NCBI GenBank assembly: GCA_006969905.1
Contig: CP030887.1
Location: forward strand, 2,344,730 to 2,408,729
Origin: Balneolaceae bacterium
GTDB lineage: Bacteria; Bacteroidota; Rhodothermia; Balneolales; Balneolaceae
Length of the DNA: 64,000 bases
Direction: 5' to 3'
Part shown: positions 1 through 64,000 of the stretch, one piece after another
Layout: the number at the start of each line of letters is the position of its first letter
Numbering within the stretch: the first letter of the stretch is position 1
Translations under genes and position numbers: made by a program
The notes under the pieces: model-generated
Databases searched by the model: none
Told to the model about the DNA's origin: nothing
What the model saw: only the letters and a program-made list of their open reading frames with translations

Positions 1-1245
1 GTACAGGAAATTATAGGCAGGCCTCCTCATTGGTTGGTGAGAGGAGGAATAGGCATGCTTTTTGGAGTTTTAATATTAATCTTTACTGCAGCATCCTTTA
101 TTCGATATCCTGAGGTAATAAAGTCTGAGTTAACTTTTGTAGCTATTAATGCACCCAAAATCATAGAGAGTAAAATTAACGGAAAGGTTACTAAGCTTTT
201 CAAAGAAAACAAGAGTAAGGTAATAGAAGGCGAAGTATTGGGTTGGATGGAAAGTACTGCCGATCACAAATCTGTTGAAACATTAGAACGCGAGGCAGAC
301 AGCTTATATAAATGGGCAAAAAGTAAAAGGTTTGACAAAATACGAAGCAGCCAGATTTCTAGTATTCAAAACTTAGGGGAACTGCAATCTAATGTTCAGG
401 CCTTTAATCAGATTTATTGGGAATATCTTTTAGTAATACCAGGTGGGTATTATCCCCAGAGAAAAACAATGTTAGAAGAAGAACTTAATTATACAGGGAA
501 ACTGCTATCTAAACTTCAGGTTCAAAAAGAAATACAGGAAGCTGATTTTGAGATAACAAAACAAGAGTTCGATGCTCAAAAGCAATTAGCGGATAAAAAT
601 CTTATAGCAAAACTTGAGTTGTTAAAGGCTGAAAGAGAGCTTGCCAATAAAAGATTGCCTCTGCAACAAACGGAGTCAGCTATTATAAATAACAGGATGG
701 CCCAAATTGCAAAAGCAAAAGAAATAATGGAGCTTGATAAGAAAATGGCGGAGCAGATTTCAATTTTTAGTCAGTCATTATATGAACTAAAAAGCGCTAT
801 TGAAGAATGGAGATTCAAATACGTATTAACCGCATCAGTTTCAGGTACAGTTACCTATTCAGGTATTGTACAAGAGCAGCAAATTTATAGAGTAGGGGAT
901 GGTATATTTTACATACAACCCAAAAACACTGATTTTTTGGGGGAGATGAAAATTTCACAGGCTTCTTTCGGAAAAATAGAAGAAGGCCAACTCGTGTTGG
1001 TTAGGTTTTCCGGGTTTCCATATCATGAATTCGGTTCTGTAACAGGTACTATTGAATACTTTTCTGAGTTTCCGGTTGACGATAGCTTATTCTTTGCAAA
1101 AGTCAGTTTTCCTGAAGGTTTGAAAACTAATTATGGAAAGATGCTTCCCTCTGTTAATGGCATGAAGGGGCAGGCAGAGATTATTACACAAGATATGAGG
1201 TTGCTTAAAAGAGTATATAATAATCTAACAAAAGAAATCAGATAG
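1..1245 (+). CDS. HlyD-family membrane fusion protein of a type I / peptide secretion system (5' end missing)
   Basis: The reading frame is open from base 1 and begins in the middle of a protein (VQEIIGRPPHWLVRGG), so the true start lies to the left of the window; TTG at 34 or ATG at 55 could only be internal starts. What is visible: a single membrane helix right after the HWLVRGG segment, a short beta/lipoyl half (about residues 40-80), a long charged helical hairpin (about 80-280) and the returning beta-barrel half with a SGTVTYSG-type turn. This is the HlyD/EmrA adaptor layout, bridging an inner-membrane ABC transporter to an outer-membrane channel. The sequence just before the helix matches what I know from Bacteroidota adaptors that pair with peptidase-domain bacteriocin ABC exporters, so that partner is expected upstream, outside the window. 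A terminator follows. Confidence 0.85.
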   Translation, partial: VQEIIGRPPHWLVRGGIGMLFGVLILIFTAASFIRYPEVIKSELTFVAINAPKIIESKINGKVTKLFKENKSKVIEGEVLGWMESTADHKSVETLEREADSLYKWAKSKRFDKIRSSQISSIQNLGELQSNVQAFNQIYWEYLLVIPGGYYPQRKTMLEEELNYTGKLLSKLQVQKEIQEADFEITKQEFDAQKQLADKNLIAKLELLKAERELANKRLPLQQTESAIINNRMAQIAKAKEIMELDKKMAEQISIFSQSLYELKSAIEEWRFKYVLTASVSGTVTYSGIVQEQQIYRVGDGIFYIQPKNTDFLGEMKISQASFGKIEEGQLVLVRFSGFPYHEFGSVTGTIEYFSEFPVDDSLFFAKVSFPEGLKTNYGKMLPSVNGMKGQAEIITQDMRLLKRVYNNLTKEIR

Positions 1246-1594
1246 CAGTGTTTTATCACTGTATGTAAATTTACCATTTTGTACCTACTGTTCAACTCTG
1301 CACCTCTACTAATTCAATAAAGCCAATTCATATTTCCGGGTTGGCTTTTTTGCAGCTATGTTTTCCAGTAGTACACTTTAGTAAATAATGCACTGAGCCT
1401 TTTGAGCAAGCTTTTGTTGGGTGGGGTGAGTTTTTGGGGCACAGGAGGCTATTTAGCATTAGAAATGTATATTAACTGTAGCGAGTTCATAAAAAATTCA
1501 TAAATAAAGCTTTAATAGGTAGTGTGTACAATGTTTTAACCCTATTCCTTTCCCTATGTTTATCCGAGTACAAGATACCCCAACTTATCTATGT
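1246..1594. other. Intergenic region upstream of the RHS gene
   Basis: 349 bases without a convincing gene. The left part holds the terminator of the HlyD gene (1319-1351). The right part is AT-rich and must contain the promoter of the RHS gene, but I could not pick a clear Bacteroidota-type promoter by eye. An ATG at 1556 is in frame with the RHS gene, but the ATG at 1595 is a better start because the signal peptide begins there. Confidence 0.5.
1319..1351 (+). terminator. Rho-independent terminator after the HlyD gene
   Basis: Eight-base arms AAAGCCAA / TTGGCTTT enclose a 14-base loop and are followed by further T residues. It lies about 75 bases past the stop of the HlyD gene. A hairpin with the same arm sequence closes the right side of the RHS island at 10618-10645. 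Confidence 0.7.
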
Positions 1595-4500
1595 ATGTTT
1601 GTCAAAAAAGCCGCTTCTTTTTTAAAGCCTTGCATTGCCTTGCTGCTAATAAGCTGTTTGCCTATACCTTTTTTGAATGCCCAAACCCCTACATGTGACG
1701 ATTGTGTTTCAGACATTACGATTGGCTATAAGGAAAATCTTCTTACCTCATTTCCTTCTCCCACGGCTGCCGGTTTTTCTAAGGTACAGGAAATCCCGGT
1801 TGATTTATACAATGGCACAAGCCGGGTATCCATCCCGTTGTACAGTTTTGGTAACGGGAAGGCGGAAATCCCTTTAACCCTGACTTATATAAGTACAGGG
1901 TTCAGAGTTCATGAAGTAGCCAGCCGGGTTGGTTTGGGATGGAATTTGACAATAGGAGGGGCTATTACCCGGGTCATGAAAGGCCTGCCGGATGACCTAT
2001 ATACCGGTGACGGTTACTTTAACAAAGCCCTGTACATTAAAAACAACCTTCCCGATGCTACCCAGTCCATGACAAAAGCAGAAAAAGAACTTTTGGATAA
2101 AATGGTAGATCACGATTACGATACCCAGCCCGACCGGTTTATTTTGTCCACACCTACGGTGAACGGGGAGTTTTTTTACACCGACCAGGGCTTTGTTTTC
2201 AAGTCCAGGCAAAAAGTCAAGATCCAGGTATACTTTAAAACCACAAATTCAAACCTGATTGACTACTGGGAGGTTACAGACGCCGGTGGCATTAAATATA
2301 CTTTTACTGCGAAAGAGGAAAGCATCGTTTATGCCCATAGTTTCTCCTATCCCATAGGGGGGAGTGGAACGGGAACAGCCTCAGACCTCAGCCACACATC
2401 GGCCTGGTACCTTACCAAAATAGAGCATCCCCAAACCAGCAGCGATTTGCTCATTGAATACTCCGGGACCAGCCACAGCTATTCCGAGCCGGTGGAAGAA
2501 TCGGCTATTGTGTACGGGACAGCAGTTAGTTCCAGCCCGGTTTTTTGCAACGAGGTACCCGATATGTACGCCGAAAGCGCGGTTGCCACTTCAACAGCTG
2601 CCCCGCTGCCCAGTAAAATAAGGTTCTCAAACGATGCCAATACCTATGTAGCGTTTAGCTGGGCCTCGCGGGATGACATTACGGTAAACGGTAAAAGGTT
2701 AAGCGAAATAAGGGTGTACAAGCACTCCAACCTGGTCAGGAAATTCAGTTTTGGCCATAGTTACTTTGTAAACGGGGCTCATAAGCGGCTGCGGCTGGAC
2801 AGTGTTACCGAATACGATTCCGGTAATAATTCCCTGCCTCCGTATTCATTCACCTATAATACCGGTACCATCCCGGACTATGATTCCAAAGCCATGGACC
2901 ACTGGGGCTACTACAACGGGCAAAATAACAGCACCCTGGTACCTACCACTGTGCATGATGGAAACACCGTGTTTACAGGGGCCAACCGAAACCCCAATGC
3001 AGCCTATGCCCAGACAGCAATACTCACCCAAGTTAAATACCCGACCGGGGCGATTACCGACTTGCTGTATGAAGGCAATACCTACAGCTACGTGAATGGT
3101 GTGGCAAAGACCTCCAATGGCAATATCGGGGGGGTACGGATCAAACAAATCAGTTACTCCGATGGAAGCGGAGCTACAAGCCGGGAAAAAGTGTACAGTT
3201 ATACGCGCTCTAATGACCCCCAGCTATCGAGTGGGAACCTGTATGCAGAGCCTGCCTTTGCCTCCGTCGGGAGCAGTGTATTTTACGACGGGTCTCAAAA
3301 CATAACCTGTGGCTACCTGACGATCGGCTCTTCGGCCCCCTTCCAGCTAGGGGACTACACCTGGAACCAGTTTGGCTATAACCAGGTGACCGAGAAGCAG
3401 TCTACGGGCAGCGAATACGGGAAAACCGTTTACCGGTTCGAGAAAAATCCCCATAAAGACGAAGGCAAGCTGGACAAAACCGAAACCTATGACCAGGCAG
3501 ATGCGCTGCATTCAAAAACAGATCATGATTATGTGTATGGAACCGGCTCTAAATGGGCCCAGTATGCCACGCCTTCACGCAAAGTTGATACCTATACCCA
3601 CCCCTTTGGAGCAGGAGGTTTCCGTACCGTACAGGATACCACCTGGATCACCAATGGGAACTCAATGTGGGAGTACTACGACTACCTGGACTACACCACC
3701 CAGGAAGTATACAACGGCACCCCCAACGCGGTAGTAACCACCAAAGATTACGTGGTCAATACCACGACCATGCTCCCCAGCCAGCTTATTGAACACACAG
3801 AAGGGACGGCATCGCGCACCACGCTGTATTCCTACTTCACAAATGCCGCTGCCCACATCTATAACTACCCGTTGAGTATTTCGGTGACTTCCGGAGCCAC
3901 GACGCTCACCAAGACCTGGACTGAGTGGACCAACAATTCAGGTATTTCCCCGGGGGGTAAATGGCGCGCCTGGAAAAGCTGGCAATGGAAAGGGGGGAGC
4001 CCGTCCAACCCGCCAAGCAGCGCCAATGCCGTGCTTACCAGCCAGGTCAACCTATATGACACCTACGGCAATCCCCTGGTGGTGGAAGATGCCGGTGGCC
4101 ACCAAACCAAGTACTACTACGGCAGTGTGGCTGCTCCATTCTCGCAAAATGGCCATAACGGGGTTAACGGGGTATACCTGACGGGCATAGAACGGGTTAA
4201 AAGCGGGGCGAACCTCTATACCAAAGCCGGGTACAACAGCCGGGGTGAGCTCATCAAAATTACCGATGAGAACAATGACGCCCGCAGCTTTACCTACGAT
4301 TCTTTTGGCCGGCTCAAAGAAACGTATAACCCCAACGGGGAGCGTATAAGCCGTAATGTGTACTACTATTCGCTGGACGACAATCCAATGTACAACCCGG
4401 CTGATCCCAATCGCATAGAAACCATTACCTACAACACCCCGGCGGACACCACTGATAAAACCCTTTCTGTCTCCTATCTTGATGGGCTGGGCCGCCCCAT

Positions 4501-7500
4501 CCAGAGCCAGGTGCGCGGGGGCACCCAGGCCATCCTCACCGAAACACGGTATAATGACCGGGGATTGCCCGAAGTGGCCTCCCGCCCAATATTAAAAACC
4601 GGGGTAAGCGGGTATGTGGCCGACCTGATGGGCGCCGGCTTTGCCCCCGATCCCGGGGTGCCCTCCACACTGCTGCTGCCGGCCACCTCCCAGGTCGAAG
4701 ACTACTACGATACGGTAGCCCCCACAGGCGAGGAAGACTATGCCTACTCCTACACCCAGTACGAAGCCAGCCCACTGGCGCGGGTGGAAAAGAGCACCCT
4801 GCCCGGTTCCACCCACAAAATAGGCTCGGGCAAAGAAGTGGAAACCACTTGGGGGCTCAACACCACCGAGACCTTCACCATTAACGGAAAAAACTGGGGG
4901 GTCAACACCCTGGCCAAGACCGTGACCACCGACCCCAGCGGTAAAGAAACCATTGCCTACACCGACGGGTGGGGACGCACCATTGTAAGCGGGGTGAATA
5001 TGAACCCGGGCGGGGATGACATATTGAACAAAGCCTCCAGCGACCTGGTCACCTACTTTGAGTACGACCTTCGCGGCAACCTGGTGCGCGTGGAAGACCC
5101 GCGGGGGCTGGCCACCACTTATAGTTACAACCCGCTGGGGCAGCTCACCGCCAAGAAGCTCCCCGACCAGGACTACAGCGTAAACTATAAATATGACGAG
5201 AAAGGAAGGCTGCGCTTCACCCAGGACCCCAACCAGAAATCGCAGGAAAATGACCTGAGCACCAATGTAAGCGGCAACCCCAACTTCACCCAAACCCTGG
5301 TGGTCACCACCGATGGCACGCTCAGCTACGATGTATACACCTTCGACTTCTATATGGGAGGCTATACGGTCCGGGTACGCCACCAGGAAGCCGGGAATGC
5401 CATTATCCATAGCCATTACTTCCCCGGGGATGACCAGCACGCCTGGTCGGCCACGGTAGCCCCCGGCACCTACACCCTGGAAGGGGTGGCCGATGATCCC
5501 GGGGAACCCATAGCCGGGGCCGGGGGAACCTTTGCCTTCACCTCCTTCGACATCTACACCTACACCAGGTACGACGAGCTGGACCGCCCCACCGAAACCG
5601 GGCGATATTACGGGGCGGTTGCCTTTGCCAGCGCCAATGCCAACGACCAAAACTTCCCGGCCAGCGGCCACACCGCCAACCTGTTGTACTATTACGACGG
5701 GGAGCAGGCTTACGAAGACCTGTTATTCCCGCACAACCAGGAAGGCCGCCTTACCAAGCTAAGCTACCGGGATTTGAGCGTGGCCACCACCAGTTGGGGG
5801 CACACCTGGTACTCCTACAACAGCCAGGGGCTTATTGAATGGATGGTACAAGACCCGCCCGGGGTGGTTGGCGAAAAACGCATTGAATACGAATACGATG
5901 AGCTGGGCAGGATGACTAAACGTATTTATCAAAGAGGTTTAGCTAATGAGCGCTTCCAGCTGCGCTACAGCTACGATGGGCTGGGGCGGCTTGCCAAGGT
6001 AGAAAGCAGCACCAACGACGGCAGCACCTGGACCCGGGAAGCCGAATACACTGGGTACCTGGCCGACGGGAGCGTAGGGCAGCTCAAACTGGGCAACAGT
6101 GCCGTACAAACCGTAGATTACACCTACACCGTGCAGGGCTGGCTGGATAAGATCAACAACCCGGCCAGCATAGGAACCGACAAATTTGCCATGGACCTAG
6201 CTTACACCGACAACGGAAACATCAGCAGCCAGCAGTGGCGCCAGCCGGGCCTTGACGCCAACCTGGCCAGCTATGGCTACAGCTATGATAATGCCAACCG
6301 GCTGACCGCGGCCGACTTTGCAGGCACCGTCAACTACGATGTGAGCTATACTTACGACAAGAACGGCAATATAGAACGTGTAAACCGCCACGGGCAATAC
6401 GGCTACGATTACCAGACCGATTACTGGACCGGGATAAGCGCCACCAGCAACCGTATAGTCGATTATTCCCTGGCACAAATTGACTATATTTATATTGGCT
6501 ATGATGCCAGCGGCAACCTCAACTACAATACCCAGCAGGGGATCAACTCCATTGATTATGACTGGCGGAGCCTCCCCGCCCAAACGGTTACCCAGCGCAG
6601 GGGAACCATGCACTACGCCTATGATGGGGAGGGCAACCGGGTGCGCAAAGAACTTGCCGGAGGGGCCGAAACGCACTACGTGCGCGGGGCCGGGGGTGAA
6701 GTACTGGCCGTCTATGAAAACGGAAGCCTGCAGTTCCACAACATCCTGGCGGGGGCCGACATCATAGGCACCTGGGACGGGTCGCAAAGGCGATATTTCC
6801 TCAAAGATCATTTAGGTTCGATAAGGACCACCGTTGACCAGAGTGGTAACGTGGACGGCTATGACGACTATTACCCGTTCGGACTAACCATGCCCGGCAG
6901 GAGTAGCAACTCCGCCAATCCTAATGATAACTATAAATACATTGGGGAAGAACAAGATGATGAAGCAGGATTGAATCTATACAATCTAAATGCACGAAAC
7001 TATGATCCTGTCATTGCCCGGTTTATGCAAGTTGATCCTTTGTTTGATCATCCGGCACAAATAGGGTTGTCTCCTTATAATTACTCCTGGAATAACCCGA
7101 TAAATCTTAGCGATCCAACAGGTGAATGTCCATCTTGTTGGGAGTTTGTAAAAAATACAGTCTCTGATTTTTGGGCAAGTCTAGGATTTGCAAAAGAAGA
7201 AGCACCAAGTGCTAGTGAAACAATAAATCGAGCAACAGAAAAGCTAGAAGAACTGGAACCAATTGCAGATGTTTTATCAGCTGTAGTTCCTGGGGCATCA
7301 TTGGTTGATCCAAGATCATCGGATGGAGAAAAAGCATTGGATGTGGCTCTTGAAGCGGGAGGGACACTCTTGCCGGGCGTGAAGTTGATAAAACACGCCG
7401 ATGACGCTGCATCAGTTGCGGTTAAGTTTTCTGATGAAGTCTTAGAGTTCACACAGGGAACATTTGATAACGCCCGTAGAATTTCTGCAAGAATACCGGA

Positions 7501-7690
7501 AGGTTTTAAAAGAGTAAGGCAAAAAGGAGTAAAAGGTAAGGTTTATACTAATGGTTCTACTTATATATCGCCTGATTTAGATGGTCATAAAGGTGGTATT
7601 TGGAAAGGTGCTGATTCGATAAAAAATCTTGGTAAAAAAGAAACTAGATTAGGAACTTACGATGAGAATCTTAGAAGAATTGGAGATTAA
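1595..7690 (+). CDS. Exported RHS/YD-repeat polymorphic toxin with C-terminal toxin domain
   Basis: A 2031-residue protein. The start at 1595 (MFVKKAASFLKP) gives a clean signal peptide ending near LNAQ; an in-frame ATG at 1556 would add 13 residues before it. The N-terminal third resembles the extracellular RHS proteins of Bacteroidota; the middle carries many YD/RHS repeats (YDELGR, YDGLGR, YDEKGR, YSYDNANRL). The RHS core lies near residues 1670-1845 and ends with the hallmark ARFMQVDPL ... NNP ... SDPTGE. After it comes an AT-richer, unrelated tail. Its last about 65 residues (VKGKVYTNG, ISPDLDGHKGG, ending LGTYDENLRRIGD) look like the Ntox21-type toxin C-terminal domain by memory. The RHS shell is expected to encapsulate the toxin. 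No type VI PAAR or type IX sorting domain is visible, so the export route past the outer membrane is unknown. An immunity gene follows after one base. Confidence 0.9.
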   Translation: MFVKKAASFLKPCIALLLISCLPIPFLNAQTPTCDDCVSDITIGYKENLLTSFPSPTAAGFSKVQEIPVDLYNGTSRVSIPLYSFGNGKAEIPLTLTYISTGFRVHEVASRVGLGWNLTIGGAITRVMKGLPDDLYTGDGYFNKALYIKNNLPDATQSMTKAEKELLDKMVDHDYDTQPDRFILSTPTVNGEFFYTDQGFVFKSRQKVKIQVYFKTTNSNLIDYWEVTDAGGIKYTFTAKEESIVYAHSFSYPIGGSGTGTASDLSHTSAWYLTKIEHPQTSSDLLIEYSGTSHSYSEPVEESAIVYGTAVSSSPVFCNEVPDMYAESAVATSTAAPLPSKIRFSNDANTYVAFSWASRDDITVNGKRLSEIRVYKHSNLVRKFSFGHSYFVNGAHKRLRLDSVTEYDSGNNSLPPYSFTYNTGTIPDYDSKAMDHWGYYNGQNNSTLVPTTVHDGNTVFTGANRNPNAAYAQTAILTQVKYPTGAITDLLYEGNTYSYVNGVAKTSNGNIGGVRIKQISYSDGSGATSREKVYSYTRSNDPQLSSGNLYAEPAFASVGSSVFYDGSQNITCGYLTIGSSAPFQLGDYTWNQFGYNQVTEKQSTGSEYGKTVYRFEKNPHKDEGKLDKTETYDQADALHSKTDHDYVYGTGSKWAQYATPSRKVDTYTHPFGAGGFRTVQDTTWITNGNSMWEYYDYLDYTTQEVYNGTPNAVVTTKDYVVNTTTMLPSQLIEHTEGTASRTTLYSYFTNAAAHIYNYPLSISVTSGATTLTKTWTEWTNNSGISPGGKWRAWKSWQWKGGSPSNPPSSANAVLTSQVNLYDTYGNPLVVEDAGGHQTKYYYGSVAAPFSQNGHNGVNGVYLTGIERVKSGANLYTKAGYNSRGELIKITDENNDARSFTYDSFGRLKETYNPNGERISRNVYYYSLDDNPMYNPADPNRIETITYNTPADTTDKTLSVSYLDGLGRPIQSQVRGGTQAILTETRYNDRGLPEVASRPILKTGVSGYVADLMGAGFAPDPGVPSTLLLPATSQVEDYYDTVAPTGEEDYAYSYTQYEASPLARVEKSTLPGSTHKIGSGKEVETTWGLNTTETFTINGKNWGVNTLAKTVTTDPSGKETIAYTDGWGRTIVSGVNMNPGGDDILNKASSDLVTYFEYDLRGNLVRVEDPRGLATTYSYNPLGQLTAKKLPDQDYSVNYKYDEKGRLRFTQDPNQKSQENDLSTNVSGNPNFTQTLVVTTDGTLSYDVYTFDFYMGGYTVRVRHQEAGNAIIHSHYFPGDDQHAWSATVAPGTYTLEGVADDPGEPIAGAGGTFAFTSFDIYTYTRYDELDRPTETGRYYGAVAFASANANDQNFPASGHTANLLYYYDGEQAYEDLLFPHNQEGRLTKLSYRDLSVATTSWGHTWYSYNSQGLIEWMVQDPPGVVGEKRIEYEYDELGRMTKRIYQRGLANERFQLRYSYDGLGRLAKVESSTNDGSTWTREAEYTGYLADGSVGQLKLGNSAVQTVDYTYTVQGWLDKINNPASIGTDKFAMDLAYTDNGNISSQQWRQPGLDANLASYGYSYDNANRLTAADFAGTVNYDVSYTYDKNGNIERVNRHGQYGYDYQTDYWTGISATSNRIVDYSLAQIDYIYIGYDASGNLNYNTQQGINSIDYDWRSLPAQTVTQRRGTMHYAYDGEGNRVRKELAGGAETHYVRGAGGEVLAVYENGSLQFHNILAGADIIGTWDGSQRRYFLKDHLGSIRTTVDQSGNVDGYDDYYPFGLTMPGRSSNSANPNDNYKYIGEEQDDEAGLNLYNLNARNYDPVIARFMQVDPLFDHPAQIGLSPYNYSWNNPINLSDPTGECPSCWEFVKNTVSDFWASLGFAKEEAPSASETINRATEKLEELEPIADVLSAVVPGASLVDPRSSDGEKALDVALEAGGTLLPGVKLIKHADDAASVAVKFSDEVLEFTQGTFDNARRISARIPEGFKRVRQKGVKGKVYTNGSTYISPDLDGHKGGIWKGADSIKNLGKKETRLGTYDENLRRIGD
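6613..6968 (+). repeat. RHS core repeat, copy 1 (inside the full-length gene)
   Basis: About 355 bp encoding YAYDGEGNRVRKEL through NPNDNYK and a few codons beyond. It is nearly identical to 8561-8915; the first about 160 bases differ at only a handful of positions, then silent differences accumulate. A third, more diverged copy starts near 10313. Such repeats are the homology arms by which RHS C-terminal toxin modules are exchanged. Confidence 0.85.
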
Positions 7691-7691
7691 A

Positions 7692-8066
7692 ATGAAACAT
7701 GATAAAATCAAGTTTATTTCTGACTTTGGTAGCTATGAAAATGGCTTTTTAGGCTCACTTTATGATGATGGTAATTTCAATAAGGATAAGTTTCATGATT
7801 ATTGCAAGGCCATTTACGACTTGAGTAAAATTGAAATACAAGATTCAGAAAGATTAAAAATTGCCGTTAAAATTTGGGAGGTTTCTTTTTTAATTGAAAG
7901 ATTTATTGGTAGACACTACAACCAGTATGATTTTTTCGAAATGAGAAATGTATCCGATGACGATATAGAGCAAATAAGTGAGATTATATATTATACTGCA
8001 AATTGGTTCTCATATAATAAACCTATTGAAGAACGATTAACAAAAATTGGTGGATGGAACCACTAA
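7692..8066 (+). CDS. Probable immunity protein for the RHS toxin
   Basis: 124 residues, starting one base after the toxin stop; GGAG lies about 9 bases upstream of this ATG, inside the toxin's last codons, so translation is probably coupled. An in-frame ATG at 7662 would overlap the toxin gene and is less likely. The protein is small, acidic/aromatic and predicted soluble and helical, without a signal peptide, as expected for a cytoplasmic immunity protein. The function is inferred purely from position directly behind the toxin tail; I do not recognise the family. Base composition is AT-rich, like the toxin tail and unlike the GC-rich RHS shell. A strong terminator follows. Confidence 0.75.
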   Translation: MKHDKIKFISDFGSYENGFLGSLYDDGNFNKDKFHDYCKAIYDLSKIEIQDSERLKIAVKIWEVSFLIERFIGRHYNQYDFFEMRNVSDDDIEQISEIIYYTANWFSYNKPIEERLTKIGGWNH

Positions 8067-8097
8067 AGCTTTTGTCCTGAACTTCAAGTAAAACTAA

Positions 8098-8129
8098 AAA
8101 GTATCCTAAGCAATTAGGGTACTTTTTTT
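8098..8129 (+). terminator. Terminator after the first immunity gene
   Basis: Arms AAAGTATCCTAA / TTAGGGTACTTT pair over 12 bases with one G-T wobble around a GCAA loop, followed by a T run. It separates the toxin-immunity module from the antisense XRE gene. Confidence 0.8.
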
Positions 8130-8133
8130 ATGT

Positions 8134-8463
8134 TTATTGAATAGACTTAAACTTAGCGGCTTTGATGAGGTTATCGAGCGTATAATAAATATGCTCTTGA
8201 TCTTCTTTCGGAAGCTTTTCCAATTCGTTCATTCGCTGAAGTGTTTCTTTATCCACAGCCGCCAGGCTTTTTTCATCCACAAGGAAATCCAACGTTACTT
8301 CCAAAGCGTCGGCAATCTTTTTTGCCACTTCTACGGACGGTACGACTTCTTCCCGCTCATATTTACCAATCATTTCCCTTGAAGTCTTAACGGCTTCTGC
8401 CAACTGTTCCTGCGAAAGTCCTTTTGCCTTCCGCATCCGCACCATCTGTATTCCTATATCCAT
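8134..8463 (-). CDS. XRE/Cro-type HTH regulator between RHS modules (intact copy)
   Basis: 109 residues. The N-terminal part is a classic HTH_3 domain (residues about 4-62): MRKAKGLSQEQLAEAVKTS forms helices 1-2, SREMIGKYE the recognition helix, then VPSVEVAKKIADALEVTLDFLV. The C-terminal about 45 residues are charged and helical (KLPKEDQEHIYYTLDNLIKA), a common dimerisation tail in small XRE proteins. It is convergent with the toxin-immunity module and divergent from the displaced RHS tip starting at 8517, with a 53-base shared upstream region containing an inverted repeat. It therefore may bind between the two genes and control itself and the displaced RHS module; this is inference. A second copy with an internal deletion lies at 9942-10214. 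Confidence 0.88.
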   Translation of the reverse strand: MDIGIQMVRMRKAKGLSQEQLAEAVKTSREMIGKYEREEVVPSVEVAKKIADALEVTLDFLVDEKSLAAVDKETLQRMNELEKLPKEDQEHIYYTLDNLIKAAKFKSIQ

Positions 8464-8573
8464 ATACTATTGGTAAACCCAATTGCTAATAAAAAAAAGG
8501 TTAGCGATTATGGGTTATGTTATCCAACTCTTCAATTACAGCTGACTCCAGCACCCTGCAGTACGCCTATGAT
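8371..8573. repeat. Junction repeat, copy A (XRE 5' end + intergenic + RHS tip start)
   Basis: The segment from the N-terminal codons of the XRE gene, through the intergenic inverted repeat, to the first codons of the displaced RHS tip recurs at 10122-10325. The non-coding part is almost base-for-base identical (one A more in the A-tract of copy B), whereas the XRE codons differ at several mostly silent positions. The unit boundaries suggest the whole XRE / RHS-tip arrangement was duplicated as a block. Confidence 0.85.
8476..8516. promoter_or_regulatory. Inverted repeat abutting the displaced RHS start (possible XRE operator or hairpin)
   Basis: Imperfect arms AACCCAATTGCTAA (8476-8489) and TTAGCGATTATGGGTT (8501-8516) flank an A-rich spacer, and the right arm ends exactly at the ATG at 8517. 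The element lies between two divergent genes and is preserved at 10227-10268. It could be an operator bound by the XRE protein, or an RNA hairpin that occludes the RHS start. Which of the two is not decidable by reading. Confidence 0.5.
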
Positions 8574-9656
8574 GGGGAGGGCAACCGGGTACGCAAAGAA
8601 CTTGCCGGAGGGGCCGAAACGCACTACGTGCGCGGGGCCGGGGGTGAAGTACTGGCCGTCTATGAAAACGGAAGCCTGCAGTTCCACAACATCCTGGCGG
8701 GGGCCAACATCATAGGCACCTGGGACGGCACCCAGCGAAGGTACTTCCTGAAAGACCACCTGGGCTCTGTACGAACCACCGTTGACCAGAGTGGTAACGT
8801 GGACGGGTATGACGACTATTACCCGTTCGGGCTAACCATGCCTGGAAGGAGTAGCAATAGTGCGAATCCCAATGATAACTATAAGTTTACGGGACATGAG
8901 CGGGACGATGAAGCGGGGTTGAATTTGATTCATATGAACGCTCGTACCTACGATCCAGTAATACCAAGATTCCTTCAAATTGACCCTCACTATGATAATT
9001 ATCCGGAAACCAGCCCATATGCATATGTGGGAAACAATCCGTTGATCTATTCTGACCCTACGGGGAAAGATTGGTATTTAAATCTACAGGAAGGGCGAGT
9101 GGTTTGGTTTGATGGAAGCGATGACCGCTATGACGATGGATTTGTAAACATCGGTGAACTTAATGGTTTGGATGGTACTTCCATTGGGGATATAACCGAT
9201 CGGCTTGGAGAACTTGGTTATGAATATGGAATGTCTGCCGAAGAAGGCTTAGTAGTAGATACGGAAGGGCGTTATAAAGCCTGGGCGATGGAACAAATAT
9301 TCAGCCCTGAAAATGTTGGATTGATATTCTCTTTAGGATATGCAGGATCAGTGGATGGGACCAGGCAGCAGGCTACAAGCTTAGCCACACAAGAAGTACA
9401 AACTGTTGTACAAAATAGCACTGGTACGCTACAAAGAGCCAAAGAACTAGCTCAATCATGGTTAGGAAAAGGCTATCGAACAATTACAAATAAAGCCGGT
9501 GATAAAATTTATATTTCTAAAGACGGTACAAGAAAAATAAGATTCGATATGAATAATCCTGGCGGAGATAAACAACACATGCATTTAGAAGTGTTAAAGA
9601 ATGGAAAATGGAAAGATGCAACCGATACTCATCGGATTTACCCTAAACAGAATTAA
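8517..9656 (+). CDS. Displaced (orphan) RHS tip with a second, different toxin tail
   Basis: 379 residues, no signal peptide. Residues 1-15 (MLSNSSITADSSTLQ) are unique to the displaced copies; residues 16-180 duplicate the RHS core of the big gene and end with the hallmark PRFLQIDPH ... NNPLIYSDPTGKD. From about residue 183 the tail is unrelated to the first toxin. Its last about 75 residues (KGYRTITNKAGDKIYIS, RKIRFDMNNPGGDKQHMHLE, DTHRIYPK) form a compact basic alpha/beta domain with conserved-looking R, H-x-H and T-H residues, typical of small nuclease toxins, though I cannot name the family. A 67-residue probable immunity gene follows after 9 bases. Without an export signal it may be a silent cassette that becomes active by recombination into the full-length gene. 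Confidence 0.82.
   Translation: MLSNSSITADSSTLQYAYDGEGNRVRKELAGGAETHYVRGAGGEVLAVYENGSLQFHNILAGANIIGTWDGTQRRYFLKDHLGSVRTTVDQSGNVDGYDDYYPFGLTMPGRSSNSANPNDNYKFTGHERDDEAGLNLIHMNARTYDPVIPRFLQIDPHYDNYPETSPYAYVGNNPLIYSDPTGKDWYLNLQEGRVVWFDGSDDRYDDGFVNIGELNGLDGTSIGDITDRLGELGYEYGMSAEEGLVVDTEGRYKAWAMEQIFSPENVGLIFSLGYAGSVDGTRQQATSLATQEVQTVVQNSTGTLQRAKELAQSWLGKGYRTITNKAGDKIYISKDGTRKIRFDMNNPGGDKQHMHLEVLKNGKWKDATDTHRIYPKQN
8561..8915 (+). repeat. RHS core repeat, copy 2 (in the displaced tip)
   Basis: Partner of the repeat at 6613-6968. It carries the same codons from YAYDGEGNRV to NPNDNYK with few changes at the left and more silent changes at the right, then diverges (YIGEEQDD versus FTGHERDD) towards its own toxin tail. 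Confidence 0.85.
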
Positions 9657-9665
9657 TAAATAATT

Positions 9666-9869
9666 ATGAAGTTCAAGATATTAGTAAGCAGGCATTCTGA
9701 AAAAGTTTTTAAAATAGAAGAAGACTTTCCTGAAGTTGGAGCTTATTTATATGTTTTCGAAAAAGGTGAATGCATTAAAGATTATTTGCAAGATAATATT
9801 GACTTATGCAAGGAGTTTGCTTTCGAAGAATTTAACGTGCCGTTAGATAGTTGGAAGATTCAAGAATAG
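9666..9869 (+). CDS. Small probable immunity protein for the second RHS toxin
   Basis: 67 residues, ATG at 9666, nine bases after the toxin stop. Strongly acidic, with the segment YLYVFEKGECIKDYLQDN followed by LCKEFAFEEFNVPLDSW. This resembles small acidic proteins that I recall next to polymorphic toxins and toxin-like nucleases; the acidity would suit blocking a basic nuclease. No signal peptide or membrane helix. The function is inferred from position and character, with no recognised family name. Confidence 0.7.
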   Translation: MKFKILVSRHSEKVFKIEEDFPEVGAYLYVFEKGECIKDYLQDNIDLCKEFAFEEFNVPLDSWKIQE

Positions 9870-9903
9870 TAATTAAAACTTCACATAATCTTACTGAATA
9901 GGT

Positions 9904-9933
9904 AAAGCCTCGGCAATCTGTCGGGGCTTTTTT
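9904..9933 (+). terminator. Terminator after the second immunity gene
   Basis: Arms AAGCCTCGGCA / TGTCGGGGCTT pair over 11 bases with two wobbles around a three-base loop, followed by a run of T. Same position relative to its immunity gene and XRE gene as the terminator at 8098-8129. Confidence 0.75.
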
Positions 9934-9941
9934 GTTTGCTA

Positions 9942-10214
9942 CTAAAGAGCTTTTAGCTTGGTAGCCTTAATAAAATTGTCAATGGTGAGTAGCAAGGAAT
10001 CTCTATCCTGTTCGGGGAGGTTTTGGATTTCCTCCAAACGTTGCAGAGTTTGTTTATCAATCACAGGAGGTTGGGCATCTTCACTTACCAGAAAATCCAG
10101 GGTAACCTCAAATTTATTCGCCATTTCCCTTGAAGTCTTGACAGCTTCAGCTAACTCTTCCTGCGAAAGCCCCTTTGCCTTTCGCATACGCACCATTTGT
10201 ATTCCTATATCCAT
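9942..10214 (-). CDS. XRE-type regulator copy with deleted recognition region (probably degenerate)
   Basis: 90 residues, paralogous to the protein at 8134-8463. The first 31 residues agree almost completely (only Q20 becomes E), up to TSREM. Then 19 residues present in the other copy (IGKYEREEVVPSVEVAKKI) are missing in frame, and the sequence resumes at ANKFEVTLDFLV. The loss removes most of the recognition helix and helix 4 of the HTH domain, so specific DNA binding is unlikely. The C-terminal tail has drifted but is intact (LPEQDRDSLLLTIDNFIKA), leaving a possible dimerisation-only protein that could act as a dominant negative. Simple decay is the more cautious reading. Confidence 0.75.
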   Translation of the reverse strand: MDIGIQMVRMRKAKGLSQEELAEAVKTSREMANKFEVTLDFLVSEDAQPPVIDKQTLQRLEEIQNLPEQDRDSLLLTIDNFIKATKLKAL

Positions 10215-10325
10215 ATACTATTGGTAAACCCAATTGCTAATAAAAAAAAAGGTTAGCGATTATGGGTTATGTTATCCAACTCTTTAATTACAGCTGACTC
10301 CAGCACCCTGCAGTATGCCTATGAC
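10122..10325. repeat. Junction repeat, copy B
   Basis: Second copy of the block described at 8371-8573: N-terminal codons of the XRE gene, shared intergenic region and beginning of the RHS tip, in the same relative orientation. Confidence 0.85.
10227..10268. promoter_or_regulatory. Inverted repeat, second copy, abutting the truncated RHS tip
   Basis: Same arms as at 8476-8516 (10227-10240 and 10253-10268), with one extra A in the spacer. The right arm again ends immediately before the ATG (10269). Conservation of this non-coding stretch, against drift in the XRE codons, suggests function or recent conversion. Confidence 0.5.
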
Positions 10326-10613
10326 GCGGAGGGCAACCGGGTGAAGAAGAAAGTAGTGGGGGGCAGTACAGCGTACTATGTGCGGGGAGTGGATGGGCAA
10401 ACCCTGGCGGTGTATGACGGGTACGGAGCCTTACAGTTCTTTAATATCCTGGCGGGAAGCGAGGTAATCGGCACTTGGGACGGCACCCATCGAAGGTACT
10501 TCCTGAAAGACCACCTGGGTTCAGTCAGAACCACCGTTGATCAATCCGGTAATGTAGACGGCCATACAGCAAATAAACTGCTGAAGGTTGACTTAAGCTC
10601 CTCCACCAATTAA
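10269..10613 (+). pseudogene. Truncated third RHS tip without toxin tail
   Basis: 114 residues. It starts like the displaced tip at 8517 (MLSNSLITADSSTLQYAYD), follows the RHS core with more divergence (KKKVVGGSTAYYVRG, FFNILAGSEVIGTWDG) up to TVDQSGNVDG, and then breaks into an unrelated short end (HTANKLLKVDLSSSTN) where the other copies continue with YDDYYPFG. The remaining core, the DPxG boundary and any toxin or immunity gene are missing. This is a recombination remnant at the right border of the island. Confidence 0.8.
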
Positions 10614-10617
10614 ATAA

Positions 10618-10645
10618 AAGCCAATTCGGGAAACCGGATTGGCTT
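10618..10645 (+). terminator. Hairpin closing the RHS island
   Basis: Arms AAGCCAATTCGG / CCGGATTGGCTT pair over 12 bases with one wobble. There is little T after the arm, so termination may be weak. The AGCCAAT arm resembles the terminator at 1319-1351 on the other side of the island. Confidence 0.55.
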
Positions 10646-10790
10646 GTCAATTATTGCTAAAAAGCTAGTTTTACATTTTTTCTTACGGCTTTACAAGTCG
10701 TTACTTGCCTTATCATTATAATCTTTATGAATCGGATTATTTCGGGTGTAAGGTCCTATTCGGCTTTCCATTAAAATTTATACTTGAACT

Positions 10791-13178
10791 ATGCTTAAAA
10801 ACTATCTACTTACCTCGTGGCGAAACTTAGTTAAATATAAAGGTTATTCCTTCGTAAACCTGGCTGGCCTGGTACTTGGGTTATCAGCCTTTATAATACT
10901 TGGGCTTTATGTATGGGAAGATTTAAGCTTTAACAAGTTCAATTCCAAGTATGACCGTATAGCCCGTGTGGTTACCATAGATAAAGCCAGGGGGGTTTCT
11001 TCTCAGAGAGTGGGCGTTTCTTATCCCGCACTTGCTACGGCAATGAAGGATAATATCCCCGAAATTGTGGAAACCACAAGAATTATGGGGCAAGGAAACA
11101 ACCCAATAAGAGTAGAAAATGAGTTTTATGATGTGGATGGACGTTATTTAACCGAGAATGCGTTTTTTAAAATATTTGATTTTGAGCTATTAGAAGGCAG
11201 CTATGAAGAAGTACTTACCCAACCTCAGACGGTTGTAATTACCGAAGATTTTGCAAGGAAAGTGTTTGGAACTACATCAGTTTTGGGGGAGTCGATTGAA
11301 ATTCAGCAGGGAACCCAGTATGAAATTGTAGGGGTAATGGAAAATGTACCCCCCAGTTCACATTTTCAATTCGAAATTCTACAGGCTATGGTTCCCAGCA
11401 CTGATCAACAAGGCTTCATCCAGTTCCTGCAATCATGGGGTTCAATTAGTGTTCAAACCTATGTGTTATTCGATCAGCCCCGCGATGTGGCTCCTTATGC
11501 TGACAGGTTACGTGAAATAGCTATGGATAATGGCGGATATGAGATGTTTTATCCAACGCTTCAGGCACTTGAGGATGTTCATCTTAATTCTCCGGATGTT
11601 CTTTTTGAAATCAATAACCGAAAAAGCGATATGGGTAATGTTTACATTATGTCTGCTATTGGTTTATTAGTATTGATACTCGCATGTTTTAATTATGTTA
11701 ATTTGGTTACTGCGCGTTCCACATCAAGAGCTAAAGAAATTGGAATTAGGAAAGTAGCAGGGGGAGCAAAAGGGCAATTAATTTTTCAACATCTTACTGA
11801 GTCTGTATTTCAGGTTATAGTGGCATTTATAGTTTCAATAGCTATTGTCTTTATTTCAATACCTTTTTTCAACGACACTTATTCCCGATATGCAGAGGCA
11901 GGCTGGTTGCTTGATCCTGTATTTATACTTGTTTCAATGGCAGGAATTTTGGTAATTAGTTTTCTATCCGGTATTTATCCCTCGCTGGTGCTATCCTCTT
12001 TTACTCCTTCTGCTGTATTAAAAGGAAGTTTTAAATCTGGCTCAAAAGGATCTTTGCTCAGGCATTCGCTAGTAGTGATACAATTCATGATTTCTGTTGC
12101 TTTACTAGCTGGAACATTAGTTGTTTACCAACAAATGGAGTTTATTTTTAACGCAGATTTGGGTTATGATCGTGATCAAATTATCACTTTAAATACAGGA
12201 CCGGTTAGCAGTCCACAAACTTCGATGACCTTATACCAAGAACTATCGAGGGTGCCTGGAGTAATTTCAGTAGGAGCTACTTCGTCCCAGATCGGTTCGG
12301 GGTATGGACGTTCAGGAGTTTCTCCTGAAGGTATTTCTACTGATGAAAATATTATAACCAGTGTAACTAATATTAATGCCAGTTATATTCCTACAATGGG
12401 AATAAATATGGCGGAGGGAAGAAACTTTTCAGAGACTTTTTCCGATTCAGGGAGATCAGTGATAGTAAATGAAGCTTTTTTGGAAATGTTAGCCTGGAAT
12501 GAAGCTACAGGCAAAACCCTGACATTTGGTGCCAATGGGAATAACCCCACCACATTAGAAATAGTAGGGGTTGTTTCTGATTTTCATTTTGCAACAGTAA
12601 AGCATGAGGTAGAGCCTCTTGTACTGTTTTATTCCAGATCGCTTCCAGTAGTATCAGTAAAAGTGGCAAAAGAAAATGTGCAGTCTGCAATAGCAGGTTT
12701 AGAAGAGGCATGGGAATTGATAATAACCAACAGGCCGTTTGATTTTACTTTTTTGGACGATTCTTTTGCACAGCAGTACAACACAGAACAAGCCCTGGCC
12801 AAAATTATCCGACACTTCTCAATTTTGGCTATTTCAATTGCAGCAGTTGGACTCTTTATTCTTTCGGTATTTACTGTTCAGCAGCGAAGAAAAGAGATCG
12901 GAATTCGTAAAGTTCTTGGGTCAAGCACCCAGGGAATAAGCCTTTTACTTGGAAAAGATTTTCTAAAATGGATTTTAATTTCAAATGTGCTTGGTTTACC
13001 AATTGCGTGGTTTTTTCTCGATGAATGGCTCTCAAACTTCAGATATAGAATAGACCTGGGAGTTACTCCATTTATCGTAGCGCTATCAGTTTCGATGTTT
13101 ATTGCAGCCCTCACCATCAGCATACAATCCTATAAAGCTGCAACGGAAAATCCTATTAGGAGCCTGAGAAGTGAATAA
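10791..13178 (+). CDS. ABC transporter permease, FtsX/MacB-like with two FtsX domains
   Basis: 795 residues. It begins MLKNYLLTSWRNLVKYKGYSF, the typical start of the long Bacteroidota MacB-like permeases. Order: membrane helix (about 20-42), MacB-type periplasmic domain (about 50-270), a three-helix FtsX block with the ARSTSRAKEIGIRKVAGG motif (about 280-400), a helix near 425-445, a second periplasmic domain (about 450-660) and a second FtsX block with the motif RRKEIGIRKVLGSS. These permeases pair with a separate ATPase to drive mechanical work on periplasmic partners (lipoprotein, peptide or drug export). No ATPase gene is adjacent, so the partner is elsewhere. The ATG at 10791 is preceded by about 175 bases of non-coding DNA. 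Confidence 0.9.
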   Translation: MLKNYLLTSWRNLVKYKGYSFVNLAGLVLGLSAFIILGLYVWEDLSFNKFNSKYDRIARVVTIDKARGVSSQRVGVSYPALATAMKDNIPEIVETTRIMGQGNNPIRVENEFYDVDGRYLTENAFFKIFDFELLEGSYEEVLTQPQTVVITEDFARKVFGTTSVLGESIEIQQGTQYEIVGVMENVPPSSHFQFEILQAMVPSTDQQGFIQFLQSWGSISVQTYVLFDQPRDVAPYADRLREIAMDNGGYEMFYPTLQALEDVHLNSPDVLFEINNRKSDMGNVYIMSAIGLLVLILACFNYVNLVTARSTSRAKEIGIRKVAGGAKGQLIFQHLTESVFQVIVAFIVSIAIVFISIPFFNDTYSRYAEAGWLLDPVFILVSMAGILVISFLSGIYPSLVLSSFTPSAVLKGSFKSGSKGSLLRHSLVVIQFMISVALLAGTLVVYQQMEFIFNADLGYDRDQIITLNTGPVSSPQTSMTLYQELSRVPGVISVGATSSQIGSGYGRSGVSPEGISTDENIITSVTNINASYIPTMGINMAEGRNFSETFSDSGRSVIVNEAFLEMLAWNEATGKTLTFGANGNNPTTLEIVGVVSDFHFATVKHEVEPLVLFYSRSLPVVSVKVAKENVQSAIAGLEEAWELIITNRPFDFTFLDDSFAQQYNTEQALAKIIRHFSILAISIAAVGLFILSVFTVQQRRKEIGIRKVLGSSTQGISLLLGKDFLKWILISNVLGLPIAWFFLDEWLSNFRYRIDLGVTPFIVALSVSMFIAALTISIQSYKAATENPIRSLRSE

Positions 13179-13204
13179 TAGTTAATGGTTTTCAATTACG
13201 ACAA

Positions 13205-13232
13205 AATCTTAAATAGCTCTTAGTTTAAGATT
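13205..13232. terminator. AT-rich hairpin between convergent genes
   Basis: Arms AATCTTAAA / TTTAAGATT with a ten-base loop lie between the stops of the permease gene (+) and the TonB receptor gene (-). T-rich sequence follows on the plus side, and it may serve both directions. Confidence 0.5.
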
Positions 13233-13245
13233 GTATTTGTTTGTT

Positions 13246-15855
13246 TTAAAAACCCATTGAAACTTTAAAGCTTGGCTGGAATCCTAAGTCATAAACGCTG
13301 ATTGTTGCAGCCTCAATAGCTCTTTCTGCGGTGTTTCTACCTTCTTTAATATCCGAATACCACGGGTTATCCCGGTCCAGCAGATTGTAGACCGAAAAGG
13401 CAACTTCTATACGGTTTCCTCTTTTTGAGTAATGCTTATAAGAAGCGCTGAGGTCGATCCGTGAATAATCGCCCAATCGTTCTTGTTCAAAAGCTCCGGG
13501 TCGAAGTCCTCTGGCGGGGTTTCCGGTGGCATAATTCCATACCACATAAATATTCAGTCCTTTTGAAAGGTTAAAATCACTCATCAGGGAGAACTGATGT
13601 GTTCGATCCCAGTCAGGGTAAAAGGGTTTTCCTTCATTAAGGCGGAGGTTTTCGATTTCTATGGATGAAAGTGTATAGGTTGCTGAAAGCTGTGTTTTTG
13701 AAATTTTCTGCCGTACAAAAAACTCAAGACCTTTTCCTTCTCCATTGCTTTGATAATACCATGGGGTTTCATCTTCATTAAAAGTGAGTGAAATAAATTG
13801 GGTGTTAAGCCCATGTACTCTCAGGTTTTCAAACAGCTTGTAGTATCCTTCAACCCTGAAGACAAAATTGTTACCGGGATTGAATTGTATTCCGGCAGAA
13901 TAATTTTTTGTAGACGAAGGGGGTTGCTCCTCATTCGACATAATCCAAAAATCAGTACTGTTGATATTGTAGAAGTCCAGCCTGTGCAGGTATTGATAGC
14001 TTTGGCTAAATCCTAAAGAGGCAGTGATTTTGGATTGGGGAAAGAACCGGATCTTCACACGAGGAGAGAAATCTAAATAACGGCCATTACTGAAATAGTG
14101 AAGCCGGGTACCTATTTGTATTTCCGAATCAGTGGTTGGGCGTACATTAATTTGGCTGAAAGCATCTATGAGTTGGCTTGTTCGCCTGCTCCTGAAAGAG
14201 TTACTTATTGCGCTTTCTTCACGGTACACTACTTCAAAATCACTGTAGGAGAAACCATAGTTTAGCTCGTAATCCTGGAATGTAGAATGGAAATTCTGCT
14301 GAATATTGAACTCCTGGAGTGAGTTTTCAAGTGATAAAGGACTGATAGTAACTTCGATTCCCTGCCGGAGACCATTGTTGGTTTGCTCTTGAAATGTTCT
14401 GGCATCTGTTTTTAAATAGTTTGAGAAATAATCACTAAACCCTATAGAGCTTTGAGAAATAGTTGACGTTCCAATTTTAACATTATAAGAACCGGATATG
14501 ATTTTATTAGACCAGTTATTGTTGGTTTCAAAGTCCAGTTCATTATTAAGAATTGAGCGCGTATAGTTTTGAGAAGCATAATCTTCACCTATATATCCAC
14601 TAAGTATAATCTGGGAACCATTTGATTGTTCAAAGTAAACTTTAGCATGCGCATCATAAAAAGAAGCAGAGGTTGAAACAGGGGTGCGGTTTCTTCGCTG
14701 GAGATCCTGGATATCAGGATCATTAAAGTCATAATCACGATCCAGGTCAAGCCCATATTCTATTAAAGAAGGGTTATTAAGCCAGTTCATTTGATCAATA
14801 AAAGAATGCCTGCCGGATAAGAGCCAACTGGATTTGCCCTTCAAAAGGGGGCCTTCAATGGTTGTGTGTATAGCTGTATTGCTGATTCCCACATTTCCTG
14901 AATATTCCTGCAAACCTCCTGTTTTGGTAATCAGGGAAAGTACGCCTCCATGAGGTGCCCGGAACTGGGCAGGGGTTATATCATAAAAGAAGCCGCTTGT
15001 TTTCAGGATATCAGCATTCATAGCATCAATCAATCCAAATAAGTGGCTTTGGTTGTACATAGTCAATCCATCTAGTAAAACACGAAAACCATCCGGAGGG
15101 CTTCCTCTTACATTCAAGCCATCATTTACGGCAGATTCTGTAAGAACAGAGGGCAGGGTTTGTAGAGACCGGATTGCATTACTTTCACCTAAAGGACTAA
15201 ATGTTCCAATTTTTACGAGGCCGTCTAGCAAACTATCGGATGGATTTATACGATGAGAGCCTTCCACTATAATTTCATTACCTGCATAAGGCTGGGGCTG
15301 CAAACGGACAGCTAAATCTTGCCAGTTGTTTTTCTCAGACAGCCTGAAATCGAGGGTAACAGGATTATAACCTGCATAGGAAAAGAGTACGGAAAGGGAA
15401 TCCTGCCGGGTTTCAATAACAGCATTAAATGTACCCAGTTCAGTTGCCGCAGTACCTGTAATCGAGCCATCTTGCAGCCAAGATATAGTAGAATAGGGGA
15501 GGCGCTCTCCGGTTTGACTGTCCAGGATATAGCCGGAGAGTTTTATTTGGTTGGTTTGAGAAGTAGTAATACTCTTATATAAAAGCGCCTGTTTGCGCCT
15601 TTCATCCAGTTTTAGTCCAATGGAAAGTTTGTTTAGCTCTTTTGTAAGGTCGTTTAATACTTCCGGGTAATCTCCGGATAGGGATAGTTCGATGTTGCTT
15701 ACCAGAGACTCCCGATAGAGGAACTTAACTTCTGTTTTATCCTCAAATTCTTTAATGATCTTTAGGAGGTTCTCACGTTCAAAAGAAAAGCTTTGTGCTT
15801 TAGAATAAGCGCTTAGAATAATGCAAAGAAAGAGTAAAGAAGCCCAAAACTTCAT
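13246..15855 (-). CDS. TonB-dependent receptor with STN signalling domain
   Basis: 869 residues. Signal peptide to about residue 20 (ending YSKAQ); STN/secretin-type N-terminal domain about 21-110 (ENLLKIIKEFEDKTEVKFLY); carboxypeptidase-like beta domain about 123-205 (LSGYILDSQTGERLPYSTI); plug about 215-330 with RSLQTLPSV and GLNVRGSPPDG; then the 22-strand barrel ending in FKVSMGF with the terminal aromatic. The STN domain is the part that in FecA-type receptors contacts the anti-sigma factor. The gene starts 4 bases after a FecR gene in an operon led by an ECF sigma factor, so it is probably both target and input of that switch. The substrate is unknown: nothing in the neighbourhood points specifically to iron or a glycan. 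Confidence 0.9.
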   Translation of the reverse strand: MKFWASLLFLCIILSAYSKAQSFSFERENLLKIIKEFEDKTEVKFLYRESLVSNIELSLSGDYPEVLNDLTKELNKLSIGLKLDERRKQALLYKSITTSQTNQIKLSGYILDSQTGERLPYSTISWLQDGSITGTAATELGTFNAVIETRQDSLSVLFSYAGYNPVTLDFRLSEKNNWQDLAVRLQPQPYAGNEIIVEGSHRINPSDSLLDGLVKIGTFSPLGESNAIRSLQTLPSVLTESAVNDGLNVRGSPPDGFRVLLDGLTMYNQSHLFGLIDAMNADILKTSGFFYDITPAQFRAPHGGVLSLITKTGGLQEYSGNVGISNTAIHTTIEGPLLKGKSSWLLSGRHSFIDQMNWLNNPSLIEYGLDLDRDYDFNDPDIQDLQRRNRTPVSTSASFYDAHAKVYFEQSNGSQIILSGYIGEDYASQNYTRSILNNELDFETNNNWSNKIISGSYNVKIGTSTISQSSIGFSDYFSNYLKTDARTFQEQTNNGLRQGIEVTISPLSLENSLQEFNIQQNFHSTFQDYELNYGFSYSDFEVVYREESAISNSFRSRRTSQLIDAFSQINVRPTTDSEIQIGTRLHYFSNGRYLDFSPRVKIRFFPQSKITASLGFSQSYQYLHRLDFYNINSTDFWIMSNEEQPPSSTKNYSAGIQFNPGNNFVFRVEGYYKLFENLRVHGLNTQFISLTFNEDETPWYYQSNGEGKGLEFFVRQKISKTQLSATYTLSSIEIENLRLNEGKPFYPDWDRTHQFSLMSDFNLSKGLNIYVVWNYATGNPARGLRPGAFEQERLGDYSRIDLSASYKHYSKRGNRIEVAFSVYNLLDRDNPWYSDIKEGRNTAERAIEAATISVYDLGFQPSFKVSMGF

Positions 15856-15859
15856 ATTC

Positions 15860-16819
15860 TTAGTTTAGTGGAATAAACTGATAATTGCGTTCCCCGGTTT
15901 TTCGGAAAGTACCCGAAAGTATTATACCCAGATCAGACAAGGTATTTTCTGCCTGGTCGAGTATAATAGTTCCTCCCAGTAATTCAGAGGGATTTTCTAC
16001 TCCCGAGATATCTAATGTAATGTTAAAATGTTGTTCAAGTTCAAAAACAGCTGATTGTATGCTGGTATTATCAAGTGAAAGCTGGTTACTCATCCAATCG
16101 GTATATAACTCCGGATTAGATGCTATAGCTTCAGAAAGCTCTCCTTCCAATATTGCAGCAGATTGGCCGGGTATTAATATTACTTGGTTTTCTTTTTTAT
16201 CTTCCAATTGAATGCTGCCTTCTTCCAGGTATACCATAGTTGCATTGCCCCAGGTACTTAAATTAAAGCATGTTCCCAGTACAGTAACTAAACCCTGGTC
16301 AGATGCAACATTGAAAGGATTTGAAGGATCTTTTGCTACATCAAAAAAACCTTCTCCTTCCAGTTTGTAGCTTCTGATATTACCAGAGGCAAGCTCATAT
16401 AAACTGGAATAGGGACGTAGCGTTATTACAGAGCCATCTTCAAGGTTTATTGTTTCGATCTGGCCCTGGCTTTGGGCTATTAAAACTGGTCGTGTCTGGT
16501 TATAAAGAAAAAGCCCTGTGAAGGAAGCAATCAAGATTGTAGCAGCCACAGCCCATCTCAATATTGCCGGATTTTGATAGAAGGGGATTACATTGGCTTT
16601 TTTTGGTTTCTGAGTTTTTTCTTTAATGCTTTCCCATATATCTGAAGAAGATGGATGACTCAGAATTTCCTCCACCTCTCGTTGTTTAAACTCATGTAAC
16701 AAACCAACAAGCTCATCCTGAATGTCCCCGGTTCCTTTTTTGGACTCCAGAGATAATCCTATTTGTTGGGCAAGCAACAAATCTCGATCATTTTCAGGTA
16801 AAAGGTTTATAGTTTCCAT
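15860..16819 (-). CDS. FecR-type anti-sigma factor
   Basis: 319 residues from the ATG at 16819 (METINLLPENDRDLLLAQQ); an in-frame ATG 45 bases further up is less likely. An N-terminal cytoplasmic part of about 95 residues would hold the sigma factor. One membrane helix follows (about 97-115, AVAATILIASFTGLFLY). Then comes the FecR periplasmic domain (about 125-225; IETINLEDGSVITLRPYSSL, GEGFFDVAKDPSNPF, GTCFNLSTW) and a C-terminal STN-like DUF4974 part (QLSLDNTSIQSAVFELEQHF). In this family the periplasmic part senses the loaded receptor through its STN domain and the signal releases the sigma factor. The sigma gene is two genes upstream and the receptor follows at 4 bases. Confidence 0.88.
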   Translation of the reverse strand: METINLLPENDRDLLLAQQIGLSLESKKGTGDIQDELVGLLHEFKQREVEEILSHPSSSDIWESIKEKTQKPKKANVIPFYQNPAILRWAVAATILIASFTGLFLYNQTRPVLIAQSQGQIETINLEDGSVITLRPYSSLYELASGNIRSYKLEGEGFFDVAKDPSNPFNVASDQGLVTVLGTCFNLSTWGNATMVYLEEGSIQLEDKKENQVILIPGQSAAILEGELSEAIASNPELYTDWMSNQLSLDNTSIQSAVFELEQHFNITLDISGVENPSELLGGTIILDQAENTLSDLGIILSGTFRKTGERNYQFIPLN

Positions 16820-16882
16820 GATTTTGATATATAGGAAAAGCAGGCTGCTATCAACAGCCTGCAATTCTTTTTTACGGGTTAG

Positions 16883-17794
16883 TTATTCTTCGGTACGGTT
16901 ACCATCTCTTAAGGAGAATCGAATTACTTTTGCTGCTTTTTTGAACCTGAGAAGGGCAGTACCATCTCCTTCAAATTCAATGGTTCCCTCGATCAACTTG
17001 TCATCGGATCTGTCGCCTACGGTTTTGTTGAGGTAAAGCCGGTAGGTAAGGGTCCCTTCAACACCTTGTTCAAGGTTTCCATAAGTTGCTACAGAGTCTT
17101 TATCAATTTCGATTTGATCCATATCAATAAAGAGCTCATAAGATCTGGATGCTGTAGTTGCGCTGTCAGGTAGTGTACCGGAGGTACTGCCATTACTTTC
17201 ATGTGTACCGTCGATTCCTAATGTATTACTTGTTGCATGCAGGCCGGAGATAAAGAAAGTATCTACACGTGCAAACTCAGACTGACGGTGTATACCTTCA
17301 GATGAACCTGATTTGTTACCAGTAAAGGAAACAGTTTCAATAGAATCTCGGTTTGCGCGTGGGTATACAATCCAGTCTCCCTCAGGGCTGGAAAACACAT
17401 AGGTGTTCAACAAGCTTACAGATTTAGTTCCCCAGCGATTGGTTGCACTCCTGTTGTATTCAAGGGTATGCGTTCCTGTGGCTGGATCGTATGAATAACT
17501 AAAATTTCTTTCCTGGCCTCTGCCGCCTCTTCGGTCGTCATCTGATTTGAGTTTGTTTTGGCTGTCGCCATAAGATATTCCACTGCTTCCTACTGAGGAA
17601 AAGGCATCATACATGCTGCTCATTACTCCTGAGGTTTCATCAGCGGTTGATTCAGTGAGTACGATTGTTGCAATCTCAATATCTTCATCAGACAGAGATT
17701 CAACTTCATTGTTTACTGCAGAACAGGCTGCAAATGTTACCATAAGGCCCAGGGCCAAAATGCTGAACTTGATGTGAGTATTTATTTTTTTCAT
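16883..17794 (-). CDS. Lipoprotein of unknown function inside the sigma/FecR operon
   Basis: 303 residues from the ATG at 17794 (MKKINTHIKFSIL). Signal peptide with lipobox TFAAC near residue 23, so probably membrane-anchored. An acidic stretch (ESLSDEDIEIATIVL) follows, then a Ser/Gly/Asp-rich linker (KSDDDRRGGRGQE), then a mostly beta domain full of polar residues with many T/S/G-rich strands; the last 60 residues include RLYLNKTVGDRSDDKLIEGT. No family recognised. The position between sigma factor and FecR is unusual, since FecI and FecR genes normally touch. It could be a substrate-binding or stress-sensing surface protein co-regulated with the receptor; that is inference. Confidence 0.75.
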   Translation of the reverse strand: MKKINTHIKFSILALGLMVTFAACSAVNNEVESLSDEDIEIATIVLTESTADETSGVMSSMYDAFSSVGSSGISYGDSQNKLKSDDDRRGGRGQERNFSYSYDPATGTHTLEYNRSATNRWGTKSVSLLNTYVFSSPEGDWIVYPRANRDSIETVSFTGNKSGSSEGIHRQSEFARVDTFFISGLHATSNTLGIDGTHESNGSTSGTLPDSATTASRSYELFIDMDQIEIDKDSVATYGNLEQGVEGTLTYRLYLNKTVGDRSDDKLIEGTIEFEGDGTALLRFKKAAKVIRFSLRDGNRTEE

Positions 17795-17910
17795 GATCGT
17801 AGTGTTTGTTTTGATTAAAGACATTTTGTCGTTTGCCTTTAATACACACGGACAAAAGTATACCCCTAAAATTTTTTATAAATTTTTTATTCCATTTCTA
17901 ACTAATTGAT

Positions 17911-18498
17911 TCATTTGTACTTTTCAAGTGCCTTACGAAGGTCTTTCAGTGCAAGCCCCATATGATTTTCAATGGTTTTTATTGATACATCCAATATCTC
18001 GGAAGCTTCCTTGTAAGTAAATTCCTGGATAAAGCACAGCCTGAATACCTCTTGCCGTTTGTCAGGCATTGAGGAGATAGCTGTTTCTATATCTTTATTA
18101 AGTTGAGTGTCTTTTTCTGCGTTTTCTGTTTCAGCTTCTTCGATTACAGGTTCATCCGGTGGCTCTTCATCATTAAACTTTGCATAATCCCTGAACATAT
18201 TGAGCATACGGGTGTAAGCAATTCGAAAGAGGTATGATCGAAGTGATTTGTTCTCATCTATTTGATCTCTTTTTTCCCAGATAAACAAAAAGGCTTGTTG
18301 CACTAAATCTTTTGCAGCTTCTTCCGAGGTTCCTCTTTTAAGTAAAAAGTTTATGAGATAGCGATGGTACCTATCAAAAAAACTCTTAAACGCATCATGA
18401 TCCCCATTTTTTATTTGCAAAAGCAACCTGGGATCATCAAACTCATCAGAGTTTTGAGCGGCAAGCAGTACAAGTAGCTGTATGAGCATAGTATTCAT
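17911..18498 (-). CDS. ECF RNA polymerase sigma-70 factor (FecI-like, Bacteroidota family)
   Basis: 195 residues. Sigma region 2 about 27-97 (LLLQIKNGDHDAFKSFFDRY, AKDLVQQAFLFIWEKRDQI, LRSYLFRIAYTRMLNMFRD). An acidic linker with EEPPDEPVIEEAETENAEKD follows. Region 4 about 135-192 is the HTH (RQEVFRLCFIQEFTYKEASE, ILDVSIKTIENHMGLALKDL). First gene of a four-gene leftward operon with lipoprotein, FecR and STN receptor. By analogy to FecI it would direct transcription of that operon or at least of the receptor, while FecR controls its activity. An alternative ATG lies 9 bases in. Confidence 0.9.
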   Translation of the reverse strand: MNTMLIQLLVLLAAQNSDEFDDPRLLLQIKNGDHDAFKSFFDRYHRYLINFLLKRGTSEEAAKDLVQQAFLFIWEKRDQIDENKSLRSYLFRIAYTRMLNMFRDYAKFNDEEPPDEPVIEEAETENAEKDTQLNKDIETAISSMPDKRQEVFRLCFIQEFTYKEASEILDVSIKTIENHMGLALKDLRKALEKYK

Positions 18499-18561
18499 TC
18501 AGGAATATAATTCCATGATTTGATATTGCACAATCTTACTTTGTTTTGATAAGTTCTGGCT

Positions 18562-19374
18562 ATGAATTATTTGGTACTCTTTTTTTTATCACTGGTAACT
18601 TTGGTTTCCTCGATCCAGGAGTCAACAGTGGTTATTTATAACCAGGAAATTGAGGAAGGTGTTGTTATAAATGGAAGGAATAAGAACTTTTATCCTGTTA
18701 CTGTTGAGCTTACTCTTGATTTGGATAATATGAGGGCTTCCAGGAAGGGAAAGATCATTGATGTGCTAAAAGCCAATGACGAAAAATCACTGGTTTCATT
18801 ATCTGTGGCTGACAAAAGTGAGAAATACGGTGTAAAATATAATTACACCTATTATATGGGGAGCATTTTTGCAAAGCATGATGACCGGTATGCTTACCGA
18901 CTTCCTTTTAGGAAAGGGGCTTCTTTTGTTTTAGACCAGGGGTACAACGGTGCGTTTTCTCATACTGATGATGTACGCTATGCTCTTGATTTTAATATGG
19001 ACGAAGGTACCCCTGTTTATGCAAGCAGAAACGGAGTAGTTGCGAGAACGGTAAGCAAGCATGACAAAGGAGGAAGCACAAGAGAATACATGGAGTTCTC
19101 AAATAATATTACCATTCTACATGAGGATGGTACCTTTGCTGATTATTCCCATCTTAGAAAAAACGGAGTTTTGGTAAAAGAAGGACAAAGAGTAAAAGCC
19201 GGACAGCATATAGGATATTCCGGTTCTACTGGTTTTGCCACCGGCCCTCATTTGCACTTTGCTGTAAAAAAAGCGGTAAAGGGAGGTCAGTTTGTAACTA
19301 TCCCGGTTAAATTCCAGACTACAGAAGGTATTGTTTCAGAGTTAGAAGAAGGAAAAAGCTACACTGCTTATTAG
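18562..19374 (+). CDS. M23-family metallopeptidase (LytM-type)
   Basis: 270 residues with a short signal peptide or anchor (MNYLVLFFLSLVTLVSS). A beta-rich N-terminal domain (about 20-115) precedes the M23 domain (about 120-240). Visible zinc ligands: H134 and D143 in SHTDDVRYALDF (the long H-x8-D spacing seen in this subgroup) and H232 of GPHLHF; H197 (DYSHL) and H230 complete the active site. The complete residue set suggests an active endopeptidase on peptidoglycan crosslinks or surface peptides, in the periplasm. Divergent from the sigma factor gene, convergent with and 2 bases from the SPFH operon. Confidence 0.88.
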   Translation: MNYLVLFFLSLVTLVSSIQESTVVIYNQEIEEGVVINGRNKNFYPVTVELTLDLDNMRASRKGKIIDVLKANDEKSLVSLSVADKSEKYGVKYNYTYYMGSIFAKHDDRYAYRLPFRKGASFVLDQGYNGAFSHTDDVRYALDFNMDEGTPVYASRNGVVARTVSKHDKGGSTREYMEFSNNITILHEDGTFADYSHLRKNGVLVKEGQRVKAGQHIGYSGSTGFATGPHLHFAVKKAVKGGQFVTIPVKFQTTEGIVSELEEGKSYTAY

Positions 19375-19376
19375 CT

Positions 19377-20318
19377 TTATTTTTTCTTTACTTCTTCTTT
19401 AAGCTCATCCAGTGATAACCCTTCCATCAACGCATCATAGTTTGAAATATCTTTAGGAAGAATGATATTGTTTTCATCCCTGCCTAAGCCGGAAAGGGTA
19501 CCAATATACTTTTCTGCCAGCCTTAGCTGCATAGCTTCAGTTCCATGCGGTTGAGAAAGTGCCCCAGCAATTTGTTCTATGGATATGGCTGTAGCTTCAG
19601 CCAATGCTTCAATTTCCTGCGCACGGCCTTCTGCCTCATTAATTCGTCGTTGCATCTCCGCTTCAGAAATGTTGATGGCTTCTTCCCTCATCCCTTCTGC
19701 TTCGTTAACTTTAGAGCCTTTTACCCCTTCTGAACGAGCAATTACAGCTCTGCGGTCTCTTTCAGCGGTCATTTGCCGCTCCATCGCATTTTGTACTGTT
19801 CGCGGGGTAACTATATTCTTTATCTCATATCTGTGAACTTTAATTCCCCAGGGTAATTCCATCTCACTTAATACCTTTACCACTTCCTTACTCATGTAAG
19901 CTCGCTCTTCGAAGGTTTGGTCAAGGTCCATCAAGCCAATGACAGAACGGGTAGTGGTTTGCGCTAATTGAATGGCGGCATACCTGTAGTTAGTGATCCC
20001 ATAACTTGCATTTACCGGGTCAGTTACACTTATGTAGATAACCCCGTCTACCTCAACCTTTACATTGTCTTTGGTAAAGCATTCCTGGGGTTCCACCTCA
20101 ATAGTTTCCTCACGGAGGTCTTGTTTATACACCACTTTATCCAGAAAGGGAAGAAGGGCATGGAATCCCGGTCCCAGTGTTTTATGATAGTTTCCAAGCC
20201 GTTCAACTATATAAGCATATTGATTGGGTACCAATCTAAGCGACTGGATGATTTTGAAAACTAAATACACTGAAAAAAGCCCTAATAGAACCTGGCTGAT
20301 AATTTCTACGATTTCCAT
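19377..20318 (-). CDS. SPFH/band 7 (stomatin-like) membrane protein, distal paralogue
   Basis: 313 residues. N-terminal membrane helix (about 5-25), SPFH domain (about 30-190) with VPNQYAYIVERLGNYHKTLGP, DGVIYISVTDPVNASYGI, LAQTTTRSVIG and PWGIKVHRYEIKNI. Then an Ala/Glu-rich coiled coil (about 195-250) with AEGMREEAINISEAEMQRR, and a C-terminal tail. These proteins form large membrane-bound cages that organise membrane domains and often control proteolysis or quality control. The gene starts 1 base after the paralogous SPFH gene, in an NfeD-SPFH-SPFH operon; the last residues (LSLDELKEEVKKK) are charged. Confidence 0.9.
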   Translation of the reverse strand: MEIVEIISQVLLGLFSVYLVFKIIQSLRLVPNQYAYIVERLGNYHKTLGPGFHALLPFLDKVVYKQDLREETIEVEPQECFTKDNVKVEVDGVIYISVTDPVNASYGITNYRYAAIQLAQTTTRSVIGLMDLDQTFEERAYMSKEVVKVLSEMELPWGIKVHRYEIKNIVTPRTVQNAMERQMTAERDRRAVIARSEGVKGSKVNEAEGMREEAINISEAEMQRRINEAEGRAQEIEALAEATAISIEQIAGALSQPHGTEAMQLRLAEKYIGTLSGLGRDENNIILPKDISNYDALMEGLSLDELKEEVKKK

Positions 20319-20319
20319 A

Positions 20320-21273
20320 TTAGTTTCCTCCTGATTTAATCTTAGTGCCCAATGGTGCCGTATCTTTGGTATGATCGCTTATCTTGCTTACCCCTTCAAA
20401 AAAGGTTTTAAGATTGGCTGTTTCTGTGGGTAAAACCGAAATATTTGAATTCTTTACGATATTCCCGAACTCTTCGATGTATTGTTCAACCAGTTTTGTT
20501 TTTACCGCAAGTTTGCCGCCCGGCCTTGCAATAGCTTCTGAAATCCGGTTGATTCCTTTTGCGGTAGCAGTAGCTACCAATTCAATTTCTTTTGCTTTTC
20601 CTTTTGCTACATTGATCCTTCGTTGACGCTCGGCTTCAGAGAGTAACACTTTACTTTGTTGCTCACCTTCTGATTCATTAATTCTTGCCTGTCTATAACC
20701 TTCCGAATGTACGATTTCAGCTCGTTTCTCACGCTCAGCCTCCATTTGCTTTTCCATAGTGTCTACGATCAGGTTAGAGGGGCGAATATTTTTGATTTCG
20801 TACCTAAGTACTTTAATGCCCCAGGGATCCGCAGCTTTATCTATTTCCCGAACAATATTCTCATTCATTTGTTCCCGTTCGGAGAAAGTATCATCAAGGG
20901 TAATTTTTCCGACTTCACTTCGCATGGTAGTTTGCGCAAGGTTTACCGCAGCAGCCTGGTAGTTTGAGATACCATAACTGGCTTTGTACGCATCCATAAC
21001 TTTTATGTATACCAATCCATCTACAGCAACCTCAATATTATCTTTGGTGATACAGGTTTGGGATGGAACATCCAAGACCTGTTCCCGCATTTCTCTTCTG
21101 TAAGCAGGCCTATCAACAAAAGGGACAAGGAAGTGAAATCCAGGTTTAAGGTTCTTTTTAAATTTACCCAGGCGTTCCTGTATTACTTCTTCTCTAAATT
21201 CAACTATTATGAATAGTCGGGTCAAAATGAAATAGAGTACAAGCAGTGTTACTAATATTGTTGTCCAAATCAT
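20320..21273 (-). CDS. SPFH/band 7 (stomatin-like) membrane protein, proximal paralogue
   Basis: 317 residues, same architecture as the downstream gene: membrane helix at residues about 3-22, SPFH domain (EEVIQERLGKFKKNLKPGFH, DGLVYIKVMDAYKASYGIS, PWGIKVLRYEIKNI), coiled coil with SEGEQQSKVLLSEAERQRR, and a somewhat longer polar tail. The two copies are clearly paralogous and probably co-assemble. It begins 2 bases after the NfeD gene; NfeD proteins are the usual partners of stomatin-like proteins, and their soluble OB-fold domain is thought to cap or tune the SPFH assembly. Confidence 0.9.
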   Translation of the reverse strand: MIWTTILVTLLVLYFILTRLFIIVEFREEVIQERLGKFKKNLKPGFHFLVPFVDRPAYRREMREQVLDVPSQTCITKDNIEVAVDGLVYIKVMDAYKASYGISNYQAAAVNLAQTTMRSEVGKITLDDTFSEREQMNENIVREIDKAADPWGIKVLRYEIKNIRPSNLIVDTMEKQMEAEREKRAEIVHSEGYRQARINESEGEQQSKVLLSEAERQRRINVAKGKAKEIELVATATAKGINRISEAIARPGGKLAVKTKLVEQYIEEFGNIVKNSNISVLPTETANLKTFFEGVSKISDHTKDTAPLGTKIKSGGN

Positions 21274-21275
21274 GA

Positions 21276-21776
21276 TTATCTCTTATTTGATTCTTTTAAT
21301 TTCTGTGCGCCCGGTTCCTGAATCTCATCAACAGGCTCTACAATCCATGTGGTATTATCGCGGTATTTGATACGTACTCTGGCTCCGGCAGGAACTTCAC
21401 CATCTATAGTACGGGCTTGCCATGAAATACCCTGGAAACGAATTCTTCCTTCGTTATTCATATCATTAAGAGGTTCTGTAACCTCAACAATCTGATCCAT
21501 AGCTTCATAATCTTCATCTGCAAACTTAACAGAGGTCTCTCCCGGAAAATACTTTTTGATAATAGGGCGGATTACGATGGTTAGAGCTATTGACAGAAAC
21601 AGCCATGCCATAGTTGCAGTCATAGGGTCTTCAAAGAAACCAACAAATCTCAAAACACCCATAATAAGCCCGCTTATCCCCAAAGTAATAGCTACACCGG
21701 TTGGCAATGCCATTTCCAGGAGCATGAGAATGATGCCGCCAATCAAGAAAATCCAGGTTAAAATTTCTCCGTCCAT
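21276..21776 (-). CDS. NfeD-family membrane protein (short form)
   Basis: 166 residues: three or four membrane helices in the first about 75 residues (TWIFLIGGIILMLLEMALP, GISGLIMGVLRFVGF, WLFLSIALTIVIRPII), then a soluble OB-fold domain (about 95-155) with GRIRFQGISWQARTIDGEVP and GARVRIKYRDNTTWIVEPV. This is the short NfeD1b form without an N-terminal serine protease. First gene of a three-gene operon with two stomatin-like proteins. Confidence 0.9.
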   Translation of the reverse strand: MDGEILTWIFLIGGIILMLLEMALPTGVAITLGISGLIMGVLRFVGFFEDPMTATMAWLFLSIALTIVIRPIIKKYFPGETSVKFADEDYEAMDQIVEVTEPLNDMNNEGRIRFQGISWQARTIDGEVPAGARVRIKYRDNTTWIVEPVDEIQEPGAQKLKESNKR

Positions 21777-21849
21777 TGCTTTCAGAGGTTATTTCTGCTC
21801 TCTAAGGTAGATAGTAAATTGATACAAAAAAATCAGGAATAGTTGGCAC

Positions 21850-21857
21850 TAATTTTG
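21850..21857 (+). promoter_or_regulatory. Possible Bacteroidota -7 element for the ABC exporter
   Basis: TAATTTTG fits the Bacteroidota -7 consensus TAnnTTTG. The nearest upstream TTG with reasonable context (21819-21821) is farther away than usual, so the call is weak. If real, transcription would start just before 21865, which favours translation from the second ATG at 21883. Confidence 0.3.
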
Positions 21858-21882
21858 CCAAATAATGCTTTCAACAAAGTAT

Positions 21883-23661
21883 ATGGCAAAACAAGATTCC
21901 AAACAGAAATATAGTATCGCAACTCTCAGAGAGACGCTGGTAAACATATTCGCGCTTAGTACACCGTATCGCGGACGATTTTATTCTGCAACGGCACTGG
22001 TTTTAGTGGGTTCGGCTATTTGGCTTACTGTCCCTTTAGGCTTGAGAGAATTATTGGATGCCGTATTTGATGCAGGCAATGAAGATCTCCTGAATCTTCT
22101 TGCCATAGGTTTAATGGGGCTTTTTGTATTGCAGGCCCTGTTCTCTTTTTCGGGAAATTACTTTTTGGAATGGGTAGGAGAACGGGTTGTGACGGATTTA
22201 CGGAAGAAGGTGTATGAGCATTTGCACAGATTGGGTTTTCGGTTTTTTGCAGAGAGAAGGTTAGGGGAGATCACTTCAAGACTTACTAATGATGTGGGTT
22301 CTATCCGAACGGCACTAACAGATTCACTGCCGCAATTGCTTACTGTTTCTTTTTCGATGATAGGGTCTGTCTCGCTTATGGTTGCTCTTAACTGGAGATT
22401 GAGCGCTGTTATATTCGTAACCGTGCCTTTTATTACGATTGCCACCCGCTACTTCGGGCAAAAAATCAGGAAGCTTTCAAAAAGTATACAGGATGATTTA
22501 GCTGATTCTACCGCTGTTGCAGAAGATGCTTTGGGAGCGGTTCGATTAGTGAAAGCTTTTGTAAGAGAGGATTATGAAGTAGGTCGCTATACCAGTGCTA
22601 TTGAAAAGCTGTTTGTGACAGCGCGGAAAAAAATGGTGCTTACCCAGTTATTCTGGTCGGGTGTCGGTATCATGTTTATGAGTACATTGGTTATCATCTT
22701 TTGGTATGGTGGCAAGGAAGTACTGGCTGGCAGGCTTACAGCCGGAGATTTGGTAGCATTTATTATTTATGCATTAAATATCTCACGATCAATAAGCCAG
22801 ACGTCACGATTGTATACGGCGGTTAATACAGCTGCAGGAGCTTCAGAGCGGATTTTTGAGTTGCTGGATGAAGAACCCGAGATCAAAGATGAAACGGGTG
22901 CAACACAACTCAATCATGTGAGAGGGGAAATCATTGTTGATGGGCTCAGATTTTCTTATGAGGATGATCGAAGTGTACTCAAGAACATCAGTTTTGAGGT
23001 AGAGCATGGGCAGACAGTTGCGTTAGTAGGCCCCAGCGGAGCGGGGAAAACCACATTGCTGAATCTGATACCAAGATTCTATGATCCTACTTCGGGCTCT
23101 ATAAAAGTTGATGGAGAAGATATAAGGAATGTAAAAGTTAAGTCGTTGCGTGAGCAAATATCAATTGTGCCGCAAGAAGTACACTTGTTTGGAACCAGTA
23201 TTTCAGAAAATATCAAATATGGTAAGCTGGACGCTACCTATGAAGAAGTAGTACAGGCAGCTAAAGATGCAAATGCCCATGAGTTTATCACTCAAATCCC
23301 TGATGGATATGATGCATTGATTGGGGAGAAGGGGGTTAAGCTTAGTGGCGGACAACGACAACGTTTAGCAATTGCCCGGGCCATTCTTAAAAATCCCGCT
23401 ATTCTTTTATTAGATGAAGCGACTTCTTCATTAGACTCGGAATCTGAAGCTCAGGTTCAGGATGCTTTGTACAGATTAATGGAAAACCGAACTACTTTTG
23501 TTATTGCTCATCGTCTATCCACGATTCAGAATGCAGATCGAATTCTGGTTCTGGATGAAGGAAATATAGTGGAAGATGGTACCCACCAGGAGCTATTATC
23601 CAAAGGTGGATTGTACAGTCATTTATATGAACTCCAGTTCAGGGATTTAGACAGAGTATAA
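21883..23661 (+). CDS. ABC exporter, fused permease-ATPase (MsbA/lipid A export type)
   Basis: 592 residues from the ATG at 21883 (MAKQDSKQKYS); an in-frame ATG at 21865 would add six residues. Six-helix ABC transmembrane domain (about 35-320) followed by the nucleotide-binding domain (about 345-585) with Walker A GPSGAGKTT, Q-loop VPQEVHLFG, signature LSGGQRQR, Walker B ILLLDEATSSLD and H-loop IAHRLST; all catalytic residues are present. Half-size transporters of this kind dimerise and flip lipid-linked or hydrophobic substrates; MsbA-like lipid A/phospholipid export is the usual guess, but drug export cannot be excluded. Convergent with the repeat-protein operon, one base between the stops. 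Confidence 0.88.
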   Translation: MAKQDSKQKYSIATLRETLVNIFALSTPYRGRFYSATALVLVGSAIWLTVPLGLRELLDAVFDAGNEDLLNLLAIGLMGLFVLQALFSFSGNYFLEWVGERVVTDLRKKVYEHLHRLGFRFFAERRLGEITSRLTNDVGSIRTALTDSLPQLLTVSFSMIGSVSLMVALNWRLSAVIFVTVPFITIATRYFGQKIRKLSKSIQDDLADSTAVAEDALGAVRLVKAFVREDYEVGRYTSAIEKLFVTARKKMVLTQLFWSGVGIMFMSTLVIIFWYGGKEVLAGRLTAGDLVAFIIYALNISRSISQTSRLYTAVNTAAGASERIFELLDEEPEIKDETGATQLNHVRGEIIVDGLRFSYEDDRSVLKNISFEVEHGQTVALVGPSGAGKTTLLNLIPRFYDPTSGSIKVDGEDIRNVKVKSLREQISIVPQEVHLFGTSISENIKYGKLDATYEEVVQAAKDANAHEFITQIPDGYDALIGEKGVKLSGGQRQRLAIARAILKNPAILLLDEATSSLDSESEAQVQDALYRLMENRTTFVIAHRLSTIQNADRILVLDEGNIVEDGTHQELLSKGGLYSHLYELQFRDLDRV

Positions 23662-23662
23662 C

Positions 23663-24718
23663 CTAGTTATTGCTATATAACCTTATTACATCTGAATAGC
23701 TCATATCAACCAAAAGTCCTCTTGTATCAAGTTCCTGAAGAAATGAAACAGGCACATTGGAACTACTCAGTGCAATAATACCTGAATAAGAATACTTATT
23801 CATAAAACCAGCCTGATTCAGCTGCTGAATATATTCAACAGGAACACCGCTAGACGAAAGTCCAATAATCGCTGAGTAAGAGAAATCATCCAAAAGGCCT
23901 GCCTGATTAAGTTGGTTTAGATACTCAATACTGACCCCACTGGAAGAAAGTCCTATCAACGCGGAGTAGGAAAAATCGTCCAGGTATCCTGCTTCGTTCA
24001 TCTGATCAAGGTAATCGGTGGCAACTCCGCCATTGAACAAACCAATGATGGCAGAATATGAGAAATTATTTAAGTAGCCGGCATTGTCCATTTCCTGAAG
24101 GTAGCTTATTGTAACTCCGCCATTGTATAAACCTATAATAGCTGAATAAGAGAAATCATTAAGGTATCCCGAGGTACTTAATTGATCCAGATATGCAATA
24201 GGAACCCCTCCGCTATATAGGCCTATGATGGCCGAGTAGGAGAAGGTATTGATATAACCTGCATTCTGTAATTCTGTAAGGTATTCCAGTGGAACCTCAC
24301 TGTTATATAAAGCCTGCAATGCTGTTGTGGAGAATATATTGTTAAATCCCAATTCATTTGCCCGCTGTAAATAAGCTAACTGCGATTCGTTGATACTTAT
24401 TTGCTCTGTACTTGGTGGTAACGGAATAGCTGGAACAGTCGGAGGAGCGGGAGCAACCGTTTGACTTACCCCGGTTCCACCTCCACTAGTGTTAAAAACC
24501 GAAAATGGATTGCTGTTTAAAAACCAGATTAATGGAATTACCAGGAATAGTAATATGGCAATCAGGTTTCGTTTTGTAGTAGGCTGCGGGTGTTGGTATT
24601 CTTCTTCCTGCTCATCTAACGACCTGCCCGTTCCTTGTGCCTGCTCATCAATGTATTCATCCAGATCAAAATCAGGATCGTTATTTTTTAAATCGTTTCT
24701 GAATCGTTGCTGTGCCAT
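23663..24718 (-). CDS. Membrane protein with FDLDEY tail motif and eight 30-residue repeats
   Basis: 351 residues. Cytoplasmic N-terminal tail (about 1-50) with the motif NDPDFDLDEYIDEQAQG, one membrane helix (about 51-67, LIAILLFLVIPLIWFL), a Gly/Pro-rich linker, then repeats of exactly 30 residues to the end. The repeat reads YLxxLxxAGYLxDFSYSAIIGLYxGGVxIx; seven full copies and one partial can be laid out, the first degenerate. Each unit looks like two short helices, so the periplasmic part should be a superhelical rod. The GVP-x-x-Y-[LI]-xx-[LM] rhythm resembles helical repeats found behind some M56/BlaR1-type sensors, but the family is not one I can name. Last gene of a three-gene operon; 11 bases after its neighbour. 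Confidence 0.8.
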   Translation of the reverse strand: MAQQRFRNDLKNNDPDFDLDEYIDEQAQGTGRSLDEQEEEYQHPQPTTKRNLIAILLFLVIPLIWFLNSNPFSVFNTSGGGTGVSQTVAPAPPTVPAIPLPPSTEQISINESQLAYLQRANELGFNNIFSTTALQALYNSEVPLEYLTELQNAGYINTFSYSAIIGLYSGGVPIAYLDQLSTSGYLNDFSYSAIIGLYNGGVTISYLQEMDNAGYLNNFSYSAIIGLFNGGVATDYLDQMNEAGYLDDFSYSALIGLSSSGVSIEYLNQLNQAGLLDDFSYSAIIGLSSSGVPVEYIQQLNQAGFMNKYSYSGIIALSSSNVPVSFLQELDTRGLLVDMSYSDVIRLYSNN

Positions 24719-24729
24719 AATAGTACCTG

Positions 24730-25518
24730 TTATTGATCCTGTTCAAATTTCTTTATGATATCATCTGCACTAAGAGTAGTGCTTTCCGATCCTTTAATCA
24801 TTCTTTCAGCAAATTTAAAAGGTATATTTGCATTGTACATTTTTTGTATATCAGCGTCAGTAAAATCGCTTATAGTTTTTACTGAAGCCGCATATTCCTC
24901 AAATGATGGAAAGACTATTACAGTTATTCCATCTCCAATATTCAAATCTGTAATTGCTTCTAAATCCCTTAGTTCAGCGAGTTCACTTAAAGAGCTGAGC
25001 TCTGCTAAATTTCCTAACTCACCTAATGCACTCAATTTTGACAAAGAACTGAGATCACTAAGATTCTCTAAATTTTCAAGCTGTTCCAGTCCCTCTAAGG
25101 TTTCAGCAAGGCTTGCTTCAACTATAGTATTTATAGACTCAAGCTCTTCTAAGGCTTCTAATTCAGCCGCCAATTTGCCTTCGTTAATAGTTAAAACCTG
25201 AGCCTGATTAGTAATTGAGGTAGGTTTTTCTACTATTATTTGAGGAGTTTGACCTGTGTTAACAACGATGTTTTGATCTTGAGAAGGTTCTCCAAAACCA
25301 AATGCTTCTTTAAAGTTCCATCCATTGCTTCCAAGGAAGACTAAAAATGCAAAAATGCTTACAATGGCCGCATTTTTTAGAAAAGAGCTTCTTTCCTGAG
25401 CGTGTTCTTTAGGAAATTCGCCTGAATTATCAGCTTGAGCATTTGCCGCTATATACTCATCCAGGTCAAATTCCTGGTCTTTATTATGAGAATTATATTT
25501 TTTTTCGTTTATACTCAT
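24730..25518 (-). CDS. Membrane protein with FDLDEY tail motif and leucine-rich periplasmic segment
   Basis: 262 residues. It shares with both neighbours the N-terminal cytoplasmic motif (DQEFDLDEYIAANAQ) and a single membrane helix (about 47-64, NAAIVSIFAFLVFLGSNGW). The periplasmic part is different: about residues 115-190 form a Leu/Glu/Ser-rich stretch with a three- to six-residue rhythm (LENLENLSDLSSLSKL, LGELGNLAELSSLSELAEL), followed by a C-terminal segment with one repeat-like unit (FTDADIQKMYNANIPFKFAERM) that aligns with the 30-residue repeat of the neighbours. The start codon overlaps the upstream gene by 4 bases, so translation is coupled. Function unknown; it probably acts in one complex with its neighbours. 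Confidence 0.8.
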   Translation of the reverse strand: MSINEKKYNSHNKDQEFDLDEYIAANAQADNSGEFPKEHAQERSSFLKNAAIVSIFAFLVFLGSNGWNFKEAFGFGEPSQDQNIVVNTGQTPQIIVEKPTSITNQAQVLTINEGKLAAELEALEELESINTIVEASLAETLEGLEQLENLENLSDLSSLSKLSALGELGNLAELSSLSELAELRDLEAITDLNIGDGITVIVFPSFEEYAASVKTISDFTDADIQKMYNANIPFKFAERMIKGSESTTLSADDIIKKFEQDQ

Positions 25519-26567
25519 TGTCCATCTAATCTATATGCTTCAATTATGGATCTTGATGACATATTGTTTAACAACCCTTTGTCATTGAGTTCCTTCAAAT
25601 AGCTAACAGGAACGTTTGCTTCATGTAGGTTTGAGATGGATGTGCTTCCAAAGTTATCGAGGAAACCGGCTTCATTTATTTCCCGGATATAGCTTGTAGG
25701 TACTTCATTTTGATATAACCTAGTTATCGACGTACTACCAAAATTGTCAAGCACACCAGCCCTACTCAGTTCATTTATATATTCAATAGGGATATTATTT
25801 GTATAGAGGCGGGTGATACTGGTACCTCCGAAATTGTCTAATACTCCTGCCTCTTTAAATTCATTGATATAACTTAACGGAACATTATTTGAATAGAGTT
25901 GAGATATGGATGTACTTCCAAAGTTATCCAGGATCCCGGCCTCTTTGAATTCCGTCAAATAGCTGATAGGTATTTCGTTTTCATAAAGCCGTGTAATCGA
26001 AGTGCCGCCAAAATTATCCAATAATCCTGCATTTGCGATAGATTCGATATAATCCACAGGTACATTATTTCGGTACATAGTTGAGAGAGAGGTACTGCCG
26101 AAATCATCTAAAAGGCCTAACTTATTAAGTTCAGCTAGATAATCGGTGAAGCTGATCCCTAAAGTGGAGTTAAAAGGAGCGTTATTCTGGAAATTCTCAG
26201 GGAAATTGATATCAGGTATTTCAATATCCGGGATTTCAATGTCGGGGATCTCGATATCAGGGATTGTGATTTCAAAGCTTTGTCCACTGCCGCTGCCAAT
26301 CACAAAAGTTTGATCAGCAGGTGAGCCGAATAAAGCATTATAAGCTTGCTTTGGGTTCCAATCATGATACCATAGAAAGGCTATAAATACCATTCCTACA
26401 CCAAGGATTGTGTTTTTTAACCAATAGTTTCTTTCCCTTTTTTCTATGGGTTCATCGCTGTGTTCTGCCCTGTTTGCTTGTTTTGCCTGTTCATCAATGT
26501 ACTCGTCCAAGTCAAAGTCGGGATCGTTGGTACTGAACCTGTTTCTTGTATTTTCCTGATCTGCCAT
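25515..26567 (-). CDS. Membrane protein with FDLDEY tail motif and seven 30-residue repeats
   Basis: 350 residues. Cytoplasmic tail with NDPDFDLDEYIDEQAKQ; membrane helix about 49-66 (LKNTILGVGMVFIAFLWYH); a linker with four tandem IEIPD-type pentads (about 100-122); then seven 30-residue repeats of the form YIxExxxAGxLDNFGSTSITRLYxNxVPxS. The repeats are of the same length and pattern as those at 23663-24718, but with DNFGSTSI where the other has DFSYSAII, so the two proteins are paralogues that each homogenised their own repeats. First gene of the three-gene operon. No catalytic motif is visible; a structural, adhesive or sensor-scaffold role is inference. Confidence 0.8.
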   Translation of the reverse strand: MADQENTRNRFSTNDPDFDLDEYIDEQAKQANRAEHSDEPIEKRERNYWLKNTILGVGMVFIAFLWYHDWNPKQAYNALFGSPADQTFVIGSGSGQSFEITIPDIEIPDIEIPDIEIPDINFPENFQNNAPFNSTLGISFTDYLAELNKLGLLDDFGSTSLSTMYRNNVPVDYIESIANAGLLDNFGGTSITRLYENEIPISYLTEFKEAGILDNFGSTSISQLYSNNVPLSYINEFKEAGVLDNFGGTSITRLYTNNIPIEYINELSRAGVLDNFGSTSITRLYQNEVPTSYIREINEAGFLDNFGSTSISNLHEANVPVSYLKELNDKGLLNNMSSRSIIEAYRLDGQ

Positions 26568-26637
26568 AAAAAATTGTTTTCAAAAAAGACGAGACCAGGG
26601 TGGTATTTGTTTCAAAAGCTAAAATCTTAATCAAATA

Positions 26638-26663
26638 AAAAGCCTGTAATAAAACAGGCTTTC
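26638..26663 (-). terminator. Terminator of the VWA protein gene
   Basis: Arms AAGCCTGT / ACAGGCTT with a six-base loop, followed on the minus strand by a T-rich run. It sits just past the stop of the VWA gene and before the repeat-protein operon, so the two are probably separate transcripts. Confidence 0.7.
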
Positions 26664-26669
26664 AAGTTG

Positions 26670-28550
26670 TTAGTTCTTTGCTTTTCCGTGATAGAGCAGT
26701 TTTGCCAGTTCTACCAGTTTTAAATATTCTGACCGGTAACCTTGTCCATCTTTTCCTTTTCCCATTCGGGCAAGCTTGAGTACGGTTTCGAAATTGGAAT
26801 CTCCTTTGAACTTGGAATCTCTGAGAATCATCCCAAAAGATGCTACTGAAGAAGCAAATGCAAGGTTTTCAGAAAGTACTGTTTCGTCTTTTGATGTATG
26901 TACAATACTAGTTAATAAATTACTGTTGTCTTCATCAGGATTTTTGTACCGAAGCTTAACGGTCATCAATTCCCCTGAATAATCATTATTTGGCTGGGCT
27001 GGCTTTTGGTATTTGAGTGGATCAACACCCATCAGGTTGTTATCAATTTCTACACCATGGGGTACCACCTCATATAAGGCAGTTACTGTGTGGCCTGATC
27101 CAAGTTCACCGGCATCTTTGGTATCATCGTTAAAATCTTCATCATTTAAAAGGCGGTTTTCATAGCCTATCAACCGGTAAGCCTGCACATTTTGTGGATT
27201 GAATTCGACCTGGATTTTAACATCCTTGGCGATGGTATGCAGCGTACTGCCCATTTCACTAACCAATACCTTTTTAGCTTCCAGGAGATTATCTATATAA
27301 TAGTAATTACCATTTCCATTATTAGCGATCTGCTCCATTTTAGAGTCTTTTAGGTTTCCTGTTCCAAAACCCAGAACAGAAAGGAAGATTCCGTCATCAC
27401 GTTTGCTTTCAATAAGCTTGATCAGTTCGGAATTTCTTGAAACCCCCACATTAAAGTCGCCATCGGTAGCTAAGATAACCCGGTTATTTCCATCTGCATT
27501 AAAATGTTCTTTAGCTACTTTATAAGCGAGTTCAATACCGGCTGCCCCGGCTGTTGAACCACCTGCATGTAGATTGTTTATCGCTTCCAGAATAGCTTCT
27601 TTCTCAGTTCCGGATGTAGAGGGTAATACAAGCCCTGAACTTCCTGCATAAACAACAATTGCAACGCGATCTTCTTCTCTAAGTTGATTTACCAGCAGCT
27701 TAAATCCTTTCTTTAGAAGGGGAAGCTTATTATGTGAATTCATAGACCCTGAAACATCCAGTAAGAAGACCAGGTTACTGGGAGGCAGGTTTTCAGTGTC
27801 TATTTGTTTTCCCTGGATACCAATTTGAACCAGTTGATGATTTCTATTCCAGGGAGCAGGAGCAACTTCGGTATGTGCTGAGAATGGATTATCACCTTCT
27901 GGTTGTGGATAATCATAACTGAAGTAATTAATCATTTCCTCTATGCGCACGGCATCACTCACGGGTAGTTCGCCATCCATAATCATTCTGCGGATGTTTG
28001 AATAAGATGCACCATCTACATCAATAGAAAAGGTGGAAAGCGGTTCTTTTTGAGCCCACTTAAAGACATTTTCATTGATAAGGCCGTACTCTTCTTTATT
28101 TTGTGACGGATAAAAGAAACCGGGGGAAGGGGTATAGCCTTTCATACTCATAGCAGCTGCATCTCTAAAATGAAAGAGCTTTTCTGATTCAGCAACGATT
28201 TGTTCTTCCAAAACAATATTCGTCGTCTCCATCTTGACAATCACATTTTTTAAACCTACTTCAGGTACTGTTACTCTTTTCGAAAATTTGGCATAACCAA
28301 CAAATGTAGCCGAAAGAGTATAGGTTCCGGGTTTAACTTCAAAATAAAACTCCCCGTTTAAATCGCTGGATTTGCGAAGATTAAGTTCATTTAGTTGAAT
28401 GCTTACACCCGATAAGGGTTGCTGGGTATCGGCATCAACCACTCTTCCTTCTATTTTTACTTTAGTGAGTTGATCTTGTTCTTTCTTGACCGGGTATTCA
28501 TCTGCTTTAGGAAAGGTGAGAAAAAGCAGCATAGCTAATAAAATTTTCAT
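26670..28550 (-). CDS. Secreted von Willebrand factor A protein with carboxypeptidase-like N-terminal domain (YfbK type)
   Basis: 626 residues. Short signal peptide (MKILLAMLLFLTFPKADE), a CarboxypepD_reg beta domain (about 32-110; KIEGRVVDADTQQPLSGVSI), a VWF-associated N-terminal segment (about 150-240; STFSIDVDGASYSNIRRMI), and the VWA domain (about 255-430) with an intact MIDAS: DVSGSM, a Thr in GGSTAGAAG, and the Asp in LATDGDFN. The C-terminal DUF3520 part follows. This family occurs widely in Bacteroidota and Proteobacteria; binding to divalent cations and protein partners is expected, but the biological role is unsettled. The signal peptide has no lipobox. Confidence 0.88.
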   Translation of the reverse strand: MKILLAMLLFLTFPKADEYPVKKEQDQLTKVKIEGRVVDADTQQPLSGVSIQLNELNLRKSSDLNGEFYFEVKPGTYTLSATFVGYAKFSKRVTVPEVGLKNVIVKMETTNIVLEEQIVAESEKLFHFRDAAAMSMKGYTPSPGFFYPSQNKEEYGLINENVFKWAQKEPLSTFSIDVDGASYSNIRRMIMDGELPVSDAVRIEEMINYFSYDYPQPEGDNPFSAHTEVAPAPWNRNHQLVQIGIQGKQIDTENLPPSNLVFLLDVSGSMNSHNKLPLLKKGFKLLVNQLREEDRVAIVVYAGSSGLVLPSTSGTEKEAILEAINNLHAGGSTAGAAGIELAYKVAKEHFNADGNNRVILATDGDFNVGVSRNSELIKLIESKRDDGIFLSVLGFGTGNLKDSKMEQIANNGNGNYYYIDNLLEAKKVLVSEMGSTLHTIAKDVKIQVEFNPQNVQAYRLIGYENRLLNDEDFNDDTKDAGELGSGHTVTALYEVVPHGVEIDNNLMGVDPLKYQKPAQPNNDYSGELMTVKLRYKNPDEDNSNLLTSIVHTSKDETVLSENLAFASSVASFGMILRDSKFKGDSNFETVLKLARMGKGKDGQGYRSEYLKLVELAKLLYHGKAKN

Positions 28551-28712
28551 TGAGACACCTTGAGATTAGATGTTGAGGTTACGCCATATGTTAATTTTAA
28601 AGCCGCCCTTATTAAATCACATAAGGATGTTATTAAGACGAGTAAGTGAACTAAAAAGACGAAAAGAGTATTTTGTGCAATAGAAATACATTAATCAATA
28701 AAAATAATATCA

Positions 28713-29666
28713 ATGAATAAATTAACTTTCAAAATATTGGTGTTTGCACTACTGGGTACTTTTGCAATACCAGTAGCCGCACAACTTCCCGTGTCCTTAA
28801 ATTTACCACAGGTCAGCCCTAAAGAAACCCGCTCATTAACCATAGGCTTAACTACTATTTCATTTGAGTACAGCTCAGTAGCAATCAGGGACAGAGAGAT
28901 ATGGGGAGGTTTGGTTCCTTATGGAGAAGTATGGAGAACAGGGGCTAATGCCAATACCTTATTTTCTGTAACTGATGATGTATTTATAAACGGAGAACCA
29001 TTGTCAGCTGGCGAATATGCCATTCATACTATTCCAAACAAAGATTCATGGACTATTATTTTTTCGAATTTTAGCACTGCCTGGGGAAGTTATTTTTATG
29101 ATGAATCAGAAGATGCTCTGCGGATAGAGGTTATTCCTGAGGAAATGAACAGCGCCTATGAATGGATGAAATTTTCGTTTGAGAATTACACGGATACATC
29201 AGCGGATATCTCTCTTAAATGGGCAGGATTAAAGGTGCCTTTCAAATTGGAAGTCCCAATGGAAGTAACCTTCAGGAATATTGAAAACCAATTCAGGACT
29301 TTACCTGCTTTTTCGTGGCATGGATGGTATCAAGGTGCAGATTACACCCTTCGTAAAAATTATAACTTGGAAAAAGGTTTAGAATGGGCTGAACAAGCCG
29401 TCCGCAGGGAAAGAAACCCCCAGACTGTTGGGTTATTAGGTCGATTGCAAGTAGTTAACGGAGATAAGGAGGGAGGCTTAAAGAGCGCTTCTGAATTAAC
29501 AAAAAGCTGGAAGGATAATTGGAGAGCTCACTTTTCAGCGGCAGAAATATATAAGGAAGCCGGTGACAATAAAAAAGCTATAAAGGCTTATGAGAAAGCC
29601 AGGGATTTAACAGAAAATGAACGAACCAAAAACCAACTACAGTCAAGAATTGACGCTTTGAAATAA
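28713..29666 (+). CDS. DUF2911 periplasmic protein with TPR-like C-terminus
   Basis: 317 residues. Signal peptide ending VAAQ (about residue 24). DUF2911 domain about 30-185 with the family signature REIWGGLVPYGEVWRTGAN and LSAGEYAIHTIPNKDSWTII. The last about 100 residues are helical, with TPR-like pairs (YNLEKGLEWAEQAVRRERNP, AAEIYKEAGDNKKAIKAYEK). DUF2911 proteins are common in Bacteroidota and have no established function. Divergent from the VWA gene across about 160 bases; followed by a good terminator. Confidence 0.88.
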   Translation: MNKLTFKILVFALLGTFAIPVAAQLPVSLNLPQVSPKETRSLTIGLTTISFEYSSVAIRDREIWGGLVPYGEVWRTGANANTLFSVTDDVFINGEPLSAGEYAIHTIPNKDSWTIIFSNFSTAWGSYFYDESEDALRIEVIPEEMNSAYEWMKFSFENYTDTSADISLKWAGLKVPFKLEVPMEVTFRNIENQFRTLPAFSWHGWYQGADYTLRKNYNLEKGLEWAEQAVRRERNPQTVGLLGRLQVVNGDKEGGLKSASELTKSWKDNWRAHFSAAEIYKEAGDNKKAIKAYEKARDLTENERTKNQLQSRIDALK

Positions 29667-29673
29667 CAATACC

Positions 29674-29702
29674 AAAGCCCTTTATAACTGAAGGGCTTTT
29701 TT
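29674..29702 (+). terminator. Terminator between DUF2911 and dehydratase genes
   Basis: Arms AAGCCCTT / AAGGGCTT around an eight-base loop, then T residues. The T run overlaps the stop codon of the convergent dehydratase gene; A residues on the left side allow it to work in both directions. Confidence 0.75.
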
Positions 29703-30657
29703 ACCATGGGAGATTATCCAGGTCCACATTCCCCCCTGTGATAATAATCCCGACTTTTTTATTAATAAAGCGCTCTTTGTTGTTGAATAGAGCAGCTACA
29801 GGTACAGCGCATGAAGGCTCAATAATCATTTTCATACGTTCCCATATAAAGCGCATTGCAGAAACAATAGAGGCTTCATCTACAGTGACGATATCATCAA
29901 CTTTGTTTTTGATGATTTTGAAAGGTAATTCACCCAAGGAGGTTCTTAACCCATCAGCAATAGTATTGGTACTGTATGCCGGGATAAGCTTTCCTTGCCT
30001 GAATGATTGATAAGCATCGTCCGCTTCTTCAGGTTCTGCTGCTATCACCTCGATATCTGGTTTAAGTGATTTAGCTGAGATAGCCGTCCCGCTCAATAAA
30101 CCGCCACCTCCAACCGGAACAAGAATTACATCCAGATCCGGTTGCTGTTCAAGAAATTCCAAAGCTGCTGTGCCCTGGCCTGATATAATGCGGGCATCGT
30201 TATAGGGATGAATGATTGTAGCCCCGCTTTTTTCTACTACTTCTGCTAATGTTGATTCTCTTGCTTCCAGGCTTGATTCACAAAAAGTTATTTCAGCTCC
30301 ATAATCCCGGACAGCTTCAATTTTAACCTTTGGAGCATTTTCAGGCATTACTACATACGCTTTTATACCACAAATTTTTGCAGCCAATGCCAAAGCCTGT
30401 GCATGATTACCGGATGAATGAGTAGCCACTCCCTTTGAAGAGTCACTATCAGGTAGTGTTAGAACGGCATTACAAGCCCCACGGAACTTAAAAGCTCCAA
30501 CTTTTTGGAAGTTTTCACATTTAAAGAAAACCTGTGTTCCGGCTCTTTCATTTACTTTTTGAGAAGTTAAAACAGGTGTAAAATGTGCATAAGGTTTTAT
30601 AACCTCGTGAGCAGAAATAATTTCTGAATAAGAAGGTATAGAGTGGGAGTCGATCAT
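29701..30657 (-). CDS. PLP-dependent threonine/serine dehydratase (or serine racemase)
   Basis: 318 residues, fold type II PLP enzyme of the short, catabolic type without the ACT-like regulatory domain. Visible: substrate loop and PLP lysine FQKVGAFKFRGA (K57), SSGNHAQALA (carboxylate-binding loop), the tetraglycine phosphate loop PVGGGGLLSG, and the C-terminal GGNVDL that positions the pyridine nitrogen. Reaction: L-threonine to 2-oxobutanoate plus ammonia, or L-serine to pyruvate. The same architecture is found in serine racemases, so D-serine formation is an alternative. Convergent with the DUF2911 gene; divergent from the DUF5916 pair. Confidence 0.85.
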   Translation of the reverse strand: MIDSHSIPSYSEIISAHEVIKPYAHFTPVLTSQKVNERAGTQVFFKCENFQKVGAFKFRGACNAVLTLPDSDSSKGVATHSSGNHAQALALAAKICGIKAYVVMPENAPKVKIEAVRDYGAEITFCESSLEARESTLAEVVEKSGATIIHPYNDARIISGQGTAALEFLEQQPDLDVILVPVGGGGLLSGTAISAKSLKPDIEVIAAEPEEADDAYQSFRQGKLIPAYSTNTIADGLRTSLGELPFKIIKNKVDDIVTVDEASIVSAMRFIWERMKMIIEPSCAVPVAALFNNKERFINKKVGIIITGGNVDLDNLPW

Positions 30658-30745
30658 AGCGAAGTTTTGTAAGAAAGTAATAAGAATAGGGGATTCTATC
30701 TTGCAGAATGTCTTTTATAAAACGATGCAATTTTAAAGATATCAA

Positions 30746-32983
30746 TTGATACGACTTATTCTGGCAGTTTTCTTTCTATTCTACCTGGCTGAAAGTATTT
30801 ATGCTCAGAATCTTTTAGAACTTACAAAATCTGATATGCCAATTATTTTAGATGGCATAATTGATGAGGCTATCTGGGAATTGATTGAACCATTCCCGAT
30901 GACTCAGTTTGAACCTGTCTACAAAGCTGAATTAAGTGAAAAGACTGATATCAGGGTTACTTATGATGATGACTTCTTATATGTGGCAGGCAAAATGTAT
31001 ACTAAAGATGCTTCCACTATTGCTGCCAACAGCCTGTATAGAGATCGCTACAGTGGGGATGATGTTTTTGCTATCATCATAGATCCTTTTAATGATAATC
31101 AGAACGCTCTTCGTTTTTTTACTACTCCAGCCGGAGTTCTTTTTGATCAGGCAATCTCTAATGATGCGAATTCTATAGCCGGATCAAATCCTGTAAACAG
31201 TAGCTGGAATACCTTTTGGGATGTTGCCACAACACGGAATGAGGAAGGCTGGTTTGCGGAGATACGAATCCCCCTTTCGAGCATTGGTTTCCAAAGCAAA
31301 GGTGGTAATGCCGAAATGGGTCTCATAGTATATCGTTGGCTGGCTTATCATAATGAGCGACATATTTTTCCTGCAATACCTCCAAATTGGGATCGGGCTG
31401 AAGTTAAACCTTCACAAGCTCATGATGTCCTAATTTCAGGTGTTCAGGTAGATAAGCCTGTCTATTTTACCCCTTATGGTTTAATGGGCCTCACCAGGCT
31501 TAATGAATTATCGTCAGACTCATCGGCTTATTTTTATGACGATGAAGCCAAGGTAGATATCGGTTTTGACTTAAGATACAACCTCACTTCCAATTTAACG
31601 TTGGATGTTACAGTAAACACTGATTTTGCTCAGGTAGAAAATGATGACCAACAACTTAACCTGACTCGTTTTTCGCTTTTATTCCCGGAAAAGCGACAGT
31701 TCTTTCAGCAACGGTCGGGGCTGTTTGATTTTAACTTCGGAAGGACCCGGGTTTTTTATAGCCGAAGGATAGGCCTGGATGACTCAGGAATACCAGTCAG
31801 AATTCTGGGAGGGGCTCGTTTAACAGGTAGAATCAAAGATTACGACATTGGTTTTATTAATCTTCAAACGGCTAAAAGTGATGATTTGAGTTCGGAGAAT
31901 TTTAATGTTCTCAGGCTAAAGAAGAATGTTCTTAATCCAGCATCATACATAGGTAGTATTTTTACAAGTCGACTTGGTGCGGAAGGAGAGACAAATATTG
32001 TATTCGGGATGGATGGAGACTTTAACATTTTTGGAGATGATTTTTTAGAATTAAGGGCAAGCCAAAGTTATGATAAAACAACACCTGACGAGAGTAGATA
32101 TAATATTGAAGATAATAGCATTTTCAGAGTCACCTGGCAAAGAAGAGCCACTATTGGATTATTCTACAGGTTTTTTGTTAATAGAACCGGAAACAATTTT
32201 GAGCCTGGAATTGGGTTTTATCGAACAATTAATACTTTTGACTATTTTTACCGGTTAGGTTACGGTTGGCTTGGGAAAGAGAGTTCAATATTCAGACAGC
32301 ATTCCGTAAACATTGGCAGCTTTAACATTTTTGAGAATGAGACTTTCAATTTAAGAAGCCGTTTTATTTCGCTCGAATGGAATACAGACTTTAAAGATGC
32401 CGGTTCAGTTGCAGGTGAGTTTAGATATAATCAGGAGCACTTACTTGAAGATGAAGATTTTAAGCTTCTCGGACAAATACACATCCCAGTTGATAACTAT
32501 GATTTTTTTGAAGGCAGAGTTTCTTATTGGTCGCCCGGTAATCTCAGATTTAGAACAAATGTAGGTTTTGAGGTTGGAGAATTCTATGATGGATACAGAA
32601 CTCAACTTAATATTGAACCTCGTTTTGTTGCCAATATCAATCTGGAGCTAAGTGGGAACTATCAAATAACTAATTTAAACTTTGATCCATTGCCAGAGCG
32701 TACCGTTGAGAATTTTACAGCTCATTTAGCTCAGATTCGAGTTCAGTATGCATTTAATAAACAACTTTCTACAAGCACTTTTTTCCAGTATGGCAATGTT
32801 TCCGGATTAACTGGGCTTAATTTTAGATTCAGGTATTTTTTTAGTGAGGGAAGAGATTTATGGCTTGTTGTAAATCAACAAAGCTATAATAGCCGGGATC
32901 AACGATCAGCCGGGTTGCCTGACTTACCAACATTAGAAAGTGGTTCAATTTTGATAAAGTACAACCACACATTTATTTATTAA
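30746..32983 (+). CDS. DUF5916 outer-membrane protein with CBM9-like N-terminal domain, copy 1
   Basis: 745 residues. The start is a TTG at 30746 giving signal peptide MIRLILAVFFLFYLAESIYAQ; no ATG in frame fits. CBM9-like beta sandwich about 22-215 (PIILDGIIDEAIWELIEP, SSWNTFWDVATTRNEEGWFA, EIRIPLSSIGF). Then the DUF5916 region with the signature DFAQVENDDQQLNLTRFSLL and PEKRQFFQQRSGLF, followed by many alternating-strand segments ending in YNHTFIY, a barrel-like C-terminus with terminal aromatic. Expected to be an outer-membrane beta barrel; the substrate is unknown. A paralogue follows after 60 bases. Confidence 0.85.
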   Translation: MIRLILAVFFLFYLAESIYAQNLLELTKSDMPIILDGIIDEAIWELIEPFPMTQFEPVYKAELSEKTDIRVTYDDDFLYVAGKMYTKDASTIAANSLYRDRYSGDDVFAIIIDPFNDNQNALRFFTTPAGVLFDQAISNDANSIAGSNPVNSSWNTFWDVATTRNEEGWFAEIRIPLSSIGFQSKGGNAEMGLIVYRWLAYHNERHIFPAIPPNWDRAEVKPSQAHDVLISGVQVDKPVYFTPYGLMGLTRLNELSSDSSAYFYDDEAKVDIGFDLRYNLTSNLTLDVTVNTDFAQVENDDQQLNLTRFSLLFPEKRQFFQQRSGLFDFNFGRTRVFYSRRIGLDDSGIPVRILGGARLTGRIKDYDIGFINLQTAKSDDLSSENFNVLRLKKNVLNPASYIGSIFTSRLGAEGETNIVFGMDGDFNIFGDDFLELRASQSYDKTTPDESRYNIEDNSIFRVTWQRRATIGLFYRFFVNRTGNNFEPGIGFYRTINTFDYFYRLGYGWLGKESSIFRQHSVNIGSFNIFENETFNLRSRFISLEWNTDFKDAGSVAGEFRYNQEHLLEDEDFKLLGQIHIPVDNYDFFEGRVSYWSPGNLRFRTNVGFEVGEFYDGYRTQLNIEPRFVANINLELSGNYQITNLNFDPLPERTVENFTAHLAQIRVQYAFNKQLSTSTFFQYGNVSGLTGLNFRFRYFFSEGRDLWLVVNQQSYNSRDQRSAGLPDLPTLESGSILIKYNHTFIY

Positions 32984-33043
32984 TGATAGCTTCTGTAAAA
33001 ATTAGAAAATGCACTTCTGATTGCTTTCAAAAAAACTCTAAGT

Positions 33044-35344
33044 TTGCGCCCGAATAAAACAGGCTGTTTTTTGAAAGTTCGGTTTCTACCTCTACTTCTC
33101 TTTAATCTTTTATTAGTGGGCCCCACGTCTGTACTAAATGCACAAGACGCACCCAAGCTTACAAAGCTATCAACACCTATAACGTTGGATGGTGTTTTGG
33201 AAGAGCCTGAATGGGGAGCTATAGAGTCTTTACCGATGGTTCAGTATGAGCCGGTTTTTCAGGGTACCATGAATGAGCAAACCCGTATCAAAGTGGCTTA
33301 CGACGAGAACTTCCTTTATGTAGCGGGAGAAATGTATACAAAAGATCCTTCTACCATAGCTACTAACTCGTTGGCGAGAGATAAATATAGCAGCGATGAC
33401 GTTTTTGCGATCATAGTTGATGGATTTAATGACAATCAAAACGCGTCCTGGTTTTTTACTAACCCTGATGGTGTTCGCTTTGACTTTGCTGTTTCAAATG
33501 ATGCAGAATCGGGTGGGGGCAGAAGTGCAATCAACAGTAGCTGGAATACATTCTGGGATGTAGAGACTACAAAAACCGATAAAGGTTGGTTTGCCGAGAT
33601 GCGCATTCCTTTTTCCAGCATAGGTGTACAGGTAGAGAATGGGATTACTGATATTGGTTTTATCGTATACAGGTGGATTGCAAATATAAATGAAAGGCAT
33701 ATTTATCCTGATATACCCCCTAATTGGGGATTGGGAAATGCCAAGCCTTCACAGGCCCAGGATGTAGAGTTAAATGGAATAGTATCGAAAAACCCTCTGT
33801 ATTTTACACCCTATGGTCTTTTTGGAAACAACAGGTCGAATAGTTTAAATGCTGATTCTTCAGCATACAGCTTAGACTCAGACATACAAACAGAACTAGG
33901 CTTTGACCTTAGATACAATGTTACAAGCAATTTGACTCTTGATGTAACTGTGAATACAGACTTTGCCCAGGTTGAGGCTGATGACCAGCAATTAAACTTA
34001 TCCCGCTTTTCAATCTTTTTTCCTGAAAAAAGACAGTTTTTTCAGCAACGATCCGGTTTATTCGATTTTACTTTTGGTGGAAACCGGGTGTTTTATAGCC
34101 GAAGGATTGGTTTGGATAACAATGGCAATCCAGTTCGCATACTGGGTGGAGCCAGGTTAACGGGAAGAGTAGGTGGCCTGGATATAGGTTTCCTGAACAT
34201 GCAAACTGCCAATACTGATAACTTTGTTTCTGAAAACTTTGGAGTTCTCCGTTTGCGCCAGCAGGCTATCAATGAAACTTCTTATGTTGGAGGTATACTA
34301 ACCAGCAGGCTTGGCTCGGACGGAGCTTATAATTATGTAGTAGGACTGGATACAGAAATCAATACCTATAAAACTCATTTTGTTGAGTTCAGGGCCTCAC
34401 AATCTATTGATGACGATCTGGATTCAAATCAGAAATATAAACTCGATGAAACTACAGCTTTGAGGTTCTCTTTAAGAAATGACAGCGATAATGGATTTAA
34501 CTACCAGGCAACATATAGTCGTTATGCCAAGAACTATAGTCCTGAGATAGGCTTTATTCGTATTCCGGATGTAAATGAACGGTTTTTGCGCCTTGCTTAT
34601 GGTTGGTTATCAGATGAGGAATCGATATTCAGGAGAAATAGTCTCCGCGTTTTCTACTTTTCGCGCTTCTATAATAATGGTGGAAGTAACCTGCTGAATT
34701 TTAATGACGGCATACAAGACAGAAATATAGACTTTCAATGGAATGGAAGATTTAAGCAATTAGGCGGGCTCAATACCAGCTTACGTTTCGGAAAAGAGAA
34801 TGTACCAATAGGAGATGACTTTGATTTGATTGGGAAAATCAGGATTCCATCGGGAAGTTATAACGATTATAGATTAAGGTTGAATTACCAACTCTCAGAA
34901 GCCTGGAAAGTAGCAGGAAACGCTAATGTATCTTATGGAGCTTTTTATGATGGCGATATTACAGAATACTCTTTAAACCCAAGATTTTTCTTGTCCAGGA
35001 AACTGGAATTGGGAGGGAGTTACCGTTTTACACACCTCAAATTTCCTGAACTGCCCGAACGAATGATTACCGATTTTACGACTCACCTTGTACAGGTAAG
35101 GGGGCAATATTCATTTGACAAAAAAGCTACTATTAGTGCATTTATTCAATACAGCAATTTAGCTGAATTAATAGGGGCTAACCTGAGATTCCGCTATAAT
35201 TTTAGCGAGGGAAGGGATTTTTGGTTGGTACTGAACGAACAAATATATACTAACCTGGATCCAAGAGAAGCCGGGCTACCAAATCTCCCAAGGCTGCAAA
35301 GCGGGTCCATCCTTATAAAGTACAACCATACCTTTGCCTTCTAG
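33044..35344 (+). CDS. DUF5916 outer-membrane protein with CBM9-like N-terminal domain, copy 2
   Basis: 766 residues from a TTG at 33044; a second TTG at 33071 (MKVRFLPLLLFN) would give a tidier signal peptide and may be the true start. Same order as the upstream copy: CBM9-like domain (TLDGVLEEPEWGAIES, SSWNTFWDVETTKTDKGWFA), DUF5916 signature (DFAQVEADDQQLNLSRFSIF, FPEKRQFFQQRSGLFDF), barrel-like strands ending YNHTFAF. The two share long identical stretches and clearly arose by tandem duplication; divergence is strongest in the central and C-terminal strands. Confidence 0.85.
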   Translation: MRPNKTGCFLKVRFLPLLLFNLLLVGPTSVLNAQDAPKLTKLSTPITLDGVLEEPEWGAIESLPMVQYEPVFQGTMNEQTRIKVAYDENFLYVAGEMYTKDPSTIATNSLARDKYSSDDVFAIIVDGFNDNQNASWFFTNPDGVRFDFAVSNDAESGGGRSAINSSWNTFWDVETTKTDKGWFAEMRIPFSSIGVQVENGITDIGFIVYRWIANINERHIYPDIPPNWGLGNAKPSQAQDVELNGIVSKNPLYFTPYGLFGNNRSNSLNADSSAYSLDSDIQTELGFDLRYNVTSNLTLDVTVNTDFAQVEADDQQLNLSRFSIFFPEKRQFFQQRSGLFDFTFGGNRVFYSRRIGLDNNGNPVRILGGARLTGRVGGLDIGFLNMQTANTDNFVSENFGVLRLRQQAINETSYVGGILTSRLGSDGAYNYVVGLDTEINTYKTHFVEFRASQSIDDDLDSNQKYKLDETTALRFSLRNDSDNGFNYQATYSRYAKNYSPEIGFIRIPDVNERFLRLAYGWLSDEESIFRRNSLRVFYFSRFYNNGGSNLLNFNDGIQDRNIDFQWNGRFKQLGGLNTSLRFGKENVPIGDDFDLIGKIRIPSGSYNDYRLRLNYQLSEAWKVAGNANVSYGAFYDGDITEYSLNPRFFLSRKLELGGSYRFTHLKFPELPERMITDFTTHLVQVRGQYSFDKKATISAFIQYSNLAELIGANLRFRYNFSEGRDFWLVLNEQIYTNLDPREAGLPNLPRLQSGSILIKYNHTFAF

Positions 35345-35410
35345 ATTTAACTCTATTTTACGCTAATATTTTGTAGTGTAAGGCGCTCTTTAAAAACTCA
35401 AAATTATATC

Positions 35411-38008
35411 ATGAAGAAAATTCTATTTTCTATCCTTCTTGTAGGGATTTCAATACAGCTTTCAGCTCAAACCAAGATGGCAAATGAGCGATTTCAATTC
35501 GATCCGGATATTAGCTATGACAGCAATATTCCCTCACCTAAGGACTTTTTAGGGTACGAACTTGGAGAAGAATATACCTTTCATTACCAGGTTATGGCCT
35601 ATTTTGAGCAACTAGCTGAGTTATCAGATAAAATCACCTTTCATCAATATGCTGAAACGTATGAGAATCGTTCGGTTAACTATGCGATTATTACCTCAAC
35701 GGAAAATCAGAGCCGGATTGATGAAATCAGGGAAACTAATTTCAAGTTGGCAAATGATCCTGAGAACATACAATTAGAGGACAATCAGCCTATCGTTGTT
35801 TGGATGAGTTACAATGTACATGGTAATGAGCCATCCAGCAGTGAAGCAGCTATGCAGACAGCCTATCGACTTGTAGCCTCGCAGGATGCAGAAGACCAAA
35901 AATGGTTAGAGAATTCTGTTGTTATTATTGATCCAATGCTAAACCCTGACGGAAGAGACCGGTATGTGAATTGGTATAAATCTTCCCGGGCAAACATATT
36001 AAATACAAATGCTGAAGACTTAGAACATGATGAGATTTGGCCGGGAGGAAGAACCAACCACTACTGGTTTGATTTAAATCGAGACTGGGTTTGGTTGATA
36101 CATCCTGGATCAAGAGGGCGTATTGCGGTATACCAGCAGTGGATGCCCCAGGTCCATATTGATTTTCATGAGCAGGGATTTAATAACAACTATTTTACTA
36201 TGCCGGGAACTACTCCAAGAAATCATGAATTACCGGAGGACTACGAAAAATGGGCAGATGTTTTTGGCAGGGGAGCCATTAAAGAGTTTGATAAAGCCCA
36301 GGTGAATTTTGAGACCAGGGAACGCTTTGACTTTTTCTATCCTGGCTACGGTTCTTCCTATCCAAGTATAATGGGAGGCATTGGCATGTTGGCTGAACAA
36401 GGTGGCCACAGCCGTGGCGGGCGTGCCGTGGAAACTAATGACGGGTATGTGTTAACACTTCGCCAGCGGGTATTCGACCATTACAAAAATGGTGTATCCA
36501 TTGTACGAACATCAGTTGAAAACAGGCAAGAGCTTCTTGAATACTTTAAAGAGGCACGTTCACAAAGCTCTCAAAAAGGAAATACGAAGGCCTATATCTT
36601 GCCAAATAATCCAAACGATTATACTTATGATGTAGTAAACCTGATGCTAAAACAAGGGGTACAAGTAGAACAAGCCGGTTCTGATTTCACGCTCAGAAAT
36701 GCGCATAATTACTGGGATGGAAAAGCTTCATCCCGAAGTTTTAACGAAGGCGATTTTATTATAAAAACAGACCAACCCACGCACTTGTTTATCAATACGC
36801 TATTTCGCCGTCAATTGGAAATTCGTGATTCTGTAATGTACGATATGAGTACCTGGTCAATTCCGCTGGCTTACAACCTGGATGCGGCATGGAGTACATC
36901 CGATATCCGTGTGAATACTACAAGAGTAGATGAAGAACTGGTACATCCTAAAGGGGTGGTGAATAATAACGCTCAATATGCTTATGTGGTTGACTGGAAA
37001 CAGCGTAATGCCCCCAAAGCGTTAGCCAAGCTTTGGGAGCTGGGTTATAATGTTCGTTCTTCTGAGAAGGGATTTGCTAAAGATGGGACAGAATACTCCA
37101 GGGGCAGTATAGTCGTGTTGCTTGGCAGGAACGTGAACAAGTCGGCTTCTATTCATCAGGATATGAAAATGGTTTCAGAAACTACTGCTGTTAAAATTAC
37201 CGGTTTTGATACGGGTAGAATGGATACCGGAAGCGATTTGGGTTCTCCAAGTATGCGCCCGGTTAAGGAACCTAAAGTTGCTTTGATGATGGATTCCGGT
37301 TTCAGTTCTTACACGGCAGGCCAACTCTGGTTTTTGTTTGATCAATGGACAGAGTTTGGTATTTCCCGCATTCGTTCAGGTAGCTTTTCGCGAATAGATT
37401 TGAATTCTTATGATGTAATATTAATGCCGGGAGGCTTTGGTTTAAATGGAGTATTTAGCGAGAATCAAAGAAATGCCCTTAAAGATTGGGTCCGAAACGG
37501 TGGAACACTAATAGGTACAGAAAGCAGTGGTACGTGGTTAACCAAAGACCAATCAGGAATTACTCCTGCTGAGCTTTACAAGGAAAAAAAGGACGATGAT
37601 GAATCTATTGATCCTGCGGCTTATACCATGTATAAAGACCGTCAGGATTCTGCTGGATTAAGAAGAATACCGGGTTCTGCATTCAAGGCAATGATCGATA
37701 ATTCGCACCCTTTAGCTTTCGGAATGCCCGATAAGCTTTACTCATTGAAATTTAGCACAAATGCTTTAATGCCTAATACTTCCTTTAGTACAGTTGGGTA
37801 TTATCTAAAAGATGCAGATGAGGTTTTAGCCTCAGGTTATGCATCAAATGCCAACAAAGTTAAAGCGGCAGGTAAAACTTTTGCAGCTGTACATAACATG
37901 GGCAGAGGACAAGTAGTATTCTTGCTGGATAACACTCAGTACCGAATGTTCTGGGTAGGACCTGCACGGATGGTTCAAAACGCAGTGATGCTGGTTCCCG
38001 GTTTTTAA
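35411..38008 (+). CDS. M14-family zinc carboxypeptidase, secreted, with C-terminal GATase1-like domain
   Basis: 865 residues. Signal peptide to about residue 20 (ending LSAQ). M14 catalytic domain about 45-370: zinc ligands H137 and E140 in NVHGNEPSSSEA, third ligand in HIDFHEQG (H253 is the best fit), substrate-binding LNPDGRDRY, and the catalytic glutamate in GMLAEQGGHSRGG. The second half contains a segment like the class I glutamine amidotransferase/flavodoxin fold (about 615-720; ALMMDSGFSSYTAGQLWFL, YDVILMPGGFG). This two-part architecture is common in Bacteroidota peptide-degrading M14 proteins. It probably trims peptides in the periplasm or outside the cell. Confidence 0.88.
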   Translation: MKKILFSILLVGISIQLSAQTKMANERFQFDPDISYDSNIPSPKDFLGYELGEEYTFHYQVMAYFEQLAELSDKITFHQYAETYENRSVNYAIITSTENQSRIDEIRETNFKLANDPENIQLEDNQPIVVWMSYNVHGNEPSSSEAAMQTAYRLVASQDAEDQKWLENSVVIIDPMLNPDGRDRYVNWYKSSRANILNTNAEDLEHDEIWPGGRTNHYWFDLNRDWVWLIHPGSRGRIAVYQQWMPQVHIDFHEQGFNNNYFTMPGTTPRNHELPEDYEKWADVFGRGAIKEFDKAQVNFETRERFDFFYPGYGSSYPSIMGGIGMLAEQGGHSRGGRAVETNDGYVLTLRQRVFDHYKNGVSIVRTSVENRQELLEYFKEARSQSSQKGNTKAYILPNNPNDYTYDVVNLMLKQGVQVEQAGSDFTLRNAHNYWDGKASSRSFNEGDFIIKTDQPTHLFINTLFRRQLEIRDSVMYDMSTWSIPLAYNLDAAWSTSDIRVNTTRVDEELVHPKGVVNNNAQYAYVVDWKQRNAPKALAKLWELGYNVRSSEKGFAKDGTEYSRGSIVVLLGRNVNKSASIHQDMKMVSETTAVKITGFDTGRMDTGSDLGSPSMRPVKEPKVALMMDSGFSSYTAGQLWFLFDQWTEFGISRIRSGSFSRIDLNSYDVILMPGGFGLNGVFSENQRNALKDWVRNGGTLIGTESSGTWLTKDQSGITPAELYKEKKDDDESIDPAAYTMYKDRQDSAGLRRIPGSAFKAMIDNSHPLAFGMPDKLYSLKFSTNALMPNTSFSTVGYYLKDADEVLASGYASNANKVKAAGKTFAAVHNMGRGQVVFLLDNTQYRMFWVGPARMVQNAVMLVPGF

Positions 38009-38016
38009 ACTTAAAT

Positions 38017-38050
38017 AGTTGGGCTTGGATATATAGCTCAACTATATTTT
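38017..38050 (+). terminator. Terminator after the M14 peptidase gene
   Basis: Arms AGTTGGGCT / AGCTCAACT with one G-T pair and a nine-base loop, followed by a short T-rich run (ATATTTT). About 10 bases past the stop codon. Confidence 0.5.
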
Positions 38051-38064
38051 AAATTGAAGCTACT

Positions 38065-38607
38065 TCAGGAGTTTAATTTTCGAAGTTCGTCCAGTCTTTT
38101 TCTGTTTTTACGCTTTGCGATGTAGGGTACAAAAAACATATAAATCCCGGTAATCCAGAGAATGGTTACAATGATCCCGGTAGGAAGGAAGATCCAGAGC
38201 TTAGCACCCTCATGAAACCAGGAACCGTCATGGATTGCTTCAATAATATCTGAGCGGCGGTATTCGGCCTGAAGTACCTGGCCTGTCTGGGTATCGACCT
38301 GAATTTCCCAATGGTTGTTGGCCCGCACTTTAACCATTCCTTTGTCAGGCCTAACATCTAATCGGTTAATATCTTCCCATGAAACGATTTCAGCTTGGGG
38401 AATAGATCTTGCGGCCTGTAAGATTTCCTCAAAAGAAATAGAGGGGATAGTAGAAATTCCTTCTTTGGATTCAGGCTGAATCCAGGACACATCTTTCTTG
38501 AGTTGAAGGAAAAGTCCTGAAACCAAAACGATAAGAAAAGGGAGCGCTATAATGATCGCTCCCCATCGGTGAATTTTACGTGTATCGCGGCGCGTATGCC
38601 AGCTCAT
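38065..38607 (-). CDS. PepSY-associated transmembrane protein
   Basis: 180 residues. Short basic cytoplasmic start (MSWHTRRDTRKIHRWG), first membrane helix about 17-35 (IIIALPFLIVLVSGLFLQL), a periplasmic PepSY-like domain about 55-130 (ISFEEILQAARSIPQAEI, WEIQVDTQTGQVLQAEYRR), second helix about 138-163, basic end (AKRKNRKRLDELRKL). PepSY-TM proteins are often linked to iron uptake or reduction of metal complexes at the membrane. The HDGSWF segment before the second helix contains a histidine often conserved in this family. Third gene of a leftward operon with a small barrel protein and an amidohydrolase; 24-base spacing. Confidence 0.82.
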   Translation of the reverse strand: MSWHTRRDTRKIHRWGAIIIALPFLIVLVSGLFLQLKKDVSWIQPESKEGISTIPSISFEEILQAARSIPQAEIVSWEDINRLDVRPDKGMVKVRANNHWEIQVDTQTGQVLQAEYRRSDIIEAIHDGSWFHEGAKLWIFLPTGIIVTILWITGIYMFFVPYIAKRKNRKRLDELRKLNS

Positions 38608-38631
38608 TGATGAATAGTAACTGTTTTTAAG

Positions 38632-39099
38632 TTAGTTTAGGAAAATGCGTATGCCCAGGGAGCCTGAAAAATAAAAAGCTGTATTTGGGGTAACATCAAG
38701 AGTAGGGGCAATATCGGTATATACTTCTACAGGCTGGTTTTCTATGTGGTACTCAAGTCCCAGGGGAATACGCAGCCCGAAAATAGCATCTCCCACTTCT
38801 CTTAATTGTGTGTTTACACCCAAGCCATAGTAAGGCCTTAGCGTGCCCGATTCGGGGTTGTAATTGGTATTGCCATTTAAAATCAGGTTAGCTTGCAATA
38901 AAAGAGAGTTACTGAACTCGTTGATATTGAAAGCAGTAAAAGCAGTTATTGCGGAGGTTTCAGATAAGGTATATTTAGCAGTAATACCTGCAGGGCCAAC
39001 CAATTGTCCTCCTACTCCAAAGCCTTCATTTTGGGCATAAAGCTCTGCACTGCTTATTAAGATTATGATAGTTGCTAGAATAGATAGTTTTGTTCTCAT
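38632..39099 (-). CDS. Small outer-membrane beta-barrel-like protein
   Basis: 155 residues. Signal peptide to about residue 22 (ending ELYAQ). The rest is a run of amphipathic strands with Gly-rich turns (GFGVGGQLVGPAGITAKYTL, SLLLQANLILNG, RPYYGLGVNTQLREV, AIFGLRIPLGLEYHI, FYFSGSLGIRIFLN), consistent with an eight-stranded barrel in the outer membrane. No specific family recognised. It lies between the amidohydrolase (27 bases upstream) and the PepSY protein in the same direction. Confidence 0.75.
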   Translation of the reverse strand: MRTKLSILATIIILISSAELYAQNEGFGVGGQLVGPAGITAKYTLSETSAITAFTAFNINEFSNSLLLQANLILNGNTNYNPESGTLRPYYGLGVNTQLREVGDAIFGLRIPLGLEYHIENQPVEVYTDIAPTLDVTPNTAFYFSGSLGIRIFLN

Positions 39100-39126
39100 T
39101 ATGTGCTCTCTGATTGTTTGTTTTAG

Positions 39127-40710
39127 TTAGTATTTAATACCCGGCTGGGTAATTTCAAATCCTTCTTTTTCCTTAGTCGCCTGTACCATTTCTTCCACAT
39201 CTTTGAGGAGCTGTTTGGCGTCATAAACAATTCCGTCTTTGATGGTATACACAACTCCGCCATGGCGCAATACATTATTCTCTCCATCAACAAGTATGGC
39301 TCCGGTTCCATATAACACTTTCAGGTTAGCCATTGGGTTTGCATCCACAATTACCATATCTGCCAGTTTCCCGATTTCTATGGTTCCAAGCTCTTTATCC
39401 GTTTTTAAAACTTCAGCAGCTTTCAGAGAGGCTGATTGAAAGATTTCCAGGGGGTGAAAACCTGCTTCTCTCAAAAGCTCCATTTCCTGTATGTATGCAA
39501 ATCCATACAATTTGTAGATATAGCCAGCATCAGAGCCCAGGGTAACTCTTCCGCCTTTGTTTTTGAATTCATTTATGAATTGCATCCATATCCGGTAGTT
39601 TTCTTTCCAGGCAATTTCCTGTTCTGTTCCCCAGTCAAGCCAATAGGACCCGTGAGATATCCGGCTTGGAGCATAAAATTTCCAAAGGGAGGGCAGAGTA
39701 TACTTTTCATGCCATTCAGCCCTTCGTTGTTTCATTAAGTCCCTACTGGCTTCATAAATAGTAAAAGTCGGATTTATAGAGAAATCGAGTTCCACCAATT
39801 CGTCCATAACAGCATTCCACTTTTCTGAACCCGGTTTGGCTGCCTGTTTCCAAAGTCGGCCGGCTTCTTCAAACCGGTGCTGCTCATTGTTGTAGTTGTA
39901 GGTAAGCGGGTAATCCTGGATTATTTTGTCTTCAAAAAGTGCTTCAGGTAAACCGTACCAATGGGTCATGCTGGTGAGGCCTAAACGTGCGGATTGCAAC
40001 GCATTGTTATATACCACTCGTGTTTGAGCGTGATGTGTCATGGTTCCTAGCCCCAGCTTATTGGCTTCGTCGATGGCAGCTGAATATACTTCCGGGCTAG
40101 CACCGAAGAATTTTATTCCATCAGCACCTTTTTTATGGATAGATTGCACCCATTTTCTTGCCTGTTCAGCAGTAATAATCGGACCATCACTTCCCATGCC
40201 AAAACCAATCCATGCAGATACTCGCGGGGCCGTAATTTCATTCTTTTCACTCAATTGTTTGTGCCGGAGTGTCCAATCCATGCCATTAAAGGATCCCGGT
40301 TCTCTGATCGAAGTGATACCATGCGCAAGCCATAGCTTGTATACATATTCGGGAGTTGTTCCCTGTGCACCTCCCCCGGTATGTGCATGCATATCAATAA
40401 ATCCCGGTAGCAGATACATTCCTTCCGCATCAATTACTTTATCACCAGGTTCCGCTTTGGGGCGTCTGTTTTCATTAATCGGTAAGCCGGGATAACCCAC
40501 AGTACGTATACTTGCAATCCGGTTACCTTCCACAACAATATCAACAGGTCCTGTTGCCGGAGAGCCTGTTCCGTCAATCATATGTACCCCTCTGATTATA
40601 AGGCGATCAAAGGGACCTTCACCTTCAGCTCGTTGAGGTGCATCCGGCATTTGGGCCATAGCTCCAAATGAAATAAATAGTGCAAATAAAGAAGAGAGCA
40701 ATCTTTTCAT
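39127..40710 (-). CDS. Secreted amidohydrolase-family metal-dependent hydrolase
   Basis: 527 residues from the ATG at 40710, which gives signal peptide MKRLLSSLFALFISFGAMAQ; the reading frame is open further up, but without signal-peptide sense. The amidohydrolase fold is recognised by the first metal motif GFIDMHAHTGG, the conserved start VIDAEGMYLLPG, metal histidines in MTHHAQTR and MTHWYG, the late catalytic aspartate in TLGSDAGYI, and the closing GTIEIGKLADMVIVDANPM. Related enzymes are imidazolonepropionase-like amidohydrolases and Xaa-Pro dipeptidases. The substrate is not predictable; the periplasmic location suggests a peptide or cyclic amide scavenged from outside. Upstream gene: ogt, 82 bases away. 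Confidence 0.86.
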   Translation of the reverse strand: MKRLLSSLFALFISFGAMAQMPDAPQRAEGEGPFDRLIIRGVHMIDGTGSPATGPVDIVVEGNRIASIRTVGYPGLPINENRRPKAEPGDKVIDAEGMYLLPGFIDMHAHTGGGAQGTTPEYVYKLWLAHGITSIREPGSFNGMDWTLRHKQLSEKNEITAPRVSAWIGFGMGSDGPIITAEQARKWVQSIHKKGADGIKFFGASPEVYSAAIDEANKLGLGTMTHHAQTRVVYNNALQSARLGLTSMTHWYGLPEALFEDKIIQDYPLTYNYNNEQHRFEEAGRLWKQAAKPGSEKWNAVMDELVELDFSINPTFTIYEASRDLMKQRRAEWHEKYTLPSLWKFYAPSRISHGSYWLDWGTEQEIAWKENYRIWMQFINEFKNKGGRVTLGSDAGYIYKLYGFAYIQEMELLREAGFHPLEIFQSASLKAAEVLKTDKELGTIEIGKLADMVIVDANPMANLKVLYGTGAILVDGENNVLRHGGVVYTIKDGIVYDAKQLLKDVEEMVQATKEKEGFEITQPGIKY

Positions 40711-40792
40711 AGTAGTTTTTTGATAGGGAAACACTTTTTTAGAACAAGGCAATAATCTAAACAAACGATCTGTCATGAGCCGTAAAAAATAG

Positions 40793-41251
40793 TTACAGTA
40801 AAAGAGCTCCTTCATGCTTAAGCAGCCATTCCTTTCGCTCCATACCCCCCGCATAGCCTACCAGTTTATTATTAGAACCAATTACCCGGTGGCACGGAAT
40901 CACAACAGCAATTGGGTTTTTTCCATTAGCGTGGCCTACCGCTTGTGAATAACTCGTATCACCAAGCTCCTTTGCGATAGTTCCATAAGTAGTGGTACTA
41001 CCGGAAGGTATCAGGAGAAGCTTTTTCCATACACTGGATTCAAACTCAGTTCCTTCAGGGTCTAATTCAAGGTCAAAAGTAGTACGAATGCCTTCAAAGT
41101 ATTCGCGAAGCTGCGTTTTAGCTGACTCGGTATGGCGATCAGGTTCTTCGGGCCCATCAAAATCCATAAATCGTATATCGGTAATCCCAAATCCATTTGA
41201 GAGAATTCGCAGAAAACCAATCGGTGTTTTTAGGTAGCTTACGTAAGTCAA
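40793..41251 (-). CDS. ogt: Methylated-DNA-protein-cysteine methyltransferase
   Basis: 152 residues. The active-site motif IPCHRVIG (C120) accepts the alkyl group from O6-alkylguanine in a single-turnover repair. YGTIAKELGDTSYSQAVGHA carries the DNA-binding helix with the arginine-finger region altered to Q, then NGKNPIAV and GYAGGMERKEWLLKHEG. Length and a short N-terminal ribonuclease-like domain match Ogt-type enzymes rather than the Ada fusion. No AraC-like or glycosylase partner is adjacent. The next gene upstream is a LEA14-like lipoprotein (21 bases). Confidence 0.93.
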   Translation of the reverse strand: MTYVSYLKTPIGFLRILSNGFGITDIRFMDFDGPEEPDRHTESAKTQLREYFEGIRTTFDLELDPEGTEFESSVWKKLLLIPSGSTTTYGTIAKELGDTSYSQAVGHANGKNPIAVVIPCHRVIGSNNKLVGYAGGMERKEWLLKHEGALLL

Positions 41252-41272
41252 TGAAATGTTTTTTTTGGTGAT

Positions 41273-42127
41273 TTAGTTGAGGATATCAACAATACCTTTT
41301 TTATCAAAACTGAAGTTTGAATTTTTAAAATAGGGCAGGGAAGATCCAACCGAAGAACTGCCGGTAAATCCATATTCAATTTGCTCTCCGTTTACTATAA
41401 CATTTCGAACAGCAGAGCCCAATTCAAGAATGTTAAATGAAAGCGGAATTGATAAAGTTGAAAAAGCTTTTCGTTCCAAGTTAATTTGTTCTTTAATGGA
41501 ACCTGAAAAGGGTGAAGCTCCATTCAGGTCAAGGTTGTAGTTTAAATCAGAAAGGGCAACATCAAAGTTATTAGGGTTTTCAACGGATAGGTTTAACTCC
41601 AGATCGACTTTAGTAAGAGATAGCTTAGAAAGTTTAAGCCCTGCTACTTCAATTTTTGGAAGTTTAACTACAGGTAATACTCCCTTTTTCTCAATGGGTA
41701 CTTCAACGAAGCCAATTACAGGTACATCCACTCCAGCTGTTACAAGAAAAGTATATTCAGTTTCATCTTCATTTTTTAAATAATTGAAGGTTTCCAGCAA
41801 CTCTTTATAAGTAAACTGAACGGGAACCTGGATAGAGCTGGTACCTGCTTCTTCAATGGAAATCCCTGAAGCGGCATTACCACTTACAAAAGATTGTTTG
41901 TTTAGCATAAAATCATACCTGTAATTATTCAATGTTACCGATACCGGATTCGGATTGTCGACCTGTACATCAAAAGTAAGTTCAATGTCCTTAAGAGAAA
42001 GGTCTGTAATCCTGGTATTTGTAACAGATAAAGTGGGCTTTTGCAGGGTTCCTAAATCCCGGAGAGCAGAGCAAGAAAAGGATGAGATGATTAATAAAAA
42101 GAAAGAGATTCTATAACCTTTATACAT
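41273..42127 (-). CDS. LEA14-like (LEA type 2) lipoprotein with two WHy domains
   Basis: 284 residues. Signal peptide with lipobox (SSFSC, Cys19). Two tandem water-stress/hypersensitive-response beta domains: about 32-150 (TDLSLKDIELTFDVQVDNP with NPVSVTLNNYRYDFML) and about 155-260 (LSLTKVDLELNLSVENPNNF, DVALSDLNYNLDLNG). The NPN motif in a short turn after the first strand is the family hallmark. Role in bacteria unknown; presumably an envelope protein linked to desiccation or osmotic stress by analogy only. Confidence 0.85.
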   Translation of the reverse strand: MYKGYRISFFLLIISSFSCSALRDLGTLQKPTLSVTNTRITDLSLKDIELTFDVQVDNPNPVSVTLNNYRYDFMLNKQSFVSGNAASGISIEEAGTSSIQVPVQFTYKELLETFNYLKNEDETEYTFLVTAGVDVPVIGFVEVPIEKKGVLPVVKLPKIEVAGLKLSKLSLTKVDLELNLSVENPNNFDVALSDLNYNLDLNGASPFSGSIKEQINLERKAFSTLSIPLSFNILELGSAVRNVIVNGEQIEYGFTGSSSVGSSLPYFKNSNFSFDKKGIVDILN

Positions 42128-42280
42128 GAGTGTTTTTCCCTGGAAGCTTTAAAAAATTATTTTTTTAATTTTTTTGTAACAACTGGAAAGTACGAATCTC
42201 TTGAGCAAGTGAGAGAAGATTTTTTGTGGTCCTAACCCACATAAAGTCACTAGTCACTCCTTAAGCTGAAACCTAAAGCT

Positions 42281-42316
42281 AAAGTCCTCGGAACTGATCG
42301 TCCGAGGACTTTTTTT
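42281..42316 (+). terminator. Perfect 12-bp hairpin with T run
   Basis: Arms AAAGTCCTCGGA / TCCGAGGACTTT (42281-42292 and 42301-42312) with an eight-base loop, followed by T residues on the plus strand. No plus-strand gene precedes it, so either it ends a small RNA or it serves the minus-strand gene that stops at 42315; on that strand the T run after the stem is weaker. Confidence 0.7.
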
Positions 42317-42548
42317 ATATCGACTTTTCGATAATCATCATTGCCGTAATTTTTTCTATCACTCTCATTCTTTCATCAGATATTGCTGCGGTGTTCCCCT
42401 TTAATGCGCTTCCCATAGCGTTTATGACTGAGTCATAATTGAACCCTGCTTTCTCAATAACCTCCTTATAGGTGAATTCATTAGCAACGCATTGAGCTTT
42501 CCAAATACGAATTCGATGCACAATATCGGTTTTACCTTGTTCCTGCAT
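42315..42548 (-). CDS. Small protein of unknown function, divergent from an HTH gene
   Basis: 77 residues, helical (HRIRIWKAQCVANEFTYKEV, IEKAGFNYDSVINAMGSALK, ISDERMRVIEKITAMMI). The segment FTYKEVIEKAGFNYDSVINA has the look of a short helix-turn-helix, and the order suggests a Cro-like or antirepressor protein, but I cannot place it in a family. No signal peptide. Its stop codon overlaps the T run of the hairpin at 42281-42316. Divergent from the HTH gene across about 60 AT-rich bases. Confidence 0.55.
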   Translation of the reverse strand: MQEQGKTDIVHRIRIWKAQCVANEFTYKEVIEKAGFNYDSVINAMGSALKGNTAAISDERMRVIEKITAMMIIEKSI

Positions 42549-42590
42549 TTTTTACATTGGGTTAACCAAATTTGAATATTCAACAAAATA

Positions 42591-42614
42591 CAACAATAGT
42601 CAATAATTGTCAAC
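42591..42614. promoter_or_regulatory. Short inverted/direct repeats in the divergent promoter region
   Basis: ACAAT (42593-42597) and ATTGT (42606-42610) form an inverted repeat, and GTCAA occurs twice (42599-42603 and 42609-42613). They lie between the small divergent genes and overlap the TTG start of the HTH gene, a suitable place for autoregulatory operator sites. Confidence 0.3.
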
Positions 42615-43077
42615 ACAAAAGTCTAAGATATTCCCAAACTTCGGCATAGCTTTAAAAGAAGCCCTGGATCGCATTGGGCAAACTCCAGCCTGGCTTTCAA
42701 GGGTTACAGGAAAAGACAAAGGGCAGATTAGTAAGTACATGAGTAATAAGATCACTCCAAAGAGAGTTACGCAGCTGGAACTGACAGCACCACTCCCTTA
42801 TGACATTGAAGAAAGGGCTAATGGGTGGGTACTTCTAGAGAGGGTAAACACAGAAAACCGTGTTCGTGAAGAAGTAAAGCGCTATAGTAATTATAGTACG
42901 GAACAGAGGGTAGCGATCATAGAAGAGGTCTTTAAAGAAATAGAGAAGCTACAAGTAAAGTTTAAAGAGCTTACTAACCAATCAGGGCTTTCTGATTCAG
43001 AAAAGAGATTGCAGCTTGATAGTATTAGCAAGAAAATAAACCAGCTCACTAAAAGTATAGACGATAAAGCAGGCTGA
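42607..43077 (+). CDS. HTH (XRE-like) DNA-binding protein with coiled-coil tail
   Basis: 156 residues from a TTG at 42607. HTH about 12-55: IALKEALDRIGQTPAWLSRV as helices 1-2 and TGKDKGQISKYMSNKITPKR as recognition helix, the arrangement of phage-type repressors. The C-terminal half (about 85-156) is highly charged and helical (EVFKEIEKLQVKFKEL, SEKRLQLDSISKKINQLTK), a probable coiled-coil oligomerisation domain. With the divergent 77-residue gene it resembles a lysis/lysogeny-like switch, but no integrase, capsid or other phage gene is near. Its last 29 bases overlap the 3' end of the convergent TonB receptor gene. Confidence 0.7.
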   Translation: MSTQKSKIFPNFGIALKEALDRIGQTPAWLSRVTGKDKGQISKYMSNKITPKRVTQLELTAPLPYDIEERANGWVLLERVNTENRVREEVKRYSNYSTEQRVAIIEEVFKEIEKLQVKFKELTNQSGLSDSEKRLQLDSISKKINQLTKSIDDKAG

Positions 43078-45268
43078 AATTTCTTCCCGGTTCAGGTCTT
43101 AGGTCTTTGATGAGGGATAGGTGGTTATAGTATTCTTCATTAAAAATATTATTCACATTCAAAGAAATAGTATGCAGTAATCTTTGTGAACTGAAGCGGT
43201 ATTGTGCAAAAAGATCAGTTAAAAAGTAAGAAGCCGTTGGGTTTTCAAATTCTCCGGTTCGGTTTTGCTCGGCCGCAAAAGTAAAGTTTGTACCTGCTTC
43301 AAATCCTTTTTTGACGTATTTGATGGTGCTTTTTGCTTTAAACGGAGGTATTTGAGGAAGTGGTCGGGTTCCTTCTTCACCCGTTTGGCTGGTAGTGTCT
43401 TGCCGGGCAATAGTGTAGCTTGCTGAAGCACCAAAAGTAAAATTGTTAAGGACTTTAGTTTCCAGTTGTACCTCAAAACCGTAGAATAATGCTTCTGTAC
43501 CCACAAATTGATAATTATTCAATGTGGGGAATCTGTTGTTAGCCTGTCCCGTATTTCGGGCATAGATAAAATTTGAGAAATCATTATGGTACAAAGCGAC
43601 TTCAAAGTAGGAATCGTTTCCCTGCCACCTCGTAAATAGTTCTTTTGCAAGGCTTCGCTCAGGTTTAAGTTCAGGGTTACCAATTTCAAAAGTGAATGAC
43701 GCCAGGTGAGGCCCTTCGGAGTATAATTCTTCAAGTGAAGGTGCTCTGAATGAATGCAGGATAATACTTCCGATTGAAAATCCTTTTCCTAAGTTGTAAA
43801 TAGCACTCACAGAACTTGATAAAGCAGTAAAATCTCTTTCACGGATGTTACCAATATCAGAATTGGGATCATCTTCTTTCGGTGCATTTAACACATAATC
43901 AAAGCGAAGCCCTGTTTCTAATCGTAAAGCGTTTAAATGAAATTCTTCAATGGCAAATGCACCAAACTTATAGCTGTTAGCATCTGGGGTACTGGCACCA
44001 CGCACTGCATAATCTTCAATCTCTCCCCAGAGCCCAAAACTACCATGATCTAAAAAACCAAGATGCCCGTGGGTGGCTCTTATTTGTGTGGTAGTGGTAA
44101 CCAAACCAAAATCGGTGCCAATAGAGCTGGATGTTTCAAACTCTTTGTGATTGTAGTTATTTATCGAGAAATCTCCTTCTATTGTGCTTATAAAAGAATT
44201 TTTAGGCAAGAATTCACCAGTTAGTGAATAGTTAAATTTTCTCATTTCAATATCTACACCGTTGGGATGGCCGTTTGGATCAGGTGGAATGCCGTAATCA
44301 CTTAAATAGGTTCCAAATGATGCACCTATGTATCCCCAATCCTGGACGTAGCTAACACCCAAAGCACTATTTGTGTTAGTAAAGCCCGTATTTTTGACAG
44401 GGCCTATTGGAGTTTTTGTGTCGTTCCCATTTCTTGCGTTCAAATGAGTATTAACAACAAAATTACTGGCAGGAAGGGATAAGTTAAGCCCTAAAAATCC
44501 ACTTTCATTCACTGTTTCACCACCAAATGTTCCGGTTCCGGAGATTTTTTCCGGTTGGGTGGGGGAGATAAGGTTGTTTACAACGTTAACAATCCCACCA
44601 ACGGCATTAGCTCCGTATGCAAGGGCAGCAGCTCCTTTTGCGATTTGGATTTCTGAACTTGCAATGGGATCTACTGTTACCGAATGATCGGCAGACTGGT
44701 CAGAAATATCTCCTGTTGATATTCCATCCTGAAGTATAATAACCCTTTCGTCTCCCAAACCTCTGATAACAGGGCGAGCAGGAGTATTACCCAGAGAGCG
44801 TTGATCCATACCGGGTAAACCAGATAACGTTTTTGCCAGGGTTCCTCCAAGGTTTCTTCTTAAAGTGGCACCGGCTACACTTTTGGATGCATGACCTATG
44901 TTAGCACCGGTCAGTTCTTTGTTAACGTCAATAACTTCTATAGTTTCTCCCGATAATGTAGTCGGCGTTAATCGTATATCAAGGACAACATTTTTATCAG
45001 AAATTTTCACAATGCGCTTTTGTGTTTTATATCCTATCCGGTGAAAGCTGAATGTGTATTCGCCCTCAGGGATATTTGTAATCTGGAAAGAACCTTCTTT
45101 ATCTGCTACTGCAGTTCTGTTCAATTCTTCTAAATGGACATAGGAAAAAGATAGCCTCTCGTTTGACTCTTTATCGAATATCGTTCCTGATACAGTAAAG
45201 GAATTCTCCCCGGGTGCATTTGTATAAAATGACCCAAGGAGAATGAACAATATGTATGTTAGCTTCAC
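43049..45268 (-). CDS. ZnuD-like TonB-dependent receptor (probable zinc uptake)
   Basis: 739 residues. The start is a GTG at 45268 that shares its G with the stop of the upstream lipoprotein gene (TAGTG). Signal peptide about 1-20, carboxypeptidase-like domain about 23-105 (VSGTIFDKESNERLSFSYVH), plug about 125-245 with LGDERVIILQDGISTGDISD, the ZnuD-like QSADHSVTVDPIASSEIQIA and KGAAALAYGANAVGGIVNVV, then the barrel ending RNFSLLYRLYF. SDYGIPPDPNGHPNGVDIEM corresponds to the His-rich extracellular loop region of ZnuD. Together with the His-rich lipoprotein upstream, zinc or another soft metal is the likely cargo. Energised by TonB-ExbBD encoded elsewhere. Confidence 0.85.
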   Translation of the reverse strand: MKLTYILFILLGSFYTNAPGENSFTVSGTIFDKESNERLSFSYVHLEELNRTAVADKEGSFQITNIPEGEYTFSFHRIGYKTQKRIVKISDKNVVLDIRLTPTTLSGETIEVIDVNKELTGANIGHASKSVAGATLRRNLGGTLAKTLSGLPGMDQRSLGNTPARPVIRGLGDERVIILQDGISTGDISDQSADHSVTVDPIASSEIQIAKGAAALAYGANAVGGIVNVVNNLISPTQPEKISGTGTFGGETVNESGFLGLNLSLPASNFVVNTHLNARNGNDTKTPIGPVKNTGFTNTNSALGVSYVQDWGYIGASFGTYLSDYGIPPDPNGHPNGVDIEMRKFNYSLTGEFLPKNSFISTIEGDFSINNYNHKEFETSSSIGTDFGLVTTTTQIRATHGHLGFLDHGSFGLWGEIEDYAVRGASTPDANSYKFGAFAIEEFHLNALRLETGLRFDYVLNAPKEDDPNSDIGNIRERDFTALSSSVSAIYNLGKGFSIGSIILHSFRAPSLEELYSEGPHLASFTFEIGNPELKPERSLAKELFTRWQGNDSYFEVALYHNDFSNFIYARNTGQANNRFPTLNNYQFVGTEALFYGFEVQLETKVLNNFTFGASASYTIARQDTTSQTGEEGTRPLPQIPPFKAKSTIKYVKKGFEAGTNFTFAAEQNRTGEFENPTASYFLTDLFAQYRFSSQRLLHTISLNVNNIFNEEYYNHLSLIKDLRPEPGRNFSLLYRLYF

Positions 45269-45753
45269 TATTGTTGTTTTGCAGCCGGAGCTTCTACATG
45301 TACATGGATTTTCTGAGTGTTGAAATCAGAATGATCATTATGGAATAACTGCAATGTCATATCTGTAATACCTTCTGCTTTGGCATGTATATGGAAACTC
45401 CATTTACCATCTTCTGCATGCTGCTCAAACTCAGCAATTCCATCTTCATCGAATACAGCTTTAAGACTATACTCATCTCCTTCAGGTAAAAACTCTTCCA
45501 ATTCATCATTTAAGAAAACGATTGTGATAAGTGGGGTTTCCTCATCAGGAGCAAGTTCAAACTCTCCGGTTAGAGTTTGTCCAGGCAATTGCTGAACAAC
45601 AACCTGGCCGTTCATTGTGAGCCTGAAGCCTTCCGGCTCAGAGTGGTGATCATCTTCAGAGCTTGTAGAATTTGAACAAGCAGCAAAGAGACCGGTTACA
45701 AGAATAGCGAATACAAAAGCCTTTGAGGCCTTTAAAAAATTTAGTTTTTTCAT
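45268..45753 (-). CDS. His-rich lipoprotein, probable metal-binding partner of the receptor
   Basis: 161 residues. Signal peptide with lipobox GLFAAC (Cys26). Just after the anchor comes the acidic/His segment SEDDHHSEPEG, and further histidines are dense towards the C-terminus (EFEQHAEDGKWSFHIHAKAE, LQLFHNDHSDFNTQKIHVHV). Overall a beta-sandwich-like acidic domain. Such proteins encoded directly before ZnuD-like receptors probably capture or hand over zinc at the cell surface or periplasm. Translational coupling with the receptor (one-base overlap) supports a shared job. Iron or copper instead of zinc is possible. Confidence 0.75.
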   Translation of the reverse strand: MKKLNFLKASKAFVFAILVTGLFAACSNSTSSEDDHHSEPEGFRLTMNGQVVVQQLPGQTLTGEFELAPDEETPLITIVFLNDELEEFLPEGDEYSLKAVFDEDGIAEFEQHAEDGKWSFHIHAKAEGITDMTLQLFHNDHSDFNTQKIHVHVEAPAAKQQ

Positions 45754-45816
45754 GGCTTAATAAAATTGAATTATATTTTTTAAGAAAAAGGAGCCTGTAA
45801 TCAGGCGGGTCAGGTA

Positions 45817-46125
45817 TTAAGCCAAAAGAGGCGGATCTCTTCCGAAAGAAAGTGAACAATAACTGTTTTGGTAGAAAGCCCCATCTTTGAGATGGATAAT
45901 TTGTTCAGGTTTAATAAAACCATCAAACTCTAAATCGGATTCGACGCCAAAATGAACTACAAGTGTGGTAAGAGGGCAGGTTTCTGTATTTTCAACATAA
46001 TGAGCTTCCTGTCCATGCTCAAGGCACTCTAAACTCTCACTATGATAGTGCACCATAGACCCTAAAAGTCCGATGACTGAGAGCAGTGCAATCGTTAAAT
46101 TTATATGTGAGCTAGCTTTTTTCAC
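45817..46125 (-). CDS. Small His/Cys-containing membrane or exported protein in the metal-uptake operon
   Basis: 102 residues from the GTG at 46125 (VKKASSHINLTIALLSVIGL); the frame is open to an ATG at 46182, but the first 19 residues there do not look like an export signal. One hydrophobic N-terminal helix, then HYHSESLECLEHGQEAHYVE and NTETCPLTTLVVHFGVE, a cluster of His, Cys and Glu that could bind a metal. The end (SYCSLSFGRDPPLLA) recalls short DUF2946-like or putative copper/zinc exported proteins found at the head of such operons. First gene of the operon, 63 bases before the His-rich lipoprotein. Confidence 0.6.
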   Translation of the reverse strand: MKKASSHINLTIALLSVIGLLGSMVHYHSESLECLEHGQEAHYVENTETCPLTTLVVHFGVESDLEFDGFIKPEQIIHLKDGAFYQNSYCSLSFGRDPPLLA

Positions 46126-46207
46126 GGGCAAAATATCTCCACAATGAACAACAAAACCCAGTTTGTAGTATTTTAGTTGCAAATCTTTACATAAAACAGA
46201 ATTTTTT

Positions 46208-46549
46208 TTGACAGAATATTTAGAATTGGCTAAGGAGTGGTTTTTAAGCCTTGGTGAGAATTACGGAGTAAACCCCATTATATTTGGAAGTATTTATGTA
46301 GGTGCTATTCCTTTTTTTACAGCTTCTATAGCTTGGCTTATAAAAAACTACAAGGCACGAAAATCAATCATCTTACCAGCATTAAGTAGTATACTTTTTT
46401 TTATTTCTTCCTATTTATATCTGATTATAGTCGGTAAGAATGTACCAGTTTGGGTGTACGGAGTGGTTGTATTGTTGATAATAATCGGGGCTTATTCAAC
46501 AGTTCAAAAAATCAAGAAGCGTATAAACACCTCTCCTGAAGAATTATGA
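46208..46549 (+). CDS. Small three-helix membrane protein, copy 1
   Basis: 113 residues from a TTG at 46208, which directly follows a T run. Helices about 18-40 (PIIFGSIYVGAIPFFTASIA), 50-72 (IILPALSSILFFISSYLYLI) and 78-98 (VWVYGVVVLLIIIGAY), with a basic loop (KNYKARKS) between the first two and a basic tail (QKIKKRINT). Homologous to the following gene. No family recognised; both lack catalytic motifs. The stop overlaps the next start by 4 bases (ATGA). Confidence 0.75.
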   Translation: MTEYLELAKEWFLSLGENYGVNPIIFGSIYVGAIPFFTASIAWLIKNYKARKSIILPALSSILFFISSYLYLIIVGKNVPVWVYGVVVLLIIIGAYSTVQKIKKRINTSPEEL

Positions 46550-46869
46550 TGGATTTGCTCCAGGATCTTTGGAATTATGTTCAGGAACTGGGTATTAAGC
46601 ATAACGTAAACCCTGTTTTGTTTGCTATTCTTTATTTTGGAACTATCCCCCCTTACCTGGGCTCAATGATATGGGCAATAAGGAATTTTAAGAAAGGCAA
46701 AGGAATAGCCTTGCCTGTTTTAAGCACAGCTTTCTTTTTTATTCTTCCGGCGCTATATGTTATTCTATTTGGTAAAAATATGGCCTGGTGGGCGTATGCA
46801 GTTATTGCTTTTATAGTTTTTTATGGAAGTTATTCCGGTTATTCTAAGTTCAAAAAGCAGGTAGAATAA
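46546..46869 (+). CDS. Small three-helix membrane protein, copy 2
   Basis: 107 residues. Aligns along its whole length with the preceding protein: NVNPVLFAILYFGTIPPYLG versus GVNPIIFGSIYVGAIPFFTA, a basic loop (RNFKKGKG), ILFGKN before the third helix, and a basic end (YSKFKKQVE). Translation is coupled through a 4-base overlap. The pair probably forms a heteromeric membrane assembly; function unknown. Confidence 0.75.
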   Translation: MMDLLQDLWNYVQELGIKHNVNPVLFAILYFGTIPPYLGSMIWAIRNFKKGKGIALPVLSTAFFFILPALYVILFGKNMAWWAYAVIAFIVFYGSYSGYSKFKKQVE

Positions 46870-47035
46870 GAGTTTACGCAGAGCACAGAAAGAATAAAAA
46901 AGGCTCTACATAAAAAATTCACATAGAATCATAATCTTAGGTTGTGTTTGGCTAGATAACTCCACTTACGGATCTATGTTAGCCCCACTCACTCCCCAAA
47001 TTAATGGGCTCAAATTAAAGCTAATGAGATTTACT

Positions 47036-49696
47036 ATGGATGATTCTAAGTTTGTTTATCGTTTTGGAAAAACCACTGATGGCAATAGGTCTTATAAAGA
47101 ACTGTTAGGTGGTAAAGGAGCTAACCTTGCAGAAATGTGTAATATTGGTATACCGGTACCTCCCGGTTTCACTATTTCAACAAAAACCTGTAAGAAAACT
47201 GTTGACGCAGGTATGCAATGGCCGGAAGGTCTTGCTGATCAGGTTAAAGAAGGAGTAGCGCATATTGAAGAAGAAATGGGTATGAAGCTAGGGGATAAGA
47301 AAAACCCTTTGCTTCTTTCTGTTCGTTCTGGTGCAGCAGTTTCTATGCCGGGTATGATGGATACTATTCTGAACCTGGGAATTAATGACCAGGTTGTTGA
47401 AGCCATAATTCAAAAAACCGGGAATGAGCGTTTTGCTTATGACAGTTATCGCAGGTTTATTGATATGTTTGGTGATGTTGTAATGGGAGTAAGCCATGAG
47501 CATTTTGAGGAAGCAATAACTGCTCTTAAAAATGAAGTGGAAGTTGTAGAAGATACAGACCTCACTGCCGATCAGTTAAAGGTGCTTACCGACAGATATA
47601 AGGCTATTTACCGTAAGCACACCGGGCACATGTTCCCTGAAGACCCGATGGAGCAATTAAAATTTGCTATCAATGCAGTATTTAAATCATGGAATAGCGG
47701 AAGGGCTATTAAGTACAGGGAAATAAGCGGAATTACAGGCCTGATAGGAACTGCAGTAAATGTGCAGGCTATGGTATTTGGTAATATGAGTTCTGAATGT
47801 GCCACGGGCGTATGTTTTACCCGTAACCCTTCATCAGGTGTGCATGAGTTGTACGGAGAGTTTTTAATTAATGCACAAGGTGAAGATGTGGTAGCCGGAA
47901 TTCGTACCCCCGAGCCTATTTCCGAAATGGAAAAGATAATGCCTGAAATGTATGATGAGCTGTATGATTATACCAGGCAGCTGGAAGCTCACTACAAAAA
48001 TATGCAGGATATCGAATTCACAGTGCAGGAAGGAAAACTGTTTATCCTGCAAACACGAAATGGGAAGCGAACTGGTACAGCCGCTGTAAAAATAGCTGTT
48101 GATCTTGTACATGAAGGAGTGCTTACAACAAAAGATGCGATTTCCAATTTGGTAAATGCGGAGCATATAGATCAGCTTCTTCACCCACAGTTCGAAAACG
48201 GGAATGTGGACAAGTCAGATTTACTTGGAAAAGGCCTTCCTGCGTCACCGGGTGCGGCAGTTGGTAGGGTAGTGTTTGACTCAAAAAGAGCAGAAAAAGC
48301 AGCTGAAAAGGGTGAAATGGTGATTTTGGTTCGTATCGAAACAAGTCCTGAAGATGTTGGAGGAATGTCATCCGCTGAAGGTATTTTAACGTCTCGGGGA
48401 GGTATGACCAGCCATGCGGCAGTTGTTGCAAGAGGATGGGGCAAGCCCTGCGTGGCCGGATGTAGCGATATCATCATCAACTACAAAACAAAGTCTTTTA
48501 CTAATGGAGTAACTACCATTAAAGAAGGCGATTGGATTTCTATTGACGGAACCCGAGGGCTGATTATTAAAGGGCAAAAGAAAATGCGCCCACCCAAGTT
48601 GAGTGAAGAGTATGTAACCTTCATGCGTTGGGTAGCAAAATTCGAAACTATGGGAGTTCGCGCGAATGCAGAAACACCTGAGGATACTCAATTGGCCCGC
48701 AGTCTTGGGGCAAAAGGAGTAGGACTAGCCCGGACAGAACACATGTTCTTTAAAGATGACCGGGTGACTGCTGTTCGTAAAATGATTATTTCTGAAAGTG
48801 AAGAAGATCGCAGAGAAGTTCTTAAAAGCCTGCTTCCTTATCAGAAAGAAGACTTCATAGGTATTTTTGATAATATGAAGGGGCTGCCGGTTACAGTACG
48901 TTTACTGGATCCACCTCTGCATGAGTTCTTACCCTCAGAGGAAGAGGAAATTGAACGTGTTGCTGAACAACTGGATATTACCGTAGAGCAGTTCAAAATT
49001 AAGATTGAAGCGTTAAAAGAATTCAATCCAATGCTAGGCCACAGGGGTTGCAGGTTAGGAATCACCTATCCTGAAATTACAGAAATGCAAACCCGGGCCA
49101 TCCTTGAAGCTGCGATAGAGTTGAAAGGAAGAGGTGTGGAAGCTATTCCTGAAATTATGATTCCTTTGGTAGGGTCAGTTCAGGAATTTGAAAGCCAAAG
49201 GGAAGTTATTGAACGTACAGCTGAAGAAGTATTCAATGAGCTGAATGACTCAATTCCTTTTAAAATCGGAACTATGATTGAAGTACCAAGGGCAGCTCTT
49301 GTTGCAGATGAAATAGCGCGTAAAGCCGATTTCTTCTCTTTTGGAACTAACGATCTCACCCAGATGACCTTAGGCTACAGCCGGGACGATGCTACCAAGT
49401 TTATCCCTTATTATCTCGAACATGGACTCCTTTCTGCGGATCCATTCCAAACCATAGACCAAAACGGTGTGGGCCAGTTAGTAAGAATGGGTACAGAGCT
49501 TGGCCATGCAGGTAACCCAGATCTAAAAGTGGGAATCTGCGGCGAGCATGGAGGAGATCCTGCAAGCATTGAGTTCTGCTACGAACTGGGCATGGACTAT
49601 GTATCCTGCTCTCCTTACAGGGTGCCTATCGCACACTTGTCGATAGCTAAAGCCGCTATCAAAGCAGAGGAGAAACGCCTGTTGGAAACGGTCTAG
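47036..49696 (+). CDS. ppdK: Pyruvate, phosphate dikinase
   Basis: 886 residues from ATG 47036 (MDDSKFVYRFGKTTDGNRSY), which matches the family's usual start; ATGs at 46976 and 47024 would add 20 or 4 residues. Order: ATP-grasp-like nucleotide-binding domain (about 1-380; GGKGANLAEM, SVRSGAAVSMPGMMDTILNL, GTAVNVQAMVFGNM), swivelling phosphohistidine domain with GGMTSHAAVVARGWGKPCVAG (catalytic His), then the PEP/pyruvate TIM barrel (about 520-880; GLARTEHMF, MLGHRGCRLGI, GTMIEVPRAAL, FGTNDLTQMTLGY, CGEHGGDP). It interconverts pyruvate + ATP + phosphate and PEP + AMP + pyrophosphate, serving gluconeogenesis or a pyrophosphate-driven glycolysis. No regulatory kinase/phosphatase gene is adjacent. 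Confidence 0.95.
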   Translation: MDDSKFVYRFGKTTDGNRSYKELLGGKGANLAEMCNIGIPVPPGFTISTKTCKKTVDAGMQWPEGLADQVKEGVAHIEEEMGMKLGDKKNPLLLSVRSGAAVSMPGMMDTILNLGINDQVVEAIIQKTGNERFAYDSYRRFIDMFGDVVMGVSHEHFEEAITALKNEVEVVEDTDLTADQLKVLTDRYKAIYRKHTGHMFPEDPMEQLKFAINAVFKSWNSGRAIKYREISGITGLIGTAVNVQAMVFGNMSSECATGVCFTRNPSSGVHELYGEFLINAQGEDVVAGIRTPEPISEMEKIMPEMYDELYDYTRQLEAHYKNMQDIEFTVQEGKLFILQTRNGKRTGTAAVKIAVDLVHEGVLTTKDAISNLVNAEHIDQLLHPQFENGNVDKSDLLGKGLPASPGAAVGRVVFDSKRAEKAAEKGEMVILVRIETSPEDVGGMSSAEGILTSRGGMTSHAAVVARGWGKPCVAGCSDIIINYKTKSFTNGVTTIKEGDWISIDGTRGLIIKGQKKMRPPKLSEEYVTFMRWVAKFETMGVRANAETPEDTQLARSLGAKGVGLARTEHMFFKDDRVTAVRKMIISESEEDRREVLKSLLPYQKEDFIGIFDNMKGLPVTVRLLDPPLHEFLPSEEEEIERVAEQLDITVEQFKIKIEALKEFNPMLGHRGCRLGITYPEITEMQTRAILEAAIELKGRGVEAIPEIMIPLVGSVQEFESQREVIERTAEEVFNELNDSIPFKIGTMIEVPRAALVADEIARKADFFSFGTNDLTQMTLGYSRDDATKFIPYYLEHGLLSADPFQTIDQNGVGQLVRMGTELGHAGNPDLKVGICGEHGGDPASIEFCYELGMDYVSCSPYRVPIAHLSIAKAAIKAEEKRLLETV

Positions 49697-49728
49697 ACAC
49701 ATAGCGACCCCTTCTGGCATCATTAACA

Positions 49729-49765
49729 TTGATTGAACCGCTGACAATAGTATTTTGTTGGCGGT
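49729..49765 (+). promoter_or_regulatory. Possible promoter/hairpin upstream of the flavoprotein gene
   Basis: TTG (49729-49731), 19 bases, TATTTTG (49751-49757): close to the Bacteroidota TTG / TAnnTTTG promoter pair, one base short in the -7 box, and 38 bases before the ATG at 49796. The same stretch contains ACCGC / GCGGT arms (49737-49741 and 49761-49765) of a hairpin, so it may instead belong to the 3' end of the ppdK transcript. Confidence 0.3.
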
Positions 49766-49795
49766 ACATTCAATGGAATTACTAAATAAATTTTG

Positions 49796-51277
49796 ATGCC
49801 AACTTACGAATATGACAGCGTTGTAATAGGGGGAGGAGCGGCCGGCTTAACCGCATCCGGAATTTCTGCCAATTTTGGTGCTAAAACCATGATGATTGAA
49901 GCAGATAAACTGGGCGGTGATTGTACGTGGACGGGTTGCATTCCAAGTAAAACCCTTCTTAAAGCAGGTAAGGTTGCCCGGCAACTACGGAATGCAGGTG
50001 CTTATGGACTGATAGACCAGGAGCTTGAAATTAATTTCCGGAAAGTGATGCAGCATGTGGATAAAATCCGGAACGAGGTATACCAAGACGCTGACCGGCC
50101 TGAGATATTTGAAGAAATGGGCATTGAGGTAGTTCATGGTAAAGCATCTTTTATTGATGAACACACTTTGCAAATTCACTTTAAAGACGGAACAAACCGA
50201 AAGGTTACTTCCCGCTATTTCTTTATAGCCACGGGTGCAAAACCGGTAATTCCTCCTATTCCCGGTTTAGATACCGTTGATTTTTTAACTAATCATGACC
50301 TGTTTGATCTGAATGAGCAACCCAGAGATTTACTTATTATTGGAGCGGGCCCCATTGGAATAGAAATGGCGCAGGCTTTTAATGATCTCGGAAGTTCGGT
50401 TATAGTTGTGGATATGGCACCCGGAATATTGACGAATAATGACCGGGAAATAGCAAGTATCCTTCATAAAGAATTAGAGAAGCAGGGAATAGTTTTCGAA
50501 TTAAATGCTTCTATAAAAGAAGTAAGAAAAGCAGGGGATATAATTGAGGTTTACGCAGAAAGAGAGGATAAGAAAATGGTATTGAAAGGGGATGCATTGC
50601 TTATTGCAACCGGGCGTACACCAAATATCGAAAGCCTTAATTTGGATAGGGCAGGTATTCAATTCTCAAAAAAAGGAATAACAGTAAATGACTCTTGCAG
50701 GACGAATAAATCTCACATTTATGCGATTGGAGATGTTTCGGGACGATACCAGCTTACCCACATGAGTGAGCACATGGCAAAAGTGGCTGTTACCAGGGCG
50801 CTCCTTAAATTTCCTATGAAGATGGATACGAAACATGTCACATGGGCTACGTACACTTCACCGGAGATTGCGCATTTAGGGGCAAAAGAAAGCGAGCTAA
50901 AGTCAGGAAATATTAACTATGAAACCTATCGATTCCCATATAAAAAAATTGACAGGGCTGTTTCGGAAGGGGAAGATGTTGGGCTAATAAAAATCTTTGC
51001 GAAAAAGTTGACAGGTAAAATTCTTGGAGTTTCTATAGTGGGAGAACATGCCGGGGAGCTGATCTCGGAATATGCGGTAGCTATGCGGAATGGGGTCACA
51101 CTCAGAAAACTTGCAGACACGATACACCCTTATCCAAGTTGGGGATTGGGGGCAAGGAGGGCTGCTGATCAATGGTACATAAAGAACCAAAGTGAAAGCA
51201 CGGTAAAATGGATAAAGCGAATTTTCAGGTACAGGGGAGAAATACCGGATTACAGCGATCCGGATCGGGTTGTGTAA
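49796..51277 (+). CDS. FAD-dependent pyridine nucleotide-disulfide oxidoreductase (MerA/Lpd-like)
   Basis: 493 residues from ATG 49796; a TTG directly before it is also in frame. FAD site VVIGGGAAGL (about 9-18), redox disulfide GGDCTWTGCIPSK (C43, C48), NAD(P) site LLIIGAGPIGIEMA, second FAD motif HIYAIGDVSG, and the dimerisation domain. In lipoamide dehydrogenase the C-terminus carries the catalytic His/Glu pair (HPTxxE type); here the corresponding segment reads IHPYPSWGLGARRAADQW, where the Glu is lost and the His position appears to be Tyr. MerA's C-terminal CC pair and N-terminal metal-binding domain are also absent. So lipoamide and Hg(II) chemistry are both doubtful; it belongs to the broad mercuric-reductase-like group with unknown acceptor. 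Confidence 0.85.
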   Translation: MPTYEYDSVVIGGGAAGLTASGISANFGAKTMMIEADKLGGDCTWTGCIPSKTLLKAGKVARQLRNAGAYGLIDQELEINFRKVMQHVDKIRNEVYQDADRPEIFEEMGIEVVHGKASFIDEHTLQIHFKDGTNRKVTSRYFFIATGAKPVIPPIPGLDTVDFLTNHDLFDLNEQPRDLLIIGAGPIGIEMAQAFNDLGSSVIVVDMAPGILTNNDREIASILHKELEKQGIVFELNASIKEVRKAGDIIEVYAEREDKKMVLKGDALLIATGRTPNIESLNLDRAGIQFSKKGITVNDSCRTNKSHIYAIGDVSGRYQLTHMSEHMAKVAVTRALLKFPMKMDTKHVTWATYTSPEIAHLGAKESELKSGNINYETYRFPYKKIDRAVSEGEDVGLIKIFAKKLTGKILGVSIVGEHAGELISEYAVAMRNGVTLRKLADTIHPYPSWGLGARRAADQWYIKNQSESTVKWIKRIFRYRGEIPDYSDPDRVV

Positions 51278-52831
51278 CTAATCCACCATCTGGTTTATGA
51301 GTTCAAGATCGGATATCAGGGTAGGATTATCTTTGTTGTACTCAAGCCCCATCAGGATATAATCTTTTGCTTTCTGGTAGTCAGCCCTGCGGATTTGTTG
51401 CATGGCCAATTCATGAAAAACATTAGCAGTAAATGATTTCAGGTAAATATTTTCAGGCTGTATGCTATGCGCCAGTTTGATATCAGAAAGGAGTTTGGGT
51501 GCATTGTCCTGGACAATAGGAATTTCAATCAGGCCGGATAAAATAATTCGCACCTGTGCGTCCTGAACGACAGGATATCCTTGAGGGTAATCCACAGCAA
51601 GTTGATCAATTTGAGCCCTGGCTGCCTCCAACAAACCAAATTGTGCCAATCTTAAGGCATGGTTAGTGCTTACGGAAACGTAATAAGTAATCAACCGTCC
51701 ATTTTTGGGATCAATTTGTAATGCCTTTTCGAGGTTTTCTTTTGCCAGGTTAGAATCTCCCTTTAGGGAAGCATTTTGTGCAATGGATGTATAAATATAT
51801 ACCTGGTATTCATTTATTTTTGATTTTATTAACGTATCAGGAAACACTTCATCCCGTGCACGATTAATCAAGGATTGAGCGTCATCAAACGTATCCTCCA
51901 TCTTCATTAAATCCTCAATCAGTTCACCAAGGTGGGGGATTAATGTATAAGTCAACAAAGAGTCTTCAGGTGTTGATTCTAAAAGGATATGGAGTAACTC
52001 TGCTTTTTCATTTACAGCCAGGGTGAAATCCAATTGGGAAATACTAACGGTGTACTTGTAGGCTTCAGAGAATTGAGGGTTATCATAAAGTATCAGTGCT
52101 TTTCGGAATTTATTGTAAGACTCCCGGTACCTTTTTTCATCAGAATACATCACCCCGTCATTGTAATACTGGATGGCCAGTAATTCCCTTTCACCAATGG
52201 GGATGGTTTCTTTCACATATTCCGCAAATATCTGTTCAGCACCTTTCTCTTCAAGTTCTTGCTGGCTGATAAGCTTACTGTCTAAAAGGGTTTTAAGAAC
52301 GGATTCTATATCCGTATCAAAATCAAAGCCATTCTCAGGGGCAGTGAGTTCTACTATAATTTCATTATTATCATCCGGGATAGCGGCAAACACATGGGCA
52401 GGAGTTTCATAAATTTGGAAAGGGATTTCAAAAACCTCAGCCATACTTACAAAAAAAGCAGTAGCCGTTACACAGTTGTATGCATTATCAGTAATTAACT
52501 CACTTACCCTCGAATTGAGTTTATATCTCAGAAAGACCTTTTCATGCAGGTATTTAAAAATGATCTCGGCTTTCCTTTTATCCGAAAAACGGTCTTTGAT
52601 TTTTTTCTCTAATTCATTCTTATGCAAATCAACAAAGCCCCGATAACCTTCAAAATCCCCCGGTGATGAATAAGCCGAAAATACAAACTGGTCATAAGCC
52701 AAAGGATACTGTGTTGAAAAAGAATCCCAGTCTTCAATCATTTGGGAATTAAGCTCAGTAGTAGTTTGAGCCGTTACTGTAGTAAGGATTGCACTTACAA
52801 AGCCAATGATAAAGCAAAGCCGTACCAGCAT
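51278..52831 (-). CDS. Exported transglutaminase-like protein with TPR domain
   Basis: 517 residues from the ATG at 52831 (MLVRLCFIIGFVSAILTTVT); the frame is open to 52876, which would overlap the upstream gene. Signal peptide to about 21 (ending VTAQ). Papain/transglutaminase-like segment about 85-160 with Cys in YNCVTATAFFVSMAEVF and His in IYETPAHVFAAI, plausible members of a Cys-His catalytic pair. The rest is helical, with TPR-type units (AIQYYNDGVMYSDEKRYRES, NLEKALQIDPKNGRLI, DYQKAKDYILMGLEYNKDNP). It may act on peptides or isopeptide bonds in the periplasm; the substrate is unknown. Follows an exonuclease gene by 25 bases; stop codons of this gene and the convergent flavoprotein gene are adjacent. 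Confidence 0.75.
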   Translation of the reverse strand: MLVRLCFIIGFVSAILTTVTAQTTTELNSQMIEDWDSFSTQYPLAYDQFVFSAYSSPGDFEGYRGFVDLHKNELEKKIKDRFSDKRKAEIIFKYLHEKVFLRYKLNSRVSELITDNAYNCVTATAFFVSMAEVFEIPFQIYETPAHVFAAIPDDNNEIIVELTAPENGFDFDTDIESVLKTLLDSKLISQQELEEKGAEQIFAEYVKETIPIGERELLAIQYYNDGVMYSDEKRYRESYNKFRKALILYDNPQFSEAYKYTVSISQLDFTLAVNEKAELLHILLESTPEDSLLTYTLIPHLGELIEDLMKMEDTFDDAQSLINRARDEVFPDTLIKSKINEYQVYIYTSIAQNASLKGDSNLAKENLEKALQIDPKNGRLITYYVSVSTNHALRLAQFGLLEAARAQIDQLAVDYPQGYPVVQDAQVRIILSGLIEIPIVQDNAPKLLSDIKLAHSIQPENIYLKSFTANVFHELAMQQIRRADYQKAKDYILMGLEYNKDNPTLISDLELINQMVD

Positions 52832-52856
52832 ATTCTTTGAACTTTGCAGAATTCTA

Positions 52857-53564
52857 TTAATTGCTCTGGATCTCATTCAATTTGCTAAGTGCCCGTTCCT
52901 TTAAATTCTCGAACTGATCCTGTGGTATCATTCCCACTGTATATTGGTGATATAGCCACACAATATAGGTAGCCATTACATCTTCATAGCAATAGTGCTC
53001 AATTAAGTCCAGCTCACTTCTGCGATACATGGCAAGTACTTCGTTGCCTTCTCCTGTCTGTTTGAAGGGGATTCCAATCAATTGCCCGAGATGCTTGAGC
53101 TTTGGCCAGGAACTTGCCCCGTAATTGCTGAACTCATCTACTAAATCAACATTATGCTTACTGTACCGGTAACGAATTTCGTAGTCATTCATGCGGACCG
53201 GCATTTGCAACCCGTGTTTCATAGCCCGGTAAGTGATAAGAGGGATATCAAACCCCTTACCATTATGATGAATAAGCCCGAAATCTTTGTAGGTGCCGAT
53301 TGCTTCAAAAATTTTGAGCAGTCCTTCTTTTTCGTCTTTTCCGTTCCAGCTTACTTTTTGTCGGGGCTGCCCGGTATTTTCAATCCACAAGCCTACCCAA
53401 GAAACCACCCTGTGGTACATAGGAGGGAGGAAACCGGATTTGTTTTTGGCTAATTGTTCACTAGCTATTTCTAAGAGGGTATCTTCATCCGATTCATGAT
53501 CGTTCAAAACCTCACGGACAAACTCAAAATCAGGAATGGTTTCTACATCAAAAATAAAAAACAT
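52857..53564 (-). CDS. PolB-like 3'-5' exonuclease (DnaQ fold)
   Basis: 235 residues. Exonuclease motif I FDVETIPDFEFV (Asp and Glu for metal binding), motif II LIHHNGKGFDIPLITYRAM (Asp), and motif III CYEDVMATYIVWLY (Asp in an ED pair). This pattern is that of the predicted 3'-5' exonuclease related to the proofreading domain of family B polymerases (PF10108 by memory). A standalone enzyme, expected to trim single-stranded DNA or RNA 3' ends in the cytoplasm. Neighbours: asparaginase 58 bases upstream and the transglutaminase-like gene downstream on the same strand; no functional link is obvious. Confidence 0.85.
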   Translation of the reverse strand: MFFIFDVETIPDFEFVREVLNDHESDEDTLLEIASEQLAKNKSGFLPPMYHRVVSWVGLWIENTGQPRQKVSWNGKDEKEGLLKIFEAIGTYKDFGLIHHNGKGFDIPLITYRAMKHGLQMPVRMNDYEIRYRYSKHNVDLVDEFSNYGASSWPKLKHLGQLIGIPFKQTGEGNEVLAMYRRSELDLIEHYCYEDVMATYIVWLYHQYTVGMIPQDQFENLKERALSKLNEIQSN

Positions 53565-53622
53565 GGCACTGTTTGTTTTTGATGAGTATAGCTAATGGGC
53601 AATTAAAATGCTCTAGGAATTC

Positions 53623-54618
53623 CTACGAGGCTAATTCTCCCTGAAGCGATTTTATATACTGTGTTTCAATCTCTTTTTTGGAATCATAGTTAGCTAAGAG
53701 CCACATCATTTTAGTGAGGGAAGCTTCCAGGGTCATATCTGCCCCGGAAATAGCCCCGGCTTTCAGGGCAGCCCGGCCTGCAGGGTATTTGGTAAGATCA
53801 ACAGAGTCATAATCAGCCTGGGAAATAATGACCACAATAACACCGGCGTCTTTGCACTTCTCAAAAAACGGAAGCAGGTTAAATTCACCTTTCATCGGGA
53901 AATTGCCGCTGCCAAAAGTCCGGCAAATAACGGCTTTAATTTTGGTGAGATCAAGACAGTTTAAAAACTCTGTATTAAGGGATGGATGCACAGTCAATAC
54001 AAAAACCTCATTGGAGAACTCCGGGATTACTTCAAGGCCATCAGTATTGTTTTTTGTTGTGATATTGAATTCGATATCCAATCCTATTTCCGCCAGGGTA
54101 GAGTGATTCGGAGATCCGAAAGCGTCAAAATCACCAATACTCAATTTGGTAGTCCGGTTGCCTTTATACACCTTATCGTTAAAACAGATTCCTACATCTT
54201 TAAGGTGAGTAGTTGCTATTTCAATAGCATTGATCAGGTTTCTGCGTGCATCGCTCCGTATACTGCTCAATGGCACCTGGCTTCCGGTAAAAATGACGGG
54301 TTTTGAAAGATTCTTAAATGCGAAAGACAAGGCAGAAGCAGTATAAGCCATTGTATCTGTTCCGTGAAGGATCACAAAGCCATCGTAGTTTGGATAGTTC
54401 TCTTCAATACACAATGCCAGTTCTCTCCAGTGGCTTATGTTCAGGTCGGAGCTGTCTTCAAAAAAAAGGGGATGGGTTTCCACCTCGGCAATCTGGTTCA
54501 ATTCCGGTACCTGGTTGGTTAAATGTGCCGCCCACGCATCAGGATCAAGCTCCACACCTTCCCCTTTAGCACTCATTGCAATGGTTCCCCCGGTCTGTAT
54601 TAACAGTATTTTTTTCAT
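53623..54618 (-). CDS. ansA: L-asparaginase, type I (cytoplasmic)
   Basis: 331 residues from the ATG at 54618 (MKKILLIQTGGTIAM), the standard beginning of the family; the open frame upstream is not part of the protein. Active-site threonine T12 in TGGTIAM, second catalytic set in ILHGTDTMAYTASAL (T88, D89), and a Lys in the FNDKVYKGNRTTK segment. No signal peptide, hence the cytoplasmic type I enzyme that hydrolyses asparagine to aspartate and ammonia. Divergent from the EF-G-like gene. Confidence 0.9.
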   Translation of the reverse strand: MKKILLIQTGGTIAMSAKGEGVELDPDAWAAHLTNQVPELNQIAEVETHPLFFEDSSDLNISHWRELALCIEENYPNYDGFVILHGTDTMAYTASALSFAFKNLSKPVIFTGSQVPLSSIRSDARRNLINAIEIATTHLKDVGICFNDKVYKGNRTTKLSIGDFDAFGSPNHSTLAEIGLDIEFNITTKNNTDGLEVIPEFSNEVFVLTVHPSLNTEFLNCLDLTKIKAVICRTFGSGNFPMKGEFNLLPFFEKCKDAGVIVVIISQADYDSVDLTKYPAGRAALKAGAISGADMTLEASLTKMMWLLANYDSKKEIETQYIKSLQGELAS

Positions 54619-54760
54619 CTTGATTCTTTGCTCAAGCAGTTTAAATTGTTTCTTCACATTCTTTTCATGAATGTTCCCGTATTTAGAAGACAAATATAAA
54701 GCGTAAATACTGAAAGCGCTTTTATGTTTTCATCGAGAGATGAAACTTAACCTTAGTAAA

Positions 54761-54766
54761 AAGGAG
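54761..54766 (+). promoter_or_regulatory. Strong Shine-Dalgarno site for the EF-G-like gene
   Basis: AAGGAG ends six bases before the ATG at 54773 and decides this start over the in-frame ATG at 54740. It is one of the few clear Shine-Dalgarno sequences in the window, fitting a highly translated gene. Confidence 0.7.
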
Positions 54767-54772
54767 ATTACC

Positions 54773-56899
54773 ATGAAAGTTTACAATCCTTCCCGTGTTA
54801 GAAATGTTGTACTGTTGGGGCATTCCGGCTCCGGTAAAACAACCCTGGCGGAGACTATGTTGTTTGAAGCCGGAGCCATTAACCGAAGGGGAACAGTTGA
54901 ATCAAAAAATACCGTATCTGACTATCACGACCTGGAGAAGGAAAAAGAGAAATCCATTTACTCATCATTCATGAACCTGGATTGGAGGGGTAACAAAATT
55001 AATTTAATCGATACACCGGGCACATCTGATTACATCGGGGAAGTTGTAGGCCCGCTTCGTGTTGCTGATACTGCTTTGTTTGTATTGAATGCTGAGCATG
55101 GTGTTGAAGTAGCTACGGATTCTCTATGGAAATTTGCCCGGCGCTATAATGTACCTTCCATGTTTGTGGTTAACAAACTGGATAACGAGCGCTCTGATTT
55201 CTGGAAAACAGTAGAGCAAGCCAAAGAGCATTACGGACGTGAAGTAACGGTTGTACAATTCCCTTACAGCGAAGGAAATGACTTCCATGCCATAGTTGAT
55301 GTATTAAGAATGACGATGTATGAGTTCCCGGAAGGCGGAGGTAAACCGGACAAGCTTCCTATCCCTGACTCTATAAAAGAACGTGCTGACCAACTGCACC
55401 AGGAGCTGGTTGAAGTTATAGCCGAAAATGATGAAACGTTGATGGATATCTATTTCGAGCATGGAGAGCTGGATGAAGAACAAATGCAAAAAGGATTGCA
55501 CCTTTCACTGGTAAATGGCCAGATTCATCCGGTCTTTTGCTCCTGTGCTTCCCGCAATATGGGAACCGGACGTGTGATGGGTTTTATAGGTGATGTTGCT
55601 CCCAATCCACTGGAAGGTAACCCTCCCAAAAAAGAAGACGGCTCAGAATTTGCGTTAGATCCGGATGGAAAGCCCGTAATGTTTTTGTTCAAAACACACT
55701 CCGAGTCTCATGTAGGTGATCTTATCTACTTCAAGATGTATAGCGGCTCGGTTAAGTCAGGGATGGACCTGGTGAATAGTACCACTTCGAACAGTGTAAG
55801 GCTTGGTAACTTATATCTTACAGAAGGGCACAAGCGTATTGAGGTTGACGAGATAAAAACCGGGGATATCGGTGCTGTTGTAAAGCTGAAAGACGGCGAG
55901 ATTAATGATACCCTTTCAGAAAAAGGCATGGATATTAAACTGGAAGGCATTTCTTATCCATCTACCACGATCCGTACTGCGGTAAAATTGAAGCACGAAG
56001 GGGATGAGGATAAACTGGGAAGTGCGTTGCACCAGATTCATAGGGAAGATCCTTCTATTGAAGTTGAGCACAGCCAGGAGCTAAAGCAGATCATCATTCA
56101 TGCGCAGGGAGAAGAACACCTTGCTGTAGTAGAACACGGTTTACGTGATCGCTATAAACTGGATATTGAGTTTTATGCTCCACGTATCCCCTACAGAGAA
56201 ACCATTACTAAAGGAGTTAAAACCCAGTACAAACACAAGAAACAATCAGGTGGGGCGGGACAATATGCCGAGGTGCATCTGCTCATAGAGCCTTATGAAG
56301 AGGGGATGCCTGATCCGGCTGATATGAAAGTGCGGAATTCTGATGTGCATGAACTGCCATGGGGCGGTAAACTGGTGTTTAACAACTGTATAGTTGGCGG
56401 TGTGATCGATAACCGGTTTATGCCTGCTATTTACAAAGGTGTAATGGAGAAGATGGAAAACGGCCCAATGAGTGGCTGTTGTGCCCGCGACATCAGGGTA
56501 TCAGTATTTGATGGTTCTATGCACTCTGTGGATTCCAATGAAGCTGCCTTTAAAACGGCTGGACGAATGGCCTTCCGGGATGGGTTTTTAAATGCAAACC
56601 CACAACTGCTGGAGCCTGTGTATGATGTGGAAGTAACCGTTCCTGCAGATTATATGGGTGATGTGATGGGTGATTTGGGAACACGCAGAGGGCAGATCCA
56701 GGGAATGGATGCGGAGGGAAGCCTCCAGAAAATCCGTGCCCAGGTACCTCTTGAAGAGCTCGATCAATACTCAACGCGGCTAAAGTCCATGACCCAGGGA
56801 AGTGCAACATACACCCGTGAGTTTTCGCACTACGCAGCCGCTCCTTTTGATGTACAAGAGCGTGTAATGAAAGAAAACGAAGAGTTGGAAGAAGCTTAG
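54773..56899 (+). CDS. Elongation factor G-like GTPase (EF-G2/FusA2 type)
   Basis: 708 residues (MKVYNPSRVRNVVLL). Domain order of EF-G: GTPase about 8-290, domain II about 310-390, III about 405-480, IV about 483-600, V about 605-700. The P-loop reads GHSGSGKTTLAE instead of the AHIDAGKTT of canonical EF-G; other motifs are DTPG (switch II), NKLDNE (G4) and a G5-like CSCASRN. Domain IV begins RIPYRETITKGVKTQYKHKK, QSGGAGQYAEV. This places it in the EF-G-like paralogue group (EF-G2) rather than the main translocase; canonical fusA is expected elsewhere. Its role may be ribosome recycling or translation under stress. Ends at a strong terminator. Confidence 0.9.
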   Translation: MKVYNPSRVRNVVLLGHSGSGKTTLAETMLFEAGAINRRGTVESKNTVSDYHDLEKEKEKSIYSSFMNLDWRGNKINLIDTPGTSDYIGEVVGPLRVADTALFVLNAEHGVEVATDSLWKFARRYNVPSMFVVNKLDNERSDFWKTVEQAKEHYGREVTVVQFPYSEGNDFHAIVDVLRMTMYEFPEGGGKPDKLPIPDSIKERADQLHQELVEVIAENDETLMDIYFEHGELDEEQMQKGLHLSLVNGQIHPVFCSCASRNMGTGRVMGFIGDVAPNPLEGNPPKKEDGSEFALDPDGKPVMFLFKTHSESHVGDLIYFKMYSGSVKSGMDLVNSTTSNSVRLGNLYLTEGHKRIEVDEIKTGDIGAVVKLKDGEINDTLSEKGMDIKLEGISYPSTTIRTAVKLKHEGDEDKLGSALHQIHREDPSIEVEHSQELKQIIIHAQGEEHLAVVEHGLRDRYKLDIEFYAPRIPYRETITKGVKTQYKHKKQSGGAGQYAEVHLLIEPYEEGMPDPADMKVRNSDVHELPWGGKLVFNNCIVGGVIDNRFMPAIYKGVMEKMENGPMSGCCARDIRVSVFDGSMHSVDSNEAAFKTAGRMAFRDGFLNANPQLLEPVYDVEVTVPADYMGDVMGDLGTRRGQIQGMDAEGSLQKIRAQVPLEELDQYSTRLKSMTQGSATYTREFSHYAAAPFDVQERVMKENEELEEA

Positions 56900-56920
56900 T
56901 TTTCTACTCAAATATCTACA

Positions 56921-56950
56921 AAAAGCCGTTCATTTATGAACGGCTTTTTT
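56921..56950 (+). terminator. Terminator of the EF-G-like gene
   Basis: Arms AAAGCCGTTCAT / ATGAACGGCTTT with a two-base TT loop, followed by a T run. A textbook intrinsic terminator just past the stop codon. Confidence 0.9.
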
Positions 56951-57347
56951 GCCTGATATTCACAACCACAAAGATAACTTCGCTGGTTTTAATGCCATCA
57001 TGTTAAGATAGGAGGTAAGGAACCGTACGACCGATCGAATCATACGGAACAGGAAGGACCGTGAAGGCCATGCCTTCACGACTCTATTCGCAATTTGGTC
57101 AACTTTTAAGATCAGAGAGTATGAAAAGCTCTTATTTTCACAAGTGTTGGGACGTAGCACACAAAATAAATAGGGGCTTGTATTCATAGCCTTTGGATAG
57201 TATGTTTTCAGTAAGGCAGTGGTTGAATCTCGATGTACCTGTTATGAAAAGAATCACTATAAAGGATATTTCAGGCTACCACTTTTGTGGTATTTTACTC
57301 TTTAGCGAACTTGCCCCTGCCATTAACCCAAATCAAATACAAATTGT
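56951..57347. other. Intergenic region with structured repeats
   Basis: About 400 bases without a gene I can support. It holds a palindrome at 57060-57080, a nearby looser inverted repeat (CCGTA ... TACGG, about 57023-57047) and the 13-mer CTCTATTCGCAAT (57082-57094) that reappears at 61342-61354. A minus-strand reading frame at 56960-57187 has no clear coding character. The right end must contain the promoter of the 57348 operon. Confidence 0.5.
57060..57080. repeat. Nine-base-arm palindrome in intergenic DNA
   Basis: CGTGAAGGC (57060-57068) and its exact complement GCCTTCACG (57072-57080) are separated by CAT. No T run follows, so it is not an obvious terminator; a dispersed repeat or protein-binding site is more likely. 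Confidence 0.6.
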
Positions 57348-57704
57348 ATGAGCTCGACAACTAATAACTCCATAAAAATCTTAGTTCCATATATTCGCTT
57401 AACTAAGAATACCGAAAATGAATACACTCTTTGGGTCGCAGTATTTATCCCAAATAACTATAGTATTCCTAATGAACCAACAGTAAATGTTGAAAACCCA
57501 AATCTTGTGCAGGTAAATATCAATGCTGAAGGCCCCGAAGCTTCTCCTTCATCGGAATGGGAAGTAGTTCCTTTTAAGGTTTCTCTTCCCACTCCGGAAA
57601 ATGGCCCGGTTGGGGATGCAGTCATTAATACTACGGTTTGGTTGAATGACCCCGAGAATGAAGGCAGCACAAAAATAAAATACACTGAAGTAGAAGAAGG
57701 TTAA
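57348..57704 (+). CDS. Small beta-rich protein of unknown function at the head of a two-component operon
   Basis: 118 residues, no signal peptide, strongly acidic. The sequence alternates short hydrophobic strands and polar turns (NSIKILVPYIRLTKNTENEY, TLWVAVFIPNNYSIP, EWEVVPFKVSLPTP, VGDAVINTTVWLNDPENEGS), suggesting an immunoglobulin-like beta sandwich. Not recognised. It ends 10 bases before the sensor kinase gene in the same direction, so it is probably co-transcribed with the kinase and response regulator and could be an output or an accessory of that system. Confidence 0.65.
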   Translation: MSSTTNNSIKILVPYIRLTKNTENEYTLWVAVFIPNNYSIPNEPTVNVENPNLVQVNINAEGPEASPSSEWEVVPFKVSLPTPENGPVGDAVINTTVWLNDPENEGSTKIKYTEVEEG

Positions 57705-57714
57705 CAATATAAGT

Positions 57715-60075
57715 ATGACTTATTACTGCTCTTCAAAAAAGTGCAGAATCATAGCAGTAGTATTCTGCACTTTTTTTTTAGAAGTTCTGCCTGCTTTTGG
57801 TCAAGATTCAGATTTCCTGGAACAAATTGCTGAAAAAGCCGAGTCCTTTTATCCTGCTAAACTGGACTCCAGCCTGATTTTGGCTGATCAGGTTTTAAGT
57901 GAGATCAGAAACGGAGAAATTAGCTCACCACTGGAAGAAAAGATGCTTGACTTAAAAGGATGGGCAAACCGGAGAAAAGGGGAAACCGGGCTTGCTGAAA
58001 AATATTTTTTAGAAAGCATAGCTTTGAGTGAGAGTAAAGGTAATTTTCAGCAACTGGGGAGTACATACAATCGGCTGGGCTTGTTATACCGGGGCATGGG
58101 CCGTTTCGATGAAGCTCTTGAAAGCTACCAGGTAAGCCTCGAATTACGCACGCGTGTTGGAAATATGCGGGGAGTAGCCGGAACCTTGAATAATATCGGG
58201 AACCTATACCGGGCTATGGGAGAGACGGAAAAAGCTTATGAGAGTTTTATAAAGAGTATTGAGATGCGGCAGGAGATTGGGGACCTTGCTTATCTTTCCA
58301 ATGGGTACATAAACCTGGGCAACTGGATGGCCGGAGAATCCCGTTTTGATGAGGCACTTAACTTTTATACGAAGTACAAAGAGATACAGGCTGAACTAAA
58401 AGACACCCTAGCCCTGGCAGACATCAACCGGAATATTGGGAATGTATACAATGAGCTGGGAGATTATGAAAAAGCACTTGAATACTATTTAGAAAGTGTG
58501 GCTCTTTTAGATGAAAGCTCAGTAAAAGATGACTCAGGGGATGCATACAATTACTTTAATATTGGATTGCTTTACTCAAGAACCGGATACCATGAAGAAG
58601 CCATTCAATCAACAAAAAAAGCATTAAACATATACGAGAGGTTAAATGAAACCCAGGATATTGGTTTTTCATACCAAAATATCGGTAAGTTTTTTGATGA
58701 TCTCGGCATGCCTGATTCCGCACTCAGTTATTACCAAAAAGCACTTGTTGAATACAGGAAGCTCGGAAATCCCAGTTGGGTTGCAGAGATCCTTCAAAAT
58801 ATTGGGGTGGTTTATAACAAGCAGTCATCTCCTGAACTTGCTTTAAACTTTTTATTGCAAGCGCTTCAGGTGTTGGAAGATAAAAATGAAGAAAGGTTAT
58901 TAGCATATACCCATAACAACATCGGGTCCAGTTATTTTAACTTATCTCAATACGATCAGGCGATCAATCATTATGAAAAAGGTTTGGATTATGCGACTAA
59001 AACAGGTGACTTGAGAAATCAAAGACGGGCCGCTTTTGGTTTGGCGGAGGTCTATGGAGAGTTAAGAGACTTCAGGAATGCTTTCGAATATCAATTGCTT
59101 TATGATGTTTATAAAGACAGCTTGTTGAATATTGAGCGGGCTAAGGCAGTCGAAGAGCTTATTACCCGTTACGAGACCGAAAAAAAGGAAGCTGAGATCA
59201 AGGTACTTACTGCTGAAAATGCTCAGAACGAAGCTTTGGTTGCTCAACGGAATGCAGAGAACAGGCTGCTCATCATTGGCATTTTATTCCTGATCGCCAT
59301 AGTGGCAGGTATTGTGGCTTTGGTAATCTACAGTAATCGAAAAAAAGCCATCATTGCTGCCCAAAAAGAGCAGCTTTTTAAGCAGGAGATTGATACCCTG
59401 ATGGAAAAGCAGCAGCTGGAATCGGTAAGTGCGATGCTTGAAGGGCAGGAAAAAGAACGTCGAAGGCTTGCTGTTGAACTACACGACAGACTTGGGAGCC
59501 TGCTCTCGCTGGTTAAAATGTATTTCAGTTCTTTAAATGAAGACATCAGGGAGAAACAACCGGAATTACATTCTTCTTTTTCAGAAGGAAACCAGTTCCT
59601 GGATGATACTTTTTCCGAAGTGCGCACTATCATCAAAGAAATGAAAGAAGGCACTTCAGCCGGAGAAGGTCTTGAAAAAGACCTAAAGGACTTGCTTTCG
59701 AAAATAACCAGGTTGGGTGTCAAAATTGAAAGCGATATTGAAGTACCTCATAAGCTGGATAGCCTTGTAGAGATGAATGTATTTCGCATTATCCAGGAAG
59801 CTTTGAGCAATGCTCTCAAATATTCAAAAGCCGAAAAAATAGAGCTGGTTTTGAAAGGAAGCGAGAAACTGCACCTTACCGTAAAGGATAATGGAATTGG
59901 TTTTGACCCTAAGCCATCGAAACAACCCCAGGATGAAAGAGAGCGGTATGGTATTCAGAATATTGAAAATCGTGTAATACTTTTGGGCGGGGAATTTACC
60001 CTGGAGACCGCACCCGGAAAGGGGGTGGTTATTGATATTTCAATTCCACTGGTAGAGGAATCCGAACTAATTTAA
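57715..60075 (+). CDS. TPR-domain sensor histidine kinase (HisKA_3/NarL type)
   Basis: 786 residues. N-terminal signal/anchor (IIAVVFCTFFLEVLPAFGQ), periplasmic TPR array about 35-480 in 40-residue steps, for example LGSTYNRLGLLYRGMGRFDE, ALEYYLESVALLDES and AINHYEKGLDYATKTGDLR. Membrane helix about 520-543 (LLIIGILFLIAIVAGIVALV), coiled coil, then HisKA_3 with phospho-acceptor H590 in RRLAVELHDRLGSLLSL, and a HATPase domain with IQEALSNALKYSKAEK (N box), DNGIGFDP (G1) and YGIQNIENRV. The TPRs probably sense a peptide or protein partner outside the inner membrane. The cognate response regulator follows 10 bases downstream. Confidence 0.9.
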   Translation: MTYYCSSKKCRIIAVVFCTFFLEVLPAFGQDSDFLEQIAEKAESFYPAKLDSSLILADQVLSEIRNGEISSPLEEKMLDLKGWANRRKGETGLAEKYFLESIALSESKGNFQQLGSTYNRLGLLYRGMGRFDEALESYQVSLELRTRVGNMRGVAGTLNNIGNLYRAMGETEKAYESFIKSIEMRQEIGDLAYLSNGYINLGNWMAGESRFDEALNFYTKYKEIQAELKDTLALADINRNIGNVYNELGDYEKALEYYLESVALLDESSVKDDSGDAYNYFNIGLLYSRTGYHEEAIQSTKKALNIYERLNETQDIGFSYQNIGKFFDDLGMPDSALSYYQKALVEYRKLGNPSWVAEILQNIGVVYNKQSSPELALNFLLQALQVLEDKNEERLLAYTHNNIGSSYFNLSQYDQAINHYEKGLDYATKTGDLRNQRRAAFGLAEVYGELRDFRNAFEYQLLYDVYKDSLLNIERAKAVEELITRYETEKKEAEIKVLTAENAQNEALVAQRNAENRLLIIGILFLIAIVAGIVALVIYSNRKKAIIAAQKEQLFKQEIDTLMEKQQLESVSAMLEGQEKERRRLAVELHDRLGSLLSLVKMYFSSLNEDIREKQPELHSSFSEGNQFLDDTFSEVRTIIKEMKEGTSAGEGLEKDLKDLLSKITRLGVKIESDIEVPHKLDSLVEMNVFRIIQEALSNALKYSKAEKIELVLKGSEKLHLTVKDNGIGFDPKPSKQPQDERERYGIQNIENRVILLGGEFTLETAPGKGVVIDISIPLVEESELI

Positions 60076-60085
60076 TCCCGGTTTT

Positions 60086-60745
60086 ATGATTAGCATTGTC
60101 CTGGTTGATGATCACCCCGTTTTTTTGCAAGGTTTGGAAGCCCTGCTGTCAAAGGTTCCTCACTTTGAGGTAGTAAAAACCTTCAGCGATAGCACCGGGT
60201 TTTTCAGGTACCTGGCGGAGGGTGATCTCCCTGAAGTGGTGTTGCTGGATATTGAGATGGGAAGCATAACCGGGATCGAAATAGCTTCAAATGTGCTGCA
60301 ATTATATCCCGGTGTAAAAGTGATTATGTTAAGCACCTATTTCAGTGATGAATATATCAGCGTGTTGGTTGAAAGCGGAATTTCGGGCTACTTGTTGAAG
60401 AGTACGGATTTCAAGGAGTTGAAAGATTCTATTGAAAAAGTAGCAAAGGGCCGTTTTTGTTGCAGCCCTGAAATTATGGAGGTAGTAATCGAGGGTTTTA
60501 AGAAATCATCGGATGCTGAAAGCTCCGAAGGTGGACCAGGTAAAGAGCCGGGCCAACTCACCGATAGAGAGATAGAATTAGTGCGCCTTATAGCTGATGA
60601 ATTAACGATGAAGGAAATTGCGAACAAACTTTACCTCAGCGAGCATACGGTTAAAACCCATAGAAAAAACCTGATGGCAAAATTGGGCGTAAAAAACACT
60701 GCAGGGCTTATCAAAAAAGCTTTTCTGCTGGGCTTAATTGAGTAG
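60086..60745 (+). CDS. NarL/FixJ-family response regulator
   Basis: 219 residues. Receiver domain about 1-120: acidic pair D8/D9 (VLVDDHP), phospho-acceptor D55 (VVLLDIEMGS), switch residues S83/T84 (VIMLSTYF) and K105 (GYLLKSTD). LuxR-type HTH about 152-215: LTDREIELVRLIADELTMKE, IANKLYLSEHTVKTHRKNLM. Partner of the TPR kinase directly upstream; all phosphorelay residues are present. Targets unknown, possibly including its own operon. Confidence 0.93.
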   Translation: MISIVLVDDHPVFLQGLEALLSKVPHFEVVKTFSDSTGFFRYLAEGDLPEVVLLDIEMGSITGIEIASNVLQLYPGVKVIMLSTYFSDEYISVLVESGISGYLLKSTDFKELKDSIEKVAKGRFCCSPEIMEVVIEGFKKSSDAESSEGGPGKEPGQLTDREIELVRLIADELTMKEIANKLYLSEHTVKTHRKNLMAKLGVKNTAGLIKKAFLLGLIE

Positions 60746-60802
60746 GGTTTATATTGATCTTTAGAACTAGATAGCATCCATTTTACTTTACATATCTCTA
60801 TT

Positions 60803-60840
60803 GGGAAAATGTACAAGATGAAAGTGAATGGGTTGTTGGG
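60803..60840 (+). repeat. 38-bp direct repeat, copy 1
   Basis: Matches 61438-61475 at 35 of 38 positions (core TGTACAA.ATGAAAGTGAATG). The differences are three A/G transitions. Confidence 0.85.
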
Positions 60841-60890
60841 TGGGTAGTGAGCGTTCTATGCAAGAAGAGATGGAATTACGAGTTCGCTGT

Positions 60891-60912
60891 ACTTTTGTCT
60901 TGATACAAAAGT
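60891..60912. repeat. Hairpin ACTTTTGT / ACAAAAGT followed by its complementing tail
   Basis: Arms ACTTTTGT (60891-60898) and ACAAAAGT (60905-60912) enclose CTTGAT, whose complement ATCAAG follows a few bases later. This sequence type is a recurrent intergenic element in Bacteroidota, as far as I remember; the related element at 61256-61279 supports that. Confidence 0.65.
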
Positions 60913-61255
60913 ACCAAAAGATCAAGGCGAGGAATCATTCGTGGAGTTCATACTACCTTCACTACAAGATGACAAAGGTCTTCGCTCACTACTTGGAATC
61001 TATAACAACCGAGCCTGAGTGTCATCTTGTTCCCGTGCAGATAGATATTCACTTTTCCCACTCATGATTCCAAGGCCGTTTTTGTGTCATACTGATCCCG
61101 AGTATTGAGGAGAAGGGCTTAATTGAATTAACTGTCTCTAAACTAAATCCGGAAAACATGGTTAGTGATTCTCAAATGAGTAGGTAGAATCGTAACGAAG
61201 TGAAGTGATCAACGACCCATAAAAACGAAATCTACATGTTTTCTGGTGACTTTTC

Positions 61256-61279
61256 GTCCTTTTGGTCACTCAAAAGGAC
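61256..61279. repeat. Hairpin GTCCTTTTG / CAAAAGGAC
   Basis: Perfect nine-base arms (61256-61264, 61271-61279) with a six-base loop, flanked by ACTTTTC on the left and AAGTAAAC on the right. Same general type as 60891-60912. Confidence 0.7.
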
Positions 61280-61437
61280 AAGTAAACAATCGGATAAATT
61301 TTGATACTGGAGCCTGTGCTGGGAAAACTCAGTATCCACATCTCTATTCGCAATAGCTCTCAGGGCTAATGGAAATGCTATCCGATAATGAATTTATCCA
61401 GGTTCATAAGTCCTTTGCTGTTGCCATCATCCCCATC

Positions 61438-61475
61438 GGGAAAGTGTACAAAATGAAAGTGAATGAGTTGTTGGG
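61438..61475 (+). repeat. 38-bp direct repeat, copy 2
   Basis: Partner of 60803-60840, 635 bases downstream in the same orientation. The two copies bracket both hairpins, so the interval could be an inserted or duplicated unit. Confidence 0.85.
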
Positions 61476-61543
61476 CTCAATATTCAGAGCAAGCTGGGTA
61501 CATTAGGTTAGAGGTAAGTCTTAGTTAGGTATATTGATTTTTT

Positions 61544-61747
61544 TTAAGTTCTACATCCATTATTGGTTTCTTTACCTTCACTACAAATCGGGCAATCAAA
61601 ATAACCTTTAGGACAGCAGTGTAAACAAGGCTCATATTTTACAAGACGATTTATAAAACTACACCGAACGCATTCTAATTGAGATCCATCTCCAAGGATG
61701 TAAAATTTGTTGCTTTCTCTACAGTTAATACATTTAAATAGCTGCAT
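61544..61747 (-). CDS. Small zinc-ribbon-like protein
   Basis: 67 residues with four CxxC-type pairs: KCINC, ECVRC, PCLHCC and DCPIC. Cysteine spacing suits one or two structural zinc sites (rubredoxin-knuckle type). No other domain. Possibly a regulatory or RNA/DNA-binding accessory; not recognised. It follows a small membrane protein by 10 bases on the same strand and the two may be co-transcribed. Confidence 0.65.
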   Translation of the reverse strand: MQLFKCINCRESNKFYILGDGSQLECVRCSFINRLVKYEPCLHCCPKGYFDCPICSEGKETNNGCRT

Positions 61748-61757
61748 AATTTGATTG

Positions 61758-62255
61758 TTATATGATTTTTAGAAATTCGAAAACGCCAATAGCTAGCAAA
61801 CACAGAGATAGAACAATGAATATTGGAAAATCTAATTTAGTGGTATTCTTGTAAAAATTGATTGTATTGAGTCTTGATAAAATTGGTAATATGATAGCCA
61901 TCCAGTAGATTGCATAGAAAATTGGTATAAATCCTGTTGTTATTCCATATGTTCCAATTACCAAATAACCGAGACTTATTCCGATTAGATATCTTCCTAA
62001 CCATGAGGTAATACTCATAGGAAATAATAAAAAAAATAGCCCAGCAAATAATGCTACATATGTAGATATTGAAAAGTATTGTTCGTAATCTGGAAATTTC
62101 TCTAATGCAGTAGGAAACTCTTTCAATAAGGTATCTCTGATTTGATCAATAGAAATTGAACCCGCTCCAGCAATATCAATTCCTGCAAAAATGAGCATGG
62201 GAGTTTCTGATTTTCTTGTTCGAGGTTTGAATGCATGAGTGAGTTGTTTCTTCAT
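61758..62255 (-). CDS. Small multi-pass membrane protein of unknown function
   Basis: 165 residues. Basic N-terminal tail (MKKQLTHAFKPRTRKSETP), an amphipathic first part, then about four membrane helices (STYVALFAGLFFLLFPMSIT, YLIGISLGYLVIGTYGI, PIFYAIYWMAIILPIL, PIFIVLSLCLLAIGVFEFL). No family recognised and no catalytic motif. AT-rich, like the neighbouring zinc-ribbon gene; both may be recent arrivals next to the repeat region. Confidence 0.65.
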   Translation of the reverse strand: MKKQLTHAFKPRTRKSETPMLIFAGIDIAGAGSISIDQIRDTLLKEFPTALEKFPDYEQYFSISTYVALFAGLFFLLFPMSITSWLGRYLIGISLGYLVIGTYGITTGFIPIFYAIYWMAIILPILSRLNTINFYKNTTKLDFPIFIVLSLCLLAIGVFEFLKII

Positions 62256-62324
62256 TTTGCTAGCTGGTCATAATTTATACACATGTATATGTTCTAAGCC
62301 TTCATAGTATTGCGTATATACATA

Positions 62325-62357
62325 AAAAATAACAACTATGCGAATGGCATAGTTGTT
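62325..62357 (-). terminator. Terminator of the S10 peptidase gene
   Basis: Perfect 11-base arms AACAACTATGC (62331-62341) and GCATAGTTGTT (62347-62357) with a five-base loop; the minus strand continues into a T run. It lies 29 bases past the peptidase stop codon. Confidence 0.8.
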
Positions 62358-62386
62358 AATTCGGTAAGATAAAAACTACGAGCCAA

Positions 62387-63883
62387 TCAATACTTAGCAG
62401 GTACCCCTTCTTCAGGTATAGTATTTAGTATAAATTCCCTGACATCATCATTGGATTTCTTCAAATCTTCAGCCCGTAAGTACATCATGTGTCCGCTGCG
62501 GTAGCCTTTAAAAGAGAAACGGTCTTTCATTTTGCCGCTCGGGTCTAACTGCCACATAGTGTATTTGGCATCAAAGTATTTGGTGGCACCATCATAGTAA
62601 CCGCTTTGTATAAGGGTATGAAGGTAGGGGTTTTGTGCCATTGCCCGTCTTAGGTTTTCCCCGGCATTATTACCGGTCCGGTCCCAGGGGCTTACAGGGC
62701 CAAACATGTTGTACTTCACATCGGTTTTATAGTTCAGTTCATTTTGGAAATAATAGTTAATGGCTGGAGTGAATGAATGCAGCCATGAGGTTAACTCAGA
62801 ATTGAAATCAGGACTGTCTCCTCCGTCTGTTCGATCCAGGCCTTTGTAGCGGGAGTCTAACCTGCCAATCGTGTGACCTTCATCTCTCAGTAACTCCTTC
62901 CAGAAAAAGGAGGGAGGTACATCCAGGTTATATTGCAGGATCACTTTTTTGGAAATACCTGAGAAGCGAGCCATTTGCTGTGCAGCTTTTTCTTTTTCTC
63001 CTTCAGAAATAAAGCCGCCTTTTGCTAATACAGGCATCAACTCGTTAATAGCATAATCTTCCGCCAGGGGCAATACTTCAAGCAAATCCATGGATTGTAA
63101 GTCGGAAGGTAGCTTTTTATGATACCATGCCGCTGCCGTGAAGTAAGGCAGCCGCAGGGAAGCTCCCAAAGGGCCATCTCGTCTTCGTTCTGCCGTATGT
63201 ATGCCCAGTTCAGTAGGAGAGACGAGGATCACTCCATTCAGGTACATCCATTGGCGGTTTTGCAGGGCCAGGGCTAATCCTGACACCCGTGTGGTTCCGT
63301 AACTTTCCCCGATTAAGTATTTGGGCGAAAGCCAACGATTCGCCCGATGTACAAAGGTATTTATCCATTCCGAGAGGTAAGCGATATCCTGGTTGACCCC
63401 AAAAAACTGGGTACGGTCAGCTTCTTCATCAAGAATGCGGGAATAGCCGGTATTAACGGGGTTTACAAAGACGATATCGGCAACATCCAGGATAGAATGC
63501 GGGTTATCCTTTACCCCGTAAGGTTGGATAGGAAATCCCTCATCATCAATTTTGATTACTTTTGGTCCGGTATAAGCCAGGTGCATCCAAACCGAGGCAG
63601 AACCAGGCCCGCCATTGAAAGAAATAACCAAAGGGCGGCGGGTGTTATCTTTTACATCCGTTCGCTCATAGTAGGTGTAATGAACTGCGGCTATGGGCTT
63701 GCCACTCTCATCCCAAACCGGCTGGGTTCCGGTAGTGGCTTTATAAGGAACCTTTTTACCGGTTATGGTTATCTCATGGTTGGTGGATACCGTTTCATCA
63801 GCAGGAATGGTACGCTGAAAGGCAAGGGCAGAAGTTGCCGGGAGAATCAAAATCAGGCAGAGAAATACACAGAATCGTTTCAT
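62387..63883 (-). CDS. S10-family serine carboxypeptidase
   Basis: 498 residues. Signal peptide to about residue 21 (MKRFCVFLCLILILPATSAL). Alpha/beta-hydrolase of the carboxypeptidase Y group: oxyanion loop SFNGGPGSASVW (about 88-99), nucleophile S194 in IGESYGTTR, catalytic Asp in SGYYDGATKY, and His in GYRSGHMMY near the end. Exported, it would remove C-terminal residues from peptides at acidic pH by analogy to the family. All triad residues are present. The gene stands alone; the start ATG at 63883 is followed upstream by about 117 bases to the window end with no further gene visible. Confidence 0.92.
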   Translation of the reverse strand: MKRFCVFLCLILILPATSALAFQRTIPADETVSTNHEITITGKKVPYKATTGTQPVWDESGKPIAAVHYTYYERTDVKDNTRRPLVISFNGGPGSASVWMHLAYTGPKVIKIDDEGFPIQPYGVKDNPHSILDVADIVFVNPVNTGYSRILDEEADRTQFFGVNQDIAYLSEWINTFVHRANRWLSPKYLIGESYGTTRVSGLALALQNRQWMYLNGVILVSPTELGIHTAERRRDGPLGASLRLPYFTAAAWYHKKLPSDLQSMDLLEVLPLAEDYAINELMPVLAKGGFISEGEKEKAAQQMARFSGISKKVILQYNLDVPPSFFWKELLRDEGHTIGRLDSRYKGLDRTDGGDSPDFNSELTSWLHSFTPAINYYFQNELNYKTDVKYNMFGPVSPWDRTGNNAGENLRRAMAQNPYLHTLIQSGYYDGATKYFDAKYTMWQLDPSGKMKDRFSFKGYRSGHMMYLRAEDLKKSNDDVREFILNTIPEEGVPAKY

Positions 63884-64000
63884 AAAGCATTCATTAAGTT
63901 TTACCGAACGATAGGGGTAGGAAAGAATAGTTTCCGTAAAAAATTGTTTGTTGGATGCCGCGTTTTGAATTCTGGCATTAAGGAGAGGTAACAGCTCTGG

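Follow-up and report, generated by a model that had tools for sequence, protein, structure and literature searches.

Three adjacent genes, denoted here A, B and C, in a 64,000-nucleotide stretch of the genome of a Balneolaceae bacterium (the window; contig CP030887.1, positions 2,344,730 to 2,408,729) encode paralogous proteins that are best interpreted, with a probability of about 0.4, as receptors or adaptors with a periplasmic solenoid, all docked through a common tail to one cytoplasmic partner. The anatomy and kinship of these proteins are well supported; as to their function, we infer ligand binding, formation of an A/B/C complex, a shared partner and signalling. Each paralogue would be a single-pass inner-membrane protein with a short acidic tail that stays in the cytoplasm and, borne by a disordered linker rich in proline, an alpha-solenoid of 30-residue two-helix units that extends into the periplasm. 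The ancient unit signature peculiar to each gene type would probably correspond to a binding partner or ligand of its own; the common tail would dock all the paralogues to a single cytoplasmic partner; and B, which is nearly devoid of repeats, could be a short accessory member.

The preliminary description of this locus, as three coupled minus-strand genes that each encode a short tail, a single membrane helix and a portion outside the cytoplasm, holds in these respects. The open reading frames were found at the positions listed in Table 1, with a 4-base overlap between the stop of A and the start of B and a gap of 11 bases between B and C. Each protein contains a single membrane helix that starts at residue 45-51, and further hydrophobic stretches are absent from all three. 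The tail sequence is DPDFDLDEYIDEQ in A and C and DQEFDLDEYIAAN in B, with the F of the motif at residue 17 or 18. Summed over 57 family members, 131 lysines and arginines precede the membrane helix and 28 follow it; this clustering implies an N-in, C-out orientation, with the tail predicted to be cytoplasmic and the remainder of the protein periplasmic. A fourth paralogue (D-type) is encoded elsewhere in the same genome (L002:1465-2340).

Table 1. Positions in the window of the cassette genes, their parts and the adjoining hairpin
Feature	Coordinates	Strand	Remarks
Gene A	25515..26567	-	350 aa; acidic FDLDEY tail, one membrane helix, PDIEIPDIEIP linker, six full DNFGSTSI-type 30-residue units and half-unit caps
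A cytoplasmic tail, residues 1-28, with DFDLDEYIDEQA	26484..26567	-	
A membrane helix, residues 48-66	26370..26426	-	
A six full 30-residue units, residues 154-333	25569..26108	-	
Gene B	24730..25518	-	262 aa; FDLDEY tail, membrane helix, long LxxL-rich helix, one degenerate unit and cap
B cytoplasmic tail, residues 1-28, with EFDLDEYI	25435..25518	-	
B leucine-rich LEQLENLENLSDLSSL helix, residues 116-186	24961..25173	-	low model confidence
B C-terminal degenerate repeat unit and cap, residues 206-261	24736..24903	-	four helices, spacing as in C
Gene C	23663..24718	-	351 aa; FDLDEY tail, membrane helix, proline-rich linker, seven full DFSYSAII-type units and half-unit caps
C cytoplasmic tail, residues 1-28, with DFDLDEYIDEQA	24635..24718	-	
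C membrane helix, residues 51-69	24512..24568	-	
C seven full 30-residue units, residues 128-337	23708..24337	-	predicted alpha-solenoid
Terminator-like hairpin between upstream YfbK-type gene and gene A	26638..26663	-	10-pair stem

The tail conforms to an acidic consensus, FDLDxY[IL]xE[QK]A, and in 34 aligned tails F and D are invariant, with D and L nearly so. Its conservation extends beyond this genome: a tail-only profile matched 27 of the 245 genomes of the class, representing seven Balneolaceae genera, together with one weak outside match, and the Balneolaceae matches fall in reading frames of the cassette family. Within the genome itself, the N-terminal FDLDEY motif is confined to the four paralogues, and the tail was not found in other single-helix proteins encoded there. 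Two members in another family of the order (L053) lack the motif, suggesting that the repeats can work without the tail. Mimicry of the FtsZ C-terminal peptide, which has the core D-x-P-x-F-L-R, was considered and rejected: FtsZ of this genome ends in DDTDQPAFLRKIMD, and the FDLDEY tail contains neither the proline nor the basic residues. A literature search, conducted largely outside the subscription journals, found no papers with FDLDEY, FDLDDY or FDLDSY or on repeat-bearing M56 proteins.

The repeat period is exactly 30 residues in the arrays of both A and C, where residue identity at lag 30 reaches 0.55 and 0.59, respectively, compared to 0.07-0.08 in shuffled sequences (z = 25-27). The preliminary description gave this period correctly and counted seven and eight units by including the C-terminal half unit; the full units number six in A and seven in C, with a half unit at either end of each array. 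Repeats that had been called exact are so in length and not in sequence, given that the units are 46-71% identical at the DNA level, and, besides the two arrays, B too terminates in a single degenerate unit, capped in the same way. The homogenization of the repeats within each gene that had been proposed is not supported as a recent event: orthologues from other genera have the same unit signatures, and, compared between genomes, units at equivalent positions (identity 0.60 for A and 0.58 for C) resemble each other as much as units inside one protein do (0.57 and 0.55). Combined with the low DNA identity, this indicates that the gene-specific signature is old and has been kept by selection. 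The C, A, E and B repeat types recur over several genera at the same cassette position, and the tree of the heads and caps shows strong clustering by type (8 type-label changes versus a mean of 23.3 after shuffling). Hybrids with an A-type array on a C-type membrane head occur in seven other Balneola genomes; their heads are 0.43-0.56 identical to C and 0.16-0.29 to A, whereas their repeats are 0.55-0.62 identical to A. Heads and arrays are thus exchangeable modules. Among the genes A of relatives, hybrids of this kind, with a swap between neighbouring paralogues, can be seen at L036:9491-10414, L039:9958-10983 and L040:8683-9504.

In agreement with the view of the outer parts of A and C as regular helical-repeat arrays, an AlphaFold2 model of C, built with 26 sequences, shows a helical solenoid with two helices per unit (pLDDT 91-97 for residues 111-350), disorder in the proline-rich linker, and, with lower confidence, a pair of short helices in the tail. 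In the model of B, residues 206-261 form four confident helices (pLDDT 72-94) with the spacing of one unit and caps as in C, preceded by a long LxxL helix of low confidence. A Foldseek search with the C model yielded nothing at E < 0.001. The best VIA-align Z score, 6.6 for TAL effectors, and the score of 5.0 for mTERF lie in the background range for helical repeats, which the program calls a common arrangement. These proteins may share with C a superhelix of short helix pairs of about 30-34 residues each and differ from it in being DNA or RNA binders, with identity of at most 11% and a high rmsd, and we do not claim kinship.

A purely structural role fits this anatomy equally well. The solenoids might tie the inner membrane to peptidoglycan or to an outer-membrane protein, or act as spacers, with the tail anchored to a cytoplasmic or membrane-associated structure and without any sensing. 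Regular arrays of variable length (4-8 units per orthologue), the disordered linker, the lack of an enzyme domain and the joint production of several paralogues would all suit such a scaffold, although varying length among orthologues is odd for a fixed spacer. Somewhat unlikely in itself, this scaffold reading is nearly as good as the receptor reading, and what makes us lean to sensing is the kinship of the repeats described below.

Searches of protein families provide no name for these proteins, as the preliminary description had anticipated: no credible match for A, B or C was obtained in Pfam, NCBIfam or PDB. The Pfam and NCBIfam matches of the three proteins are at chance level; none of the named Pfam solenoid repeats (TPR, HEAT, ankyrin, LRR and others) exceeds the curated cut-off in A, B, C or the 26 aligned members; and PDB searches by sequence, with profiles of C and of the related F family (see below) and with one secreted repeat protein, returned nothing credible. 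Beta-APP, the only match over the Pfam cut-off seen among the window proteins, passes on C (23663-24718) by adding up partial matches to the SAIIGLYSGGVP repeats; we dismiss it as fortuitous and note that it could lead automated annotation astray. Nor did the proteins match a model of anti-phage defence, the PADLOC search having returned just a weak partial methyltransferase match in the leucine-rich helix of B. No relatives were found in viral contigs, plasmids or phages.

At E 1e-5, a profile of C-type proteins matched 33 of the 129 genomes in the order, a few of the matches being F family members. Named matches to the family are Balneola, Gracilimonas and other Balneolaceae and Rhodothermia MAGs. 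In Balneolaceae, the cassette comprises between one and four genes, drawn from types E, A, B and C and mostly arranged in this sequence, and occupies one syntenic place, with an IlvA-like/DUF2911 side and, opposite, an ABC-NfeD-SPFH block. D-type paralogues stand alone, away from the cassette (L002, L054), and, like the distant members, occur in varying neighbourhoods. In two genomes, a stand-alone family member lies near genes that look by eye like MotA/MotB (L122:1851-3404 and L055:1870-3392). Elsewhere in the window, two adjacent genes of ~750 codons (30746-32983 and 33044-35344) look like tandem paralogues, and single genes of relatives match one or the other at similar identity.

The hairpin upstream of gene A is compatible with the cassette being a transcription unit of its own, apart from the YfbK-type gene, and is suggestive only, given that 4 terminator-like sites were found in the region versus 3.9 expected. 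In relatives, the YfbK gene is separated or absent, and DUF2911 usually intervenes between YfbK and the cassette. On the other side, the cassette adjoins the ABC-NfeD-SPFH1-SPFH2 block in most of the genera that have it, which would fit an accessory of these neighbours, for example, a component of membrane microdomains. We regard such a role as highly improbable: another genus (L146) has the intact block without the cassette, in some Balneola (L041, L042) other genes part the two, and the ABC gene is convergent. Given the terminator-like site on the YfbK side and the persistence of the SPFH/NfeD/ABC genes without the cassette, neither neighbour looks obligatory. The map of syntenic neighbours in relatives revealed neither a gene for a cytoplasmic partner travelling with the cassette nor a recognizable BlaI/penicillinase repressor gene adjacent to it.

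At the phylum scale, profile matches outside the order fall in the repeat regions of large proteins. One of these, scanned by Pfam, is an M56 peptidase; NCBIfam gives partial BlaR1 matches, below the cut-off, for it and two more, and penicillinase-repressor genes adjoin two of the large proteins. Comparison of the cassette repeats with the M56 repeats by hhalign gave E 3.6e-19, with a reversed control of 1.3e-5 that is not negligible and indicates that helical periodicity contributes to the score. The F family scores E 1.9e-9 against the cassette (reversed control 4.9e-3) and E 8e-24 against M56 (reversed control 0.49). These comparisons support a relationship between the cassette repeats and those on some M56/BlaR1-like proteases in other classes, and the profile-profile scores place the F family between the two. 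From BlaR1 topology, we infer that the M56 repeats are periplasmic. The genome of the window encodes an M56 protein with a repressor-like neighbour elsewhere, without such repeats, and an unnamed F family member outside the window (L107:3083-3793; 236 aa, one membrane helix). In six of eight genomes, the gene directly ahead of F is, by position, a response-regulator gene; Pfam confirmed the receiver domain (a single-domain response regulator) in the window genome. Long repeat arrays on M56/BlaR1-like proteases and on neighbouring secreted proteins are present at L108-L114; the repeat is unnamed in Pfam and NCBIfam for the members scanned.

The kinship of the repeats with M56/BlaR1-like proteins that have BlaI repressors as neighbours, together with the position of F beside a response regulator, leans towards sensing rather than a scaffold. 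The same features, with the single pass and the short conserved cytoplasmic peptide, could also point to regulated intramembrane signalling, in which the tail would sequester a regulator, as anti-sigma factors do, and would itself be released upon cleavage of the periplasmic part; the repeats are common to the protease-sensor class. We consider this mechanism improbable because genes for a sigma factor, a repressor or a protease were not recognized beside the cassette in the neighbourhoods examined, and known anti-sigma domains are far longer than the cassette tail. Taken together, the sensor-type kin, the type-specific repeats and the one invariant tail are best explained by a bank of receptors or adaptors that share a cytoplasmic partner.

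The cassette proteins form a genuine family without a name. Its architecture is clear and combines parts in a new way, with a relationship to a known kind, and a helical repeat that apparently has no name either links the family to M56/BlaR1-like sensors elsewhere in the phylum, in other classes. A bolder proposal, which we hold to be rather unlikely, is a new Balneolaceae envelope receptor system, in which BlaR1-type repeats would be mounted on a bank of single-pass solenoids with type-specific periplasmic specificity and one conserved short linear motif would lead to a single cytoplasmic hub. The invariant tail is a ready bait for the putative cytoplasmic partner shared by several receptors.

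Among known systems, the M56 (BlaR1-like) peptidases with C-terminal repeats resemble the cassette in having arrays of related two-helix units (of the LSADDLIALKALGVTPEYIKSFREAGF type). The cassette proteins are not themselves M56/BlaR1 sensor proteases: neither Pfam nor NCBIfam detects an M56 domain in A, B or C, one membrane helix takes the place of the multi-pass part, a cytoplasmic FDLDEY tail is added, the units have 30 residues rather than 27-29, and no BlaI-type partner gene was recognized among the syntenic neighbours. The F family shares with the cassette a short cytoplasmic tail (KF[KR]NLKNDL in F), one membrane helix and related repeats; unlike the cassette, it is encoded by a single gene, lacks FDLDEY, and has units of mostly 27-28 residues and a conserved RYRISNQ end.
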